Assembly: GCA_002255955.1 (NCBI GenBank)
Contig: NKIM01000012.1
Coordinates: 1-64,000, forward strand
Length of the DNA: 64,000 nucleotides
Direction of reading: 5' to 3'
From: Burkholderiales bacterium PBB2
Lineage (GTDB): Bacteria > Pseudomonadota > Gammaproteobacteria > Burkholderiales > Burkholderiaceae_C
A program made the position numbers and the translations under genes. Each line of letters opens with the position of its first letter. The first letter of the stretch is position 1. This document shows, one piece after another, positions 1 to 64,000 of the stretch. The notes under the pieces are model-generated. The model was not told where the DNA came from. It made no database searches and was given only the letters and a program-made list of their open reading frames with translations.

Positions 1-134
1 GCTACACCCTGGACCACACCGCGGCCAGCTTCATCTTCGACCCCGAAGGCCGGGTGCGCGTGTTCTCGCGCTATGGCTCGGGCGCGCAAGCGCTGGCCGA
101 CGACATCAAGCTGCTGCTGGCGGAGAAGCGCTGA
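1..134 (+). CDS. SCO1/SenC family copper chaperone, C-terminal fragment
   Basis: The last 43 codons of a gene that begins before the window; the frame opens at base 3 and stops at TGA 132-134. The motif DHTAASFIFDPEGRVRVF matches the conserved C-terminal strand of SCO1/SenC thioredoxin-fold proteins, including the copper-ligand His of the DH pair. These proteins are membrane-anchored and deliver copper to the CuA site of cytochrome c oxidase. In Burkholderiales a SCO gene commonly follows ctaA-cyoE and precedes rpoH, as here, where rpoH lies convergently. The family call rests on a short tail, so it is good but not certain. Confidence 0.75.
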   Translation, partial: YTLDHTAASFIFDPEGRVRVFSRYGSGAQALADDIKLLLAEKR

Positions 135-171
135 AACTCGAAGCCAGCTGGCGATTCGTCACGCCAAAAAG

Positions 172-198
172 AAAACGGCCCCCGGAGGGGCCGTTTTT
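172..198 (+). terminator. Bidirectional rho-independent terminator between SCO gene and rpoH
   Basis: An 11-bp perfect stem AAAACGGCCCC / GGGGCCGTTTT with a 4-nt CGGA loop, followed by T residues. The A-rich left flank supplies the U tract on the opposite strand, so it can end both the SCO transcript and the convergent rpoH transcript. Confidence 0.9.
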
Positions 199-218
199 CA
201 TGGCGGGTGCGTGTCGGA

Positions 219-1139
219 TCAGGCCGGAGTGAGTGCCTTGCGCATCTTCTTCATCGCCGCCACTTCGATCTGGCGGATGCGCTCGGCCGACACGCCGTAC
301 TCGGCCGCCAGCTCATGCAGGGTCATGCCACCGGACGAATCGTCGTTGACCTTGAGCCAGCGCTCCTCGACGATGCGGCGGCTGCGCTCGTCCAGGGCCT
401 CCAGTGCTCGGCTGATACCGTCGCCGGCCAGCTCGTCGCGGGCCTGGGCTTCCAGCACGCGGGTCGGTTCCTGACTGTCGTCGGCCAGGTAGGCGATGGG
501 AGCGAAACTCTCGCCGTCCTCGTCGCTTTGCGGCTCGAGCGCCACGTCGCCGCCGGACATGCGGGTTTCCATCTCCAGCACTTCTTCCGGCTTGACGTTC
601 AGCTCGCGCGCCACATGGGCCAGCTGCGCTTCGCTGAGGCTGTTGCGATGGGTTTGGTCGTCGGCCTGGTCTTCCTTCATGCTGTGCTTCATCGAGCGCA
701 GATTGAAGAACAGCTTGCGCTGGGCCTTGGTCGTGGCGACCTTGACCATGCGCCAGTTGCGCAGCACATACTCGTGGATCTCGGCCTTGATCCAATGCAT
801 GGCATAGCTGACCAGGCGTACGCCCTGGTCTGGGTCGTAGCGCTTGACGGCCTTCATCAGGCCGACATTGCCTTCCTGAATCAGGTCGCCCTGGGGCAGG
901 CCATAGCCCATGTACTGGCGCGAGATCGACACCACCAGGCGTAGGTGGGAGAGCACCAAGCGGCCGGCGGCCTCAAGATCACCACTGTCACGCAGACGGC
1001 GGGCGGCCGAGCTTTCCTCTTCCGGGGTCAGCAGGGGCAGGCGGTTGACGGCGGAGATGTATGCATCCAGGTTGCCGAGCGAGGGCACCAGCGACCAGGG
1101 GTCACGTACCGTCAGAGCAGTGGGTGTAGACAAAGTCAT
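219..1139 (-). CDS. rpoH: RNA polymerase heat-shock sigma factor RpoH (sigma-32)
   Basis: A 306-aa group 3 sigma-70 family protein that directs RNA polymerase to heat-shock promoters. Sigma region 2 spans about residues 55-130. The RpoH-specific box QRKLFFNLR at 140-148 separates it from RpoD/RpoS, and the C-terminal region 4.2 helix-turn-helix (about 270-302) ends the protein. The ORF track starts 12 codons upstream at 1175, but that ATG lies at the predicted transcription start. The ATG at 1139 has an AGAAAG ribosome site just upstream and gives the usual family length. A CIRCE operator covers the promoter (separate entries), implying HrcA control on top of the usual post-translational DnaK/FtsH control of sigma-32. 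Confidence 0.95.
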   Translation of the reverse strand: MTLSTPTALTVRDPWSLVPSLGNLDAYISAVNRLPLLTPEEESSAARRLRDSGDLEAAGRLVLSHLRLVVSISRQYMGYGLPQGDLIQEGNVGLMKAVKRYDPDQGVRLVSYAMHWIKAEIHEYVLRNWRMVKVATTKAQRKLFFNLRSMKHSMKEDQADDQTHRNSLSEAQLAHVARELNVKPEEVLEMETRMSGGDVALEPQSDEDGESFAPIAYLADDSQEPTRVLEAQARDELAGDGISRALEALDERSRRIVEERWLKVNDDSSGGMTLHELAAEYGVSAERIRQIEVAAMKKMRKALTPA

Positions 1140-1182
1140 CGCTTTCTTTCGCAAGCCGAACCTCAGCGGTTCCATGAGGTCA

Positions 1183-1212
1183 ATATTAGCACTCTCGTTT
1201 AGTGAGTGCCAA
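1183..1212 (-). promoter_or_regulatory. Predicted sigma-70 promoter of rpoH
   Basis: On the minus strand, TTGGCA (1207-1212) and TAATAT (1183-1188) are separated by 18 bp, giving five of six matches to each consensus hexamer. Predicted transcription start is near 1176, leaving a leader of about 37 nt before the rpoH ATG at 1139. Both hexamers overlap the two arms of the CIRCE element. Confidence 0.7.
1186..1212. promoter_or_regulatory. CIRCE operator (HrcA binding site) upstream of rpoH
   Basis: TTAGCACTC (1186-1194), nine spacer bases, GAGTGCCAA (1204-1212). This equals the CIRCE consensus TTAGCACTC-N9-GAGTGCTAA with a single mismatch. It overlaps both promoter hexamers of rpoH, the position from which HrcA represses groE and dnaK operons in other bacteria. 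HrcA itself is not in this window. Confidence 0.88.
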
Positions 1213-1300
1213 ATCGCTGGGGTTATTCGAGAAAGTGCATGAATATGCGCTTTTTGGTGAGTGCGCTCGCTAACTTATAGCGGCGCATCGCCGGCTTGCG

Positions 1301-1810
1301 TCAGTCCAGCAGGCCGAAATCTGGGCTGACGACCATGGTGTCGATGTCCAGCAGGATCAGCATGCGCTCGCCGATCTTGCCCAGACCGGTGATGAATCGG
1401 GCGTCCAGCGCCGCCGCCACCTCGGGCCGCGGCTTGATCTCATCGGCGCTGAGTTCCAGCACGTCGGAGACCGAGTCCACCACCACGCCGACGATGCGCT
1501 GCGCCACATTGAGCACGATCACCACGGTGAAGGCGTTGTACTCGCCGCTTTGGCCCAGGCGCATGCGCAGGTCGACGATGGGCACGATGACGCCGCGCAG
1601 ATTGACCACACCCTTGATGAAATCGGGCGAATGGGCGACGCGGGTGGGCGGCTCGTAGGAGCGGATTTCCTGCACGCGCAGGATGTCGATGCCGTATTCC
1701 TCGCCACCGATGCGGAAGGTCAGGAATTGCTGGGTGTCATGCCGGGCCTGGCCGGTGGCGGGCTGCAGGGCTTGGGCACCAGAGGAGGGAACCAGTTCGT
1801 TAGAGCTCAT
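1301..1810 (-). CDS. cheW: CheW-like chemotaxis coupling protein
   Basis: A 169-aa protein consisting of a single CheW domain (about residues 25-165) after a flexible N-terminus. The strings [31 protein letters not shown] and LLLDIDT are typical of CheW, the cytoplasmic adaptor linking methyl-accepting receptors to the CheA kinase. No cheA, cheY or receptor gene is adjacent, so this is a stand-alone copy. It could serve the flagellar chemosensory array or a separate one. It lies upstream of rpoH on the same strand, but rpoH has its own promoter. Confidence 0.9.
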
Positions 1811-1983
1811 GGATCGGTGGGCTTGTCTGCGGTGAAGTCGGGGGAGGGCCGGTCATTCGTGAGAACGTCGCGTACTCATTTTGCAGCCATTGTGCGCCGC
1901 GCCATCGCTCGATCTGCTGCCCCCGGGCCGGGTAATTTCCCCCATGCAGTTGGCGCCCGCCGGCAGGTCAGGCCAGCGCCCAG

Positions 1984-2010
1984 AAAAAAGCCCCGCGCGG
2001 GCGGGGCTTT
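1984..2010 (-). terminator. Rho-independent terminator of ychF
   Basis: Ten-bp stem AAAGCCCCGC / GCGGGGCTTT around a GCGG loop, followed on the minus strand by a run of six T. It begins 26 bp after the ychF stop codon in the direction of transcription. Confidence 0.88.
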
Positions 2011-2036
2011 CTCGTCGCAGAGGGCTTGCGCTTGGC

Positions 2037-3128
2037 TCAGACGTTGAACAGGAAGTTGAGCACGTCGCCGTCCTTGACCACGTATTCCTTGCCTTCGGCG
2101 CGCATCTTGCCGGCGTCCTTGGCACCTTGCTCACCCTTGTAGGTGATGAAGTCTTCATAGGCGATGGTCTGGGCGCGAATGTAGCCGCGCTCGAAGTCGG
2201 TGTGGATCACGCCGGCCGCTTGCGGGCCGGTGTCGCCCTTGTGGATGGTCCAGGCGCGCACTTCCTTCACACCGGCGGTGAAGTAGGTCTGCAGGCCCAG
2301 CAGGCTGAAGCCCGCGCGGATCAGGCGGTTCAGACCCGGCTCTTCTTGACCCATCTCGGCCAGGAACATGGCGCGGTCTTCATCGCTCATTTCCGACAGC
2401 TCGGCCTCGGTCTTGGCGCAGATGGCCACCACGGGGCCATTCTGGGCGGCGGCATACGCCTTCAAGCGGTCCAGGAAGGGGTTGTTCTCAAAACCATCTT
2501 CCGAGACATTGGCCACGAACATGGCCGGCTTGGCGGTGATCAGGCACAGGGGCTTGAGCAGCACCAGCTCTTCCTTGCTGAAGTCGATGGTGCGCACCGG
2601 CTTGGCTTCGTTCAGCGCGGCTTCACACTTCTCCAGCACCTTGACCAGGGCGATGGCTTCCTTGTCGCCGGCGCGGGCCACCTTGTTGTAGCGGTGCAGG
2701 CTCTTTTCCACCGTGCCCATATCGGCCAAGCAGAGTTCGGTCTGGATCACTTCGATGTCCGAGATCGGGTCGACCTTGCCGTTGACGTGCACCACATTGC
2801 CGTCTTCAAAGCAGCGCACCACATTGACGATGGCGTCGGTCTCACGAATGTGCGAGAGGAACTTATTCCCCAGGCCTTCGCCTTTGGAAGCGCCGGCCAC
2901 CAGGCCGGCAATGTCCACAAACTCCACCACGGCCGGCAACACACGTTCCGGCTTGACGATCTCAGCCAGGGCCTGCAGGCGCGGGTCGGGCAGTTCGACC
3001 ACGCCGACATTGGGCTCGATGGTGCAGAAGGGGTAGTTCTCGGCGGCGATGCCGGCCTTGGTCAGGGCATTGAACAGGGTGGACTTGCCGACATTGGGCA
3101 GGCCGACGATGCCGCATTTGAGGCTCAT
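2037..3128 (-). CDS. ychF: Redox-regulated ATPase YchF (OLA1 family)
   Basis: A 363-aa Obg-related P-loop NTPase of the expected length. The Walker A motif GLPNVGKST lies near residues 9-17 and the G3 region is [20 protein letters not shown]. The usual NKxD specificity motif is replaced by NVSE, the NxxE signature that gives YchF its ATP preference. The C-terminal TGS domain runs from about residue 280 to the end (EDFITYKG...[14 protein letters not shown]). YchF binds ribosomes and affects translation and oxidative-stress responses. It is monocistronic, divergent from the monooxygenase gene and followed by its own terminator. Confidence 0.96.
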
Positions 3129-3345
3129 GGAGGGCTTTCTGGGGAGCTGGGTTGGAGGCCGCCGGGGCGGCCGCTGAACAAGGCGGTCTGGGAGCCCGGC
3201 TGCGGCGATGGGGCGGCAGCGAACTCGAAGCTGGGCGCGATTTTAGGCCAAGGCAGCGCCGGGCCGTGTCAGGGACGCTCCGGCCGGCCTCGGCGGCGCC
3301 GCAACAGCAGCCTCCCCACTCGCCTCAGGCCTTGCTGCGCCTGCC

Positions 3346-3351
3346 TACAAT
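3346..3351 (+). promoter_or_regulatory. -10 box directly before the UbiH-type gene
   Basis: TACAAT ends 6 bp before the ATG at 3358, so a start 7 nt downstream of the box would coincide with the A of the initiation codon and give a leaderless mRNA. No convincing -35 hexamer is visible 16-18 bp upstream, so this is tentative. Confidence 0.4.
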
Positions 3352-3357
3352 GCCGCG

Positions 3358-4470
3358 ATGCAAACATATGACGTCCTGGTGCGTGGCAGCGGCTGCGTCG
3401 GCCGCAGTCTGGCGCTGGCCCTCGGGGCACAGGGCCTGCGCGTGGCCCTGCTCGGCAGCGCCGAAGCCACGCCCACCCAGCGTGAGGATTTGCGCAGCTA
3501 TGCGCTGAACGCAGCGGCTGTGCGCTTGCTGCGTGATCTCAAAGTCTGGGAATCGCTGCCGCCCAGCGCCGTCAGCCCGGTCTATGACATGAAGATCCAC
3601 GGCGATGCCCCGGGCTCGCTGTTGGAGTTCTCGGCCTGGAGTCAGGGCGTGTCGGAGTTGGCCTTCATCGTCGATGCCGGCGCGCTGGAGCAACAGCTGG
3701 CGGTGGCTTTGCGTTTTTCGCCCCATGTGCAGCTGGTCGACGCGCCGGTGCCCGCGGCGCTGACGGCGCTGTGCGAAGGCCGTGCCTCGGCCGCGCGATC
3801 CGAACTGGGTGTGAAGTTCGAACTCAACAGCTACGGGCAGCGCGGCATTGCCGCCCGCCTGCGTTGCGAGCGGCCGCACCAGGGCGTGGCCCGGCAGTGG
3901 TTCCGTTCGCCCGATGTGCTGGCCTTGCTGCCCATCGCGGCGCCGGAGGCGGGTGCCTCTTATGGTTTGGTCTGGTCGGTGCCAGAGGCGCGGGCCGACG
4001 AGCTGCTGGCTCTGGATGAGGCCAGCTTCGAAGCGGCGCTGAACGACATCTGTGGCGCCGAGGTCGGTGGGCTGAGCCTGGTCAGTGCACGCGGTGCCTG
4101 GCCGCTGGCTCTGGCGCGGGCCGAACCGGTGCAGGGCCCCGGTTGGGTTTTGCTGGGCGACGCCGCGCACCTGGTGCATCCGCTGGCCGGCCAGGGCCTG
4201 AACCTGGGTCTGGCCGATGTGGCCGCGCTGGCGCGGGTGTTGGCTGGGCGCGAAAGCTGGCGGCCTTTGGGTGATGAGCGCCTCTTGCGCCGCTATGCTC
4301 GCGAACGTCAGCTCGACACCTGGGCCATGGGCGAGTTGACCGACGGCCTGCTGCGCTTGTTCGCCAGCGATCTGGGCCCCGTGCGCCGCTTGCGCAACCA
4401 GGGCCTGAATACTTTGAATTCCCTTTCCCCCCTGAAGCGCTGGCTGACGGCGCGGGCGCTTGGCGCCTGA
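3358..4470 (+). CDS. UbiH/UbiF-type FAD-dependent monooxygenase
   Basis: A 370-aa flavoprotein hydroxylase. The dinucleotide motif GSGCVG is at residues 10-15 and the second FAD-contact motif GDAAHLVHPLAGQGLNLGL near residue 280. The latter is characteristic of the UbiH/UbiF/VisC group, which hydroxylates the aromatic ring of ubiquinone precursors using O2 and NADPH. Which ring position this enzyme uses cannot be told from sequence. dsbC follows 20 bp downstream, so the two may be co-transcribed. No ribosome site precedes the ATG, consistent with leaderless expression. Confidence 0.85.
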   Translation: MQTYDVLVRGSGCVGRSLALALGAQGLRVALLGSAEATPTQREDLRSYALNAAAVRLLRDLKVWESLPPSAVSPVYDMKIHGDAPGSLLEFSAWSQGVSELAFIVDAGALEQQLAVALRFSPHVQLVDAPVPAALTALCEGRASAARSELGVKFELNSYGQRGIAARLRCERPHQGVARQWFRSPDVLALLPIAAPEAGASYGLVWSVPEARADELLALDEASFEAALNDICGAEVGGLSLVSARGAWPLALARAEPVQGPGWVLLGDAAHLVHPLAGQGLNLGLADVAALARVLAGRESWRPLGDERLLRRYARERQLDTWAMGELTDGLLRLFASDLGPVRRLRNQGLNTLNSLSPLKRWLTARALGA

Positions 4471-4490
4471 GACCCCGCAACTTCTTCTCC

Positions 4491-5234
4491 ATGAGTCTGA
4501 CAACAATGCTGAACTTGAAGACCCTGGCGGTGGCGAGTCTCGCCGTCTGCCTGCCTGTGCTGGCCACGGCCAATGAAGCGGTGATCCGCAAGAGCCTGAG
4601 CGAGAAGCTGCCCGGCATGCCCAAGATCGAAGAGGTGCGTCAAAGCGCGCTGCCGGGTCTGTGGGAAGTGCGCATCGGCAACGAGATCCGCTACACCGAC
4701 CCGACCGGCAGCTATCTGGTCGAGGGCGAGGTCATCGATCTGCGCACCCGCAAGAATCTGACCGAAGAGCGCCTGAACAAGATCAACCAGGTCGACTTTG
4801 CCGCCCTGCCTTTGAAAGACGCCGTGGTCTGGAAGAACGGCAATGGCAAGCGCCGCATCGCCGTGTTCGCTGACCCGAACTGTGGCTACTGCAAGCGTTT
4901 CGAGCGCGCTCTGCAAGACGTCAAGGACATCACCGTCTACACCTTCCTGGTGCCCATCCTCGGTGGCGATTCTCCCGAGAAGGCCCGCTCGATCTGGTGC
5001 GCCAAGGATGCAACCGTGAGCTGGCAAGGCTGGATGCTGGACGGCAAGGCGCCGGTCAAGCCCACCGCCGCCTGCGACGACGGCGCCATCGAACGCAACA
5101 CGGCCATGATGCGTCGCTTCCACGTCAACGGCACGCCGGCCATCTTCTTTGAAGACGGCAGCCGCGTGCCGGGTGCCCTGGGTGCCGATCAGCTGGAAAA
5201 GCGCCTGCAGGCGGTGTCCGCGGCCAAGTCCTGA
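4491..5234 (+). CDS. dsbC: Thiol:disulfide interchange protein DsbC
   Basis: A 247-aa exported protein with an N-terminal signal peptide (hydrophobic segment about 11-27, cleavage likely after ATA or TAN). It has a DsbC/G dimerisation domain and a thioredoxin domain with the active-site CGYC at residues 131-134, inside the diagnostic string FADPNCGYCKRFE. In the periplasm DsbC isomerises wrong disulfides and is kept reduced by DsbD. A second in-frame ATG at 4506 gives a more compact signal peptide (MLNLKTL...) and is an alternative start; neither has a clear ribosome site. The cis-Pro loop GTPAIFFEDG is intact. Confidence 0.93.
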   Translation: MSLTTMLNLKTLAVASLAVCLPVLATANEAVIRKSLSEKLPGMPKIEEVRQSALPGLWEVRIGNEIRYTDPTGSYLVEGEVIDLRTRKNLTEERLNKINQVDFAALPLKDAVVWKNGNGKRRIAVFADPNCGYCKRFERALQDVKDITVYTFLVPILGGDSPEKARSIWCAKDATVSWQGWMLDGKAPVKPTAACDDGAIERNTAMMRRFHVNGTPAIFFEDGSRVPGALGADQLEKRLQAVSAAKS

Positions 5235-5310
5235 ATGGCATGAAGACGGCCGCTGTGGCTGGGCTTGATCCGATCGATCAAGGCCAGCGCAGCCGCACTT
5301 TTTGACCTGC

Positions 5311-5327
5311 AGACCCGGCGCGGGTCT
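5311..5327. promoter_or_regulatory. Perfect inverted repeat upstream of the DUF3429 gene
   Basis: AGACCCG-GCG-CGGGTCT, a perfect 7-bp palindrome with a 3-bp centre, between a TTGACC (5302-5307) and a TGATAA (5328-5333). The hexamer spacing of 20 bp is long for a sigma-70 promoter. It could be an operator in the promoter of the next gene or a weak terminator hairpin for dsbC. There is no T tract, which argues against termination. Confidence 0.35.
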
Positions 5328-5371
5328 TGATAAAAACTGTGTTCTCGTTTGTTGACCCGGAGCATCCCCGC

Positions 5372-5857
5372 ATGTCCGCCGCCCCTCTTGCCCAGCCTTC
5401 CGAGCCCATGAAGACGCTGTCACCCTTGCCGCTGCATCCTGTGGCGTTGAAGCTCGGGCATCTGGGCCTCTTGCCCTTTGTGGCCGGCGCCTTGTTGATC
5501 TGGTTGATTGGCGACCGCAACCTGGAGGCTCACGCCTTTGTGACCTTGGCCACCTCGGCCTACGCGGCCTTGGTGATCTCGTTTCTGGGCGGCATCTATT
5601 GGGGCTTTGCCTTCCGCATGCCCGAGGCCACGGCCCAGCCCTTCGTCTGGGGCATCATGCCTTCGCTGGGGGCCTGGGTGGCCGTGGTGATGCCGGCCTA
5701 TGCCGGCCTGGTCTTGCAGGGTGGCATGCTGATCATCTGCTACCTGGTGGACCGTCGGCTCTACCCTGAGTTTGGTGCCGGAGCCTGGTTGACCTTGCGT
5801 TTTCGCTTGAGCGCGGGCGCGGCCCTGTGCTGCTTCTTGGCTGCGGCAGGGAGCTGA
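5372..5857 (+). CDS. DUF3429 family integral membrane protein
   Basis: A 161-aa protein with four to five hydrophobic segments (LGLLPFVAGALLIWLI, FVTLATSAYAALVISFLGGIYWGFAF, GIMPSLGAWVAVVMPAY, GLVLQGGMLIICYLV and a last one near the C-terminus). The SFLGGIYWG motif is typical of the DUF3429 family of inner-membrane proteins, whose function is unknown. The track start at 5327 was rejected: the ATG at 5372 has a CCGGAG ribosome site about 10 nt upstream. The M61 peptidase gene begins 4 bp after its stop, which suggests joint translation. Confidence 0.8.
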   Translation: MSAAPLAQPSEPMKTLSPLPLHPVALKLGHLGLLPFVAGALLIWLIGDRNLEAHAFVTLATSAYAALVISFLGGIYWGFAFRMPEATAQPFVWGIMPSLGAWVAVVMPAYAGLVLQGGMLIICYLVDRRLYPEFGAGAWLTLRFRLSAGAALCCFLAAAGS

Positions 5858-5861
5858 GGCG

Positions 5862-7658
5862 GTGGCCGACATTCGTTATCGCATTGAACTCGACCAGGCC
5901 TGCGAACACCAGTTTCTGGTCACCCTGACCCTGGCCGCTCCGGCAGCCGAGCAGACGGTGAGCCTGCCGGCCTGGATTCCCGGCAGTTATCTGCTGCGGG
6001 AATTCGCCCGCCATCTGAGCGGCCTCACGGCCAGCCAGGGCAGCCGCGAGCTGGAGCTGGAGCAACTGGACAAGGCCACCTGGCGCGTCGCGTGCAGCGG
6101 CCGCAGCGCCCTGGTGCTGCGCTATCGGGTCTATGCCTTCGACCCCTCGGTGCGCGCTGCGTTTCTGGACAGCCAACGCGGCTTCTTCAATGGCAGCAGC
6201 CTGTGCCTGCGGGTCCACGGCCGCGAGGACCAGCCCCATGTGCTGGAGCTGGCCGGCTTGCCCGAGGGCTGGCAAGTGGCCACGGCCATGCCGCAAAGCG
6301 ATGATGGCAGCTATCTCGCCGCCGACTACGACGAGCTGATCGATCACCCCTTCGAGCTCGGCCGCTTCTGGCAGGGGCGCTTCAGTGCCGGTGGCGCAGA
6401 GCATCAGCTGGTGGTCAGCGGTGCCTTGCCGTCTTTCGATGGCGAGCGCTTGCTGGCCGACACCCAGCGCATCTGCGAGGCCCAGATCCAGTTCTGGCAC
6501 GGCCCGGCGGCCAAGCGGCGCAGCCCTCTGCCATTTGAGCGTTATGTCTTTTTCCTGAACACCGTGGATGAGGGTTATGGCGGACTGGAGCATCGCGCCA
6601 GCACGGCCTTGCTCTCTCCCCGCCGTGACCTGCCGCGCCATGAGCAGAGCGACAGCAGCGAGGGCTATGTGCGCCTGCTGGGTCTGATCAGCCACGAGTA
6701 CTTCCACACCTGGAACGTCAAGCGCCTGCGCCCGGCCAACTACCTGCAGCTGGATTACACCCAGGAAAACTACACCGAGCTGCTCTGGTTCTTCGAGGGC
6801 TTCACCTCCTATTACGACGAGTTGATGCTGGTGCGCACCGGCTTGATCGACGAGGCGCGCTACCTCAAGCTGCTGTCCGCCACGCTCAGCGGTGTGCTCG
6901 CGACGCCGGGGCGCAAGGTGCAGAGCGTGGCCATGGCCAGCTTCGATGCCTGGGTCAAGTACTACCGCCAGGACGAGAACTCGCCCAACAGCACCATCAG
7001 CTACTACGGCAAGGGCGCCTTGCTGGCGCTGGCGCTGGACCTGAGCTTGCGCCTGCGCCATGCCGACGGCGAGGCCGCCACCAGCCTGGACGAGCTGATG
7101 CGCGGCCTCTGGCAGCGCCACGCGGTGGGCGAGGGCGCCAACGGCGGCATTCGCGAGGCCGACATTCTCAATCTGCTGGCCGAGCTGGGCGGCCCGGCCC
7201 TGGCCCAGCAGCTGGCGCAATGGGTGCATGGCACCGAGGATCTGCCCTTGCTGCCGCTGTTCGAGCGCCTGGGCGTGCAGCTGCGTGCGGACAAGCAGAC
7301 CCTGGCCCAGCGCCTGGGCCTGCGCTTGAACGACGCGGCCGGTCCGCTGAACATCAAGCAGGTGCTGGCCGGCTCGGCCGCGGCGGCGGCGGGCTTGTGC
7401 GCCGGCGATGAAATCATCGGCTGCCAGGGTTGGCGCTTGCGCCGGCTCGACGATGCCTTGCTGACCCTGGCACCCGGCCAGCAGCAGCTGCACTTGCTGG
7501 TCTCGCGTGACCAGCGCTTGCTGGATGTGCAGCTGGACCTGCCCAGTGCCAGCGCAGCGGCCACGGTCGGCGCCAGCACCACGCCGGTGCAGCTGTGCCT
7601 GGCCGACAAGGCGCCGGCGCGTGCACTGAGCCTGCGCCGGGCATGGCTGACCGGCTGA
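5862..7658 (+). CDS. M61 family metallopeptidase with C-terminal PDZ domain
   Basis: A 598-aa protein starting with GTG. The zinc motif HEYFH is at residues 278-282, in the family string HEYFHTWNVKRLRP, and the third ligand Glu lies in WFFEGFTSYYDEL near residue 311. A PDZ domain covers about residues 485-560 (NIKQVLAGSAAAAAGLCAGDEII). M61 enzymes are glycyl-type aminopeptidases related to leukotriene A4 hydrolase. No signal peptide is visible, so it is predicted cytoplasmic. It sits between the DUF3429 and DUF3108 genes and overlaps the latter, so the three probably form an operon. Confidence 0.9.
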   Translation: MADIRYRIELDQACEHQFLVTLTLAAPAAEQTVSLPAWIPGSYLLREFARHLSGLTASQGSRELELEQLDKATWRVACSGRSALVLRYRVYAFDPSVRAAFLDSQRGFFNGSSLCLRVHGREDQPHVLELAGLPEGWQVATAMPQSDDGSYLAADYDELIDHPFELGRFWQGRFSAGGAEHQLVVSGALPSFDGERLLADTQRICEAQIQFWHGPAAKRRSPLPFERYVFFLNTVDEGYGGLEHRASTALLSPRRDLPRHEQSDSSEGYVRLLGLISHEYFHTWNVKRLRPANYLQLDYTQENYTELLWFFEGFTSYYDELMLVRTGLIDEARYLKLLSATLSGVLATPGRKVQSVAMASFDAWVKYYRQDENSPNSTISYYGKGALLALALDLSLRLRHADGEAATSLDELMRGLWQRHAVGEGANGGIREADILNLLAELGGPALAQQLAQWVHGTEDLPLLPLFERLGVQLRADKQTLAQRLGLRLNDAAGPLNIKQVLAGSAAAAAGLCAGDEIIGCQGWRLRRLDDALLTLAPGQQQLHLLVSRDQRLLDVQLDLPSASAAATVGASTTPVQLCLADKAPARALSLRRAWLTG

Positions 7659-8905
7659 CTCCCTCAAGCCGCGACGCCGGCTCCGCCCGGCCCCGCTGGC
7701 CCGCCGGGCCGCGTCGCCGCTGGCTGCTGCCGGCCGTCTTGAGCGTGCCCGTGCTGGTGCTGCATGGCTGCCTCGGCGATGCGGTCGGCGAGATGCACGA
7801 GCGCTGGACCGACATGGCCGAGATGCCGCCACGCCTCAGCGTCAGCTATGTGCGCGAGTTGCAGCAGAGCCGCCCTTCGCCTGCTGCGGCTCAGGCTCCC
7901 GTTCCGCCGCGGCCAGTGCGACCGCCAGCCCATGCGGTAAAGCCGCAGGCTTTGGCTGCATCGGCCCCCAAGCCTTCCCTGGAGCCGGAGCCGATCCAAA
8001 CGCTTGAGCCCGCCGAGCCATCGCCGCCGCCCGAGCTGGCTGCCTCTGCGCCATCACCCGAGCTCGCCGCGGCAGCGTCGGCACTCGAGGCTCTTCCCAG
8101 TGCGCTGACCCCGGCTTTGGCGGCCAGTGACACCGCGCCTGCGCCGAAGTCCGACACGCCGGCCTTTCAGCCCGGCCCGGAATGGCCGCCCTCGACCCGG
8201 CTGCGCTATGACCTGACCGGCAATTACCGCGGCGCCGTCACCGGCGATGCGCAGGTGGAGTGGATCCGCGAAGGCAGTCGCTACCAGGTGCATCTCGATG
8301 TGTCGGTCGGCCCGAGCTTCGCGCCCCTGATCTCGCGTCGCATGAGCAGCGACGGCCAGCTGACGCCTCAGGGCATCGCGCCGCAGCGCTATGACGAAGA
8401 CACGCGCATGCTGTTCAACCGGCGCCGTGTCAGCGTGCTGTTTCAGGGAGAGCAGCTGACCCTGGCCAACGGCCGGGTCGAGGCCTCGGCCCCGGGCATG
8501 CAGGACGCTGCCAGCCAGTTTGTGCAGCTGACCTGGCTCTTCCTGACCGGCCGCCAGACCTTGCGCGAAGGCCTGGTGCTGGAGCTGCCACTGGCCCTGC
8601 CGCGCCGCCAGTACCGTTGGCGCTACGAGGTGCTGGGACGCGAAACCCTGGCCACGCCCATGGGCGAGCTGGACACCTGGCATCTCAAGCCCTCGGTGGT
8701 GGCCGGCGGTGGCGACTTGACCGCCGAAGTCTGGCTGGCGCCTACCTTGCAGTACCTGCCCGTGCGCCTGCGCATCCGCCAGGACGAACAGACCTACATC
8801 GATCTCATGCTCAAGGCGCCTCCGGCCCAGGCAGCCGAGGGCTCGCCTGCCCCAGCGCCTATAGTGAAGCCCAAGATCGACACCCCGAACCCCAACCTTC
8901 CCTGA
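7643..8905 (+). CDS. DUF3108 domain-containing exported protein
   Basis: A 420-aa protein. The ATG at 7643 overlaps the end of the peptidase gene by 16 bp; the track start at 7595 would overlap much further. A basic N-terminus leads into a hydrophobic segment ([17 protein letters not shown]), either a signal anchor or a lipoprotein signal ending at the Cys. A Pro/Ala/Glu-rich linker of about 100 residues (roughly 70-165) follows, then the DUF3108 beta-rich domain ([22 protein letters not shown] onward). DUF3108 proteins are envelope proteins of unknown function; the linker suggests the domain is displayed in the periplasm. Confidence 0.8.
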
Positions 8906-8924
8906 GCCAAGGAGTGAGACTCAT

Positions 8925-9722
8925 ATGAGCAGTTACGAATGCATCATCACCGCCGTGCACGGCGAGGGCCCGCGCAAGACCGCCCTGATCACCCTGAACC
9001 GCCCCAAGGCCTTGAACGCGCTGAGCGACCCGCTGTTCGACGAGCTGGGCGAGGCCCTGCTTGCTTTTGATGCGGACGACAGCATCGGCTGCATCGTGCT
9101 GACCGGCTCCGAGCGTGCCTTCGCCGCCGGTGCCGACATCCCGACCCTGGCCCAGCATGATTTCCAGAGCGCCGTGCGCACCGACATGATCACGCGCAAC
9201 TGGGAGCACATCCTGCGCGTCAAGAAGCCGGTGATCGCGGCCGTGGCCGGCTTCGCCCTGGGCGGCGGTTGCGAGCTGGCCATGATGTGCGACTTCATCA
9301 TCGCCGCCGACACCGCCAAGTTCGGCCAGCCCGAAGTGAAGCTCGGCGTCACGCCGGGTGCCGGCGGTACCCAGCGCCTGCCGCGTGCCGTGGGCAAGGC
9401 CAAGGCCATGGACCTGCTGCTGACCGCCCGCATGATGGATGCAGCCGAGGCCGAACGCAGCGGCCTGGTCTCGCGCGTGGTGCCGGCCGACAAGCTGCTG
9501 GAAGAAGCCCTGGCGGCGGCCGAGGCCATCAACGGCTTCAGCGCCCCGGCCCTGCAGCTGATCAAGGAGCTGGTCAACCGCAGCTTTGAGAGCGGCCTGA
9601 AGGAAGGCGTGACCTCCGAGCGCCGCGTTTTCCATGCCGTCTTCGGCACTGATGACCAGCGCGAAGGCATGGATGCCTTCTTGAACAAGCGGCCGCCGGT
9701 GTTTCGCCATGGCAAACGCTGA
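8925..9722 (+). CDS. Enoyl-CoA hydratase
   Basis: A 265-aa crotonase-fold protein. The oxyanion-hole segments AFAAGADI and [12 protein letters not shown] are present. Both catalytic glutamates of true hydratases are kept: the E of GGGCELAM and the E of FGQPEVKLG. It should therefore add water to trans-2-enoyl-CoA, as in beta-oxidation (FadB/PaaF/Ech type); substrate chain length cannot be inferred. A strong AAGGAG ribosome site lies before the ATG, and a terminator shared with lysS follows. No other beta-oxidation gene is adjacent. Confidence 0.92.
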
Positions 9723-9742
9723 GGGGCCGTTGGCGTAAGAAA

Positions 9743-9766
9743 AAAGGGAGGCCGTGGCCTCCCTTT
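9743..9766. terminator. Bidirectional terminator between enoyl-CoA hydratase gene and lysS
   Basis: Perfect 11-bp stem AAAGGGAGGCC / GGCCTCCCTTT with a 2-nt GT centre, A-rich on the left and T-rich on the right, lying between two convergent genes. Confidence 0.88.
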
Positions 9767-9788
9767 CCTTATTTGGCCTGCCGACCGA

Positions 9789-11312
9789 TCAAGCTTCGCG
9801 GCGCAGCGCCGGGAACAAGATGATGTCGCGGATGCTGGGCGAATCGGTGATGAGCATCATCAGGCGGTCGATGCCGATGCCGCAGCCGCCGGTCGGGGGC
9901 ATGCCGTATTCCAGGGCGCGGATGAAGTCGGCGTCAAAGAACATGGCTTCTTCGTCGCCAGCGTCCTTGTTGGCCACCTGGGCGTGGAAGCGGGCGGCCT
10001 GGTCTTCGGCGTCATTCAGCTCGGAGAAGCCATTGGCGTACTCGCGGCCGGTGATGAAGAGCTCGAAGCGCTCGGTGATCTTGGGGTTGCTGTCCGAGGC
10101 GCGGGCCAGGGGCGAGACTTCGACGGGGTAGTCGATGATGAAGGTCGGCTGCCAGAGCTTTTCTTCCACCACGGCCTCGAACATGCCGAACTGCAGCTCG
10201 GGCAGGGTCCAGTGCTTGGGGGCTTCTTCGCCCATCTCCTTGAGCTTGGCGCGCAGCAGATCGGCGTCGTCGGCCTCAGCCTCGCTCAGGCCGGCATGCA
10301 CGACCAGGGATTGGCGCACCGAGAGGCGAGCAAAGGGCTCGTCCAGATGCACGTCCTTGCCGGCGTAGCTCACGCGGGCATTGCCGCTGGCGGCGCGCGC
10401 GGCGTGGCGCAGCACTTCCTCGGTGAAGTCCATCAGATCATGGTGCGTCCAGTAGGCCGCATAGAACTCCATCATCGTGAACTCGGGGTTGTGACGGACC
10501 GAGATGCCTTCGTTGCGGAAGTTGCGGTTGATCTCGAACACGCGCTCGAATCCGCCCACGATCAGGCGCTTGAGGTAGAGCTCGGGCGCGATGCGCAGGT
10601 ACATCTCCTGGTCCAGCGCGTTGTGATGGGTGATGAAGGGCTTGGCGTTCGCGCCACCCGGGATCGGGTGCAGCATGGGCGTTTCCACTTCCAGGAAGCT
10701 GTGCTCGACCATGAAGCTGCGGATCGAGGACACGGCCTTGGAGCGGGCAATGAAGCGGGCGCGGGCGTGCTCGTCGGTGATCAGGTCGACGTAGCGCTGG
10801 CGGTACTTCTGCTCCTGGTCGGCCATGCCGTGGAATTTGTCCGGCAAGGGGCGCAGGCTCTTGGTCAAGAGGCGCAGGGTGGTGACGCGAACCGACAGCT
10901 CGCCGGTCTTGGTCTTGAACAGCTGGCCTTCGGCGCCGACGATGTCGCCCAGGTCCATGTGCTTGAAGGCGTCGTAGCTTTCCTCGCCGACCCCGTCCTT
11001 GGTGACGAAGAGCTGGATGCGGCCGGTCGCGTCTTGCAGGGTGCCGAATGAGGCCTTGCCCATCACGCGCTTGAGCATCAGGCGGCCCGCCACCGAGACG
11101 GCCACGGCCTGCGGCTCCAGCGTTTCATTGTCCAGATCGCCATAACGCTGGTTCAGCGGCAGGGCGCGGTGCTGGGGTTTGAAATCGTTGGGGAAGGGAA
11201 CGGCGGTTTTGGCGCGCAGGGCGGCCAGTTTCTCGCGGCGTTCGGTGATCAGCTGGTTCTCGTCCTGGGCTGCAGGGGCGTGGTGCGGAGCGGGAGGGGT
11301 GTGCTGGGTCAT
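9789..11312 (-). CDS. lysS: Lysyl-tRNA synthetase, class II
   Basis: About 507 aa. An N-terminal OB-fold anticodon-binding domain ([29 protein letters not shown]) is followed by the class II catalytic domain with motif 2 ([20 protein letters not shown]) and motif 3 ([12 protein letters not shown]). It charges tRNA-Lys in the cytoplasm. The track start at 11318 is a TTG directly before two ATG codons; the ATG at 11312 has the best spacing from AACGAG, and 11315 is equally possible. A TAAAAT box (minus strand, 11337-11342) may be its -10. lysS marks the left edge of the polysaccharide locus. Confidence 0.97.
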
Positions 11313-11425
11313 CATCAACTCGTTGAATTTGCTCCGATTTTAGGCGCTTATCGAAGCGTGCTTTGATGCACCCTAGAATGTTGATCATTCGTAACCACAG
11401 GTACCCGATGTTCGGTGGCCTTCTC

Positions 11426-12484
11426 ATGAGCGCAACATTTCCTATCCTGGACCGACCCATTCGATTTGCTTTGGTTGGCTGCGGCCGTATTGCCAAGAAC
11501 CATTTCGAAGCTCTTGCCAAACATCGAGATCGTGCGGAATTGGTTGCGGTGTGTGACATCTTGCCCGAGGCCTTGGCTGCAGCAACGGCCGCGACAGGTG
11601 CTAGGGGTTTCAGCAGTTACACGCAGATGTTGGCCGAAGCTGAAGCAGACATCGTCGTGTTGACCACGCCCAGCGGCCTTCATCCGCTACAAGCGATTGA
11701 AGCGGCTCGTGCAGGATTTCACGTGCTGAGCGAGAAGCCGATGGCCACGAAGTTTGAACAAGGCATGGCCATGGTTCAGGCTTGCCGTGACGCAGGGGTC
11801 AAGCTTTTTGTGGTGAAGCAAAATCGCTTGAACACCACCGTGCAATTGGTCCGCAAAGCTATCCAGCAAGGCCGTTTCGGCCGCATTTTTATGAGCACTG
11901 TGAATGTGTTCTGGACCCGCCCTCAAAGTTACTACGACGCAGCCAAATGGCGCGGTCGTTGGGATCTGGATGGTGGCGCCTTCATGAATCAAGCCAGTCA
12001 CTACGTGGACCTCTTGGACTGGCTGGTTGGTCCCATCGACAGCGTGCATGCATACACGGCGACGTTAGATCGTGATATCGAAGCGGAAGACACAGGGGTA
12101 CTCAGCGCGCGTCTTCGCCATGGAGGCCTAGCCTCCATCAATGTGACTATGTTGACCTATCCTCAAAATCTGGAAGGGTCGATCACCATTCTTGGCGAGA
12201 AGGGCACGGTGAAGATTGGCGGGACGGCAGTGAACAAGATCGATCACTGGCAGTTTTCCGATCCGCATCCGGACGATGAATTGATTAAGGCTGCGAGCTA
12301 CGACACAGGCAGTGTCTACGGCTTTGGTCACCCGCTCTATTACGACAATGTGATCAAAACCCTGCGTGGTGAGGCCAGCGCTGAGGTCGACGGTTATGAG
12401 GGCTTGCGATCGCTTGAAGTCTTGGTGGCCGCTTATCGCAGCGCAAGAGATGGACAGCGCGTCGGCCTTCCCCTGGTGTTTTGA
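11426..12484 (+). CDS. wlbA: UDP-GlcNAcA 3-oxidase, WlbA/WbpB type (Gfo/Idh/MocA family)
   Basis: A 352-aa NAD-dependent oxidoreductase: Rossmann motif [11 protein letters not shown] at the N-terminus, the EKPMA segment with the conserved Lys, and the sugar-binding C-terminal domain. WlbA/WbpB oxidises C3 of UDP-N-acetylglucosaminuronic acid, the first of three steps shared with the next two genes. The track start (11363) was rejected because homologues begin at [18 protein letters not shown]; that ATG lies at 11426. A TAGAAT box at 11374-11379 may be the -10. First gene of the plus-strand polysaccharide arm; composition is clearly lower in GC than the neighbouring lysS. Confidence 0.85.
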
Positions 12485-12486
12485 CT

Positions 12487-13083
12487 ATGGCTTACTGGAA
12501 GCATGAAAGCGCCATCGTGGATGAGGGCGCTGAGTTGGGTGAAGGCACCAAGGTTTGGCATTTCGCGCACGTGAGTCCGGGCGCGAAAATTGGTGCTCGC
12601 TGCGCGCTGGGGCAAGGTGTGTACGTAGGCAATGACGTGCAAATTGGTGACAACGTACGCATCCAAAACAATGTGTCGGTGTACGACGCCGTAACGCTTG
12701 AAGACGACGTGTTCTGCGGTCCGAGCATGGTGTTCACCAATGTGTACAACCCTCGTGCCGCCGTGGCGCGCAAGAACGAGTACCGTCGCACCCTCATCCG
12801 GCAAGGCGCGACCTTGGGTGCGAATTGCACCATTGTGTGTGGCAACACCGTGGGTCGGTATGCCTTTGTCGGCGCAGGTGCCGTCGTGCAAAAAGACATT
12901 CCAGACTTCGCGCTTGTTGTCGGGGTTCCGGCTCGGCGCATTGGTTGGATGAGTCGCTTTGGTGAGCGGTTGGAGTTGCCCTTGCAAGGTCATGCCGAGA
13001 CAACATGCCCGCATACGGGCGATCGCTATCGCTTGCAGGGCGACTCGTGTGAATTGGTTGAAGTGGGAAAAGATAAGCAATGA
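12487..13083 (+). CDS. wlbB: UDP-sugar 3-N-acetyltransferase, WlbB/WbpD type
   Basis: A 198-aa left-handed beta-helix acetyltransferase with many hexapeptide repeats ([28 protein letters not shown]). The family string [23 protein letters not shown] is characteristic of WlbB/WbpD, which uses acetyl-CoA to acetylate the 3-amino group of UDP-GlcNAc3NA, giving UDP-GlcNAc3NAcA. The ATG at 12487 comes 2 bp after the wlbA stop; the track start is an upstream TTG inside that stop. It overlaps wlbC by 4 bp (ATGA), showing translational coupling. Confidence 0.88.
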
Positions 13084-14186
13084 GCAATTTGCCGTTCATC
13101 GACCTCAAGGCTCAATACCTGGCCTTGAAGTCCAGCATTGATGCGCGTATCCAGGCTGTTTTGGATCATGGGCAGTACATCATGGGGCCGGAAGTTAAAG
13201 AGTTGGAAGAAAAACTCGCGGCCTACGTTGGCTCCAAGCACTGCGTCACGGTGTCGAGTGGTACAGAGGCTTTGCTGATCGCCCTCATGGCGCTGGATTT
13301 GAAGCCTGGTGATGAAGTCATCACCACGCCGTTCACATTTGCAGCTACGGCCGAGGTCATTGTGCTTCTCGGTGGCGTTCCGGTGTTCGTTGATATTGAA
13401 CCTGACACCTGCAATATCGATGTCACCAAGATAGAAGCAGCCATCACTTCCCGCACTCGTGCCATCATGCCAGTCAGCCTTTACGGGCAGGTGGCTGATA
13501 TGGATGAGATCAATGCCATTGCAGCCCGTCACGGCAATTTGCCAGTGATTGAAGACGCGGCCCAGAGTTTTGGTGCCAGCTATAAGGGCAAAAAGAGCTG
13601 TGGCCTATCAACCTTTGGAGCTACCAGCTTTTTTCCTAGCAAGCCCTTGGGGTGCTACGGGGATGGCGGCGCTTTGTTCACTGATGACGATGCGCTCGCT
13701 CAAGCGGCCCGAGAGATTCGGGTGCACGGACAAAGCCAGCGCTACACCCACACGCGCTTGGGTGTGGGAGGGCGTATGGACACTTTGCAGTGCGCCGTTG
13801 TGCTGGGCAAGCTTGAACGCTTCGATTGGGAAATCGAGCAGCGTCTGCGTTTGGGTGATCGCTATCAGCATCTTCTGAGTGATTTGCCGGTTCAGCGCCT
13901 GGCCGTTCGACCGGATCGGAATTGCGTTTGGGCGCAGTTCACGGTCATCCTGAATGACCGTCCCAAGGTGCAGCAGGCTCTCCAGGCTGCGGGCATTCCG
14001 ACGGCGATCCATTACCCCCGCCCTTTGCATCTGCAGCCGGCATATCAGTCATACGGGCAGGGCTTGGCTCACCCGCACAGCGAGTTGGCGGGTCAGCGGG
14101 TGATGAGCTTGCCCATGAGCCCCGACCTTACCCAAGAGCAACAGGATCGAGTGATCGCTGAGTTGACCAAGGCCTTGAAGGCGTGA
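13080..14186 (+). CDS. wlbC: PLP-dependent UDP-3-keto-sugar aminotransferase, WlbC/WbpE type
   Basis: A 368-aa DegT/DnrJ/EryC1/StrS family aminotransferase. The PLP-binding Lys is in [15 protein letters not shown], and the upstream [12 protein letters not shown] and [11 protein letters not shown] motifs complete the cofactor site. WbpE/WlbC transfers an amino group from glutamate to C3 of the WlbA product. With wlbA and wlbB it forms the complete three-gene module for UDP-2,3-diacetamido-2,3-dideoxy-D-glucuronate. The UDP-GlcNAc 6-dehydrogenase that supplies the module (WbpA type) is not in the window. Confidence 0.87.
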
Positions 14187-14196
14187 CCCTCGCGAG

Positions 14197-15441
14197 ATGC
14201 GCTCTGGTCTGCTGAGGTCCACCCTGACCCTGCTGGCCGGGGGCGTGCTCGCCCAGGCTCTGCCCTTGTTGCTGGGGCCTTGGCTGACGCGGATCTACAG
14301 CCCGGAGGAGTTTGGCCAGTTCGCCAGCGTGTGGGCGCTGGCGGCCAATTTGGCGGCGGTGGCCTGCGCCCGCTATGAATTCGCCCTGCCGCTGGAGACC
14401 GAGGAGGCGGACGCTGCGGTCCTGATGGCTTTGTGTGCCCGGCTCTTGCTGGCCATGACTGGTGTGGCGGCGCTGGTGGGCTTGATCATGGCTTGGCTCG
14501 CAGAGGCTGGGCAGGGCCCGGCCTTGCTTTTGCCATTGGCGGTACTGGCGGGCGGGCTGAGCCAGTGGCTCACACTTTGGGCCAGCCGGGTAGGGCGCTT
14601 CAGTGCCACGGCCCTGGCCCGCGTGCTGCAGTATGGCGGCGCGGCGCTGTTGCAGCTGGGTCTGGGGCTGCTGGCCTTCGGGGTTTGGGGCTTGCTGCTC
14701 GGGCCCATTGTTGCGGGTATCGCTGCGGCCCTGGTCTTGGCCCGGCCGGCGCCGGCCGGTGGCTGGCGGATGCTGTGGCGCCAGCCCTGGGCGGATCTGC
14801 GGGCCATGGCGCGACGCCATCGCGAGTTCCCTCTGCTCAACACGCCCCATGCCTTTGCCGGGGCCTTGCAGGACAGCTTGGCGCTGTTTTTGTTGGTGTG
14901 GTGGCTCGGTGATGCCTCGGCCGGCTTTTGGGCCTTGGCCCTGCGATATCTGAAGGCGCCGGCAGGTTTGGTGGGCAGTGCCTTGTCGCAGCCGCTGTAC
15001 ACCCGCTTGGTGGCCTTGCAAACCGTCGAACAGGCGCGTCAGCTGGTGCAGCGCCTGCTGCTGCTGCTGCTGGCCCTCGGCATGAGTCTGGCGGCCCTGC
15101 TGATGGTCTGGGGGCCTGACTTGTTTGTCTGGCTCTTCGGCGAGCGCTGGCGGGAGGCCGGGCAATTGGCCCGCGCGCTCGCGCCCTACATTGCCTTGCA
15201 TTTCGTCGCATCGCCACTGTCGGTGGCCACACTGGCCTGGGGGCAGCAGGCCTGGGCGCTGCGTCTGGCGCTGTGGGGGCAGCTGGCCTTTGCCTTGGGC
15301 TTGGGCCTGGGCCTGTTCTGGGGGGGGGTGATCGGCGCGGCCTGGGGGGTGTCTGCGATGATGTCGGCTTACTTCACGTACTTTTTCCTGGCCTTGCCCG
15401 CCCGCGCTGCCGTGGTTCCGGCGCGTGCGAGCTTGAGTTGA
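14197..15441 (+). CDS. Polysaccharide flippase, Wzx-like (first copy)
   Basis: A 414-aa very hydrophobic protein of the MOP/Wzx superfamily with about 12 predicted membrane helices. The N-terminus LTLLAGGVLAQALPLLLGPWLTRIYSPEEFGQFA is typical of lipopolysaccharide O-antigen flippases, which move undecaprenyl-linked repeat units across the inner membrane. The gene is strikingly GC-rich against wlbABC just upstream and against the second flippase (34704-36134). A run of nine G (15320-15328) lies in codons for WGGV near residue 375; slippage there would replace the last 40 or so residues. Confidence 0.8.
   Translation: MRSGLLRSTLTLLAGGVLAQALPLLLGPWLTRIYSPEEFGQFASVWALAANLAAVACARYEFALPLETEEADAAVLMALCARLLLAMTGVAALVGLIMAWLAEAGQGPALLLPLAVLAGGLSQWLTLWASRVGRFSATALARVLQYGGAALLQLGLGLLAFGVWGLLLGPIVAGIAAALVLARPAPAGGWRMLWRQPWADLRAMARRHREFPLLNTPHAFAGALQDSLALFLLVWWLGDASAGFWALALRYLKAPAGLVGSALSQPLYTRLVALQTVEQARQLVQRLLLLLLALGMSLAALLMVWGPDLFVWLFGERWREAGQLARALAPYIALHFVASPLSVATLAWGQQAWALRLALWGQLAFALGLGLGLFWGGVIGAAWGVSAMMSAYFTYFFLALPARAAVVPARASLS
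15320..15328 (+). repeat. G9 homopolymer tract inside the first flippase gene
   Basis: Nine consecutive G read as TGG GGG GGG GTG in frame. It is the longest G run noticed in the window and lies in a surface-polysaccharide gene, the class in which poly-G slippage gives phase variation in Neisseria and Campylobacter. Confidence 0.6.
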
Positions 15442-15487
15442 GCCCTTCGTCCGTTTTGTTCCGCCGTTCTGCTTGCTTGATCGAGAG

Positions 15488-16138
15488 ATGAACCGACCTT
15501 CCCCGTCCCCTGACACCTTGCCTGCCGCGCCCCTGTGGCGGCGCGCCTGGCAGCCGCTCAAGTTGCTGGCCTCGCGCCTGTGGGGCACGCGCATGGTCTG
15601 GGGCTTTGTGCGCGGTGACGGGGTCTTTCTGCCCAACACCCGCATCAGCAACACCAGCGAGGTGTTCGACCGGCCGGCGCTGGATGTGGGCGACCATGTG
15701 TTCATCGGCCACTTCAGCGTGCTCGATGCCAGTGGCGGGCTGCACATCGGCGAGGGCTGCCAGATCGGCTTTTTCACCGGCTTGTTCAGCCACTCCAGCC
15801 ATGCGGCCATCCGCCTGTATGGCCGGGCCTATGTCAGCACGCCCGTGAAGCAGGCCTATTTCAAGGCACCGGTCTCGCTCGGCCCCTATTGTTTTGTCGG
15901 CGCCCATGCCACGCTGCTGCCCGGCACCCGGCTGGGCAAGGGTTGCATCGTGTCGGCCTACTCGCTGGTCAGCGGTGAGTTCCCGGATTTCGCCATCATC
16001 GCGGGCAACCCGGCCCAGCAGGTCGGTGATACGCGGCGCATGGACGCGCGCCTGCTGGCCCAGCACCCGGAGCTGCAGCCGCATTACCTGGCCTGGGCTG
16101 GCGCCTTGCCGAATGCCGTCGACGAGGTGCATGCGTGA
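15488..16138 (+). CDS. Hexapeptide-repeat O- or N-acyltransferase
   Basis: A 216-aa left-handed beta-helix protein of the LbH/WbbJ-like group. Repeats include VGDHVFIGHFSVLDASGGLHIGEGC and SLGPYCFVGAHATLLPGTRLGKGCIVSAYSLV, and the C-terminal AGNPAQQVGDTRR loop is common in sugar acetyltransferases. It probably acetylates a sugar of the repeat unit, or the 4-amino sugar made by the dehydratase/aminotransferase pair further down the operon; the substrate is not determined. The ATG at 15488 is preferred over the upstream TTG of the track. It overlaps the next gene by 4 bp. Confidence 0.7.
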   Translation: MNRPSPSPDTLPAAPLWRRAWQPLKLLASRLWGTRMVWGFVRGDGVFLPNTRISNTSEVFDRPALDVGDHVFIGHFSVLDASGGLHIGEGCQIGFFTGLFSHSSHAAIRLYGRAYVSTPVKQAYFKAPVSLGPYCFVGAHATLLPGTRLGKGCIVSAYSLVSGEFPDFAIIAGNPAQQVGDTRRMDARLLAQHPELQPHYLAWAGALPNAVDEVHA

Positions 16139-17232
16139 GTGAGTTGAAGGCCTTGCGCCTGGTCTTGATCGGTGATGGCGAGAGCCCGCACCTGCTGAAA
16201 TGGGCGCGGGCGCTGGCGCCGCAGGTGGAGCTGTGGGCGGCGTCCTCGCGGGGCTTTCTGCCCGAGTTCGAGGCCTTGCTGCCGGCGGCGCGGCGCTATG
16301 CGATGAACACCGACCCGGCCCATGCCGGCGGCAATGTGGCCTTGCTGAAGCAGCTGCCGGCGCTGGCGGAATGGCTGACCCGTGTCGATGCCGATTGGCT
16401 GCATGCGCATTACCTGACCTCGCACGGCACCCTGGCCTGGATGGCCCGGCGCGGCTGGCGCCTGCGCGCCCGCATCGCGGGCTCGGCCTGGGGCAGTGAC
16501 ATCCTCGTCACGCCCGAGCAGAGCTGGCCTTACCGCTGGCTCACCCGCAAGGTCTTGAAGGCCTGCAGCGTGTGCACCTCGGATTCGCAGCACATGACGG
16601 CCCGGATGAAGGACTTGGGGGCAGGGGAGGTGATGACCTTTCCCTTCGGCCTGGAAGCCATGCCCAAGCCGCCGGCTCGCAAGCAGCCCTGGCTGTTTTT
16701 TGCCAACCGGGGGCTGGAGCCCATTTATCGGCCCGAACGCGTGATCGACACCTTCGCGGCCATTGCCCGGCAGCAGCCGGAGGCCCAGCTGGTGATCGCT
16801 AACGATGGCTCGCTGCGTGCGGCCTTGGAAGCTCAAGCGCAGGCCCTGGGCGCCGATCTGGCCGGGCGCATTCAGTTTGTCGGTCGCCTGGACGCCAAGC
16901 GCCAGGCCGAGCAGTACGCCCGCGCCCGCTGGTATCTGAGCTTGCCGCAGAGTGATTCGGTGGCGGTGTCGGTGCTGGAGGCCATGGCCCATGGCTGCGT
17001 GCCAGTGCTCTCGGATCTGCCCGCCAACCACGAGCTGCTGCCAGAGCCTGGCCGCGGCCTGATCCTGGACCCAGAGAACGAGGCCGCCCGCGAAGCCTTG
17101 CCGGGCCGTTTGCTGGCGCTGGACCCCGCCGCGGCGGCAGCCGCCAACCGCGACTGGGTGGCCCGCCATGGCTTGTTTGCACCGGCGGTGCAGCGCTTCC
17201 TGACCCGATTGAAAGAACTGTCTGCCCCGTGA
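16135..17232 (+). CDS. Glycosyltransferase family 4 (GT-B)
   Basis: A 365-aa GT-B protein starting with GTG inside the stop codon of the acyltransferase gene. The N-terminal half carries LIGDGESPHLLKWARAL, and the C-terminal Rossmann half has the donor-binding signature (SLPQSDSVAVSVLEAMAHGCVPVLSDLPANHELL) with the conserved Glu of the E-x7-E type region. It should transfer an activated sugar to the lipid-linked repeat unit at the cytoplasmic face. Donor and linkage cannot be read from sequence. The next glycosyltransferase overlaps by 4 bp. Confidence 0.75.
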   Translation: MSELKALRLVLIGDGESPHLLKWARALAPQVELWAASSRGFLPEFEALLPAARRYAMNTDPAHAGGNVALLKQLPALAEWLTRVDADWLHAHYLTSHGTLAWMARRGWRLRARIAGSAWGSDILVTPEQSWPYRWLTRKVLKACSVCTSDSQHMTARMKDLGAGEVMTFPFGLEAMPKPPARKQPWLFFANRGLEPIYRPERVIDTFAAIARQQPEAQLVIANDGSLRAALEAQAQALGADLAGRIQFVGRLDAKRQAEQYARARWYLSLPQSDSVAVSVLEAMAHGCVPVLSDLPANHELLPEPGRGLILDPENEAAREALPGRLLALDPAAAAAANRDWVARHGLFAPAVQRFLTRLKELSAP

Positions 17233-18500
17233 AGATCCTGCTCATCAACCATTACGCCGGCTCACCTCAGCACGGCATGGAGTTCCGCCCCTTCTACCTG
17301 GCGCGGGAATGGGTGCGCATGGGTCACCAGGTGCTGATCCTGGGTTCGGTGAAATCCCATGTGCGCGCCAGCGAGCCGCAGCCGGGCGTGCAGATCATCG
17401 ACGGCGTGCATTACTGCTGGTATGACACGCCCGAGTACCAAGGCAATGGGCTGGGGCGCTTGCGCAATATCGGGTCCTTTTGCCGCCAAGTCTGGGGCGA
17501 TGGCAAGAACCTGGCCGAGGGTTTCCAGCCCGATGCGGTGATCGCGTCCAGCACCTACCCCATGGACATCTGGGTGGCGCGCAAGATTGCGCGTCTGGCC
17601 CGCGCGCAGCTGGTCTACGAGGTGCACGACCTCTGGCCCCTGTCGCCGATCGAGCTCTCGGGCATGTCGCCGTACCATCCCTTTGCCATGCTTTGCCAGA
17701 AGGCCGAGAACGACGCTTACCGCGATGCCGATGTGGTGGTCTCCATGCTGCCCAAGGTGCATGAGCACATGGCCGCCCATGGCCTGGATCTGGGCAAGCT
17801 GCACATCGTGCCCAATGGCATTGCGCTGGATGAGTGGTCCGGCACGGCGCCGCCCGCGCCGCTGGAGGGCGAGCTGGCCGCGCATCTGGATGCCTTGGCG
17901 GCGCAGGGCCTGCTGGTGCTGGGCTATGCGGGCTCGCACGGCCTGCCCAATGCGCTCGATGTGCTGCTCGACGCCGCCCGCCTGCTGCAGCAGGCGCCCG
18001 AGGGCAGCCCGGCTCGGCGTGTGGCCATCGTCATGGTCGGCGGTGGCCACGAGAAGGCCCGCCTGCAGGCCCGCGTGGCGGCCGAGGGCCTGAGCCAGGT
18101 GCGCTGTTTCGATGCCATCCCCAAGGCCCAGATCCCCGCCTTGCTGGCTCGCTTTGACATCGCCTACATCGGCTGGCAACGCACGCCGATCTACCGCTTC
18201 GGCATCGCACCCAACAAGCTGATGGATTACATGATGGCGCGCCGGCCCGTGCTGCATTCGGTGGAGGCCGGCAACGACCCGGTGCGCGAAGCGGGCGCCG
18301 GCCTGACCGTGCCGCCGGAGGACGCGCAGGCGGTGGCCGATGGCGTGCTGCGCCTGGCGGCCCTGAGCGCGGCGGAGCGCGCCGCCATGGGCGAGCGTGG
18401 CCGCGCTTTTGTATTGGCCGAGCACAGCTATCCGGTGCTGGCGAGGCGCTTTCTGTCTGCTCTGGCGCCTAAGGCTGAGGGCGAGGGGCCACGGCCATGA
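17229..18500 (+). CDS. Glycosyltransferase family 4, WbuB-like
   Basis: A 423-aa GT-B enzyme. The N-terminus MKILLINHYAGSPQHGMEFRPFYLAREW resembles WbuB-type transferases, and EVHDLWPLSPIELSGMS is the inter-domain motif of this group. The C-terminal donor site includes FGIAPNKLMDYMMARRPVLHSVEAGNDPV. It is coupled to the preceding glycosyltransferase (ATGA overlap) and to the methyltransferase downstream (4-bp overlap). Acceptor and donor are not known. A second WbuB-like enzyme stands at the end of the minus-strand arm, paired there with L-FucNAc genes. Confidence 0.78.
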   Translation: MKILLINHYAGSPQHGMEFRPFYLAREWVRMGHQVLILGSVKSHVRASEPQPGVQIIDGVHYCWYDTPEYQGNGLGRLRNIGSFCRQVWGDGKNLAEGFQPDAVIASSTYPMDIWVARKIARLARAQLVYEVHDLWPLSPIELSGMSPYHPFAMLCQKAENDAYRDADVVVSMLPKVHEHMAAHGLDLGKLHIVPNGIALDEWSGTAPPAPLEGELAAHLDALAAQGLLVLGYAGSHGLPNALDVLLDAARLLQQAPEGSPARRVAIVMVGGGHEKARLQARVAAEGLSQVRCFDAIPKAQIPALLARFDIAYIGWQRTPIYRFGIAPNKLMDYMMARRPVLHSVEAGNDPVREAGAGLTVPPEDAQAVADGVLRLAALSAAERAAMGERGRAFVLAEHSYPVLARRFLSALAPKAEGEGPRP

Positions 18501-19213
18501 TCCAGCGCCAGACCGAGCTCGACGCCATCGCCCAGCGCTACCAGCGCCGCGCCGCGGCCGGCCTGGGCGATCGCTACAGCTTGCTGCGGCCCGAGGTCTG
18601 GCAGATGCTGCAGGAGCGCCAGCGCGCCTTGCTGCGCGAGCTGGCGGTGCGACCCGGCGCCGTGGCGGACTGGCGGCTGACCGAGGTGGGCTGTGGCGCC
18701 GGTGGCAATTTGCTGGAGTTTTTGCGCCTGGGCTTGCGGCCCGAGCATCTGCAAGGCGTCGAGTTGCTGCCCGAGCGGCACGCCGCTGCGCGCGAGTTTC
18801 TGCCCGCGGCGCTGCAGCTGCACCTGGGCGATGCCTCGGCGGCGGCCATCGAGGCACAGAGCCAGGACTTGATCCTGCAGTCCACGGTGTTCTCCTCGAT
18901 TCTGAGCGACAGCGTGCAGCAGGCTGTGGCCCAGGCCATGTGGCGCTGGCTCAAGCCGGGCGGCGCCGTGCTCTGGTATGACTTCATCGTCGACAATCCA
19001 CGCAATGCCGATGTGCGCGGCGTGCCGCTGGCGCGTGTGCGGGCCCTGTTCCCTGAGGCGGAGTCCGTCCGCTGGCAACGCCTGACCCTGGCGCCGCCGC
19101 TGGCGCGCTGGGTTTGCCGCCTGCATCCGCAGGCCTACAGCTGGTTCAACAGCATCCCCTGGCTGCGCACCCATGTGCTGGCTGTGATCGAGAAGAAAAC
19201 GTCGTCTGTCTGA
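18497..19213 (+). CDS. Class I SAM-dependent methyltransferase
   Basis: A 238-aa Rossmann-fold methyltransferase. Motif I is [19 protein letters not shown] with the acidic end of strand 2 at [12 protein letters not shown]; motif III-IV is [15 protein letters not shown] and [11 protein letters not shown]. By context it probably methylates a sugar of the polysaccharide (O-methylation or chain-end capping), but substrate class cannot be told from sequence. It overlaps the preceding glycosyltransferase by 4 bp and is followed at once by the aminotransferase gene. Confidence 0.75.
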
Positions 19214-19214
19214 A

Positions 19215-20393
19215 ATGTCCGCCATGAGTGAGTCGCCCCTGCCGTTCCTGCCCTTTGCCTTGCCCGAAATTGGTGAGGACGAGATCCATGAGGTGGTGGA
19301 CACCTTGCGCTCCGGCTGGGTGACCACCGGCCCCAAGGCCAAGCGCTTCGAGCAGGACTTCGCTGCCTTCCTTGGCGAGCCCGAGATCGAGTGCATCGCC
19401 GTCAACTCCGCCACCGCCGGCCTGCATCTGGCGCTGGAGGCCATGGGTATCGGCCCCGGCGATGAAGTCATCACCACCACCCACACCTTCACCGCCACCG
19501 CCGAGGTGGTGCGTTATCTGGGTGCGGACGTGGTGCTGGTGGACATCGACCCCGCGACCCTCAACATCGATCCGCGCCTGGTCGAAGCCGCCATCACGCC
19601 CCGCACCCGCTGCATCATCCCGGTGCATTACGCCGGCCTGGCGGTGGACATGATTGCCATCCTGGACATTGCCCGCAAGCACGGTCTGCGCGTGCTGGAA
19701 GACGCCGCCCATGCCCTGCCCACCACGCTGGAGAAGGAGCTGATCGGCACCATGGGCAGCGACGCCACGGTGTTCAGCTTCTACGCCAACAAGACCATGA
19801 CTACGGGCGAGGGCGGCATGCTGGTGACGCGCAATGCCGAGCTGGCCAAGCGGGCCAAGGTCATGCGCCTGCATGGCATGAATCGCGATGCCTTCGATCG
19901 CTTCACCGCCAAGGTGCCCAGCTGGTACTACGAGATCGTGGCCCCGGGTTTCAAGTACAACCTGACCGATATCGCGGCGGCGCTGGGCATCCACCAGCTC
20001 AAGCGCATCCAGGCTTTTCAGGCACGGCGCGAGCAGATCGCGGCGGCCTACAACGAGGCTTTTGCGGACCTGCCTTTGATCTTGCCGCCCCAGGCGGTCG
20101 AGGGCGATGTGCACAGCTGGCATCTCTATGTGCTGCGCCTCAGCGATGCGGCCAAGATCGAACGAGACGCCTTCATCGAGGCCATGTTCGCCGCCGGCAT
20201 TGGTTGCAGCGTGCACTACATCCCCTTGCATCTGCAGCCCTACTGGCGCGATCGCTACGGTCTGACGCCCGAGCAGTTCCCGCATGCGCAAAAGGCCTAC
20301 GAGCGCAGCTTCAGCATCCCGCTCTACACCGCCATGAGCGATGCCGATGTGCAGCGCGTGATTGCGGCAGTCCGCCGCATCGCCCTCGCTTGA
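19215..20393 (+). CDS. DegT/DnrJ/EryC1/StrS aminotransferase (UDP-4-keto-sugar type)
   Basis: A 392-aa PLP-dependent sugar aminotransferase. The Schiff-base Lys is in [16 protein letters not shown] and the acidic cofactor residue in [10 protein letters not shown]. The [11 protein letters not shown] context groups it with aminotransferases acting on 4-keto sugars (PglE/ArnB-like) rather than with wlbC at 13080, from which it diverges strongly. With the CapD/WbpM-type dehydratase two genes downstream it can form UDP-2-acetamido-4-amino-2,4,6-trideoxyhexose. An alternative ATG at 19224 removes three residues. Confidence 0.8.
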
Positions 20394-20423
20394 ACGCCTC
20401 GCTGGACCGGATGCTTCACCACC

Positions 20424-21017
20424 ATGGCCAAGCGCTTGTTTGATGTGTTCTGCGCGGGCCTGGGGCTGCTGCTCCTGTCGCCGCTGTGGATCCTGGTGGC
20501 GATCTGGATCAAGCTCGATTCGCCTGGCCCGGTGCTGTTCCGGCAGGAGCGGGTGGGGCGCTTTGGCAAACCGTTCTTCATCCACAAATTCCGCAGCATG
20601 CGGGTGGATGCGCCGGCCTTGGGCCCGCAGATCACGGTCGGGGATGACCCGCGCATCACACGCAGCGGCCGCTTTCTGCGCGCCAGCAAGATCGACGAGT
20701 TGCCGCAGCTCTGGGATGTGTTTCGCGGCGCCATGAGCCTGGTCGGGCCCCGGCCCGAGGTGCCTCGCTATGTGGCGCTGTACACGCCGGCGCAGCGCGA
20801 ATTGGTGCTGTCGGTGCGGCCGGGCATCACCGATCCGGCCTCATTGCAGTTCCGCCATGAGAGCGAGATCCTGGCCCGCGCGGCCGACCCGGAGCGCGAG
20901 TATGTCGAGGTCATCCTGCCCGCCAAGTTGCGCATCGCGGGCGACTATGTGCGAGACGCCAGCGTCTGGGGTGATCTGCGCCTGATCCTGGCCACGCTCG
21001 GCGCTCTGCGCCACTGA
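20424..21017 (+). CDS. Small monotopic phosphoglycosyl transferase (PglC/WcaJ-type sugar transferase)
   Basis: A 197-aa bacterial sugar transferase domain without the extra N-terminal helices of WbaP/WcaJ. It has one N-terminal re-entrant helix (FCAGLGLLLLSPLWILVAIWIKL), the string GKPFFIHKFRSM, the catalytic Asp-Glu dyad in KIDELPQLWDV, and GPRPEVPRY. These enzymes start a repeat unit by moving a sugar-1-phosphate from UDP-sugar to undecaprenyl phosphate. Small PglC-like forms often use UDP-diNAcBac-type sugars, matching the adjacent aminotransferase and dehydratase. A second, unrelated initiating enzyme (WecA-like) lies at 39350. Confidence 0.85.
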   Translation: MAKRLFDVFCAGLGLLLLSPLWILVAIWIKLDSPGPVLFRQERVGRFGKPFFIHKFRSMRVDAPALGPQITVGDDPRITRSGRFLRASKIDELPQLWDVFRGAMSLVGPRPEVPRYVALYTPAQRELVLSVRPGITDPASLQFRHESEILARAADPEREYVEVILPAKLRIAGDYVRDASVWGDLRLILATLGALRH

Positions 21018-21082
21018 AGCCGATCTGCGGTCTTTGCTGAATTGCCCAGCCCACCACAATAAAAAGAAACAGAACCTCTGCC

Positions 21083-22966
21083 ATGAATTGGTTGTCTCTT
21101 GATGCCTTCCTGACCCGCATCCGGCCACAGCGTGAGGCCCTGGCCTTGCTGCTGGACCTGGCCGTGGTTGCTCTGGCCTGGCAGGCCACCTACCTGTTCC
21201 GTTTGGGTTTTGAGCGTTGGTTCAGTGTGCGCCCGGGCTATGACCACTGGGTGCTGCTCGGCTTTGTGCTGCTCTATGCCCTGGTGCTCAAGGGCCTCAA
21301 GGTGCCCAAGGGCATGTGGCGTTTCTCGGGCTTTGGTGAGGTTCAGCGCCTGGCCCTGGCCTGCCTGATCGCCGGCCTGATCGGCGCCACCCTGGTCTTG
21401 ATGGCCCAGCTCAGCAAGGTGCCGCGCGCCGTGCTGGCGCTGCATCCACTCTTTGCGTTGATGGGCCTGGCCATGCTGCGCATGGGCTACCGCATGCTGT
21501 ATGAGCACATGCGCAGCCGCATCAGTGGCAGCGCGCAGGAGCAGCGTCGTGCCTTGGTCATGGGCGCGGGCGATGCCGGGCGCCTGTTGGTGGCCGGCAT
21601 ACAGCACAGCCAGGGTTGGGTGGTGGTGGGCTATCTGGACGATGCGCCCGAGAAGCGGGGCGCGCGTGTCGGCGGCGTCCCGGTGCTGGGCGGTCTTGAG
21701 CAGGTCAAGCAATTCTCCGAACTGCACGGCATCACCCACCTGATCGTGGCCATGCCTGCGGCGAGCACGGCCCAGCGCCGCCGTGCCCTGGACCTGGCGG
21801 CTCAGGCCGGCCTGCCGGTGCTGACCGTGCCCAGCAGCCAGGAACTGCTGGCCGGTCGCAACGTCGATCAGGTGCGCGACATCGAGCCCGAGGATCTGCT
21901 GGGCCGCGAGCCGGTGGAGTTGGACGAAGGCGGCATCAGCGAATGCCTGAATGGCAAGGTGGTCTTGATCACCGGCGCGGGCGGCTCCATCGGCTCCGAG
22001 CTGTGCCGGCAAGTGGCCCGTTATGGCCCCTCCAAGATCGTGCTTTACGAGCTCTCAGAGTTCGCGCTCTACACCATCGAGCAGGAGCTCGGCGAGAAGT
22101 TCCCCCACATCCCCCTCGTGCGCCTCGTCGGCGACGTGAAGGACCTGGAGCACTTGCGCTACGTCTTCGGTAAGTACAAGCCCCAGATCGTCTTCCATGC
22201 GGCGGCCTACAAGCATGTGCCCCTGATGGAAGAAGAGAACGCCTGGGCCTGCCTGCGCAACAACACCCTCGGTACCTACAACGCCTGCCAGGCAGCGGCT
22301 GAGCATGGCGTCGAGCGCTTTGTGCTCATCAGCACCGACAAGGCCGTCAACCCGACCAATGTGATGGGCGCCACCAAGCGCGCTGCCGAACTGGTCATCA
22401 GCCATATGGCCAGCGAATGCGAAAAGAAAGGTCAGCCCACCAAGTTCATGGCTGTGCGTTTCGGCAATGTTCTGGGCTCCAGCGGCAGCGTGATCCCCAA
22501 GTTCAAGGAACAAATCGCCAAGGGCGGCCCGGTGACGGTGACGCACCCGGACATCACGCGTTACTTCATGACGATTCCGGAGGCGGCGAGGTTGGTGGTG
22601 CAAGCCGGGTCTCTTGGCGAATCAGGGCAAGTCTTTGTGCTCGATATGGGCGAGCCCGTGAAGATTGCCGATTTGGCACGGACGATGATTCGAATGAGTG
22701 GCAAGGATCTTGGCTCAATCCGAATCGAGTTTTCGGGTCTGCGCCCGGGCGAAAAACTGTACGAAGAGTTGCTGGGCGACGGCGATACGACGCTGCCGAC
22801 ACGGATCGCAGCGCTGCGCATCGCCCGGCTGGGTGAGCGTGTTGCAGATGACGGTACCGTGGAGATCTTGCTGGCAGCGCTCGGGGAGGGTGGCAGTACC
22901 GGAGAGGGTGCGGCCACACGGGCACTGCTGGCGGGCCTGCCGTTCAGCTACAGCGGCCGAGTGTGA
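21083..22966 (+). CDS. Membrane-bound nucleotide-sugar 4,6-dehydratase, CapD/WbpM/PglF type
   Basis: A 627-aa protein with four N-terminal membrane helices (about 15-130), a nucleotide-binding middle domain (VMGAGDAGRLLVAGI) and a C-terminal SDR domain (VLITGAGGSIGSELC). The active site reads STDKAVNPTNVMGATK, with Met in place of the SDR Tyr, as known for WbpM-like dehydratases. It should convert UDP-GlcNAc to the 4-keto-6-deoxy sugar. From roughly base 22560 codon use changes visibly (more ATT, CGA, TCA and CTT), suggesting a recombinant 3' end. Its stop directly abuts that of the convergent glycosyltransferase. Confidence 0.9.
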   Translation: MNWLSLDAFLTRIRPQREALALLLDLAVVALAWQATYLFRLGFERWFSVRPGYDHWVLLGFVLLYALVLKGLKVPKGMWRFSGFGEVQRLALACLIAGLIGATLVLMAQLSKVPRAVLALHPLFALMGLAMLRMGYRMLYEHMRSRISGSAQEQRRALVMGAGDAGRLLVAGIQHSQGWVVVGYLDDAPEKRGARVGGVPVLGGLEQVKQFSELHGITHLIVAMPAASTAQRRRALDLAAQAGLPVLTVPSSQELLAGRNVDQVRDIEPEDLLGREPVELDEGGISECLNGKVVLITGAGGSIGSELCRQVARYGPSKIVLYELSEFALYTIEQELGEKFPHIPLVRLVGDVKDLEHLRYVFGKYKPQIVFHAAAYKHVPLMEEENAWACLRNNTLGTYNACQAAAEHGVERFVLISTDKAVNPTNVMGATKRAAELVISHMASECEKKGQPTKFMAVRFGNVLGSSGSVIPKFKEQIAKGGPVTVTHPDITRYFMTIPEAARLVVQAGSLGESGQVFVLDMGEPVKIADLARTMIRMSGKDLGSIRIEFSGLRPGEKLYEELLGDGDTTLPTRIAALRIARLGERVADDGTVEILLAALGEGGSTGEGAATRALLAGLPFSYSGRV

Positions 22967-24193
22967 TCACGGAGCGGCGGGGTTGGCCAGCCAGACCTCG
23001 AGTTGCGACATCAGGGCACTGCGTTTGAAGTGCGTTGCCCCAAAGCGTTGACCGCGTGCTCCCATGTGGGCGCGCTCCTCTGCCGAGAGGTTTGCCAAAG
23101 CTTTTGCTTGCTCGGCCAGTGCTTGTGCATCCCCGGACGGTGCCACGAGGCCTGCGCCAGACTCTTGGATCACACGAGCACCTTCGCCGTCGAGCATACC
23201 CAGCAGCGGCTTGCCTGCAGCGAGGTAGCTCTGCACCTTGCCTGGAATGGTCATGGCGAATATCGGCTCTGCCTTCAATGACACCAGCAGTGCATCGGCC
23301 CCCGCAAAAAAGCTAGGCATGCGCTCCACCGGGTAGCGCCCCAGCATGAACACGGTCTCGGTCAGTCCCAGGCGAGCAATGTCTTGGCGTACTTGTGGTG
23401 CCGCACGCCCATCTCCGACGATCAACCAGTGGATGTCGGGGCGGTCGCGCGTCAAGGTCGCCGCAGCCAGAAGCGTCGGAAAATCCTGTGCATCTCCGAT
23501 ATTGCCCGCGAACAGGAGATTGAATCGACCTCGATGAGGCTCGAGTTCGGGTGCCGGCTCAGGCGCTTTTTCGTTGGCATCGAACACTTCCTCCGACCAC
23601 TGCGGGAAGTAGCGAAAACGTTGGGCGGACCCTTCCCAGCGGCTGATAGGCTCCGCGAACGCTCGTGATTGCCCCAGGATGAGATCGCAGCGACGGTAGA
23701 TGAATCGGCACAGCAGGCCAACCGCCTTCAGCGCCCGATCGGACTTGACCATCCCGACAGCCTTCAGCGTATCGGGCCAGAGATCGAGCACCCACATAGA
23801 CAAAGGCGCCCGCTTGATCCACTTCAAGACGATGGCCGGCAGCGCAGATGTGATGGGGGACGTCTCAAAGACGAAAATCGCGTCGAAGCGTCGACCGCGT
23901 AGCAGCCAGGGGCCACTCAGGCACCCCCAGAAAACAAAACTCCAGTAGTTGAGCAGCAGCTTGAAACTGCCTTTGCCTCGCGGACGCAAGGGAACACGGA
24001 GGATGTCTGCTCCTGCGTAACTCGAGAACCTGGATGGGCTGGCGGCAAACTCGGGGAGAAGCTCCCCTTCGGGATAGTTTGGGCGCCCAGTCAGGACTGT
24101 GACTTCATGTCCGCGTGCCGTGAGTTCGGAGACGACTTCGTTGACACGAAAGGTCTCCGGCCAGAAGTACTGGCTGACAACAAGAACCTTCAA
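22967..24193 (-). CDS. Glycosyltransferase WbuB/WbjE-like (L-FucNAc transferase candidate)
   Basis: A 408-aa GT4 enzyme. The track ORF starts 60 codons earlier, inside capG. The family begins with (M/L)KVLVVSQYFWPETFRVNE, so the TTG at 24193 is the likely start, 8 bp after the capG stop. Motifs: GRPNYPEGELLPEF, VLDLWPDTLKAVG, LFAGNIGDAQDFPTLL and donor-site PGKVQSYLAAGKPLLGM. In E. coli O26 (fnlABC-wbuB) and P. aeruginosa O11 (wbjBCDE) the same gene order holds and this gene is assigned L-FucNAc transfer, so I infer that role. Last gene of the minus arm. Confidence 0.8.
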   Translation of the reverse strand: MKVLVVSQYFWPETFRVNEVVSELTARGHEVTVLTGRPNYPEGELLPEFAASPSRFSSYAGADILRVPLRPRGKGSFKLLLNYWSFVFWGCLSGPWLLRGRRFDAIFVFETSPITSALPAIVLKWIKRAPLSMWVLDLWPDTLKAVGMVKSDRALKAVGLLCRFIYRRCDLILGQSRAFAEPISRWEGSAQRFRYFPQWSEEVFDANEKAPEPAPELEPHRGRFNLLFAGNIGDAQDFPTLLAAATLTRDRPDIHWLIVGDGRAAPQVRQDIARLGLTETVFMLGRYPVERMPSFFAGADALLVSLKAEPIFAMTIPGKVQSYLAAGKPLLGMLDGEGARVIQESGAGLVAPSGDAQALAEQAKALANLSAEERAHMGARGQRFGATHFKRSALMSQLEVWLANPAAP

Positions 24194-24200
24194 TGTCGGA

Positions 24201-25334
24201 TCACTCGTAGCGACGCCAGACGACGCGCTGCACATAGTCCGTATAGCTGTGGACGATGCGTACCACCTTGTCTGACACGTTGGGCATGCTGTAGTCGGCG
24301 ACTTGACGCAGCGAGCGCTCCGCGCCGCGAACTTGTGTATCGAGGATGGCCATCGCTTGGCGCACTCGATCAAGTTCCAGCCCGACCATCATCACTGAAG
24401 CCTCTTCCATGCCCTCGGGGCGCTCATGTGCCTCTCGAAGGTTGAGCGCCGGGAAGTTCAGGATCGACGATTCTTCAGTGATGGTGCCGCTGTCCGACAG
24501 CACAGCCTTGGCGTGCATCTGCAGCTTTACATAGTCATGAAAGCCAAGCGGTTTGAGCAGGCGGACCTGGGGGTGAAAGTTGACGCCCATCGCACTGATG
24601 CGCTTCTGCGTGCGTGGGTGCGTCGAGACGATGACAGGGAGGCCATGGTCCTCGGCCAAACCATTGAGCACCTGGCACAACTTGGTGAAGCTGCGATCCG
24701 ATTCGATGTTCTCTTCTCGGTGCGCGCTGATCACGAAATAGCGGCCGGGCTCTACACCCAAACGCGCCAGTGCATCGGATGCGTCGATGCGATCGCGATA
24801 GTGCGTGAGGACTTCGAACATCGGGCTGCCGGTCTTGATGACCTGATCGGGTGGCAGACCCTCGCGCAGAAGATACTCACGCGCAATGTCGCTGTAGGTC
24901 AGATTGATGTCGGCAGTGTGGTCAACGATTCTGCGGTTGGTTTCTTCTGGCACGCGCAAGTCGAAACAGCGGTTGCCAGCTTCCATGTGGAAGATAGTGA
25001 TCTTGCGGCGCTTGGCTGGAATCACAGCCAGGCAACTGTTGGTGTCTCCTAGCACCATCAGGGCTTCTGGCTGCTCTTGTTCCAGAACCTTGTCGACGGC
25101 GATGATCAGGTTGCCAATGGTTTGCGCAGCATTGGCGCCGGCACTGTTGAGAAAGTGGTCAGGCTTGCGCACTCCCAGATCGTCGAAAAAGACCTGGTTG
25201 AGCTCGTAGTCGTAGTTCTGCCCGGTGTGCACCAACACATGGTCGCAATGCTCATCCAAGCGCGCCAGGACGCGCGACAGACGGATGATTTCAGGGCGAG
25301 TACCGACGATCGAAACGATCTTTAGTTTTTTCAT
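24201..25334 (-). CDS. capG: UDP-L-FucNAc synthase, CapG/FnlC/WbjD (UDP-GlcNAc 2-epimerase family)
   Basis: A 377-aa GT-B-like non-hydrolysing 2-epimerase. The strings VGTRPEIIRLSRVLARLDEHCDHVL-type N-terminus, HMEAGNRCFDLRVPEETNRR and FHDYVKLQMHAKAVLSDSGT match the CapG/FnlC/WbjD branch closely. It inverts C2 of UDP-L-PneNAc to give UDP-L-FucNAc, the third step after CapE and CapF. It overlaps capF by 4 bp. It is the only 2-epimerase in the window, so a WbpI/WlbD-type epimerase for the diacetamido uronic acid is either absent, elsewhere, or replaced by side activity of this enzyme. Confidence 0.88.
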   Translation of the reverse strand: MKKLKIVSIVGTRPEIIRLSRVLARLDEHCDHVLVHTGQNYDYELNQVFFDDLGVRKPDHFLNSAGANAAQTIGNLIIAVDKVLEQEQPEALMVLGDTNSCLAVIPAKRRKITIFHMEAGNRCFDLRVPEETNRRIVDHTADINLTYSDIAREYLLREGLPPDQVIKTGSPMFEVLTHYRDRIDASDALARLGVEPGRYFVISAHREENIESDRSFTKLCQVLNGLAEDHGLPVIVSTHPRTQKRISAMGVNFHPQVRLLKPLGFHDYVKLQMHAKAVLSDSGTITEESSILNFPALNLREAHERPEGMEEASVMMVGLELDRVRQAMAILDTQVRGAERSLRQVADYSMPNVSDKVVRIVHSYTDYVQRVVWRRYE

Positions 25335-26446
25335 GCTTGCTGCACCTTCTCCGCCACTGTGTCAGGATTCTGCCGGTCGAAGATTTCGTTGGCCCAAACC
25401 ATCACAAGCAACTCGTCATCGCCGACGTTGGTCACGTTGTGAGTCCAGCCTGGAATGGTTTCGACGATGCGGCCTTCGCCGCCGCGAGTGGTGATTTCGT
25501 GGGTCTCGTTCGTGATGATGTGGCGGAAGCCGAAGCTGGCGGTGCCCTTCATGACCAGGAACTTCTCAGTCTTTGTGTGGTGATAGTGCTCACCCCGGGT
25601 GATACCCGGGAACGCCGTGAAGTAGCCGAACTGGCCGCTGTCGGTGGTTTTGAGCATCTCGACGAACACGCCGCGCGGATCCGCATGCCGAGCCACCTGG
25701 TATTCGAAGGCTGGCAGCGGCAGGAAGCTCACATAGGTCGCGTACAGCGCGCGGGTCAAGCCGGTGCCCACGCGCTCGGAAACCATGTTCTCGCGGCTGG
25801 CGTGGAATGCTCGGATTTGGTTGGCCAAGGTGCCGACTGTCGTGTCGTACTCGGGGCCGGCCTGAACCAAACCAGAAGCAGGCGCTCCGTCTTCGAGCAG
25901 CGCTACGAAATGGCGAACCACATCATCGATGTAGATCAGCTTGAGTGCGGCGTCAGGCGCGTTGACCACGATGGGCTCGCCTCGCGCAATGTTGTGGCAA
26001 AAAGTGGCCACTGCCGAGTTGTAGTTCGGACGAGACCATTTGCCAAAGACATTGGTCAAACGGAATACATGCACGGAAGCTCCGGTGCGTGTACCGTAGG
26101 CGTACAAAGCGTCCTCGGCGGCTCGCTTGCTCTGGCCATAGGGGTTGTCAAGGCCGGCCTGTGTGGACGAGGCGTACACCACACCAGGAGGCGAGGGCAG
26201 CGAAGCCATCGCGTCACAGAGGCGGCGTGTGAAGTCGTGGTTGCCAGTGCTGAACTCAGCAGGATCCTGCGGGCGATTGACGCCCGCGAGGTGGAACACG
26301 CGTTCGACGCCCGTCAACAGAACAGGCAATTCAGTCGGCGCTACGTCGTGGGGAATCAGGACAAGGTCCCGGTGACCCAACTCCTGGAGTCGAACTTGTA
26401 GATTGCGGCCGATGAAACCACGGCCGCCGGTCAATGCGATGCGCAT
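25331..26446 (-). CDS. capF: UDP-2-acetamido-2,6-dideoxy-hexulose epimerase/reductase CapF (FnlB/WbjC)
   Basis: A 371-aa two-domain enzyme: an N-terminal SDR domain (MRIALTGGRGFIGRNLQ) and a C-terminal cupin domain with metal-binding His residues (GEHYHHTKTEKFLVMKG). This SDR-cupin fusion is specific to CapF, in which the cupin does 3-epimerisation and the SDR does NADPH reduction at C4, yielding UDP-L-PneNAc. The track ORF starts 12 codons early. The ATG at 26446 has a near-ideal GGAGGA ribosome site that lies across the end of capE. The gene also overlaps capG by 4 bp. Confidence 0.9.
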   Translation of the reverse strand: MRIALTGGRGFIGRNLQVRLQELGHRDLVLIPHDVAPTELPVLLTGVERVFHLAGVNRPQDPAEFSTGNHDFTRRLCDAMASLPSPPGVVYASSTQAGLDNPYGQSKRAAEDALYAYGTRTGASVHVFRLTNVFGKWSRPNYNSAVATFCHNIARGEPIVVNAPDAALKLIYIDDVVRHFVALLEDGAPASGLVQAGPEYDTTVGTLANQIRAFHASRENMVSERVGTGLTRALYATYVSFLPLPAFEYQVARHADPRGVFVEMLKTTDSGQFGYFTAFPGITRGEHYHHTKTEKFLVMKGTASFGFRHIITNETHEITTRGGEGRIVETIPGWTHNVTNVGDDELLVMVWANEIFDRQNPDTVAEKVQQA

Positions 26447-26447
26447 A

Positions 26448-27482
26448 TCAGTCCTCCGGATGTGCTGCTTCGCCGGCGGCAATCCGCCGCATGAAGTCCA
26501 ACTTCAGCAGCAGGCGCTTCATGCCCTCGACGTCCAAGCGCTCGGTGTTGTGGGAGTTGTAGTCTTCGGCCTCGGAGATGCTCACCTCACCCTGTTCGAC
26601 AAATTTGCCGTAGTTGAGGTCACGGCCATCCGGGGGAACGCGGAAGTACCCCTCGAGGTCTTCAGCGGCGGCGCGCTCTTCACGGCTGAGCAGGGCCTCG
26701 TAGAGTTTCTCGCCGTGGCGCGTACCAATGACGCGGACTTCGTGTTCTGGCTTGCCCATCAACGACAGGATCGCTTCAGTCAATACGGCGACAGTTGCTG
26801 CCGGCGCCTTTTGTACAAAGATGTCGCCGTTGTTGCCGTGCTCGAACGCATACAGGACGAGTTCGACAGCGTCGTCGAGCGTCATCATGAAGCGCGTCAT
26901 ATTGGGGTCGGTGATGGTGATTGGCTTGCCGGCGCGAACCTGCTCAACGAACAGGGGGATCACCGAGCCGCGAGAGGCCATCACATTGCCATACCGAGTG
27001 CCGCAGATGACGGTGCCAGTGCCTTCCAAATTACGGGAGGCTGCAACCATGACCTTTTCCATCATCGCCTTGGAAATGCCCATGGCGTTGATTGGGTAGA
27101 CCGCCTTGTCAGTGCTCAGGCAGACCACCCGCTTCACGCCGGCACGAATTGCCGCTTCAAGTACGTTTTCGGTGCCCAGCACATTGGTGCGGACAGCCTC
27201 CATCGGATGGAATTCGCAGGAGGGAACTTGCTTGAGCGCTGCGGCGTGATAGCAAAAATCTACGCCGCGCATGGCGCTCTCAACGGCGCGGGCGTCTCGA
27301 ACGTCGCCGATGTAGAACTTCAGCTTCGGGTGGTTGTAACGCTTGCGCATGTCGTCCTGCTTCTTTTCGTCGCGGGAGAAGATGCGGATCTCGCGTAGGT
27401 CTGAATCCAGGAAGCGGCGCAGCACGGCGTTGCCGAAGCTGCCTGTGCCGCCAGTGATCAGCAGGGTCTTGTCAGTGAACAT
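26448..27482 (-). CDS. capE: UDP-GlcNAc 4,6-dehydratase/5-epimerase CapE (FnlA/WbjB)
   Basis: A 344-aa soluble SDR enzyme: N-terminal TGGTGSFGNAVL nucleotide motif and active-site segment STDKAVYPINAMGISKAMMEK, with Met at the usual Tyr position as in CapE/FlaA1-type dehydratases. It performs 4,6-dehydration and 5-epimerisation of UDP-GlcNAc, the entry step to UDP-L-FucNAc. The end CRYFRVPPDGRDLNYGKF-like region (GYFRVPPDGRDLNYGKF here) is typical of the CapE branch rather than PseB. First of the capE-capF-capG-wbuB cassette; hisF2 ends 6 bp upstream. Confidence 0.9.
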   Translation of the reverse strand: MFTDKTLLITGGTGSFGNAVLRRFLDSDLREIRIFSRDEKKQDDMRKRYNHPKLKFYIGDVRDARAVESAMRGVDFCYHAAALKQVPSCEFHPMEAVRTNVLGTENVLEAAIRAGVKRVVCLSTDKAVYPINAMGISKAMMEKVMVAASRNLEGTGTVICGTRYGNVMASRGSVIPLFVEQVRAGKPITITDPNMTRFMMTLDDAVELVLYAFEHGNNGDIFVQKAPAATVAVLTEAILSLMGKPEHEVRVIGTRHGEKLYEALLSREERAAAEDLEGYFRVPPDGRDLNYGKFVEQGEVSISEAEDYNSHNTERLDVEGMKRLLLKLDFMRRIAAGEAAHPED

Positions 27483-27488
27483 GAGGAA

Positions 27489-28286
27489 TTAGATCTTGGA
27501 GTGGGTACGCAATGCCGCGCGGCAGAGGTCGTCCTTCTGCGAAGGCGTCGGGTAGTTGATCAGCACGGCGCGGTACTGGCCCTTGAAAACGAACAAGCTA
27601 CCTGCAGCCGCGCCGATCACTCCGCAGGCGCTCAGAAGGGCCCCGACATGATCGAGTGAGCCGGCTCCGCCCAATACCGTCAGCGGAACTTTTAGCGCGG
27701 CACGCATCTGCTGGGCCAGTTCGATGTCGTAGCCCTTCATCTCGCCGTCGCGATCGACCGAGTTGATGACGATTTCTCCGGCTCCCGCATCTTGCAACTG
27801 CTTTGCAAAAGCCACCGGATCGAGCTTGTGGGCGTTCTTGGCGTTATGAGTGGTGAGTTCGTAGCCTTTGCTGAAGAGCCCGCTTTTCTTTCGAATATCG
27901 AGCACGGCTACCACACTCTGGCGACCGATGGCCTCGGCCATACGTGTCAGCAGCGACGGATCGGCGACTGCAGCAGAGCTCACTGACACTTTCTCGACGC
28001 CGAGGTCGATGATGCGAGCGGCCTGCTCCGCAGTAGTAATCCCGCCGCCGTAGCAAAGCGGCATCCGGCACTCGGCGGCGAGCTTGGCGATGAGCCCGTA
28101 GTTGGGCTCCACTTTGTTCACGGCTGCATCGATGTCGATGACCATCAACTCGTCGGACTCTTTCTCGTTGAAGATCTTGACTGCGTTGATGGGGTCACCG
28201 ACGTACTTCGGCGCCTTGAACTGCTGGGTCTTGACCAGCCCGCCCTTGTGGACGAGGAGGCAGGGAATGATGCGGGGACGCAGCAT
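27489..28286 (-). CDS. HisF-like cyclase-subunit paralogue of the sugar amidotransferase system
   Basis: A 265-aa (beta/alpha)8 barrel related to HisF. True HisF has IIPCLDV, with the catalytic Asp-11; here it reads IIPCLLVHKGGLV, so that Asp is Leu. The second-half acid is kept (VVAVLDIRKK). The string FKAPKYVGDPINAVKIFNEKESDEL is typical of the polysaccharide-locus HisF2. This and its place between capE and a HisH/WbpG pair show it is not a histidine enzyme. In P. aeruginosa O5, HisH/HisF supply ammonia to WbpG for acetamidino-sugar formation. Confidence 0.87.
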   Translation of the reverse strand: MLRPRIIPCLLVHKGGLVKTQQFKAPKYVGDPINAVKIFNEKESDELMVIDIDAAVNKVEPNYGLIAKLAAECRMPLCYGGGITTAEQAARIIDLGVEKVSVSSAAVADPSLLTRMAEAIGRQSVVAVLDIRKKSGLFSKGYELTTHNAKNAHKLDPVAFAKQLQDAGAGEIVINSVDRDGEMKGYDIELAQQMRAALKVPLTVLGGAGSLDHVGALLSACGVIGAAAGSLFVFKGQYRAVLINYPTPSQKDDLCRAALRTHSKI

Positions 28287-28289
28287 GGC

Positions 28290-28904
28290 TCAGAGCTCCG
28301 CAAAGTTCTTCAAGAGTTGCGCACCAAAGTGATGGCTCTTCTCGGGGTGACACTGAACGCCGTGGATGTGGCCCTTGGACACGATGCAGTCGAAGTCCAG
28401 ACCATACTCAGCAGTTGCTGCCACGTCGGCCTTGTCTTGTGCATCGAAATAGTACGAATGCAGAAAGTAGAAGCGTGGCTCCGGTTCGAAGTCGGTGAAC
28501 AACTTGTTTCCCGGGCGCACCTTCAGGTCGTTCCATCCCATATGTGGCATGGGTAGGTCTTTGGAGGCCGGCGTATTGGCGAATGCCTTGACGCGACCGG
28601 GCACCCAATTGAGTCCGGGGAGTTCGCCTTCGTCACTGCCGCTGGCCAGCATCTGCATACCAACGCAGATGCCGATCACCGGGACTTCGCGTTCATGCAC
28701 CATCTCCTCGAGACGAGGGCGCAAGCCTGACTGGTTGAGCAGGGTCATGGCCGTGTCAAAGGCACCCACGCCAGGAAGGATCAGGCGTGTGGCACCCTCC
28801 AACTCATCGGCATTGCGAGCGCGGGTAGCGTCAATGCCCAAGCGCTTGAACATGGTCAAGAAGGCTTGGATATTTCCCACGCCGTAGTCGACGATGCGAA
28901 TCAT
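28290..28904 (-). CDS. HisH-like glutamine amidotransferase subunit of the sugar amidotransferase system
   Basis: A 204-aa class I glutamine amidotransferase with the nucleophile in GICVGMQML and the His-Glu pair in HGVQCHPEKSHHFG. It releases ammonia from glutamine, which travels through the HisF barrel. The track start (28934) is ten codons early; homologues begin MIRIVDYGVGN, and that ATG (28904) overlaps the stop of the wbpG-like gene by 4 bp. Three bases separate it from hisF2. A histidine-biosynthesis role is unlikely because no other his gene is present and HisF2 lacks its catalytic Asp. Confidence 0.88.
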   Translation of the reverse strand: MIRIVDYGVGNIQAFLTMFKRLGIDATRARNADELEGATRLILPGVGAFDTAMTLLNQSGLRPRLEEMVHEREVPVIGICVGMQMLASGSDEGELPGLNWVPGRVKAFANTPASKDLPMPHMGWNDLKVRPGNKLFTDFEPEPRFYFLHSYYFDAQDKADVAATAEYGLDFDCIVSKGHIHGVQCHPEKSHHFGAQLLKNFAEL

Positions 28905-30031
28905 CGGAAGTACCTCTTTTCCAGCCCCAGCCAACGCATCGCGTTGGCACCGAAGCCGATCATCCAGCGCTTGTTCTTGTAGTCGCGATAGGTCTTCTTG
29001 GGTAAATCGAAGATCTGCTGCAACTCGTCCACCGTCAGGTCAAGTTTGTGGGCGACGTATTCGAACTCTTGCTTCAGAAAGTGCTCATCCATCTCTGGGC
29101 GAGAGATTCGATCCAGTGCCGCCTCACGTGTCATCTGCCCGGTCATGATCAGGCTGGAGAAGTGCGCACGGCGCTTGTGAAATCCGAAGCGGCGTGGCAG
29201 CCAGTAGTCTTCGTAGAAGCGCGTGAAGCGGGACTCGTGATGCTTATGTTGGAAGCGCTGCCACCCGAAACGGCGGCCGAGTTCATCCTCTGCTTCCTTT
29301 TTGCTGAATGGCACAAGGTTAAGCGGATGATGGACCTTCATACCAAGGATCTTTTGGTAATACAGTTTGTAGACCAAGATGTCCTTGAGTGGGAAGCTCT
29401 CCAAAGGCCGCTTGCCAAACTGCCGATGAATGTCGTTGAACAACAGCGTATCAATGCCAAGGTAGCCACCCCACTCTTCCGGCTCTCGACAGCATTCCGT
29501 CGAAAAGTTCGATCCTGTGATCACATGTTTGATCTTGTACTTACGAGCAAATTTGTACAAAGACGAGAAGAACGAAGCGTCCTGAGGCAGATCTTGGTCA
29601 GGAATCCCCGACTTCAGAAATGCAACTTGCAAATCCTTCATTTCCTCCCAGTTGATCACCTCTGTATACAAATCCAGGCCCAAGCCGTCCACGAGCTTTT
29701 CAATATTGCCTACGGCCTGGTCGGTGTTCCAGCCCGCGTCTACGTGGAACAGAAGTGGGCGAAGCCCCATTTTCTCCTTGGCCACATAGGCGGCGTACGA
29801 ACTATCCAACCCGCCACTCAAGCCGATGATGCAGTCGAAATCTTTTCCAGCCCCTTCGGTGCGGATTTGGTCTGCAAGCAGTTGTAGTTTTCGAGCACCT
29901 TCAGAACCGGTGTCCCAGGTAGGGGCCACCAAGGCTCTGAAGTTCACACAGTAATCACAAAGACCCTCCTCATTGAATCGGATGTGTGGATCCGATGTGT
30001 CCATGATGCAGTGTGAGCAGATTTTGTACAT
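28901..30031 (-). CDS. N-acetyl sugar amidotransferase, WbpG-like
   Basis: A 376-aa ATP-dependent amidotransferase. An N-terminal cysteine cluster (ICSHCIMDTSDP and LCDYC) is followed by a PP-loop ATP pyrophosphatase domain (GLSGGLDSSYAAYVA). This matches the WbpG/PseA/LegG-type N-acetyl sugar amidotransferases. With HisH and HisF supplying ammonia, WbpG converts the 3-acetamido group of a diacetamido uronic acid to an acetamidino group in P. aeruginosa O5. The wlbABC module in the same locus would provide that substrate. It is the first gene of the amidotransferase trio, 24 bp after the GT2 gene. Confidence 0.88.
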   Translation of the reverse strand: MYKICSHCIMDTSDPHIRFNEEGLCDYCVNFRALVAPTWDTGSEGARKLQLLADQIRTEGAGKDFDCIIGLSGGLDSSYAAYVAKEKMGLRPLLFHVDAGWNTDQAVGNIEKLVDGLGLDLYTEVINWEEMKDLQVAFLKSGIPDQDLPQDASFFSSLYKFARKYKIKHVITGSNFSTECCREPEEWGGYLGIDTLLFNDIHRQFGKRPLESFPLKDILVYKLYYQKILGMKVHHPLNLVPFSKKEAEDELGRRFGWQRFQHKHHESRFTRFYEDYWLPRRFGFHKRRAHFSSLIMTGQMTREAALDRISRPEMDEHFLKQEFEYVAHKLDLTVDELQQIFDLPKKTYRDYKNKRWMIGFGANAMRWLGLEKRYFR

Positions 30032-30055
30032 TTTAAAGAAGCGCAGTAGGCTGAG

Positions 30056-30943
30056 TTAGGCGGCCTGATGAAGCTTGCGGTCGTAATCCGAAGGCATTTT
30101 CCCATTGTCCATCACCGATCGATATGGGCTTACGAAGAAGCGATAGATTTTATGAGACTGCCTAGTCATTTCCCAAAGTTTGCGGGAGGGAAGCTTTGAA
30201 ACTGTCGCGTGGTCGTGATGCCTTACGCCAATATCTGGCACATAGTACATTTGCTCCCCGCCAGCTAAAAGCTGGCGAGCAAGGAAGAACTCTTCTCCCA
30301 TTACAAAACCAGGAGACCATAGCCGGCCATATTTCTCGAAGAACTTTGGAGTCAAAATGTAGCAAGCGCCGTAGCCTTGATAAATCGGGCCTTCCTGTCC
30401 ATGGTGTTCGTGGTCTTTTCGAGTAACTAAGCTCCGAGCTTCACGTGCTGCCCAACTGATCAGTCGGGATAGTGCGAAATTGGAGAAGTACAGGTCCCAC
30501 ACAACCTCTCGAAAACGGCTGACGCCGCTTATGACATGGGGGTTTTGGTGGACGCCATCCAGCGTGGTAATGCTGGGCGAAATCACGGCATGCCCCGCCA
30601 GTTTTCCTGCAGACTTACTAAGCCCGGCGAAAAACGAAGGCTCAAAGACAAGGTCGTTATTTCCAATGACGATGACATCGTGCTTTTGGTCTTGAACCCT
30701 AAGTGCTTCAATACCTAAATTGAGTCCCTCGAAGTACCCAACATTGGTTTCGTTCCAAATTATGCGGCAGTTAGCAGGGAGGGCTCCGGGCGCTGCGAGA
30801 ATACTCCGTTCTTGTTCTGTCGATGCATTGTCGACGAACACTATCTCATAGTTGTCTAAGCCGTGATTCGAGGCAATGGACTGCGCGGCTTGAATACTAA
30901 GGGCTGAATTGTTGTAGTTGGTAAAAGTGAAGCCAATCTTCAT
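30056..30943 (-). CDS. Glycosyltransferase family 2 (GT-A)
   Basis: A 295-aa inverting GT-A type enzyme: N-terminal MKIGFTFTNYNNSALSIQA, nucleotide-binding VFVDNAST, a DxD-equivalent segment VIGNNDLVFEPSF and a GYGACYILTPKFFEKYG acceptor region. It has no clear membrane helix and probably adds one sugar to the growing repeat unit. Donor and linkage are not deducible. Base composition is low in GC compared with the chromosome flanks, like the rest of the 30-37 kb segment. Confidence 0.8.
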   Translation of the reverse strand: MKIGFTFTNYNNSALSIQAAQSIASNHGLDNYEIVFVDNASTEQERSILAAPGALPANCRIIWNETNVGYFEGLNLGIEALRVQDQKHDVIVIGNNDLVFEPSFFAGLSKSAGKLAGHAVISPSITTLDGVHQNPHVISGVSRFREVVWDLYFSNFALSRLISWAAREARSLVTRKDHEHHGQEGPIYQGYGACYILTPKFFEKYGRLWSPGFVMGEEFFLARQLLAGGEQMYYVPDIGVRHHDHATVSKLPSRKLWEMTRQSHKIYRFFVSPYRSVMDNGKMPSDYDRKLHQAA

Positions 30944-30982
30944 GATGTCCTTTTAGTATGCGATTCAGGCTGCAACTTGGCT

Positions 30983-32236
30983 TTAGCGGCGACTCAATGC
31001 GTGCTGCCATTCGTTCAGATAGATGGCCATAACAGATTCGCGTGTAAAGGTGGCGCCGACTCGTGCAGCGTTGTCTGAGAGCTCCTTCCAGCGTGCTTTA
31101 TCGTCGTCAGCAGGGATGTTGCCGGTATGCAAAGGTAAGCCGGTTTCTGCGTTCAGATCGACGACGACGCCGCAGTCATGTTTTCGAACGAAGGCTGCAA
31201 GTTCGGCCAACTGATTGGAGACGATCAGTGGGACGCCACGCGAAAGTGCCTCTGCGGCCTTCGTGGAGAAGAAGTTGGCGCGCATCTTGATGGTGTCGAA
31301 GTAACCATGGCTTGTTCGAAGCCCGGGTATCACCATTGCTGTAAGCGCATCGTAGTATTCCGGCAGCTTGTCTATTCCATAAAAATGGCATTCGAATGCC
31401 TCGAGTTCCGGGGTTCTATGCGTCGCTAGTAAAGGTGTGAAATCCTTGAAGACTTTGAAAAAGTCTATGAGTAGGTGTGCGTCGTTCCATTGGCCTAGCG
31501 AACCTGCGTAGCCTATGCGCCGCGTGCTCCAGCGGGCTTCGAAATCGGGAGACCACCCCTCAGGGCGATCGAATCCTTGTATCGGTGCAAATGCGACTGA
31601 GATACCGGTCTCCTCCTCATACTGAGCGCGTGATCTATCCAATGGCAGGAAACGTGTGTCCGAGTTTCGAAGTAGTCGATACTCAATCTCTTTCCAAGGC
31701 CCATAAGCGAGTCGCCCCAGCAGGCCATGCCCCATTGGAATCTCAGGGGGAAGCCAACTGCGCATATCAAAGGAAGCGATGGTTGATCGCTTGGTCATCG
31801 AGGCGTGATCTCGGGTCAGTATGGCAATTTCAGTAGCGTCGTAACTCCTCGCATGCAGCACCAGCGGGCCTCGTTTGCCGCTGACGATTCTAGTCAATTT
31901 CCGGGCGGCGAATCTTAATGCTGCCGATCGTATAGGTAGGGAGTGTGGGGCGCCCAAGCTGATTGGCACAACGACAGAATCAAAGGGTATGCCGGCAGCT
32001 TTGCATTGCATGCGGACCATCGCAAGATCGCTTTTTCGTTGCAGGAATCGCTTCAGCCATGACAGTGCTGGGATCGCAGCAAACCAGCGGACTGAATGTC
32101 CTTGTTGTTTGAGAATTCGTGCAGTTTCGAACAACTGGGAAAAGAGCAAACTGCCAACGCTCGGCCATTCGCCGCTGGATATAAGGACTACATCCAAGGA
32201 GTCGTGTGGGGAGGTGAAATCAGCATCAATGGTCAT
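30983..32236 (-). CDS. Glycosyltransferase, family 4-like
   Basis: A 417-aa GT-B-like protein. The N-terminal part (VVLISSGEWPSVGSLLFSQLFETARILKQQGHSVRWF) fits a donor/acceptor Rossmann domain, and the C-terminal half has RIGYAGSLGQWND and STKAAEALSRGVPLIVSNQLAELAAFV, the GT4 donor signature. The track ORF starts 21 codons earlier; the ATG at 32236 (MTIDADFTSPHD) overlaps the end of the wzy-like gene by 11 bp and is more plausible. Low GC. Specificity unknown. Confidence 0.7.
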   Translation of the reverse strand: MTIDADFTSPHDSLDVVLISSGEWPSVGSLLFSQLFETARILKQQGHSVRWFAAIPALSWLKRFLQRKSDLAMVRMQCKAAGIPFDSVVVPISLGAPHSLPIRSAALRFAARKLTRIVSGKRGPLVLHARSYDATEIAILTRDHASMTKRSTIASFDMRSWLPPEIPMGHGLLGRLAYGPWKEIEYRLLRNSDTRFLPLDRSRAQYEEETGISVAFAPIQGFDRPEGWSPDFEARWSTRRIGYAGSLGQWNDAHLLIDFFKVFKDFTPLLATHRTPELEAFECHFYGIDKLPEYYDALTAMVIPGLRTSHGYFDTIKMRANFFSTKAAEALSRGVPLIVSNQLAELAAFVRKHDCGVVVDLNAETGLPLHTGNIPADDDKARWKELSDNAARVGATFTRESVMAIYLNEWQHALSRR

Positions 32237-33479
32237 GAGCCACTTTCGATATCGGCGCCCATGAAGTTTTTTGGGCTGGCGAGGTGTGAAATTCTCCAAG
32301 CATGGCCAATAATATAAGCCCCAACCAAAGAGGAACTAGGGGTATCGCCGACGATGGTATGGAGGAAATCACTAGCACCGCCGCCAAGATGAATATTCGC
32401 GTTGCCCAAGAGCCCTGTTTGCTGCGTCCGTATAGCATCACTAGAAAGATGACTAGGCTCAGTAAACCTGGCCATCCGGCCCAATACCCAAACTCGATTA
32501 CCAGTGAGTGCGGATTGAAGTAAATTGCTTCATCCGAGAAAAGTGCGTCACGAGTAAAGCGGGAATAGTTAAGAATCTCACCCGAGCCGAATCCCAAGTC
32601 GTCTAGTTTGTTGGCAAAGTGGAGATAAGACTCGCTTCGACTAGAGGTTGAAGAGTCGGCTGTGAGTCCAACCTCAGCAATCTCCGCCAATGACTTTGCT
32701 TTGTAAAGACTGGCATCGATAGTTTCGTTTCCGGTGTAGTCTATGGCGCTAAAGGCGAGGGCGGCGCCTGCCAGTACAGTAGATACTATCAGAAGAGCTT
32801 TTGAATCTCTGGCGTTGACCTTGCGGAGGCGGTCGGCTACATATAAAAGTATTGCTAGGCGAGAAAATGTAACCAGAAGAATTAGCAGTACTATGGAATT
32901 AAAAGATGTTCGATGCCATTTTGGGCGATTGGCTTGAGTGGCATTGTAGAAGATACTTAGTGTGACGACGATGGCAGCCAAGTTGTTTAAATTAAACTGC
33001 GATCCGGGAATCATGAACTCGTAAGTGTCGCCCGGTGCTAGGCCAATGCCCGCTATAAAATAGGATGCTTGTAGCAGCATAATGAATAGCTCTGTTGCTA
33101 CATAAATGAGAAGTAGGTGGTCTAGTTGTCGGCGGGCGGTATCTAACCTACTCACGATCGATAGGGCATACCAAATCAGTGGAATCAGAATGAAAGTTGA
33201 TAAAAATTGAAACTTGACGTTCAAAGCGCCACGGTCAAAGAAGGCGTATGTAGCGCCAGTTGCAACCAGTGGCGCTATTGCGAACATGCCCCATCTGCCG
33301 GACGACCATGTGACTGCGGAATGTGTCTTCGCGTCACGTATGAAACTCACGAAAAGGAGAGCCACACCTATCCCCAGAAGTGCATGTGCCGGTATAGCAC
33401 TCCCTAGTAGAGGAATCAGTGGATCATGCATGAGCAATGCGACTAAAAAAAACAGAGCTGGATGGTGAGCGGCGATCAT
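32226..33479 (-). CDS. O-antigen/capsule polymerase, Wzy-like
   Basis: A 417-aa integral membrane protein with about 10-12 hydrophobic segments and a larger periplasmic loop (around residues 255-320, LAEIAEVGLTADSSTSSRSESYLHFANKL region). The SRSESYLHFANKLDD and FNPHSLVIEFGYWAGWPGLLS strings recall the O-antigen ligase/polymerase superfamily (Wzy, WaaL). Given a flippase, a Wzz and a Wza-like protein in the same operon, polymerisation of repeat units in the periplasm is the likely role. It has the lowest GC seen in the window. A ligase role is the main alternative. Confidence 0.72.
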   Translation of the reverse strand: MIAAHHPALFFLVALLMHDPLIPLLGSAIPAHALLGIGVALLFVSFIRDAKTHSAVTWSSGRWGMFAIAPLVATGATYAFFDRGALNVKFQFLSTFILIPLIWYALSIVSRLDTARRQLDHLLLIYVATELFIMLLQASYFIAGIGLAPGDTYEFMIPGSQFNLNNLAAIVVTLSIFYNATQANRPKWHRTSFNSIVLLILLVTFSRLAILLYVADRLRKVNARDSKALLIVSTVLAGAALAFSAIDYTGNETIDASLYKAKSLAEIAEVGLTADSSTSSRSESYLHFANKLDDLGFGSGEILNYSRFTRDALFSDEAIYFNPHSLVIEFGYWAGWPGLLSLVIFLVMLYGRSKQGSWATRIFILAAVLVISSIPSSAIPLVPLWLGLILLAMLGEFHTSPAQKTSWAPISKVAHDH

Positions 33480-33485
33480 TTGTTG

Positions 33486-34691
33486 TCAACTTTCGAGTGG
33501 GGCTAGTCCACCTTTGGAGTTAACTACCGAGTCATAAACCAATTCATGCCGTTGTACAAATGCGGCTGCTGAGTAGCGAGCGATGCACCTTGCTCTGAGA
33601 TCAGCGGCTTTGAAATACTGAACTTCATGGGCCATACGTTGAATACCCGCTGCTAGCTCAATTGGCGAGTTGTTAGGCACCAAAAAACCATCCTTGCCTG
33701 GGTCAATGACATCTTCAGGTCCGCCGCAACGAGGTGCTATCACGGGCTTGCCGCTCGCGAGTGCTTCAATTACTACGATTCCGAATGTTTCATAATCACT
33801 TGATAGTATGAATGCGTCACACGCCGCCATTTCATCCATGACCGTTTCGCGTTCGCAATTTCCTAATAGCGCAACGCGGTCTTTTAAACCCAGCTTCTGG
33901 ATAAGTTGCTGTAATGGTTTGTGCTCCGGGCCGCCTCCGCAGATGCGCAACCCCACATCCACTCCCGCATCGATAACTTCTTTCAGTGCGAGCAAGAGTT
34001 TTGCATGGCCTTTTTTGGGTTGAAGAACTCCAACGGTCAGTAGGTTTAATCTGCCTGGCAGTGGGTTGGCTTTTCGGTTGGGTACGCGAGAGCCGAAGTT
34101 GGTATTGACCAAATTCGGCATCGTGTTCCAAGCAAGGTGGGAGGGTGGAGTCACGGTTGACGTAAGACGCCGGCCAAGGTCGCGGGATACTGCGAAAAGT
34201 CTAGAGGCATGTTGCACCTGCTCTTGGAGATATGCCAACAGTTTGGGGCGAATATTGGCAAGTGCAAATTCGCTGCTATGCTCCGTAACTACGAACGGCA
34301 CACCATATTTCTGCTTGATTGCCGACGCCCACGCGAGTCCATAGATCATGCCGTGGACATGCAAGATGTCAGGTTTTCCGTGCTGGCAAGCGTAATTTTC
34401 GTACGCCTGTATTCCCTTGTGTTCCCAGAATCGCATATTCAGGGCGTGATTCCACGAGAAGGCGCGGACTCCGTGGAGGCGAAGAGTTGGTATGCCAAGA
34501 TCATTTTCTTGGTGTATACCGAAGCTACCGCTGGTGAGGGCCTGGATGCTTGAAAACGATCGAAATGCCGGCGTAATGACTCCAACGCGTGTGCCGGCTG
34601 CCGACATAGCTTGCGCTTGTTCTCGAAAGAAACTTCCATTGGTGTCGCCGACCTTGGCGGGATACCAAGACGGAATGTAGAGCACATGCAT
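33486..34691 (-). CDS. Glycosyltransferase family 4 (GT-B)
   Basis: A 401-aa GT4 enzyme with MHVLYIPSWYPAKVGDTNGSFF at the N-terminus. Further motifs are HVHGMIYGLAWASAI, TEHSSEFAL, GVLQPKKGHAKLL, and the donor site SSDYETFGIVVIEALASGKPVIAPRCGG with its conserved Glu pair. It should act at the cytoplasmic face on the lipid-linked oligosaccharide; sugar specificity is unknown. Intergenic spacing of 6 bp to wzy and 12 bp to the flippase supports one operon. Confidence 0.82.
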   Translation of the reverse strand: MHVLYIPSWYPAKVGDTNGSFFREQAQAMSAAGTRVGVITPAFRSFSSIQALTSGSFGIHQENDLGIPTLRLHGVRAFSWNHALNMRFWEHKGIQAYENYACQHGKPDILHVHGMIYGLAWASAIKQKYGVPFVVTEHSSEFALANIRPKLLAYLQEQVQHASRLFAVSRDLGRRLTSTVTPPSHLAWNTMPNLVNTNFGSRVPNRKANPLPGRLNLLTVGVLQPKKGHAKLLLALKEVIDAGVDVGLRICGGGPEHKPLQQLIQKLGLKDRVALLGNCERETVMDEMAACDAFILSSDYETFGIVVIEALASGKPVIAPRCGGPEDVIDPGKDGFLVPNNSPIELAAGIQRMAHEVQYFKAADLRARCIARYSAAAFVQRHELVYDSVVNSKGGLAPLES

Positions 34692-34703
34692 AGAGATATT
34701 GAC

Positions 34704-36134
34704 TCAGGAGAGCGGCGGGCGAAGGTGCGATAGCATTGAGTGCACGGCGTTGCCCCCAAGTCTCAAACTGTTGCGAAAGAACCCGGTCGCAACAAGCAGA
34801 AAAGCTAGCCATGCCGCGGTGGACCAATTGCTCTGTTGTTCGTCAATCAAAGCTTGCAGCGTGGCTAGCCCAAGTGCACAGAGGGTCCATCCATACAAAG
34901 CGAGTCTTGGATTTGCCCGCCAAATCCGGTGAGAGACCTCTGAGCGGAAGAAGAGAAAGACCCAGATTCCTGCAGCTAACGCAACTGCTGCTCCAGAAGC
35001 GCCGAAGCGAGGAAGCAGGAGCAAGTTGAGGCATACATTCACGGCAAGTGCTGCGGCGGCTGCCAGTAGGCTCAATCGTGTGGCTCTGGCGACGGCAATA
35101 CCCAAACCCGTAGTTTCAGATAGCGCGTAGCAAAGCGGCCACAACATGCAGCACGCAATCAGCTTTTGGACAACTAGGTGTTTGGCCGGCAGTACGTATT
35201 GAAGCGTCCAACTAAATGCTCCTGCAAGTCCGACGATGAAAACTGTTACGGCTAAGGCGTGACGCGACACTGCGTCAATGCGATCGAGATTTTCTTCTTT
35301 TGCGACCCAGCGGTAGACCATAGGAATCCACACTGTTGTGAACATTGTGGTAGCTACCGCCGCAATCGCAGAAATACTTAAGGCAATGCTGTATACACCG
35401 AGTTCTTCATAGCTGGATAGCGATCTCAATAAGAATTTATCTATTCCCTCAAGACCCCAAAACAGCATGCCTGAAGTTGCCGCGGGGATACCAAAATGAA
35501 GCATTGCGCCAAGTAGCTTTCTATCAAATAGATTTAGGCGCCACTTGGTCCAGGTTTCCTTCGTGCAGAACAATAGATAGGCGAATCCTGCTGATACGGA
35601 TACCCCATGTGCTATCAGCAGATGTTGAAGTTTTGGCTTTGGCGTGATATTTGCAATGCAAATAATGCTGACAAAGCCGATTTTTGCGATAAGGAGACTA
35701 GCTGCATATCGCTTCCCGTCCTCTTGCATGCGCAGGTTGAGGCTGAGAAAGCGTGAGGTGTATACGACGAAAACGTATCCGATAATATAGAGGCTTAAAC
35801 TTGAGGATTTCAGGCCAAAGATGATGTCTGCGAGAAGTGTTGGCGCGCATGCCATCAGTACTATCGCCAAGGCAAACATGGTGAGCGCGCCTGGTGCCGC
35901 TGCGTTCATTAGCAACGAGGAGCGATCGCGAGATTCATTGAACTCGCGAGTGAAGCTCTGGTCTAAGCCCAACGCAAAAATCAACGTGGAAAGTCCGGAG
36001 CAGGAAATCAGCAGCGCAGCTCGCCCAATGTCCCCGTCGTCGAAGGCCCATGCAATGATGGGTATGGAAATGAAACTCAGGGCGCTTGATGCAAGAGAGC
36101 CGATTGCAAACCAAGTCAAGTTGCGCTTGTCCAC
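34704..36134 (-). CDS. Polysaccharide flippase, Wzx-like (second copy)
   Basis: A 476-aa MOP-superfamily protein with about 12-14 hydrophobic helices. It begins MDKRNLTWFAIGSLASSALSFISIPIIAWAFDDGDIGRAALL, the usual Wzx amino end with its polar first loop. It is much less GC-rich than the first Wzx (14197-15441) and shares no obvious sequence beyond family features, so the two did not arise by recent duplication. Grouped with wzy and wzz, this is probably the flippase for the polymer made by the minus-strand arm. Confidence 0.82.
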   Translation of the reverse strand: MDKRNLTWFAIGSLASSALSFISIPIIAWAFDDGDIGRAALLISCSGLSTLIFALGLDQSFTREFNESRDRSSLLMNAAAPGALTMFALAIVLMACAPTLLADIIFGLKSSSLSLYIIGYVFVVYTSRFLSLNLRMQEDGKRYAASLLIAKIGFVSIICIANITPKPKLQHLLIAHGVSVSAGFAYLLFCTKETWTKWRLNLFDRKLLGAMLHFGIPAATSGMLFWGLEGIDKFLLRSLSSYEELGVYSIALSISAIAAVATTMFTTVWIPMVYRWVAKEENLDRIDAVSRHALAVTVFIVGLAGAFSWTLQYVLPAKHLVVQKLIACCMLWPLCYALSETTGLGIAVARATRLSLLAAAAALAVNVCLNLLLLPRFGASGAAVALAAGIWVFLFFRSEVSHRIWRANPRLALYGWTLCALGLATLQALIDEQQSNWSTAAWLAFLLVATGFFRNSLRLGGNAVHSMLSHLRPPLS

Positions 36135-36146
36135 GCTAGCAAACCT

Positions 36147-37238
36147 TTAGTTTTGGGTTGCAATCGGCGCTGTTGTGCGTGCTCGACGCAAACAAAGGTA
36201 AAGAAACGTAATCAGAATCCCGCCGGCACCGGCTCCTAGCGTAATCAATGCACGTTTTGGTTTGCTCTTCTCTTCGGGCGTTGAGGCAATGTCTAGTACT
36301 TGCACCAAGGTGTTTTCTCGCGCTTCGTCCAGCCGTGCGGCCTCAAACTGCCGGGCGTAGATTTCAAATAATGCTTCTTGATATTTATAATCTCGATAGG
36401 CGTCAAGATACGCTTGAGAGCGGGATGCCGATTTTGGTTCTTCGAGTCGTGCCAATTGGTTCAGCAAAGAAGACAGCCGAGATTGCATCTGCTGAATTTC
36501 TACTGCGCCGTCGGCAAGTCGTAGACGCATTGCTTTTAGCTGAGTCTGGCTTGCTTCATACTCTGCTTTAAGCCGAGCATAGGATTCGATAGCCGCTTTC
36601 GGGTCGCTCTTAATTGCAGAGCTAGTAATGCTGGAATCCTGTAACAACAGCTGGCTTGCGGATAGGGCATCCCGTGTTTTCTTCAATTGCTCCTCAAAGA
36701 ATGCGCGGCGCTGCTGTGCTTCGCCCAGCGCCAACTCATTTGAGAGCTTGCGCAGCTCTTCGACGTAAGCATTGGCCAACTGGGCGGCTCGTTCCGGGCT
36801 GTGGTCGTCAACTTCAATAGAAATCAGGTTGTCTTTTTTGTTCACTACAGCACGAACCTTTTGAGTTAGTTCGCGGCGCGTTTCGATCAGCAGTTGCTTT
36901 TCATAGAGCTTTTGCAAATTGAATCGCGCGATGATCCGATTGCTCAATGTCTCGCTTTGAATTATTGCGATATATTGATCTGCAGGGCTTTTGCCGCCCG
37001 CAAAGCCGGCCAGACCAGGCAGGGCCGACAGTGATGCCAATGCTGCTGCTGCGGGGCTTTGTTGCTGAGGACTGATAATCGTAGTTTTAGCGGTAAACGT
37101 GGGTTTCACGAGAAACGTTGCACCGTAAGTCGCGACTGAGATGGCGAAGCCGATGCTGATAGTGCGGACCCAATGCTTCTGCAGCGTGCTGACAGCTATT
37201 TGCAGGTCAATCGTGTCGTTGGAGCTGGCCTGATTCAT
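36147..37238 (-). CDS. Chain-length determinant / polysaccharide co-polymerase, Wzz family
   Basis: A 363-aa protein with two membrane helices, near residues 22-42 (TISIGFAISVATYGATFLV) and 328-348 (LITLGAGAGGILITFLYL), bracketing a periplasmic coiled-coil-rich domain. The PKRALI motif before the second helix is the Pro-rich signature of Wzz proteins. There is no Walker A or tyrosine-rich tail, so it is not a Wzc-type kinase. It should set the length of the polymer made by Wzy. It lies between the flippase and the Wza-like gene, 35 bp from the latter. Confidence 0.85.
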   Translation of the reverse strand: MNQASSNDTIDLQIAVSTLQKHWVRTISIGFAISVATYGATFLVKPTFTAKTTIISPQQQSPAAAALASLSALPGLAGFAGGKSPADQYIAIIQSETLSNRIIARFNLQKLYEKQLLIETRRELTQKVRAVVNKKDNLISIEVDDHSPERAAQLANAYVEELRKLSNELALGEAQQRRAFFEEQLKKTRDALSASQLLLQDSSITSSAIKSDPKAAIESYARLKAEYEASQTQLKAMRLRLADGAVEIQQMQSRLSSLLNQLARLEEPKSASRSQAYLDAYRDYKYQEALFEIYARQFEAARLDEARENTLVQVLDIASTPEEKSKPKRALITLGAGAGGILITFLYLCLRRARTTAPIATQN

Positions 37239-37273
37239 GTGTTTGCAGTCAAAGGAGTGCCGGGAGCAGATCG

Positions 37274-39223
37274 TTAGTTTTTGATGGTTTTGAGCGCAGC
37301 TGCGCCCAATCCGAATTGATAGAGGATCTGTGTCCAGTCTTTGGCTTCCTGCATGAACGTGGTTTTGTTCATTTCTTCAGGGACGAAAACTGTATCGCCG
37401 GGAAGTGCTCTTATGCCGTCCAAACCTCCGCTGGAAAGTAGCCACCCAGTTTTTTGCCGAGCACTGATCACGCTTCCGTTTGCGCGCAACACAAAAATGC
37501 TCCCGGTGTCTGCGCCGCGTGTCGGTCCCCCGGCCAGTTTAAGAAAATCATCCACAGTACTGCCATCGCCATAAAGGTAGCTGCCGCCGTTGAAGACGCT
37601 TCCAAACACGCCCACCGTGTTCGGATGTGCTGGTATAACCAGTCGGTCGCCGTCCTCTACTGCCAGTTCGGGCAGAGTTTTTGCGGAAGGAGTTAGCTGC
37701 AAAACGATGCGACCTGTCGGTTTGATGGCTCGCAAGCGTTGAATTAGTTGGTTTGTGCCTTGTGCTTTGGCCGCCTGGGCTGTGACTTCTTCGGAGTTGG
37801 CTGTTCTTTGCGAGGAGTTACTGCGGGCAAACTCGGTTTCCATATCCCGTAGTGCTCGATCGTAATTCTCCTGCTGAGACAGTCGAGTGCTTTCGCGACT
37901 GAATTCAGTCCCAAAGATATAGGCATCCGGGGTCAAGCCGCCAGCGGCTCGTATGGCGTCGGCCAAGCTGCTATTTGCCGGGAGAATAAATTCACCTGGG
38001 CGCTTTACTTCACCTTCGACTTTGACTCGCTTGCTTTGTTTGTATTGAGGGAGTGAGGCCTCAACCGCGCTGAATGCCCTGAATAGATCGCCGTCGCGGG
38101 GCTTCAGATTGATTTGTTGCGGGAGACTCAGTTCACTCACCCTAGTGTCATTGCGCGCATCGAGGTGCTCGACTGTGAAACGCGAGCGGTCTGCAACTGC
38201 TGTAAATCCGCCGGCCATAACTAGAACATCCTCAAGTGTTTCTTGAGGCCTCAGCTCAAAGATTGCAGGCTTGTTTACGCTTCCGACCAGAGCAATTTGC
38301 GGTCCTACGGCACCAATGTGAATTACGTCATCAGACATCAGTGTCTTGTCTGACGACTTGTCACCCTTAATAAGCAGGTCATACAGGTCAAAGTGGCTTA
38401 TGGTTTTGCCATTGCGCCGCAATTCGATGTGTCGAAAACTTCCTGCTGAAGAGGGCCCGCCTGTCTGAATCAGTGCATTAACGAGTGTTGATAGGCTGCT
38501 GACGGTGTAGGCGCCAGGTCGCTTTGTAAATCCGGTAACATAAATGCGGATGCTGCGAAGCTTCCCGAGTGAGGTGCTCAATTTGTAGTTTCGGAATACT
38601 TGTCCGATGCGTTGGTCGATCGCGGTTGCCAAGTCGGCATATCGGAGGCCTGCAACCATGATTGGTCCGACGCGAGGGATGGTGATTCGACCGCTTCGAT
38701 CTACAACCAACCTCAAGTCTCCGTCGATTGAGCCCCAAAGCGTAACCAAGACTTCGTCCCCGACATTCAAAACGTAGTCATTCGGAATCTGATTTCCCCC
38801 GTCGTGTTGCGCGCCGCTATAGCGATCTTGCTCGATCAACTCGCTTCCAAATCGACGTAGTGTTTGCTCGACACCTGCTGCCTTTTGCACGTATCTTTCG
38901 AATTCGGTAGGAACGTAGACTTCGATCGGGCGCAGTTGCGCGCGCGCATCGGTGGGGGCGATTTGAATGTCTGATTCTTGTCGGATGTTCGGGCTACCGT
39001 TTGTCTGAGTCTGTAGTCGCACGGGCGCGGCGTCCGCCGGCATTGATTGGGCCTCGGACCTCGCGGCAAATGTGCCAAGAAGCAAACCCAGCGCGGTCAC
39101 TGAAAGCAGGGAGTTGCGCTTGAAGGCTCGCTGAGCATAGGTCGACTGCAGAGCGGAGCTTGTTTGAGGTTTGTCGAGCCTGTTTTTCGTGTTGTTGGAT
39201 CTTTGAAGCTCAAAAAGGTTCAT
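37274..39223 (-). CDS. Wza-like outer membrane polysaccharide export protein with SLBB domains
   Basis: A 649-aa protein from the ATG at 39223; the track start is 12 codons upstream. A basic N-terminal extension of about 40 residues precedes a hydrophobic segment (LLSVTALGLLLGTFAARSEAQ) that looks like a signal peptide with an A-x-A type site. I see no lipobox Cys, unlike E. coli Wza. The poly-export domain (NDYVLNVGDEVLVTLWGSIDGDL) is followed by at least three SLBB-like repeats (IRIYVTGFTKRPGAYTV, VALVGSVNKPAIFEL, VKVEGEVKRPGEFIL). It probably forms the secretion channel. First gene of the minus-strand arm. Confidence 0.85.
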   Translation of the reverse strand: MNLFELQRSNNTKNRLDKPQTSSALQSTYAQRAFKRNSLLSVTALGLLLGTFAARSEAQSMPADAAPVRLQTQTNGSPNIRQESDIQIAPTDARAQLRPIEVYVPTEFERYVQKAAGVEQTLRRFGSELIEQDRYSGAQHDGGNQIPNDYVLNVGDEVLVTLWGSIDGDLRLVVDRSGRITIPRVGPIMVAGLRYADLATAIDQRIGQVFRNYKLSTSLGKLRSIRIYVTGFTKRPGAYTVSSLSTLVNALIQTGGPSSAGSFRHIELRRNGKTISHFDLYDLLIKGDKSSDKTLMSDDVIHIGAVGPQIALVGSVNKPAIFELRPQETLEDVLVMAGGFTAVADRSRFTVEHLDARNDTRVSELSLPQQINLKPRDGDLFRAFSAVEASLPQYKQSKRVKVEGEVKRPGEFILPANSSLADAIRAAGGLTPDAYIFGTEFSRESTRLSQQENYDRALRDMETEFARSNSSQRTANSEEVTAQAAKAQGTNQLIQRLRAIKPTGRIVLQLTPSAKTLPELAVEDGDRLVIPAHPNTVGVFGSVFNGGSYLYGDGSTVDDFLKLAGGPTRGADTGSIFVLRANGSVISARQKTGWLLSSGGLDGIRALPGDTVFVPEEMNKTTFMQEAKDWTQILYQFGLGAAALKTIKN

Positions 39224-39336
39224 GGCTCGCTCGCAAGGGTGCATATGTTGGCTGCCCACGGTTCATGCAGGCTTAACGTTGTGGGATTCTAGCTGTGAGC
39301 TCAGCGGCATCTTGGTGGGGCAGCATGGTGGCTCGT

Positions 39337-39342
39337 TACACT
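39337..39342 (+). promoter_or_regulatory. -10 box directly before the wecA-like gene
   Basis: TACACT ends 7 bp before the ATG at 39350. The TTGGTG at 39312-39317 is a possible -35 but with a 19-bp spacer. If used, transcription would start at or next to the initiation codon (leaderless mRNA). Confidence 0.35.
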
Positions 39343-39349
39343 CTGGGGC

Positions 39350-40498
39350 ATGCTCTATTTGCTCTGCTCCTTTTTGGTGGCGACTCTGGTCACCCTCTGG
39401 ATCGTCCACTCCTCCAGCCTGCATGCCCATCTCTCTGCTGACGGTGATCTGGACGGCCCTCAGAAGTTCCATGTCAAAGTCGTGCCCCGCATCGGTGGTG
39501 TCGGCATGTATGTCGGGCTATTGGTGACGGCTGCCCTGGTGTGGTGGCGCGGCTCCGATCATGCGCATCTGGGACTGATGCTGCTGCTTTGTGGCTTGCC
39601 GGCATTCGCTGCGGGTCTGATTGAGGACTTCACCAAGAAGGTGTCGCCGGGCAAGCGTCTGCTGGCGACGGCTATTTCGGCGACGATCGCGTTTTATTTG
39701 ATCAATGCCCAGATCACGCGGACCGACATCCCAGGGCTGGATTGGTTGGTCGGTTTTTCCGTCGGGGCTTTGGTGGCTACCGTGTTGACGGTGTCGGGTG
39801 TGGCTAACGCGGTCAACATCATTGATGGCTTCAACGGTTTGTCGTCCATGTGCGTGAGCCTGATGTTGCTGACCTTCGCCTACGTGGCGCTGCAGGTCGG
39901 TGATGTGGAGCTGACCCTGTGGTCGCTGGCGGGCGTCGGGGCGGTGCTGGGCTTTTTTGTCTGGAACTTTCCGGCCGGGTTGATCTTTCTTGGCGATGGC
40001 GGGGCCTATTTCTTGGGCTTCTTTGTGGCGGAAATTGGGGTGCTGCTGATCGCCCGTCACCCCGAGGTGTCGCCGCTGTTTGCGCTGATGGTCTGCATTT
40101 ACCCGGTGTTCGAGACTCTGTTCTCGATCTACCGCCGTCGTTTCATCCGGGCCACGCCGCCGGGGCTACCTGATGGCATCCATTTGCATTCGCTGATTTA
40201 TCGCCGCCTGATGCGCTGGACGGTGGGTGCGCGTGATGCCCGTGCGATGACGCGCCGCAACTCCATGACGGCGCCTTATCTTTGGATGCTGTGCCTGTCG
40301 TCATTGGTGCCGGCGGTGTTCTTCTGGGATTCGACGGCCATGCTCGCGCTGTGCATGCTGCTCTTTGGTCTGACCTATGTGGCGCTGTATTGGCGCATCG
40401 TGCGTTTCCGTACGCCCTCGTGGCTCGTGTTTCGAGGTGACGTGATGGGGCGTGCGCCGCGTGACTCCAAATCGGCGTCCGGCCCGAAATCGCAGTAA
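39350..40498 (+). CDS. Polytopic phosphoglycosyl transferase, WecA/MraY family
   Basis: A 382-aa protein with about 10-11 membrane helices. Family motifs: the HVKVVPRIGG loop, AGLIEDFTKKVSPG (DDxxD-like region), ANAVNIIDGFNGLSS with the catalytic Asp, and GDGGAYFLGF with the conserved Asp near helix VII. It moves a HexNAc-1-phosphate from a UDP-sugar to undecaprenyl phosphate, starting O-antigen or capsule repeat units. It reads divergently from the wza-like gene, 126 bp away, and marks the right edge of the polysaccharide locus. It is the second initiating enzyme besides the PglC-like one at 20424. Confidence 0.87.
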   Translation: MLYLLCSFLVATLVTLWIVHSSSLHAHLSADGDLDGPQKFHVKVVPRIGGVGMYVGLLVTAALVWWRGSDHAHLGLMLLLCGLPAFAAGLIEDFTKKVSPGKRLLATAISATIAFYLINAQITRTDIPGLDWLVGFSVGALVATVLTVSGVANAVNIIDGFNGLSSMCVSLMLLTFAYVALQVGDVELTLWSLAGVGAVLGFFVWNFPAGLIFLGDGGAYFLGFFVAEIGVLLIARHPEVSPLFALMVCIYPVFETLFSIYRRRFIRATPPGLPDGIHLHSLIYRRLMRWTVGARDARAMTRRNSMTAPYLWMLCLSSLVPAVFFWDSTAMLALCMLLFGLTYVALYWRIVRFRTPSWLVFRGDVMGRAPRDSKSASGPKSQ

Positions 40499-40513
40499 AA
40501 GCCCTGCATCAGG

Positions 40514-40519
40514 GATAAT
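40514..40519 (+). promoter_or_regulatory. -10 box directly before rhlE
   Basis: GATAAT ends 6 bp before the rhlE ATG at 40526, so a start 7 nt downstream would fall on the A of ATG. No good -35 hexamer is visible; a small CCCTGCATCAGGG inverted repeat lies just upstream (40502-40514). Confidence 0.35.
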
Positions 40520-40525
40520 GGCGGG

Positions 40526-42022
40526 ATGACCGAACCCCAAATCATCGAATCCGCCACCCCTGATCCCACGCCGGCTCGCTTCGACACCCTCCCGCTCGAC
40601 GCCAAGCTTTTGCGTGCCGTGGCCGACTCTGGCTACGCGTTGATGACGCCGATCCAGGCCAAGGCGATTCCGATCGTTCTGGAGGGTCGCGATGTGATGG
40701 GTGCGGCGCAGACCGGCACCGGCAAGACCGCCGCCTTCTCCATCCCTCTGCTGCAGCGCATGCTGAAGCATGAAAACGCCAGCGCTTCGCCGGCCCGCCA
40801 TCCGGTGCGCGCCCTCGTGCTGGCGCCCACGCGTGAGCTGGCCGATCAGGTGGCCAACAACATCAAGGCCTACGCCAAGCACACCAATCTGCGTGTGACC
40901 TGCGTGTTTGGCGGCATCGACATGAAGCCGCAGACCTTGGTGCTCAAGGGTGGCGTGGAAGTCTTGATCGCCACGCCCGGGAGATTGCTGGACCACATCG
41001 AAGCCAAGAACTGCGTGCTCAATCAAGTCGAGTATGTCGTGCTGGACGAAGCCGACCGCATGCTGGACATCGGCTTCCTGCCCGATCTGCAGCGCATCCT
41101 GAGCTTCCTGCCCAAGACGCGCCAGACCTTGCTGTTCTCGGCCACCTTCTCGCCCGAGATCAAGCGTCTGTCACAAAGCTATCTGCAAGACCCGGTTTTG
41201 GTCGAAGTGGCGCGCCCCAATGCCACGGCAAAGAATGTGGAGCAGCTGTTCTACAGCGTCACCGATGACGACAAGCGCGCAGTGGTGCGTCAGATCCTGC
41301 GTCAGCGTGAGATCAAACAGGCGATTGTGTTCGTCAACTCCAAGCTGGGTGCGGCCCGTCTTGCGCGTTCTTTCGAGCGCGATGGCTTGCGCACGGCGGC
41401 CTTGCATGGCGACAAGTCGCAGGACGAGCGCCTGAAGTCGCTCGAGGCCTTCAAGCGCGGTGAAGTCGACCTGCTGGTCGCCACCGACGTGGCTGCGCGT
41501 GGCCTGGACATTGCCGATCTGCCCGCGGTCTTCAATTTCGACGTGCCCTTCAATGCCGAAGATTACGTTCACCGCATTGGCCGTACCGGCCGCGCGGGTG
41601 CGTCCGGCGTGGCGGTGACCCTGGTGACGCGTGCCGATGCGCGCCTGGTGGCGGACATTGAGAAACTGGTCAAGCGCACCTTGGACCTGCAGGCCTTTGA
41701 GTTGCAGGATGAGCGTGGCTCGCGCCCCGCTCGATACGAGGGGGCTGAGCGCTCGGAGCGTCCGGCCCGCCCGCGTCGTGAGGAGTCTTTCTCTGACGCA
41801 GCTCCCGCCGCAGCGGCGCCCCGTCCGGCCTACCGCCCACCGGCAGCGCCGCGCGATGCCTTCTTCGACAAGCCTTACGAAGCCAGTCAGCGCGACGAGC
41901 CGCCAGCCTGGGACAAGGGCGCTGCTGCAGCGCCGCGCAGCGTCTCTAGCAACATCAAGCCCAAGAAGAAGGTGGCAGCCTTGTTCGGTGCCAAGGCGCC
42001 GGCGGCGTCGCTGGAGTCTTGA
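40526..42022 (+). CDS. rhlE: DEAD-box ATP-dependent RNA helicase RhlE-like
   Basis: A 498-aa helicase. Q motif at DAKLLRAVADSGYALMTPIQ, Walker A AQTGTGKTAAF, PTRELADQV, DEAD in VLDEADRMLDIGF, SAT in LLFSATFSPEI, and HRIGRTGR in the second RecA domain. The last 110 residues are a low-complexity Arg/Ala/Pro-rich tail ending in KPKKKVAALFGAKAP, as in RhlE proteins of beta-proteobacteria. It unwinds RNA and is thought to help ribosome assembly and RNA decay with RNase E or PNPase. Monocistronic, with a terminator 61 bp downstream. Confidence 0.93.
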   Translation: MTEPQIIESATPDPTPARFDTLPLDAKLLRAVADSGYALMTPIQAKAIPIVLEGRDVMGAAQTGTGKTAAFSIPLLQRMLKHENASASPARHPVRALVLAPTRELADQVANNIKAYAKHTNLRVTCVFGGIDMKPQTLVLKGGVEVLIATPGRLLDHIEAKNCVLNQVEYVVLDEADRMLDIGFLPDLQRILSFLPKTRQTLLFSATFSPEIKRLSQSYLQDPVLVEVARPNATAKNVEQLFYSVTDDDKRAVVRQILRQREIKQAIVFVNSKLGAARLARSFERDGLRTAALHGDKSQDERLKSLEAFKRGEVDLLVATDVAARGLDIADLPAVFNFDVPFNAEDYVHRIGRTGRAGASGVAVTLVTRADARLVADIEKLVKRTLDLQAFELQDERGSRPARYEGAERSERPARPRREESFSDAAPAAAAPRPAYRPPAAPRDAFFDKPYEASQRDEPPAWDKGAAAAPRSVSSNIKPKKKVAALFGAKAPAASLES

Positions 42023-42082
42023 GGGTTTGCGCGCCATCCGTGGCTCGGCAGGCTGTCAAAGCGGGCTGAGTTTGAAATGAAA

Positions 42083-42107
42083 AAACGGCGCCTACGAGGC
42101 GCCGTTT
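42083..42107. terminator. Bidirectional terminator between rhlE and the RsmI-like methylase gene
   Basis: Eleven-bp perfect stem AAACGGCGCCT / AGGCGCCGTTT with a 3-nt ACG loop, A-rich left and T-rich right flanks, between two convergent genes. Confidence 0.88.
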
Positions 42108-42144
42108 GTTTTGGTGGTGCTGGCGGCCGCCCTGGTCGCCAGGC

Positions 42145-42927
42145 TCAGGCCAGGATTGCGAATACCGCGGGCACCTTGTCCGGCAAGCCCTCGCCGGAGC
42201 TGCGCCAATCGGCCACGCTGGCGCTGCGGGTCCAGCCTTGGGCCAGGCTCAGGCCGCAGCTGATGGACAGGCGGGTCTGTGGTCGCAAATTGCTCAGCAG
42301 GGCGTGGAGCAGGGCGGAGTTGCGGTACGGTGTTTCGATCATCAGCTGGGTCTGCTGCTGCCGGCCGGACAAGGCTTCCAGCTCCTTGATGCGCGCGGCG
42401 CGCGCTGGTGCTTCCACGGGCAGGTAGCCGACAAATGCAAAGCTCTGGCCATTCAGGCCGCTGGCCGACAAGGCCATCAGCAGGGAGCTGGGGCCGCTCA
42501 AGGGCAGCACCTCGATGTCGGCATCGTGCGCGGCGGCCACCAGCAGGGCGCCGGGGTCGGCCACGGCCGGAAGGCCGGCTTCTGAAATCAGGCCCATGTC
42601 ATGCCCGGCCAGCGCGGGCGCCAGCAGGGCGTGCCAGGCCTGGTTCTGGTTGACCAGATCGCCGCCCCGGCCTTTGGGTGGGCGTGGCAGCTCCTTGATT
42701 TCCAGGCTCTGCAGGGGCTGCGCCAGCGGGCAGACCTCGTCCACGCGCTTCAAAAACGCACGGGTGGTCTTGGCGCTTTCGGCGGCCCAGTGGCTCAGGC
42801 GGGCGGCGGTGGCAATGACTTGCTGCGGCAAGACCTCGTTGAGCGGCACTGCTGCGCCTTCGACGCCGAAGTCCAGGGTGTTGGGGATCAGATAAAGGCT
42901 ACCTTTCTTGTTGTTGTGCGCGTTCAT
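42145..42927 (-). CDS. Tetrapyrrole methylase-fold SAM-dependent methyltransferase (RsmI-like paralogue)
   Basis: A 260-aa protein of the TP-methylase fold: GSLYLIPNTLDFG at the N-terminus, the GLISEAGLPAVADPGALLVAAAHDADIEVLPLSGPSS core that binds SAM in RsmI/YraL, and FVGYLPVEAPARAARI. RsmI 2'-O-methylates C1402 of 16S rRNA. This protein lacks the canonical RsmI N-terminus and belongs to a separate paralogous group often found beside maf, so I do not assign rRNA as its substrate. It overlaps maf by 4 bp, so the two are co-transcribed. Confidence 0.8.
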   Translation of the reverse strand: MNAHNNKKGSLYLIPNTLDFGVEGAAVPLNEVLPQQVIATAARLSHWAAESAKTTRAFLKRVDEVCPLAQPLQSLEIKELPRPPKGRGGDLVNQNQAWHALLAPALAGHDMGLISEAGLPAVADPGALLVAAAHDADIEVLPLSGPSSLLMALSASGLNGQSFAFVGYLPVEAPARAARIKELEALSGRQQQTQLMIETPYRNSALLHALLSNLRPQTRLSISCGLSLAQGWTRSASVADWRSSGEGLPDKVPAVFAILA

Positions 42928-43568
42928 TTGCAGACTCCGCCTGCCAGGCTGTGGGCGAGGGCTTGCAGGGGATCCAGGCCCGCGGCGCGGAGCAGGGCGC
43001 TGGTGCGGATCAGCGGCAGGCCGATCAGCGCGGTGGGGTCGTCCGATTCGATGGCGGACAGCAGGCTGATGCCCAGCCCCTCCGACTTGGCGCTGCCGGC
43101 GCAGTCGTAGGGCTGCTCGCTGCGCAGATAGGTTTCAATCTCAAGGTCGCTCAGTTCGCGGAAGCGAACGCGCACCGGGGCCAGGTCTTGCTGGGCAAAA
43201 CCGCTCGCCTCGCAGACCACGGCCACGCCGGTTTGAAAAATGATGCTGTGGCCGCTCATGCGGCGCAGTTGCTCGACGGCGCGCTCGTGGCTGCCCGGCT
43301 TGCCGATGGGGCTGCGGTTCAGGTCGGCAACCTGGTCGGAGCCGATCACGATGGCCTCGGGGTGAAGTCGGGCCACCGCGTGCGCCTTGGCGAGAGACAG
43401 GCGCGCAGCCAGTGCCGCGGGCGCTTCGCCGGGAAGCGGGGTTTCATCCACCTCGGGCGACTGCACGGCAAAAGGCAGGCGCAGCCGCTCCAGCAGTTCG
43501 CGCCGGTAGCGCGAGGTGGAGGCGAGGATCAGGGGGCGGGGTGCCGGGGTGGCGGAGGGTGTGTGCAT
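42924..43568 (-). CDS. maf: Maf family nucleotide pyrophosphatase, YceF type
   Basis: A 214-aa Maf/Ham1-fold enzyme. The N-terminus LILASTSRYRRELLERL and VIGSDQVADLN are conserved; the S-x-YRR form and YDCAGSAKSEGLGISLL belong to the YceF subgroup that hydrolyses 7-methyl-GTP, rather than the dTTP/UTP-specific YhdE group. It may limit incorporation of modified nucleotides. Coupled with the methylase gene (4-bp overlap), and divergent from yceD with 79 bp between the two starts. Confidence 0.87.
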   Translation of the reverse strand: MHTPSATPAPRPLILASTSRYRRELLERLRLPFAVQSPEVDETPLPGEAPAALAARLSLAKAHAVARLHPEAIVIGSDQVADLNRSPIGKPGSHERAVEQLRRMSGHSIIFQTGVAVVCEASGFAQQDLAPVRVRFRELSDLEIETYLRSEQPYDCAGSAKSEGLGISLLSAIESDDPTALIGLPLIRTSALLRAAGLDPLQALAHSLAGGVCK

Positions 43569-43634
43569 GGCAGGATTTTCGCATTGGCGGCGGGGCTTCG
43601 CGTTTCAGCTGCCCGGCTTGCAAGGCCGGCCTCG

Positions 43635-43640
43635 TACACT
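43635..43640 (+). promoter_or_regulatory. -10 box directly before yceD
   Basis: TACACT ends 7 bp before the yceD ATG at 43648. A transcript starting 7-8 nt downstream of the box would have no leader. No -35 with normal spacing is visible, so this remains a candidate. Confidence 0.35.
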
Positions 43641-43647
43641 TGCGGCC

Positions 43648-44208
43648 ATGAAAGCGCATGAATTTGACTCACGAAAATTGGACGTTCCGGCCTTTGCCCG
43701 GGATGCGGGCAGCCTGCGGGGTGAGTGGCCGGCTTCGCAGCTGAGTCGCCTGGCCGATGTGGCGGCGCCCGAGACGCCGGTGGCGGCTTGGCCTGCGGTG
43801 CAGTGGTCCTTGCACGGTGAGCGCCGGGAGCTCAGCGGCGGTGCCGTTGAAACCTGGTTGCACCTGGAGGCCTCGGCCGAAGTGAGCATGACCTGCCAGC
43901 GCTGCCTGCAGCCGGTGCCGGAATCGATGAGCCTGGATCGCTCCTATCGCTTTGTGCGCGATGAGCAGGAGGCGGCCGAGCAGGATATCGAGAGCGAAGA
44001 AGAGCTGCTGGTGCTGACGCGCAATCTCGACGTGCAGGAATTGGTGGAGGATGAATTGCTCTTGTCGCTGCCGTTGGTGCCGCGTCACGAACAATGCCCG
44101 AAGCCCCTGGAAGTGCCGGCGGGCGTGGCGGAGTTGAGCGAGGAGGAGGCCGCCTCGTCCGAGCGCCCCAATCCTTTTGCGGCCCTGGCTGCATTGAAGA
44201 AAAAATGA
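43648..44208 (+). CDS. yceD: DUF177 / YceD family protein
   Basis: A 186-aa protein (start ATG 43648; the track ORF runs 44 codons further upstream into the maf spacer). The core MTCQRCLQPVPESMSLDRSYRFVRDE contains the CxxC pair of the DUF177 family, and the acidic stretch DIESEEELLVL...ELVEDELLLSLPLVPRHEQC is also typical. Homologues sit upstream of rpmF in most proteobacteria and are linked to 23S rRNA accumulation in plants and bacteria. The N-terminal 40 residues are variable. Followed by 316 bp before rpmF. Confidence 0.88.
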   Translation: MKAHEFDSRKLDVPAFARDAGSLRGEWPASQLSRLADVAAPETPVAAWPAVQWSLHGERRELSGGAVETWLHLEASAEVSMTCQRCLQPVPESMSLDRSYRFVRDEQEAAEQDIESEEELLVLTRNLDVQELVEDELLLSLPLVPRHEQCPKPLEVPAGVAELSEEEAASSERPNPFAALAALKKK

Positions 44209-44524
44209 TGGAACGGGCCCGCGGCCGCGCACCTTCGTCGGCGGGATTGTGGGCTCGGATTTGAGTCTTGGCGCCAACGGTGCTACAATCGCGGGCTTTC
44301 CCCGGTCCGAGAATCAAAGTAGCGTGCCGTGAGTGCGGGCCAGCTTGGCTGCAGTGCTTGCAAACCGCTGGCGCATGGTGCGCTTGATGCTCGCGACGCT
44401 TGTGTACACAGCAATCGCGGCGCCCGGGGTGTGCAGGTCGCTGGTCTGCGTGGAGAGTTGGAGCGAATCGCTTCAGCAAATCCAGACCGCCGCGCCTCAA
44501 TCACCGGAGCCTTAGGAGAATTTC
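44209..44524 (+). other. Spacer between yceD and rpmF carrying the rpmF promoter and long leader
   Basis: A 316-bp stretch without a credible gene. It holds the promoter listed at 44261-44289 and, from the predicted start near 44296, a leader of about 229 nt to the rpmF ATG. A GTG-started frame (44333-44515, 60 codons) lies in this leader but lacks a ribosome site and any recognisable family. AGGAGA just before rpmF is a good ribosome site. Confidence 0.6.
44261..44289 (+). promoter_or_regulatory. Sigma-70 promoter for rpmF
   Basis: TTGAGT (44261-44266), a 17-bp spacer and TACAAT (44284-44289). Spacing is optimal and the hexamers match consensus at four and five positions. It lies between yceD and rpmF, allowing the ribosomal protein gene to be expressed at its own level. 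Confidence 0.7.
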
Positions 44525-44707
44525 ATGGCCGTTCAGCAAAACAAGAAGTCGCCTTCCAAGCGTGGCATGCACCGTTCGCACAATGCCCTGGTCACCCCGG
44601 GTACTGCCATCGAGCCGACCACCGGCGAAGTGCATCTGCGTCACCACATCAGCCCCACCGGCTTCTACCGCGGCCGCAAGGTCCTGAAGACCAAGGCAGA
44701 CGCCTGA
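44525..44707 (+). CDS. rpmF: 50S ribosomal protein L32
   Basis: A 60-aa basic protein with the L32 signature [20 protein letters not shown] and the [18 protein letters not shown] tail. The zinc-binding Cys residues found in some L32 forms are absent (zinc-independent C-minus type). It is part of the large ribosomal subunit. The ribosome site AGGAGA is 8 nt before the ATG. Conserved neighbour of yceD and plsX; a terminator lies between it and plsX, so much of its transcript probably stops before the fatty-acid genes. Confidence 0.97.
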
Positions 44708-44774
44708 TCGATTTCGACTGACGCGCCTGCCTCAGGCGGCGCGTTGATCTCACGATCTGCTGTGATCACGAATT

Positions 44775-44808
44775 CCCGGCCTGTGCCTTGTTGCAGTGCC
44801 GGGTTTTT
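44775..44808 (+). terminator. Rho-independent terminator after rpmF
   Basis: CCCGGC (44775-44780) pairs with GCCGGG (44798-44803); the stem is extended inside by CTG/CAG, and T5-G-T-G-T4 follows. A smaller hairpin ACGCGCC/GGCGCGT precedes it at 44721-44744. It separates rpmF from plsX. Confidence 0.75.
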
Positions 44809-44846
44809 GTGTTTTCTGCGGGCTCTGTTGCGCGGTGTTTCCACCG

Positions 44847-44876
44847 TTGGCAAGAGGCCGCATGGCCTGACATATT
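44847..44876 (+). promoter_or_regulatory. Candidate promoter for plsX-fab cluster
   Basis: TTGGCA (44847-44852), 18 bp, CATATT (44871-44876); five and four matches to consensus. It lies after the rpmF terminator and about 95 bp before the plsX ATG, where a promoter for the fatty-acid cluster is expected. Confidence 0.4.
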
Positions 44877-44976
44877 GGCTTGATCCACTCGGGTGTGTGT
44901 GCGCCAAGGCGCTGCACGGCCTGAGTTTTCGTGTCCGGCCGTTTTTCTCTGGCCGGCTTTCACCTGGGTTGCTGTG

Positions 44977-46140
44977 ATGTCTTCTGTCGATTCCCGTCTG
45001 CCCGCCCAGCCCGCGGTGTCCGTGGCCGAGCCTTTGGCCCGGGTGCGCCTGGCTGTCGATTGCATGGGTGGCGACCATGGGCCGTCCATCACCTTGCCGG
45101 CCTGTGAGGCCTTCCTTGCCAAGCACCCGCAAGCCGAACTGCTGCTGGTGGGCCTGCCCGATGCGCTGGCTGCGGCCGCCCAATGGCCGCGCTGCCGCAT
45201 CGTGGCCGCCAGTGAAGTGGTGGCCATGGACGACCCGGTCGAGGTGGCGCTGCGCCGCAAGAAGGATTCGTCCATGCGGGTGGCCATCAGCCAGCTCAAG
45301 TCGGCCGACGGCGGCTTGCCCCTGGCCGATGCCTGTGTGTCGGCCGGCAACACCGGAGCCCTGATGGCGGTCTCGCGCTATCTGCTCAAGACCCTGGATG
45401 GCATCGATCGCCCGGCCATTGCCTCGGTCATGCCCAACCAGCTCGGTGGCTACACCACCATGCTGGACCTGGGCGCCAATGTCGATTGCTCGGCCGAGCA
45501 CCTGCTGCAATTCGCGCTGATGGGCAGTGCCCTGGTCGCGGCTGTGGATGGCAAGCCCGAGCCGCGTGTCGGCCTGCTTAATATTGGTGAAGAGGTCATC
45601 AAGGGCAGCGAAACCATCAAGCGTGCGGGTGAATTGCTGCGTGCGGCGGCGGCTGCTGGTCAGCTGAATTTCTACGGCAATGTGGAAGGCAATGACATCT
45701 TCAAGGGTACGGTCGATCTTGTCGTGTGCGATGGCTTTGTCGGCAACGTCGCGCTGAAGACGGCTGAAGGCCTGGCCACCATGATCATCACCATCATCCG
45801 CGAGGAGTTCGGTCGCAGCTGGATCAGCAAGGCGGCCGCGGCCCTGGCGATGCCGGTGCTCAAGCGCTTCAAAGGTCGTGTCGACCATCGCCGCTTCAAC
45901 GGTGCGGCCCTGCTGGGCCTGCGTGGCCTGGTGTTCAAAAGCCATGGCTCGGCCGACGCCTTCGCTTTCGAGAACGCTTTGAACCGGGCGTATGATGCCG
46001 CCCGCAACCGGTTGCTCGACCGGGTACACGATCGCATCATTGCCACGCTGCAAGCCACGCCCGGCACCACGACCGGCGCCGAGGGGCTCGCGGTGGGCGA
46101 CTCAGGAGACAAGGCGGCCCCGGTCGCCCAAGCTGCATGA
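44977..46140 (+). CDS. plsX: Phosphate acyltransferase PlsX
   Basis: A 387-aa enzyme making acyl-phosphate from acyl-ACP, the first step of phospholipid synthesis by the PlsX/PlsY route. Conserved strings: [48 protein letters not shown] and [27 protein letters not shown]. The track start (44893) is 28 codons upstream without a ribosome site; the ATG at 44977 gives the usual N-terminus. It overlaps fabH by 4 bp (ATGA). Confidence 0.96.
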
Positions 46141-47180
46141 CCACCATCCCCAGCGCCACGAACACCCCCGCATCTGCTCCCTCGCCTTCGACGGCCATGC
46201 CTTCTGCGCGCTACGCCCGCATCATCGGCACCGGCAGCTACCTGCCGCCCCTGCGTCTGAGCAACGCCGAGCTGGCCGCCCAGCTGGCCGCCGATGGCAT
46301 CGAGACCTCGGATGAGTGGATTGTCGAGCGCACCGGCATCCATGCCCGCCATTTCGCCGCGGAAGGCGTGACGGCCAGCGACCTGGCCTTGCCCGCTGCG
46401 CAAGCCGCCATCGCCGCGGCCGGTATTGCGGACGAAGAGATCGATCTCATCATCGTCGCCACTTCGACGCCGGACATGGTCTTCCCCTCGACCGCCTGCC
46501 TGCTGCAGCACAAGCTGGGCATCGCCGGAGGTGCGGCCTTCGATGTGCAGGCCGTCTGCTCGGGATTTGTGTATGCGCTGACGGTGGCGGATTCGATGAT
46601 CCGAACCGGCGCGGCCAACAAGGCCCTGGTTGTGGGCGCCGAGGTGTTCTCGCGCATCCTCGATTTCAAGGACCGCACCACCTGTGTGCTGTTTGGTGAT
46701 GGCGCCGGTGCCGTGGTGCTGGGCGCCAGCGACACGCCGGGCATCCTGGCCACCGAATTGCACGCCGATGGCAAGCACTCGGGCATTCTCTGTGTGCCGG
46801 GCCATGTTTCCGGCGGCAAGGTCAGCGGCGACCCGCTGCTGAAGATGGATGGCCAGGCCGTGTTCAAGCTGGCCGTCGGCGTGCTGGAAAAAGTGGCCCG
46901 CTCGGTGCTGGAAAAAGCCGGCCGCAGCGAGGATGACATCGATTGGCTGATTCCTCATCAAGCCAATATCCGCATCATGCAAGGCACGGCCAAGAAGCTG
47001 AAGCTGCCGCTGGACAAGGTGGTGGTCACCGTGGATCAGCACGGCAACACCTCGGCTGCGTCGATCCCGCTGGCCCTCGATGTGGCGGTGCGTGACGGCC
47101 GCGTCAAGGCCGGTGACACCGTGATGCTGGAAGGCGTGGGGGGCGGCTTCACCTGGGGTGCCGTGCTGCTGGATTTCTGA
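46137..47180 (+). CDS. fabH: 3-oxoacyl-ACP synthase III (FabH)
   Basis: A 347-aa initiating condensing enzyme of type II fatty acid synthesis, joining acetyl-CoA to malonyl-ACP. The Cys-His-Asn triad is visible: [26 protein letters not shown] and [15 protein letters not shown]. The N-terminus has a Ser/Thr/Pro-rich stretch of about 24 residues before [14 protein letters not shown], longer than usual; the ATG at 46197 would remove most of it, but the ATGA coupling with plsX supports 46137. fabD follows. Confidence 0.96.
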
Positions 47181-47259
47181 TTCCGCAGGCCGCGCTTCAC
47201 GGCTTTTGCCTCCGCTGCAATTCCGAGTTACTTCATCTCCAATTCTTCGACACACGATC

Positions 47260-48201
47260 ATGAGCGCAAAGTTCGCATTCGTCTTTCCGGGCCAAGGCTC
47301 GCAAACCGTGGGCATGCTGGACGCCTGGGGCGATCACCCTGAAGTGGCTCGCACCCTGGCCGAAGCATCCGAGGCCCTGGGCGAAGACATCGGCGCCCTG
47401 ATCAAGGCCGGCCCGAAAGAGCAGCTGGACCTGACCACCAACACCCAGCCCGTCATGCTGACGGCCGGCATCGCCTGCTACCGCGCCTGGGTGGCTGAAA
47501 CCGGCTTGCTGCCGGCGGCTGCGGCCGGCCACTCGCTGGGCGAGTACACCGCCCTGGTGGCGGCCGGTGCCTTGACGCTGGCCGAGGCGCTGCCTCTGGT
47601 GCGATTCCGTGCCCAAGCCATGCAAGAAGCCGTGCCGGTGGGCGTGGGCGCCATGGCGGCCATCCTGGGTCTGGACAGCGCGGCCGTGATCGAGGGTTGT
47701 GCCGCCGCGGCGGCCGCCACCGGTGAGGCCGTGGAGGCTGCCAATTTCAACGATCCGAAGCAGACCGTGATTGCCGGCACCAAGGCCGGAGTCGACAAGG
47801 CCTGTGAGTTGCTCAAGGCCGCGGGCGCCAAGCGCGCGCTGCTGCTGCCGGTGTCGGCGCCCTTCCACTCGAGCCTGATGAAGCCCGCGGCGCTGGCGCT
47901 GCAAGGGCGTCTGGCCACGACCGAGTTTGCGGCGCTGCAGTTCCCGGTGATCAACAACATCGATGTGGCCGCCGTCGGCGATGCCGCCGGCCTGCGCGAT
48001 GCGCTGTATCGCCAGGCTTTCGGCCCGGTTCGCTGGGTCGAAGTGGTGCAGGCGCTGAAGGCGCAGGGCATCCAGCATGTGCTGGAGTGCGGCCCGGGCA
48101 AGGTCCTGGCCGGCCTGGCCAAGCGTGTCGATGCCGAATTGATCAGCGCCACCGTGCTGGACCCGGCCAGCCTGGCCGAGGCGCGCGCACTGCTGGGCTG
48201 A
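47260..48201 (+). CDS. fabD: Malonyl-CoA:ACP transacylase (FabD)
   Basis: A 313-aa acyltransferase that loads malonyl onto ACP. N-terminal FAFVFPGQGSQTVGML, the nucleophile Ser in AAGHSLGEYTAL, the substrate-contacting Arg in VRFRAQAMQEAVP and the His in VSAPFHSSLM are all present. The track start at 47158 lies inside fabH; the ATG at 47260 agrees with all homologues. 79 bp separate it from fabH. Confidence 0.97.
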   Translation: MSAKFAFVFPGQGSQTVGMLDAWGDHPEVARTLAEASEALGEDIGALIKAGPKEQLDLTTNTQPVMLTAGIACYRAWVAETGLLPAAAAGHSLGEYTALVAAGALTLAEALPLVRFRAQAMQEAVPVGVGAMAAILGLDSAAVIEGCAAAAAATGEAVEAANFNDPKQTVIAGTKAGVDKACELLKAAGAKRALLLPVSAPFHSSLMKPAALALQGRLATTEFAALQFPVINNIDVAAVGDAAGLRDALYRQAFGPVRWVEVVQALKAQGIQHVLECGPGKVLAGLAKRVDAELISATVLDPASLAEARALLG

Positions 48202-48244
48202 GCATCGCCCCGTCTGCACCTTCCAATGAAACCGCAAGAAGATC

Positions 48245-49000
48245 ATGACTGACACGACGACAAGCAGCAGCACCTCCCAAGTGGCCCTGGTCACCGGCGC
48301 CAGCCGCGGCATCGGCCGCTCCATCGCCCTGACCCTGGCCGAGCAGGGCTACAAGGTCATCGGCACCGCCACCAGCGAATCCGGCGCTGCCGCCATCGGC
48401 GAGGCCCTGGCTGCGCTGGGGGGCTCTGGTCTGGTGCTCAATGTCAATGACGCGGCCGCGGTTGAAGCGGCCGTGGACGGCATCGTCAAAGCCCATGGCG
48501 GCCTGCACGTGCTGGTCAACAACGCCGGCATCACCCGCGACACCCTGGCCATGCGCATGAAGGACGACGATTGGGATGCCGTGCTGGACACCAATCTCAA
48601 GGCCGTGTTCCGCATGAGCCGCGCCGTCATGCGCACCATGATGAAACAGCGTTATGGCCGCATCATCAGCATCACCTCGGTGGTCGGCGCTTCGGGCAAC
48701 CCGGGCCAGGCCAACTACGCGGCGGCCAAGGCCGGTGTGGCCGGCATGACGCGCTCGCTGGCGCGCGAACTGGGCAGCCGCGGCATCACCGTCAACTGCG
48801 TGGCGCCTGGTTTCATCGCCACCGACATGACCGAAGTGCTGCCCGAGGCGCAGAAGGCCGCGCTGCTGGCGCAGATCCCGGTGGGCCGTCTGGGCGAGCC
48901 GCGGGAAATTGCGGAGGCGGTTGCCTTCCTCGCGTCACCGAAGGCAGCCTACATTACCGGCAGTGAACTGCATGTCAATGGCGGCATGTTCATGAACTGA
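48245..49000 (+). CDS. fabG: 3-oxoacyl-ACP reductase (FabG)
   Basis: A 251-aa SDR enzyme that uses NADPH to reduce 3-ketoacyl-ACP. Motifs: VTGASRGIGRSIA cofactor site, NNAGITRDTL, catalytic Ser in ITSVVGASGNPGQ, and the YxxxK in NYAAAKAGVAGM. The C-terminal AAYITGSELHVNGGMFM is standard for FabG. The N-terminus has about ten extra Thr/Ser residues. Third gene in the fabHDG order. Confidence 0.97.
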   Translation: MTDTTTSSSTSQVALVTGASRGIGRSIALTLAEQGYKVIGTATSESGAAAIGEALAALGGSGLVLNVNDAAAVEAAVDGIVKAHGGLHVLVNNAGITRDTLAMRMKDDDWDAVLDTNLKAVFRMSRAVMRTMMKQRYGRIISITSVVGASGNPGQANYAAAKAGVAGMTRSLARELGSRGITVNCVAPGFIATDMTEVLPEAQKAALLAQIPVGRLGEPREIAEAVAFLASPKAAYITGSELHVNGGMFMN

Positions 49001-49153
49001 CAGATTTGAGATGGCGGCAGTTCCGCCGCCATCCACCGGATTTGCCCGGCCGGTGAAGGTTCTCTGATGTGCCGCAATGCCTTGTTTTAGGCGCGACTCC
49101 CTAGAGGCCTTAGAATCCCGGGCTGTTCCTAGCAAACCCCTCCTGGAGGAGTC

Positions 49154-49393
49154 ATGAGCGATATCGAAGCACGTGTCAAGAAAATCATCGCCGAGCAACT
49201 CGGCGTGCCTGAGTCCGATGTGACCAACGAAAAGGCCTTCGTGGCCGACCTGGGCGCCGACTCGCTCGACACCGTGGAATTGGTGATGGCACTCGAAGAC
49301 GAGTTCGGCATCGAAATCCCCGATGAAGAAGCCGAGAAGATCACCAGCGTTCAGCTGGCGATCGACTACGCCGTCAAGCACCAAAAGGCCTGA
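49154..49393 (+). CDS. acpP: Acyl carrier protein
   Basis: A 79-aa acidic helical protein. The phosphopantetheine attachment Ser is in [17 protein letters not shown], matching AcpP of other proteobacteria almost exactly. It carries acyl chains through FabH, FabG and FabF; AcpS, which attaches its prosthetic arm, is encoded at 60998. A GGAGGA ribosome site lies 4 nt before the ATG. The 153-bp spacer after fabG contains a TAGAAT (49111-49116), a possible -10 of a separate acpP promoter, with no good -35. Confidence 0.98.
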
Positions 49394-49436
49394 GTCTTCA
49401 GCGCTTGAGCCTTTGTTCAACTGATTTCCGTACCGC

Positions 49437-50681
49437 ATGAGCCGTCGTCGCGTCGTAGTTACCGGACTTGGTCTGATCAGCCCCGTGGGAAACACGGTTG
49501 CTGAAGGCTGGGCCAACATCCTGGCCGGTCAGTCCGGTATTGACCGCATCACCCGCTTTGATCCGTCGGCCTTTGCCTGTCAGTTCGCCGGTGAGGTGAA
49601 GGGCTTCGATGTGGCGGACTACATGTCCACCAAAGAAGCGCGGACCATGGACACCTTCATCCATTACGGATTGGCGGCGTCCATTCAAGCGGTGCGCGAT
49701 GCCGGTCTGCCGACCGGCGATCAGTTGAGTGAAGAGCAGGCTGAGCGCATCGGCGTGCTGGTGGGTTCGGGCATCGGCGGCTTGCCGCTGATCGAAGAAA
49801 CCCACAGCGAGTACGTTGCGCGCGGCCCGCGTCGCATCTCTCCCTTCTTTGTGCCGGCCTCGATCATCAACATGATCTCGGGCCATGTCTCGATCAAGTT
49901 CGGCTTCCAAGGCCCGAACCTGGCCATCGTGACCGCTTGCACCACTGGCTTGCATGCCATCGGTCAAGCTGCGCGGCTCATTGAATACGGCGATGCCGAC
50001 GTGATGATCGCCGGCGGCGCGGAATCCACCGTGTCGCCCTTGGGCATCGGAGGCTTTGCCTCGGCGCGGGCACTGTCCACGCGCAACGACGATCCCAAGA
50101 CTGCTTCCCGACCCTGGGACAAGGACCGCGACGGTTTTGTGCTGGGTGAGGGCGGCGGTGTGCTGGTGCTGGAAGAGTACGAGCATGCCAAGAAGCGTGG
50201 CGCCAAGATCTATGCTGAGCTGTCTGGCTTTGGCATGGGTGCTGACGCGTACCACATGACCGCGCCCAATGTGGACGGTCCCAAGCGGTCGATGCGCGCG
50301 GCCCTGCGCAACGCAGGCCTGAACGCTGACCAAGTGCAATACATGAACGCCCACGGCACCTCCACGCCGTTGGGTGATGTGAACGAGACGAACGCCATCA
50401 AACTGGCCTTCGGTGACCATGCCAAAAATCTGGTGGTCAGCTCGACCAAGTCCATGACCGGGCATTTGCTCGGCGGGGCCGGTGGTATCGAGTCGGTGTT
50501 CACGGTGCTGGCGGTTCACCACCAGGTGGCACCGCCAACCATCAACATCTTCAACCAGGATCCCGAGTGCGACCTGGACTACTGCGCCAACGAAGCGCGG
50601 CAGATGAAGATCGAGTACGCTGCCAAGAACAATTTCGGTTTCGGCGGCACCAACGGCACGCTGATCTTCAAGCGGGTCTGA
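49437..50681 (+). CDS. fabF: 3-oxoacyl-ACP synthase II (FabF)
   Basis: A 414-aa elongating condensing enzyme. The nucleophilic Cys is in [19 protein letters not shown], and the two His in [14 protein letters not shown] and [13 protein letters not shown]. The C-terminus [14 protein letters not shown] is typical. It extends acyl-ACP chains and in many bacteria converts palmitoleoyl to cis-vaccenoyl chains. It closes the plsX-fabHDG-acpP-fabF block; no terminator is obvious before the next small gene. Confidence 0.98.
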
Positions 50682-50736
50682 TCGCCGGCGGCGCCAGCTG
50701 CCTTGTTGTTTCACAGCCGAACCTGAGCCTGCTGCG

Positions 50737-51282
50737 ATGAACGCCACTTCGCGTCACGCAGCGCCGCTCCGGGTTGAAGTGCTTCCACAGCCAGCCTTGC
50801 AGCTGGCTGTGTCGTTTCTGGCACTGCTGGCTGCGGCTTCGCTGTTGGCGGCTGGGGTTGCGCATCAGTTGGTGTCCGCGTGGCATTCGGTTTGGGTCTT
50901 GCCCCTGTGCGCCGCCCTGGGCTGGCGTGTGGCGCGTGTGCGGCCGCGCTTGTTGCTGTGGGATGGCCAGAGCTGGCGCTTGCACGAGCGCGAGGCATCG
51001 GGAGCACCGCGCGACCCGGGTGTGGAGCTTCGGCTGGCCGCGGTCTTTGATTTCGACGACTGGCTGCTTCTGCGGGCGCAGCGTCTGGGCGCTGCGGCGC
51101 CGTGGTTGCAGCGACTGCGCTGGCATTGGGTGCCGGTCTATCTGCCGCTGAGCCGGCGCCGGCAGCCGGGAGTGTGGGGCACATTGCGGGCGACCCTGTT
51201 TGCCGCTCGCGCCAGCCTGGACGGGCAGGGCGCACGCGGGGCGCGGGATCAGCCCCCTGGAGGCGCAGGGCCTGCGACCTGA
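50737..51282 (+). CDS. Hypothetical membrane protein, YgfX-like topology
   Basis: A 181-aa protein with two adjacent hydrophobic helices near residues 20-45 (LAVSFLALLAAASLLAAGVAHQLV) and 50-65 (SVWVLPLCAALGW), followed by a soluble Arg/Trp-rich part (LLLWDGQSWRLHERE, FDFDDWLLLRAQRLG). That layout resembles the YgfX/CptA group, but similarity is too weak for a firm call. In many Burkholderiales a protein of this kind lies between fabF and rpoE; here rpoE is absent. Function unknown. Confidence 0.55.
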   Translation: MNATSRHAAPLRVEVLPQPALQLAVSFLALLAAASLLAAGVAHQLVSAWHSVWVLPLCAALGWRVARVRPRLLLWDGQSWRLHEREASGAPRDPGVELRLAAVFDFDDWLLLRAQRLGAAAPWLQRLRWHWVPVYLPLSRRRQPGVWGTLRATLFAARASLDGQGARGARDQPPGGAGPAT

Positions 51283-51467
51283 GGCGTGGCGGCCGCTGAT
51301 TCCGGGGTGACTTTCGCAAGCTGGTTTGGGCCGCTGCCATCATCAATTGCAGCCGGTCGAGGCTGGCGCGCTATGCCGTGCTGGCTGGCAGTGGCGGCTT
51401 GTCCGCCCGCTTGTCCGATCGAAGCACACGCTGCATTTGTTTACCTGTTCTTTGCATTCGTCCACCC

Positions 51468-51495
51468 TTGAAATCAAGGCGCCTGGTCCCAAAAT
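51468..51495 (+). promoter_or_regulatory. Candidate promoter of the degP/mucD gene
   Basis: TTGAAA (51468-51473), 16-bp spacer, CAAAAT (51490-51495); five and four matches to consensus. It lies in the 289-bp spacer before the protease gene, about 75 bp upstream of its ATG. The spacer otherwise holds no recognisable gene or gene remnant. Confidence 0.4.
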
Positions 51496-51571
51496 CGCCA
51501 GCTGCTGTCTCAGGTTCAACGCCCTGGCCGCGTTGGTGGGTTTTTCTCTGGTGAACACTTCGAGTCCAACC

Positions 51572-53047
51572 ATGTCCTTTCTGTCTCTTGCCCGTCCGTC
51601 CTTGTCACGCTGGTCGCGAGCCTTGCTCTCTGCCGGCGCTCTGTCCCTGAGCCTCAGCCTGCTGCCCGATGTCGGCCATGCCCAGGCGCGCGAGCTGCCG
51701 GACTTCACCGAGTTGGTCGAGAAGGTCGGCCCGGCGGTGGTGAACATCCGCACCTCGGAGCGCCTCAAGGCCAATGCCCAAGGCATGCCGGAGATGGACG
51801 AGCAGATGCTGGAGTTCCTGCGACGCTTCGGCATGCCCTCGCCCAACCAGCGCCGTGGTGCCCCACGCGGTGGCGGCGGCGACAACGACGATGCACCTCA
51901 GCGCCGCGGCGTCGGCTCGGGCTTTGTGCTCAGCGCCGATGGCTATGTGATGACCAATGCCCATGTGGTGCAGGATGCCGACGAGGTCTACGTCACCCTG
52001 ACCGACAAGCGCGAGTTCAAGGCCAAGCTGGTCGGCGCCGACCGCCGCACCGATGTGGCCGTGCTCAAGATCGAGGCGAGCGGCCTGCCGGCGGTCAAGA
52101 TCGGCGATGTCGGCCGCCTCAAGGTCGGTGAATGGGTCATGGCCATCGGTTCGCCCTTTGGCTTCGACAACAGCGTCACTGCCGGCATCGTCAGCGCCAA
52201 GGCGCGCGACACCGGCGACTTCCTGCCCTTCATCCAGACCGATGTGGCCATCAACCCGGGCAACTCGGGCGGCCCGCTGTTGAACATGCGCGGCGAGGTG
52301 GTGGGCATCAACTCGCAGATCTACAGCCAGTCCGGCGGCTTCATGGGCATCTCCTTCTCGATCCCCATCGATGAGGCGATCCGCGTGTCCGAGCAGCTGC
52401 GCAGCCATGGCAAGGTGGTGCGCGGCTTCATCGGCGTGACGCTGGAAGATGTGAGCAAGGATGTGGCTGAGGCCATCGGCCTGGGCAAGCCGCATGGCGC
52501 CGTGATCCGCAGCGTGGTGGCCGGCGGCGCGGCCGACAAGGCTGGCATCGAAGGCGGCGATGTGATCACCAAGTTCGACGGCAAGACCATCGAGAAGGTC
52601 AGCGATCTGCGCCGCGTGGTGGCCGGCCTCAAGCCGAACAGCAAGGCCGTGGTCCAGGTGTTCCGCCGCGGTGCCTACAAGGACCTCAACATCACCATCG
52701 CCGAGATGCCCAATGAAGAAGCACGCGCTTCGGCGGGCGTTGACGGTGATGGCAAGCCCTCTGCCGGCCCGGCCAGCGCCTTGGGTTTGCAGCTCGGTGA
52801 GTTGAGCGAGGCGCAAAAGCGCGAGCTCAAGCTCAAGTCGGGAGTCCGCGTGGAGGCGGCCATCGGCGTGGCCGCACGCGCGGGCCTTCGCGAGGGCGAT
52901 GTCATCCTGTCGGTGGACAACACCGATGTCAGCAGCGTCAAGCAGGTGCAGGCGGTGCTGGCCAAGCTGGACAAGGCCAAGGTCATCAATTTGCTGGTGC
53001 GCCGCGGTGACCTGACCAGCTTTGTGCTGCTGCGTCCGGCTCGGTAA
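51572..53047 (+). CDS. Periplasmic serine protease, DegP/DegQ/MucD family
   Basis: A 491-aa HtrA-type protease from the ATG at 51572; the track ORF begins 82 codons earlier without support. The signal peptide reads WSRALLSAGALSLSLSLLPDVGHAQA. Catalytic triad: His in TNAHVV, Asp in DRRTDVAVLKI, Ser in INPGNSGGPLL. Two PDZ domains follow (GFIGVTLEDVSKDVAEAIGL and RVEAAIGVAARAGLREGDVILSV). A Gly/Asp/Arg-rich insert sits near residue 95. It degrades misfolded envelope proteins. Usually preceded by rpoE-rseA-rseB in this order of bacteria; those are missing here. Confidence 0.93.
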   Translation: MSFLSLARPSLSRWSRALLSAGALSLSLSLLPDVGHAQARELPDFTELVEKVGPAVVNIRTSERLKANAQGMPEMDEQMLEFLRRFGMPSPNQRRGAPRGGGGDNDDAPQRRGVGSGFVLSADGYVMTNAHVVQDADEVYVTLTDKREFKAKLVGADRRTDVAVLKIEASGLPAVKIGDVGRLKVGEWVMAIGSPFGFDNSVTAGIVSAKARDTGDFLPFIQTDVAINPGNSGGPLLNMRGEVVGINSQIYSQSGGFMGISFSIPIDEAIRVSEQLRSHGKVVRGFIGVTLEDVSKDVAEAIGLGKPHGAVIRSVVAGGAADKAGIEGGDVITKFDGKTIEKVSDLRRVVAGLKPNSKAVVQVFRRGAYKDLNITIAEMPNEEARASAGVDGDGKPSAGPASALGLQLGELSEAQKRELKLKSGVRVEAAIGVAARAGLREGDVILSVDNTDVSSVKQVQAVLAKLDKAKVINLLVRRGDLTSFVLLRPAR

Positions 53048-53080
53048 TCCGGCCGGTTAATCCACGCTGGCGACAGTGCC

Positions 53081-53117
53081 AAGACCCGGTATGCCAGAGC
53101 AGGCTGCCGGGTCTTTT
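53081..53117 (+). terminator. Rho-independent terminator of degP/mucD
   Basis: AAGACCCGG (53081-53089) pairs with CCGGGTCTT (53107-53115); an inner GCC/GGC stem extends the hairpin and T residues follow. It starts 33 bp after the protease stop codon. Confidence 0.75.
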
Positions 53118-53339
53118 CATATGGCGGAAGCCGCTCACCTGCCGGACCACGCGGCAGGGCAGGGTGGCGGATTTCGATTCCTGTCGCTGTCGGCTAGAAT
53201 CCGGAGTTCGCCCGGCCTCTTTGCGGCCTGCGAAAGACGTAAACACGAGTCAAGCGTGACGAAAATGCCGGGCCGACGGAGGCGCAGGCGGGCGGCTTGC
53301 AAGGTTTTCAAAAATCATGCCAGCGCGCCTTGATAAGCC

Positions 53340-53359
53340 TGTGAATAAGTTGTGGACAA
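53340..53359 (+). repeat. Two DnaA-box-like 9-mers in tandem
   Basis: TGTGAATAA (53340-53348) and TGTGGACAA (53351-53359), each one mismatch from the DnaA box TGTGGATAA (reverse of TTATCCACA). The starts are 11 bp apart, about one helical turn, in the same orientation. Confidence 0.35.
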
Positions 53360-53407
53360 AATCCATGTTGGCGGGCCGCAACGACGGGCAATCCCGGCGG
53401 GGCGCGG

Positions 53408-53435
53408 TTTCCAGACAGGACCTTTTGGCTACAAT
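53408..53435 (+). promoter_or_regulatory. Predicted promoter of the candidate small RNA upstream of lepA
   Basis: TTTCCA (53408-53413), 16-bp spacer, TACAAT (53430-53435); four and five matches to consensus. Predicted start near 53442, immediately before the first hairpin of the unit below. Confidence 0.5.
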
Positions 53436-53441
53436 GGAAGC

Positions 53442-53505
53442 CCAACAAGCAGTTGCCATACCTTTTGTTGGAAGGCGCGTCACCGTTTCGACGTGCCTTT
53501 TTTTT
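53442..53505 (+). ncRNA. Candidate small RNA or lepA attenuator (two hairpins and T8)
   Basis: About 64 nt from the predicted start to the end of the T run. The first hairpin pairs CCAACAA (53442-53448) with TTGTTGG (53465-53471) around a 16-nt loop GCAGTTGCCATACCTT. The second pairs GGCGCGTC (53474-53481) with GACGTGCC (53490-53497), with one G-T wobble and an 8-nt loop, and is followed by eight T. A promoter, a structured body and a strong intrinsic terminator in so short a space suggest a small RNA; alternatively it is an attenuator in the lepA leader. I do not recognise a known family. Confidence 0.5.
53474..53505 (+). terminator. Intrinsic terminator upstream of lepA
   Basis: Eight-bp stem with T8 (53498-53505), 108 bp before the lepA ATG. 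Any lepA transcript starting at the promoter at 53408-53435 must read through it. Confidence 0.7.
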
Positions 53506-53613
53506 ACCCGCCGTTCGGCCTTTGTGTGGCCATCACATCGCGCCGCGATTGAGAGCTTGCGCTGCCCGGGCTCCCGCCCTTTGTGACTCCAGCCCAGCTC
53601 AGTCTGTAAAAGC

Positions 53614-55422
53614 ATGAACCACATCCGCAATTTCTCCATCATCGCCCACATCGACCACGGCAAGAGCACGCTGGCAGATCGCATCATTCAACGCTGTGGC
53701 GGTCTCTCGGACCGCGAGATGGAAGCGCAGGTGCTGGACTCGATGGACATCGAGCGCGAGCGCGGCATCACCATCAAGGCCCAGACGGCCTCCTTGCAAT
53801 ACACCGCCAAGGACGGCAAGACCTACAACCTCAACCTGATCGACACGCCCGGACATGTGGACTTCTCGTACGAGGTGAGCCGCTCGCTGTCGGCTTGCGA
53901 AGGCGCGCTGCTGGTGGTGGACGCCAGCCAGGGCGTGGAAGCGCAGACCGTGGCCAACTGCTACACCGCGCTGGACCTCGGCGTGGAAGTGGTGCCGGTG
54001 CTGAACAAGATGGACCTGCCCAGCGCCGACCCGGACAACGCCAAGGCCGAGATCGAAGACGTGATCGGCATCGACGCCACCGACGCCATCCCCTGCAGCG
54101 CCAAGACCGGCATGGGCATCGATGAAATCATCGAGGCCGTGATCGCCCGCATCCCGCCGCCCAAGGGCGTGGTCGAGGCGCCGCTGCGCGCCATGATCAT
54201 CGACAGCTGGTTCGACAACTACGTCGGCGTGGTGATGCTGGTCCGTGTGGTGGACGGCACGCTGCGCAAGGGTGAGCGCATCCGCATGATGGCCACCAAT
54301 GCCATCTACCCGGCCGAGCATCTGGGTGTGTTTTCGCCCAAGTCCGAGAAGCGTGACCAGCTCAATGCCGGTGAGGTGGGCTTTGTGATCGCCGGCATCA
54401 AGGAACTGCAGGCCGCCAAGGTCGGCGACACCATCACGCTGGAAAAGAAGCTGCCCAACAACCTCGGCCCGGCCGAAGAGGCCTTGCCCGGCTTCAAGGA
54501 AATCCAGCCGCAGGTGTTTGCCGGTCTGTACCCGACCGAGTCGAGCGAGTACGACCAGCTGCGCGATGCGCTCGAGAAGCTCAAGCTCAACGACTCTTCG
54601 CTGCGCTACGAGCCCGAAGTCTCGCAGGCACTGGGCTTCGGCTTCCGCTGCGGCTTCCTGGGCCTGCTGCACATGGAGATCGTGCAGGAGCGGCTGGAGC
54701 GCGAGTTCGACCAGGACCTGATCACCACCGCGCCCAGCGTGGTCTACGAGGTGGTGCTGGGTGACGGCGAGGTCATCGAGGTGGAGAACCCCTCGAAGAT
54801 GCCCGAGGTCGGCAAGATCGCCGAGATCCGCGAGCCCATCGTCACCGTGCATCTCTACATGCCGCAGGACTATGTCGGCCCGGTCATGACCCTGGCCAAC
54901 CAGAAGCGCGGCACGCAGATCAATATGGCCTACCACGGCCGCCAGGTCATGCTGACCTATGAAATGCCGCTGGCCGAAATCGTGCTGGACTTCTTCGACA
55001 AGCTGAAGTCGGTCTCGCGCGGCTACGCCTCCATGGACTACGAGTTCAAGGAGTACCGCGCCTCCGATGTGGTCAAGGTCGACATCCTGATCAACGGCGA
55101 CCGCGTCGATGCCCTGTCCATCATCGTGCACCGCGCGCAGAGCCAGTTCCGCGGCCGCGCTGTGGCGGCCAAGATGCGCGAGCAGATCCCGCGTCAGATG
55201 TACGACGTGGCGATCCAGGCCGCCATTGGCGCCAACATCATCGCCCGAGAGAACATCAAGGCGATGCGCAAGAACGTGCTGGCAAAATGCTATGGCGGCG
55301 ACATCACCCGCAAGCGCAAGCTGCTCGAAAAGCAAAAGGCCGGCAAGAAACGCATGAAGCAGATCGGCTCCGTCGAGGTGCCCCAAGAAGCATTCCTGGC
55401 CATCCTGCAAGTGGACGACTGA
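53614..55422 (+). CDS. lepA: Elongation factor 4 (LepA)
   Basis: A 602-aa translational GTPase of standard length. G1 [14 protein letters not shown]2/G3 [11 protein letters not shown] and [16 protein letters not shown]4 NKMD, G5 CSAKTG. The EF-G-like domains are followed by the LepA-specific C-terminal domain ([23 protein letters not shown]...[22 protein letters not shown]). It binds ribosomes at the inner face of translation and affects initiation or back-translocation. It leads the lepA-lepB-DUF4845-rnc-era-recO-pdxJ-acpS-nagZ string. Confidence 0.98.
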
Positions 55423-55477
55423 CCGCCGTCGCCCGGCCTTCTTTCTTCTCCCTTCCTCCCAACCAAGCGATCGATTG

Positions 55478-56452
55478 ATGAGTGCTCTGACCGGAATTCT
55501 CTACGCGGCCCTGGTCGCTTACCTGGGCGGCTGGTACACCGGCTACTGGAGCGGCAACTTCTCCCTTTTGCTTTTCATCCTGACCGTGGTCACGCTGGTG
55601 TACTGGCTGGCTGAGCGTTTCCATTTCCAGCCGGCCCGTGCGCGCGCCGCCCAGGCCCTGCTCGATGCCGATGCCCAGCGCCGCCAGACCCTGGCCGCCC
55701 AGGGCATCAGCCGCGTGGATGGTGATGTCGAGGCTGCGCGTCAGCAGATCCTGCAGCAGCCCTGGTGGATGGATTGGACTGCCGGCCTGTTCCCGGTCAT
55801 CCTGGCCGTGTTCTTTCTGCGCTCTTTCTTGTTCGAGCCGTTCAAGATCCCCTCGGGTTCGATGGTGCCGACTTTGCTGGTCGGTGACTTGATCCTGGTG
55901 AACAAGTTCCACTACGGCGTGCGCCTGCCGGTGATCAACAAGAAGATCATCTCCAACAACGAGGTCAAGCGCGGCGACGTGATGGTGTTCCGCTGGCCGG
56001 TGGACACCAGCGTGGACTTCATCAAGCGTGTGGCGGCCATCCCCGGCGACGAAGTGGCCTACATCAACCAGAAGCTCTACATCAACGGCAAGCCGACCGA
56101 GGTCCAGCCCCAAGGTGACTTCTACGACGAGAGCTCGATGACCTACCGTCCGCGCTTCCTGGAGAAGCTGGGCGAGAAAGAGCATCAGATGCTGGTCAAC
56201 CCGCAGGCACAGCCGGTCTTCCAGCCCAACCGTCCGGACGGTCCGTTCCCCTACCAGGACCAGTGCAAGTACACCATCGAAGGCGTGCGCTGCACGGTGC
56301 CTGCGGGCTACTACTACATGATCGGTGACAACCGCGACAACTCGGGCGACTCGCGCTTCTGGGGCTTTGTGCCCGATGAAAACATCGTCGGTCGGGCCTT
56401 CTTTGTTTGGATGAATTTCGGTAATCTCAAGCGCATCGGCCCCTTCCATTGA
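55478..56452 (+). CDS. lepB: Signal peptidase I (LepB)
   Basis: A 324-aa membrane protease with two N-terminal membrane helices (residues about 4-40 and 105-120). The catalytic Ser is in KIPSGSMVPTLLVGD and the Lys in DFIKRVAAIPGD; box E is GDNRDNSGDSRFWGFVP. It removes signal peptides from exported proteins such as DsbC and the DegP-type protease. The track start is a TTG just before this ATG. Its end overlaps the frame upstream of the DUF4845 gene but not that gene itself. Confidence 0.97.
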   Translation: MSALTGILYAALVAYLGGWYTGYWSGNFSLLLFILTVVTLVYWLAERFHFQPARARAAQALLDADAQRRQTLAAQGISRVDGDVEAARQQILQQPWWMDWTAGLFPVILAVFFLRSFLFEPFKIPSGSMVPTLLVGDLILVNKFHYGVRLPVINKKIISNNEVKRGDVMVFRWPVDTSVDFIKRVAAIPGDEVAYINQKLYINGKPTEVQPQGDFYDESSMTYRPRFLEKLGEKEHQMLVNPQAQPVFQPNRPDGPFPYQDQCKYTIEGVRCTVPAGYYYMIGDNRDNSGDSRFWGFVPDENIVGRAFFVWMNFGNLKRIGPFH

Positions 56453-56526
56453 GGCGGCCACCACGGCGGGGCTGCGGCCTCGCCCGGCAAAGATCCGGTT
56501 TGAAACTTCAGGGAGAGGACGTTTCG

Positions 56527-56925
56527 ATGCTTCGTCGTCAGTCAAAGCCAGGCCTGCGTCGCCACATGGGTGCCCAAGCGCGATCACAGCGCGGCATCAG
56601 CCTTTTTGGCCTGCTGTTCTGGGGTGTGCTGCTCGCCTTCGGCGGCGTGGTGGTCGCCCGTGTCATCCCGACCGTGCTGGAGTTCTACACCATCCAGCGT
56701 GTGGTCGATCGCATTGCTGCGGCCAACCCGGCTACGGTGCCGGCGGTGCGCGCCGAGTTCGAGCGTGCCCAGCAGGTCGAATATTCCATGGTCAGCATTT
56801 CCAGCCAGGATCTGGTGATCAGCAAAGACAACGAGAAGCTGCAGATCAGCTTTGCCTACGACAAGCAGGTCGATCTGGCCGGCCCCGTCTCTCTCTTGAT
56901 CAAGTACCAGGGCAAGTCCCGTTGA
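56527..56925 (+). CDS. DUF4845 small membrane protein
   Basis: A 132-aa protein with one N-terminal helix (GISLFGLLFWGVLLAFGGVVVARVIPTVLEFY), reminiscent of a pilin-like anchor, and a soluble domain ending VDLAGPVSLLIKYQGKS. Family DUF4845 genes regularly stand between lepB and rnc in beta- and gamma-proteobacteria; function unknown. The ATG at 56527 follows a strong GGGAGAGGA ribosome site, so the track start at 56449 is rejected. Confidence 0.82.
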   Translation: MLRRQSKPGLRRHMGAQARSQRGISLFGLLFWGVLLAFGGVVVARVIPTVLEFYTIQRVVDRIAAANPATVPAVRAEFERAQQVEYSMVSISSQDLVISKDNEKLQISFAYDKQVDLAGPVSLLIKYQGKSR

Positions 56926-56980
56926 TGGCGTTTTCGCCGCTTCGGTCGCTGGCGCCCGCATTTTCAACGTCTGTGTCCGC

Positions 56981-57721
56981 ATGAGTAGCAGTGCTGCGCC
57001 TCTTCTCGCCTTGCAACAACGCCTGGGTCACCGCTTCAGCAAGCCGGAGCTGCTGAGCCGTGCCCTGACGCACCGCAGTTTCAGCAGCGACCACAACGAG
57101 CGTCTGGAGTTTCTCGGCGACGCGGTCCTGAGCTTGGCCGTCTCCAGCCTGTTGTACGAGCGCTATGCCGGCTCCGACGAGGGCGACCTGACCCGGATCC
57201 GGGCCCACCTGGTGCGCGAAGACAGCCTGCACCGTCTGGCCCTCGATCTGGGCCTGCCTCAGGTGCTGCGCCTCTCGGACGGCGAGGCCAAGGGCGGCGG
57301 CGCGCAGCGCCCCTCCATCCTGGCCGATGCCCTCGAAGCCATCATCGGCGCCACCTTCATTGACGCCGGCTACCCGGCCGCGCTCGAGGTGGTGCGCAAG
57401 ATGCTCGGCGATCTGCTGGCCGGTGCGGCCACCGACCGCTGGGCCAAAGATGCCAAGACCGCGCTGCAGGAGCTGCTGCAAGCCCGCCGCCTCGCTGTGC
57501 CCAGCTACCGCATCACCGACACCCGCGGCCAGGCCCATGCCCAGACCTTTGAGGTCGAGTGCGTCGTGCCCGCGCTGAAGCTGGCCACGCGCGGCGAGGG
57601 CCGATCCCGCCGCATCGCCGAACAAGAAGCCGCCCGTCGCCTGCTCGACGAATTGATTGCCCTCGACAAGCCAAGTTCTGGCTTGCGCGACAAGGAGCGG
57701 CCCCGCGCCGACACCCCATGA
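56981..57721 (+). CDS. rnc: Ribonuclease III
   Basis: A 246-aa double-strand-specific endoribonuclease. The signature [16 protein letters not shown] carries the catalytic acidic residues, with the second metal site in [15 protein letters not shown]. The C-terminal dsRNA-binding domain starts near residue 158 ([20 protein letters not shown]). It processes rRNA precursors and regulatory RNAs. It overlaps era by 4 bp (ATGA), the classic rnc-era coupling. Confidence 0.97.
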
Positions 57722-58779
57722 CCCACACCCCCACCACGCCGGACGACGCCACATCGCCTGAAGCTTCGTCGGCCTCTCCTGTACCCGTCGTCACCTACGC
57801 GCTGCCGCCCATTCCCGCGGCCGGCTCGGGCGCGACCTCGCTGTCGCCCGAGGCCGCAGCCGCCGCGCAAGCCAGCGGCGGCAAGATGGCCGACGGCACG
57901 CCCCAGCGCTGCGGCCTGATCGCCATCGTCGGCCGGCCCAATGTCGGCAAGTCGACCCTGCTCAACGCCCTGGTTGGCCAGAAGGTCAGCATCACCTCGG
58001 ACAAGGCGCAGACCACGCGCCACCGCATCACCGGCATGCGCACCGTAGACGAGGCGCAGTTCGTGTTCGTGGACACGCCCGGCTTCCAGATGAAGTACAA
58101 CGCGGCGCTCAACCGCAACCTGAACCGCACCGTGCATGGCGTGCTCGGCGACGTGGATCTGGTGCTCTATGTGCTGGAAGCGGGCCGCTTCGGCCTGGAT
58201 GATGCCAAGGTGCTGTCCCTGCTGCCGCAGGACAAGCCGGTGGTGATGATCGCCAACAAGCTCGATGCCGTGCAGCGCCGCGCCGATCTGGCCCCCTGGC
58301 TCAAGAGCATGCAGGAGCGCCGCAACTTCAGCGAATTCGTGCCCCTCTCGGCCAAGAAGGACGCCGATGTCCAGCGCCTCTTCAAGATCCTCAAGCCCTA
58401 CCTGCCCGAGCAGGGCTGGTTCTACGACGGCGACGCGCTGACCGACCGCAGCGAGAAATTCCTGGCCAGCGAAATCATCCGCGAGAAGCTGTTCCGCTTG
58501 ACCGGTGACGAGCTGCCCTACACCTCGACCGTGATCATCGACAAATGGGAAGACGAAGGCGAGCTGCGCCGCATCTCGGCCTCCATCGTGGTCGAGCGTG
58601 ATGCCCACAAGGGCATGATCATCGGCCAGGGCGGCGAGCGCCTCAAGCGCATCGGCTCCGAGGCACGCCAGGAGCTGGAACATCTGATGGATGGCCGTGT
58701 CTTCCTGGAACTCTGGGTCAAGGTGCGCTCGGGCTGGGCCGACAGCGAAGAACATTTGCGCACCTACGGCTACGAGTGA
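57718..58779 (+). CDS. era: GTPase Era
   Basis: A 353-aa 16S rRNA-binding GTPase. P-loop [12 protein letters not shown]2/G3 [12 protein letters not shown] and VDTPGFQ, G4 NKLD, then a C-terminal KH domain ([24 protein letters not shown]). The start at 57718 couples it to rnc but gives an N-terminal extension of about 65 Pro/Ala/Ser-rich residues not present in E. coli Era (301 aa). An internal ATG at 57886 ([10 protein letters not shown]) would yield near-standard length. Either may be used. Confidence 0.95.
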
Positions 58780-58828
58780 AGCCGCTGGCGTGCTTCTCGT
58801 TTGACCGGTTTGACCGGCCGGTTCGCTG

Positions 58829-59608
58829 ATGGCCCGCGGCGCGCGCGTACCTGCGGTCCAGCAGGCTTTTGTGCTCCACCAGTACGACTGGAGCGAGTCC
58901 AGCCTCATCCTCGACCTCTTCACCCGTGAGCAGGGGCGCCTGGCCGTGGTGGCCAAGGGCGCCAAGCGCCCGTACTCGCAGCTGCGCGCGGTGCTGCTGC
59001 CCTTTCAGCGCATCCAGGTCACCTTGTCCAAACCGGCCAAATCCACGGATGGCAACCCGGCCGAGGTCGTCACCCTGCGTGCGGCCGAATGGGCCGGCGG
59101 CAGCACCTTGCCGGCCGGTGCCGCGCTGTTTTCGGGTTACTATCTGAACGAGCTGCTGCTCAAGCTGCTGGCCCGGCAAGACGCCCATCCGCTGCTCTTC
59201 GATGCCTATGCCCAGACCTTGCCGCAGCTGCATGCCAACGAGGATGCGCAGTCGCAGGCGGCGCTGCGGGCATTCGAGCTGCGTCTGCTGGTGGAAACCG
59301 GCCTGCTGCCCGACCTCAGCGTCGTGACCTTGACGCAGGCGCCATTGCAGCTGGCACGCAGCTATGGCCTGTCCGCCGAGGCGGGCATCCAACCCTTGTC
59401 CGTCGAAGTGGGTGGCCTCGATGGCTGCACCTGGATCCATCTGCAAGCCGCGCTGCTGCACGGCAGCATGGCCGCACTGCAGCAGGCCTGCGCCCCGGTC
59501 TTGCCGCAGCTCAAGTCGGCGCTGCGCGGCCTGCTTCACTATCATCTGGGCGGCAAGCCGCTGCGCACCCGCCAGGTGATGCTGGATGTGCAGAAGCTGC
59601 TCGACTGA
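58829..59608 (+). CDS. recO: DNA repair protein RecO
   Basis: A 259-aa recombination mediator. The N-terminal OB fold reads QQAFVLHQYDWSESSLILDLFTREQGRLAVVAKGAKRPYSQLRAVLLPFQ, a standard RecO opening, and the helical C-terminal domain includes SGYYLNELLLKLLARQDAHPLLFDAY. It loads RecA on SSB-covered DNA together with RecR. It lies 49 bp after era and precedes pdxJ, as in most beta-proteobacteria. Confidence 0.94.
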   Translation: MARGARVPAVQQAFVLHQYDWSESSLILDLFTREQGRLAVVAKGAKRPYSQLRAVLLPFQRIQVTLSKPAKSTDGNPAEVVTLRAAEWAGGSTLPAGAALFSGYYLNELLLKLLARQDAHPLLFDAYAQTLPQLHANEDAQSQAALRAFELRLLVETGLLPDLSVVTLTQAPLQLARSYGLSAEAGIQPLSVEVGGLDGCTWIHLQAALLHGSMAALQQACAPVLPQLKSALRGLLHYHLGGKPLRTRQVMLDVQKLLD

Positions 59609-59661
59609 ACGTTGGGCGCAGCCCCGGCCGCCTTGACTGATATTTGCTGGAACTGGAAACG

Positions 59662-60456
59662 ATGAACCCTTTGCTCGCTCCCGAGGCCTCGGCCGCCCAT
59701 TCGCACGGCCAGCGCTGCGCCTTGTCGGTCAATGTCAACAAGGTGGCCTTGCTGCGCAACACACGACACCTGGGCATTCCAAGCGTGCTGCGCGCGGCTG
59801 AGGCCTGCTTGCTGGCCGGGGCCCAGGGCATCACCGTGCACCCGCGCCCTGACGAGCGCCACATCCGCCCGGCCGATGTGCGCGAGCTGGCGGCGCTGAT
59901 GAAGCAGTGGCCGCATGCCGAGTACAACATCGAGGGCAACCCGACCCAGAACCTGATGGACTATGTGCGTGAGCTGCGTCCGCATCAGGTGACTTTTGTG
60001 CCCGACAGCGAGGACCAGTTCACCTCCGACCACGGCTGGAGCCTGCCGGCCGATCGCGAGCGCCTGGCGCCGCTGATCGCGGAATGCCAAAGCCTGGGCG
60101 TGCGCGTCAGCCTCTTCATGGACCCGCTGCCCGAGGCCATGGCCCATGTGGCCGCGCTGGGCGCCGAGCGCATCGAGCTCTACACCGAAACCTTCGCCAG
60201 CGCCTTCGGCACTGCCCGCGAGGCCGAGGTGTTGGCCGGCTTCACCCGCACGGCCGAGGCCGCCCTGGCCCAGGGCCTGGGCATCAACGCCGGCCACGAC
60301 CTCAACCGCGACAACCTGAGCTTGTTCCTGCGCGCCGTGCCCGGTGTGCGAGAGGTGTCCATCGGCCATGCCTTGATCGCCGATGCCCTGGAGCTGGGCT
60401 ATACCGAGACCGTGCGTGAGTACCTGCGCAGCATCCAGCGCGCCTACGCAGCCTGA
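59662..60456 (+). CDS. pdxJ: Pyridoxine 5'-phosphate synthase (PdxJ)
   Basis: A 264-aa (beta/alpha)8 enzyme that condenses 3-amino-1-hydroxyacetone phosphate with deoxyxylulose 5-phosphate to form pyridoxine phosphate. Motifs: LSVNVNKVALLRNTR, GAQGITVHPRPDERHI, EYNIEGNP, QVTFVPDS, INAGHDLNRDNL and VSIGHALIADAL. The ATG at 59662 was chosen over the TTG of the track. It fixes the core order recO-pdxJ-acpS, here broken by a GNAT gene. Confidence 0.96.
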   Translation: MNPLLAPEASAAHSHGQRCALSVNVNKVALLRNTRHLGIPSVLRAAEACLLAGAQGITVHPRPDERHIRPADVRELAALMKQWPHAEYNIEGNPTQNLMDYVRELRPHQVTFVPDSEDQFTSDHGWSLPADRERLAPLIAECQSLGVRVSLFMDPLPEAMAHVAALGAERIELYTETFASAFGTAREAEVLAGFTRTAEAALAQGLGINAGHDLNRDNLSLFLRAVPGVREVSIGHALIADALELGYTETVREYLRSIQRAYAA

Positions 60457-60464
60457 GCATCGAC

Positions 60465-61001
60465 ATGAGCAGCAAGAAGCTGGCATTCCTCGACCTGCGC
60501 CCGGCCGAGCCCGACGATGCGCTGCGCATCGCCGCCTTGGCGCGCTGGGTCTGGCTGGACCGTTATGCCGCCGAGGGCGGCGTCAACAGCACGGTGGCCG
60601 AGTACCTGAAGCGTGATTTCGACGAACAGCTGCTGCGCCAGTCCATCGATCTGAACCGTCACTGGGTGATCGAGCGGGGCGACACCTTGCTGGCCTGGGC
60701 CCACCTCGACGACAGCGCCGTCTGCCCGGTGGCTGTGTCAGGCCAGGCGGTCGAGCTCAAGCGCCTCTACGTGGCGCCGCACAGCCAGAACCATGGCCTG
60801 GGCTTGAAGCTGCTGCACCAGGCGCGCCAGACCTGGCCCGAGCGTTCGCTCTGGCTCAGCGCCTGGATCGGCAACGAAGGCGCTTTGCGTTTCTACCGCC
60901 GCGAAGGTGCCAGCCTCTGGGGCGAGGCCTGGTTCGAACTGGGCGGCCAGCAGCACCGCAACGAGTTGCTGGGCTGGGCACCGCTGGAGCCCGAGGCATG
61001 A
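60465..61001 (+). CDS. GNAT family N-acetyltransferase
   Basis: A 178-aa protein of the GNAT fold. The acetyl-CoA loop is [25 protein letters not shown] (Q/RxxGxG/A form) and the last strand is [33 protein letters not shown]. The substrate may be a small amine, an antibiotic or a protein N-terminus; sequence does not say. It starts 8 bp after pdxJ and overlaps acpS by 4 bp, so it is fully embedded in the operon although most related operons run pdxJ-acpS directly. Confidence 0.82.
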
Positions 61002-61393
61002 TTTACGGCATCGGCACCGATGTCTGCGACATCCGCCGCATGCGCGAGACCCTGGCGCGGCGCGGCGAGCGCTTCGCGGAAAAAGTGCTGGGTCCGCAAG
61101 AGCTGGAGGTCTTTCGCGCCCGCCGCGCCCGCGCCGAGAGCCGGGGTCTGAGCTTTTTGGCCACCCGCTTTTCGGCCAAGGAGGCCTTCTCCAAGGCGAT
61201 CGGCCTGGGCATGCGCATGCCCATGAACTGGCGCGACTGCGAGATCCTCAACGCGCCCAGCGGCAAGCCCGAGATCCACCTGCATGGCGAGCTTGCCCGC
61301 TGGTTCGAAGCCCAGGGCCTGCGCGCCCTGGTCAGTGTCAGCGACGAAACCGATTACGCGACCAGCTTTGTGGTGGTCGAGACCCTGGCCTGA
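60998..61393 (+). CDS. acpS: Holo-[acyl-carrier-protein] synthase (AcpS)
   Basis: A 131-aa phosphopantetheinyl transferase. The Mg-binding Asp is in [12 protein letters not shown] and the catalytic Glu in [18 protein letters not shown]; the C-terminal [18 protein letters not shown] matches AcpS. It attaches 4'-phosphopantetheine to AcpP (49154). It overlaps the GNAT gene, and nagZ follows after 40 bp. Confidence 0.95.
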
Positions 61394-61410
61394 AGCAAGG
61401 CCGCAGAAAG

Positions 61411-61430
61411 ACGGACAAAGACGGACAAAG
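61411..61430 (+). repeat. Tandem 10-bp repeat before nagZ
   Basis: ACGGACAAAG occurs twice in tandem, with a further partial ACG copy running into the nagZ ATG at 61434. It occupies the spot where the nagZ ribosome site should be, and no better Shine-Dalgarno sequence is visible. Copy-number change could alter spacing. Confidence 0.6.
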
Positions 61431-61433
61431 ACG

Positions 61434-62504
61434 ATGGAAGTAGACCTGCAACACGCCCCCGTGGTGCTCGATGTCGCCGGCCTGAGCCTGAGCGAGGCCG
61501 AGCGGGCGCGCCTGCGCCACCCCCTGGTCGGCGGCTTGATCCTGTTTGCCCGCAATTTCGAGAGTCGCGCCCAGCTGCTGGCGCTGACGGCCGAGATCAA
61601 ATCCATCCGACCGGATGTGCTGATCTGTGTGGACCATGAGGGTGGCCGCGTGCAACGTTTCCAGACCGATGGCTTCACCCACTTGCCCGCTATGCGTCGG
61701 CTCGGCGAGTTATGGATGGAGGATGCGCTGCAGGCCACCGAGGCGGCCACAGCTGCCGGGTTCGTGCTGGCCGCCGAGCTGCGCGCCTGTGGCGTGGATT
61801 TCAGCTTTGCCCCGGTGCTCGATCTTGACTATGGCGAAAGTTCCGTCATCGGCACGCGCAGCTTCCACCGCGACCCACGCGTGGTGGCCTTGCTGGCCAA
61901 GAGCTTGCAGCATGGTTTACTGCTGGCCGGCATGGCCAGCTGCGCCAAGCATTTTCCCGGCCATGGCTACGTCAAGGCCGACTCGCACACCGAGGTACCG
62001 GTGGACCGGCGCAGCCTCAAGGCCATCCTGGCCGAGGATGCGAAACCGTTTGAATGGCTGGTCATGAGCACCGGCGCGGTGATGCCGGCTCATGTGATCT
62101 ACCCCAAGGTCGATGCCCGCCCGGCCGGTTTTAGCGCCCGCTGGTTGCAGGAGATCCTGCGCGAGCGTCTGGGCTTTGGCGGCGCCATCTTCAGCGATGA
62201 CCTGGGCATGGCCGGCGCTCGCGTGCTGGAGGGTCGCGCCATCGGCTACGTCGAGGCCGCGCTGGCGGCGCTGCAGGCCGGTTGCGATCTGGTGCTCTTG
62301 TGCAATCAGTCGAATGTCGACGGTGGCCGGGCCTTGGATGAATTCCTGGACGGCCTGCAAGCCGCGCAGGCCCGCGGTGACTGGCAGCCCAGCGCCGAGA
62401 GCGAGGCCCGCCGCGCTGGCCTGCTGCCGCAATCGGCGCCGCTGACCTGGGACGAGCTCATGCATGAGCCAGCCTACCACCAGGCCTTGCAGACCCTGCC
62501 TTGA
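61434..62504 (+). CDS. nagZ: Beta-N-acetylhexosaminidase NagZ
   Basis: A 356-aa glycoside hydrolase family 3 enzyme. ICVDHEGGRVQRF, the flexible catalytic loop CAKHFPGHGYVKADSH with its acid/base His, and the nucleophile Asp in GAIFSDDLGMAGA are all present. It removes GlcNAc from anhydro-muropeptides in peptidoglycan recycling and thereby influences AmpR-type beta-lactamase signals. The track start (61284) lies in acpS; the ATG at 61434 fits homologues. Confidence 0.96.
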   Translation: MEVDLQHAPVVLDVAGLSLSEAERARLRHPLVGGLILFARNFESRAQLLALTAEIKSIRPDVLICVDHEGGRVQRFQTDGFTHLPAMRRLGELWMEDALQATEAATAAGFVLAAELRACGVDFSFAPVLDLDYGESSVIGTRSFHRDPRVVALLAKSLQHGLLLAGMASCAKHFPGHGYVKADSHTEVPVDRRSLKAILAEDAKPFEWLVMSTGAVMPAHVIYPKVDARPAGFSARWLQEILRERLGFGGAIFSDDLGMAGARVLEGRAIGYVEAALAALQAGCDLVLLCNQSNVDGGRALDEFLDGLQAAQARGDWQPSAESEARRAGLLPQSAPLTWDELMHEPAYHQALQTLP

Positions 62505-62521
62505 AGCTGGAGGCTGCCGTG

Positions 62522-62734
62522 ATGAACGAGGATGCCGGCGCCGCGCCTGTTGCAAATGATCAGGTGGATGCGGCTGATGCCGCTGATCCGCGGCCCGAGC
62601 CGCCCGTGGCACCCGACCTGGACGCCTGCTGCGGCAATGGCTGCGATCCCTGCATCTTCGACCTGCACGATCTGGCCATGGACCAGTACCGCCAGGCCCT
62701 GAGGGCCTGGGAAGCGCGGCAGCGAGCGCTGTAG
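62522..62734 (+). CDS. Small oxidoreductase-like domain protein (CCGxGC motif)
   Basis: A 70-aa protein. After an acidic N-terminus comes PEPPVAPDLDACCGNGCDPCIFDLHD, the Cys-rich signature of the oxidoreductase-like N-terminal family (PF09791), followed by an amphipathic helix with YRQALRAWEAR. Four Cys could bind a metal or a cluster. The ATG at 62522 has GGAGG 8 nt upstream; the track start is a TTG within the nagZ stop. Seventeen bp after nagZ, so probably the last gene of the operon. Function unknown. Confidence 0.82.
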   Translation: MNEDAGAAPVANDQVDAADAADPRPEPPVAPDLDACCGNGCDPCIFDLHDLAMDQYRQALRAWEARQRAL

Positions 62735-62758
62735 CGGGGGCGCGCTGCCGGCCCCCGC
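62734..62758. terminator. GC-rich hairpin between convergent genes
   Basis: GCGGGGGC (62734-62741) pairs perfectly with GCCCCCGC (62751-62758) around a 9-nt loop. There is no T tract, so termination is possible but not certain. Confidence 0.5.
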
Positions 62759-62769
62759 CGCTGAAGCAC

Positions 62770-63807
62770 TCAGCGCTTGAGGTTCTTGCCGCTCGCTTCC
62801 ATCTCCATGTCCACCTTCATATTCATCACCGGCTTGCCTGGCGCTTGCATGCGCATGTTCATGGCCAGGTTCATGGCCTGATTCAGGACCAGGCGGTCAG
62901 CCACGCGCAAACTCATGCGGCCTTGGCCCTGGCCCGCGGCGGTCATCAGCGGCGCGGCCGGCGCGGAGGCGGCGGCATCCGGGGTGCTGGCGGCTGAGCT
63001 TGCAGCGGCAGCAGCTGCCACAGCGGCCTCGGCCTTGTCATCGCTCATGGCCATGGTGATGTTCACGCCGACGTCGAAATCAGCGACGCCGTTTTCCAGC
63101 TTGACCAGGGTGTAGCGGCCCAGCATCTTCAGGTCCATGCCCGGGCCCTTGGGAATTGGCAAGGCCATGTCCAGCGGCATCTCGGTCGATTCGCCGACCT
63201 TGAGGCGGCGGCCTTCCAGGGCGCTCATGCTGCTCAGCAACTGCTTCAAGAGAGCGTCCGACAAGCCGCTGCTCGCGGCGTCCATGCCGGCCATCTTCAT
63301 GGACTGGAAGCTGCCGGTCTTCTGGTTCAACTTGGCGTCGATCTTGATGTCGACCGTGGCCTTGGGCGGGCCGACGCGCTCGCCAGCGGCATTGCTCATC
63401 TCCAGGGGCAGGCTCTTGCCGCGCAGCTGAAGCTGGAAGTTGCCCTGCTTGTCAGCGGCCGTGGTCGTGACTTGCTGGTCGAACTCGCTGCGCATGCTCA
63501 TGGGCATCTTGGCGGCTTGCATGGCCTGTTCCATCTTGGCGCGCTCTTCCTCGCTCATGCCCTCGAAGGGCTCCATGCGCATGTCCATCTTCATGCGCAT
63601 GACCGAATGGATCTGATGGCGTTGCTGGGGCAGGGGGAAGAAGCGCAGTTCCACCTCGTTCGTGGCCGCGCTGGCGGTCGCCGCGGCGGCAGCCTTGGGT
63701 TTGACCGAGGCGGCTTGAGCGGCCGGCAGCAGGCCGGCGCTGAGGATCAGCAGGGCGCTGAAGCCGTGGATCAAAGGGCTGCGCTTGGGGTGTTGAGACG
63801 TCAACAT
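62770..63807 (-). CDS. Met-rich exported protein of unknown function
   Basis: A 345-aa protein. The ATG at 63807 is followed by a signal peptide (SPLIHGFSALLILSAGLLPAAQA, cleavage after AQA); the track start adds 40 unlikely residues. The mature protein is remarkably rich in Met at two places: MRMKMDMRMEPFEGMSEEE near the start and NLAMNMRMQAPGKP plus MNMKVDMEME at the end. An Ala/Ser low-complexity stretch lies at about 270-300. The beta-strand-like middle (VDIKIDAKLNQKTGSFQSMKM) suggests a periplasmic beta-rich fold. I do not recognise the family; methionine clusters can bind Cu(I), but that is only a guess. Confidence 0.65.
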   Translation of the reverse strand: MLTSQHPKRSPLIHGFSALLILSAGLLPAAQAASVKPKAAAAATASAATNEVELRFFPLPQQRHQIHSVMRMKMDMRMEPFEGMSEEERAKMEQAMQAAKMPMSMRSEFDQQVTTTAADKQGNFQLQLRGKSLPLEMSNAAGERVGPPKATVDIKIDAKLNQKTGSFQSMKMAGMDAASSGLSDALLKQLLSSMSALEGRRLKVGESTEMPLDMALPIPKGPGMDLKMLGRYTLVKLENGVADFDVGVNITMAMSDDKAEAAVAAAAAASSAASTPDAAASAPAAPLMTAAGQGQGRMSLRVADRLVLNQAMNLAMNMRMQAPGKPVMNMKVDMEMEASGKNLKR

Positions 63808-64000
63808 GATGGACAAGACTCCCTCGGGTGAGTGTGACGGGGTGCTTAGGGGAAAGGCCTGGGTGGCGCGTGCGCTGAAACCCGGTCGAAAAAATGCCGC
63901 CTGGCTGGCGGTGCAGCGAGGCGGCATTGTCGGCGGGGCGGTCTTGGCTGCCCAGCCCTCTAAAGGGCGAGAGCTTCGCGCCAGGGCTTGGGGCCACGGC
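63808..64000. other. Right end of window, no gene recognised
   Basis: Upstream region of the Met-rich protein gene. It contains an inverted repeat-like GCCGCCTGGCTGGCGG stretch (minus and plus strand read alike around 63896-63910) and CCCTCTAAAGGGC near 63957. No ORF here resembles a protein family; the frames in the track are shadows. Confidence 0.4.

Follow-up and report, generated by a model that had tools for sequence, protein, structure and literature searches.

In the window analysed here, a 64,000-nucleotide stretch of DNA from Burkholderiales bacterium PBB2, a predicted CIRCE operator is superimposed on the promoter of rpoH, the gene for sigma-32. We propose that the repressor HrcA, stabilised by GroEL, would block RNA polymerase at this site and that heat would release rpoH together with groESL; we put the probability of this reading at about 0.87. 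The proposal is built on what was observed of the operator, the promoter, hrcA, the content of the regulon, the conservation of the site and its co-loss with hrcA. Judging from sequence, the sigma factor of this betaproteobacterium, like its chaperones, is probably under the control of the chaperonin-tuned repressor, and the comparison of genomes indicates that CIRCE at rpoH is an order-wide arrangement, shared by nearly all members that retain hrcA, not a local curiosity.

The CIRCE Operator and the Promoter Within It

The layout of the rpoH region, in window coordinates, is as follows.

219–1139, minus strand: rpoH, sigma-32, 306 amino acid residues (TIGR02392, 394 bits, cut-off 323)
1142–1150, minus strand: ribosome binding site GAAAGAAAG, recognised by sequence
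1158–1172, minus strand: small 5′ UTR hairpin (GAACC, a TCAGC loop on the plus strand, GGTTC), genus-level, with compensatory changes
1176, minus strand: expected transcript start, about 7 nt past the −10, placed from the promoter position
1183–1191, minus strand: extended −10, TG-C-TAATAT, with its first six bases in the promoter-proximal CIRCE arm and its last three outside
1186–1212, no strand: CIRCE operator (predicted HrcA binding site), 17/18 to consensus, conserved in congeners and in the order
1207–1212, minus strand: −35 hexamer TTGGCA, within the promoter-distal CIRCE arm
1218–1228, minus strand: degenerate place of a sigma-E −35 (GGAACTT in other genera), located by comparison with relatives
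1301–1810, minus strand: cheW-like gene, directly upstream of rpoH on the same strand, with possible read-through into rpoH

The predicted CIRCE reads TTAGCACTC-TCGTTTAGT-GAGTGCCAA. It agrees with the consensus, TTAGCACTC-N9-GAGTGCTAA, at 17 of 18 positions, so that the 9-N9-9 palindrome of an HrcA/CIRCE operator is present with the single mismatch that a preliminary description of this DNA had claimed, and it lies at the promoter of a heat-shock gene. The range given in that description, 1183–1212, stands as the span of the promoter hexamers, but the operator proper is 1186–1212. No other match with three or fewer mismatches occurs in the 64 kb window. None is expected there by chance, as 100 shuffles yielded no match.

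On the minus strand, TTGGCA (1212–1207) is followed after 18 nt by TAATAT (1188–1183), which is preceded by TG. That is, the site has the TGnTAnnnT sequence of a sigma-70 extended −10 together with a −35-like hexamer within 16–18 nt upstream. The extended −10, TGCTAATAT, begins in the CIRCE arm. A promoter scan of positions 900–2400 found this pair as the sole sigma-70-type site, and the scan thus bears out the earlier claims that the arms coincide with TTGGCA and TAATAT and that this is the only good promoter before rpoH.

Among relatives, the −35 is TTGGCA, TTAGCA, CTGGCA or CTAGCA at 127 of 133 sites. In the aligned rpoH sites, the three bases after the promoter-proximal arm, GAGTGCTAA, are A or T, then A, then T. 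This last T, which completes the −10, is found at 131 of the 133 rpoH sites but at just 3 of 20 groESL CIRCE sites (P ~1e-17, a value that ignores relatedness, though the sites span many families). Since the completing T, the final base of TGnTAnnnT, lies outside the operator, selection for HrcA binding cannot account for it. The contrast between rpoH and groESL therefore argues that the superposition of promoter and operator has been selected.

hrcA and the CIRCE Regulon

The genome contains a single intact copy of hrcA, the cognate repressor gene (TIGR00331, 311 bits against a cut-off of 197; PF01628, E 2e-66). It adjoins a divergent NAD-kinase-like gene, away from rpoH. The hrcA locus, on contig C23, is without a CIRCE, so hrcA lacks the kind of autoregulation known in Bacillus, among others. 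A search of the assembly (5.48 Mb in 90 contigs) at three or fewer mismatches gave exactly three CIRCE sites, those of groESL-1, groESL-2 and rpoH, and the reversed control pattern gave no match across the whole assembly. Two of the checks proposed at the outset, for hrcA in the genome and for other CIRCE sites, were positive, the two further sites each preceding a groES gene.

In both groESL operons a sigma-32-like site (CTTGAAA-N13-CCTTAT and CTTGAAA-N12-CCCCTAT) lies a few bases before CIRCE. The operator and the repressor are the same at groESL and rpoH, but the arrangement differs, as follows. At groESL, CIRCE lies just downstream of the sigma-32 promoter, whereas at rpoH it contains the promoter. 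The groESL operons are on contigs C83 and C4, and an open reading frame resembling a DNA-binding protein lies ahead of the C83 copy.

Conservation and Co-Loss with hrcA

rpoH was located in 150 Burkholderiales genomes, and 147 upstream regions were compared with a threshold of four or fewer mismatches to CIRCE. The operator precedes rpoH in 133 of the 147, counts of genomes that are not independent events, and 103 of these 133 have 0 or 1 mismatch. All genomes with CIRCE at rpoH have hrcA. The gene is absent from 13 of the 14 genomes whose rpoH region is without CIRCE, and the remaining one, G083, has only a broken fragment. That is, the site is conserved with rpoH and lost with hrcA. Seven families contain genomes that have lost hrcA. 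In f4, f24 and f34, which are among the seven, genomes with both hrcA and CIRCE occur as well, and because loss and retention occur within these three, several of the co-losses are independent. In two hrcA-less genomes, G033 and G112, the palindrome has decayed and a sigma-E promoter remains, which argues that the palindrome is maintained for HrcA and not for the promoter.

Named relatives with enough upstream sequence have CIRCE before rpoH without exception (79/79); they include Roseateles, Paucibacter, Pelomonas, Rubrivivax, Sphaerotilus, Leptothrix, Ideonella, Variovorax and Simplicispira. Within the window's genus, the spacer and flanks have changed, and what persists is the operator with a −10 that reads TAATAT or TAACAT. 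The palindrome, whose conservation in relatives the preliminary description had listed as a check, is kept across the order and in every congener examined.

A Sigma-E Promoter Sharing the Operator in Relatives

Sigma-E promoters have the pattern GAACTT-N16-TCTNA, an example being E. coli rpoHP3. In the aligned rpoH profile, GGAACTT occupies positions −16 to −10, and TCA falls just inside the CIRCE spacer. A GGAACTT-like −35, 12–16 bp upstream of CIRCE, is found in 126 of 211 relatives, with a TC-starting −10 in register within the operator. When the −35 is at −16, TCTCA is at 7. When GGAACTT starts at −14, TC is at 9–10 in 15 of 15 sites, and when it starts at −12, TC is at 11–12 and A at 15 in 23 of 23, a group that is partly Variovorax and hence not independent, although several other genera also belong to it. 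CIRCE has a fixed TC at 7–8 that could mislead if position alone were used, and register is the decisive check. The occurrence of TC at otherwise variable spacer positions, in register with the −35, indicates that the whole sigma-E element shifts position along CIRCE. In a further 22 sites, with the −35 starting at −17, the spacer up to the fixed TC is 17 nt long. The hrcA-less genomes G033 and G112 keep GGAACTT/TGAACTT-N16-TCNTA, a natural separation of promoter from operator.

In the window, the −16 register holds GAATAAC with TCACT in place of GGAACTT-N16-TCTNA, and a sigma-E promoter was rejected there after the −16, −14 and −12 registers had been checked. The −35 is gone throughout the genus. 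Since sister genera have it, its absence is a derived loss.

The rpoH homologue fam of Bordetella bronchiseptica is transcribed by SigE in vitro (PMC3490749). For Burkholderia pseudomallei, a review describes a heat-inducible rpoH promoter under the control of rpoE (PMC5994319). These reports, as examined here, make no mention of HrcA. In many relatives, GAACTT-N16-TCTNA is at the same place as in rpoHP3, fam and the B. pseudomallei rpoH, whereas the window's genus has lost such a promoter. We lean towards a broader proposal, that the sigma-E and sigma-70 promoters share their −10s with the HrcA operator in one compact rpoH module in Burkholderiales and some other Gammaproteobacteria, so that one repressor would gate both the envelope-stress and the housekeeping transcription of sigma-32. 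This module may be ancestral, with HrcA lost and the sigma-E promoter retained on the way to E. coli, and the window's genus would be a derived form without the sigma-E input. The composite sigma-E/sigma-70/CIRCE layout with its sliding register is new with respect to the literature examined, in which none was found. A movable sigma-E promoter over a fixed operator is a clear natural case of regulatory elements sharing bases.

The Proposed Circuit

The steps that we infer at rpoH, from HrcA binding and repression through GroEL sensing to heat induction, would be as follows. HrcA on CIRCE would overlie both promoter hexamers, −35 and −10, and so exclude RNA polymerase. Free GroEL would keep HrcA folded and active, and rpoH transcription would be low. 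GroEL-dependent HrcA activity is established in other bacteria and is assumed for the window species. Upon heat or misfolding, unfolded protein would occupy GroEL, HrcA would become inactive, and rpoH and both groESL operons would be released together. Sigma-32 would then also drive groESL, making a coherent feed-forward loop, and accumulating GroEL would restore HrcA repression, the negative feedback that closes the loop. Given that the groESL promoters are of the sigma-32 type with CIRCE just downstream, HrcA would repress both the activator and its target. The rpoH operator would act only as DNA, since it is upstream of the expected start; the groESL CIRCE, downstream of the sigma-32 −10, may be transcribed.

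Textbooks describe sigma-32 as regulated through translation and proteolysis, the protein itself being the target of DnaK and GroEL. An entire order, the Burkholderiales, appears to put sigma-32 transcription under a GroEL-tuned repressor that also governs groESL. The feed-forward and feedback circuit is testable in many cultivable genera of industrial and medical relevance.

The rpoH Leader and Upstream Region

The rpoH start codon is most likely ATG 1139, with the ribosome binding site listed above. ATG 1175 was rejected as a start because only 8 nt separate it from the −10 and congeners do not share it. The leader would be about 37 nt long if transcription begins near 1176. The possible 5′ UTR hairpin lies between the −10 and the ribosome binding site and, in the window and its congeners, shows compensatory changes, for example GAACC/GGTTC, GAACG/CGTTC and AGGCCC/GGGCCT. 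Its covariation is moderate, with 4 pairs altered on both sides and most measures equalled by 3 to 10 of 500 shuffles. More distant relatives (loci L179–L181 and L197) have other strong hairpins at the same place. A known RNA thermometer family was sought in 600–1900 without an Rfam match. The folding energy of the leader is ordinary (z −0.12), and the ribosome binding site is largely unpaired, values that concern the leader, whereas structure of the E. coli type involves the coding region. Neither the Rfam search of 600–1900 nor the leader folding supports an RNA thermometer.

No terminator was found between the cheW-like gene and rpoH. A block of sequence, AAGTTAGYRRNC-RCMCTCG, at 1259–1276 is conserved in the genus, just past the cheW stop and about 50–65 bp upstream of CIRCE. 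It may be a regulator site or a second promoter. Read-through from cheW, or this block, could give HrcA-independent rpoH transcription.

Alternative Readings of the Site

The palindrome is one base off the consensus in one arm, as it might be if a strong promoter had given rise to it by chance or if it were the operator of another regulator. We give this virtually no credence, since the expected number of chance matches is zero, both 9-nt arms are conserved around a variable spacer, and the site is missing where hrcA is missing. A chance origin is rejected by the shuffles and by the reversed pattern with its 0 matches. It is also improbable that the window copy is primarily a sigma-E promoter of rpoH, like rpoHP3, with CIRCE as a gate through which HrcA integrates cytoplasmic folding with envelope stress. 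The GGAACTT-like −35s of the 126 relatives, with −10s sliding in register, would be so explained, and in Bordetella and B. pseudomallei, both of this order, sigma-E acts on rpoH (PMC3490749, PMC5994319). However, with the −35 gone in the window and its genus, this account applies to the relatives and not to the window copy.

A possible, if rather doubtful, account is that HrcA does bind a genuine operator but only trims basal transcription, proteolysis, translation, read-through or another promoter being dominant. The tandem cheW-like gene with no terminator found after it, the genus-conserved upstream block and the established knowledge of E. coli sigma-32 all speak for it, and proteolysis or translation may still be the main control on sigma-32, with transcriptional repression minor. 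Against it, the site and hrcA are strictly conserved together throughout an order, which implies a selected effect, a single promoter-like site was found before rpoH in 900–2400, and neither the search for known thermometer families in 600–1900 nor the leader folding points to translational control by an RNA thermometer. We prefer repression of rpoH transcription by HrcA.

Wider Spread and Earlier Reports

In other Gammaproteobacteria (in the GTDB sense), CIRCE with two or fewer mismatches is present in 8 of 51 rpoH regions, and one more region has a degenerate copy (5 mismatches). Most of these CIRCE-bearing regions have GGAAC or a similar sequence upstream. In other classes of the phylum, CIRCE precedes rpoH in 1 of 18 regions, and this copy, which stands alone among those checked, has 1 mismatch. 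The wider spread fits an old arrangement lost with hrcA; convergent gain of CIRCE at rpoH could also have produced it.

The basic link between HrcA and rpoH may not be new. A 2003 paper by Permina and Gelfand reportedly covers the β-proteobacteria and is likely to name rpoH among the targets of HrcA; it may anticipate the link. Experimental HrcA control of rpoH in β-proteobacteria was not found in a literature search, whose reach did not extend to that paper. A sequence-based prediction for Geobacter sulfurreducens put a perfect CIRCE 51 nt ahead of the start of rpoH (Rodionov et al. 2004, PMC545781). The regulon described there resembles the present one in having groESL as the constant member, and both are sequence-only predictions. 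The two differ in that the earlier site belongs to a single δ-proteobacterium among several, whereas the present one is order-wide in Burkholderiales, its superposition on the promoter is backed by conservation, and the window genome has no CIRCE at hrcA or at further genes.

Variation in RpoH

In the window's family, the RpoH model match extends over about 850 bases as against about 800, which indicates an insertion of about 15 residues, probably around MSGGDVALEPQSDEDGESFAPIAYL. Three genomes (G032, G076 and G080) have 10–15 RpoH-model matches instead of the usual 2–5, possibly expanded sigma-70 family paralogs.
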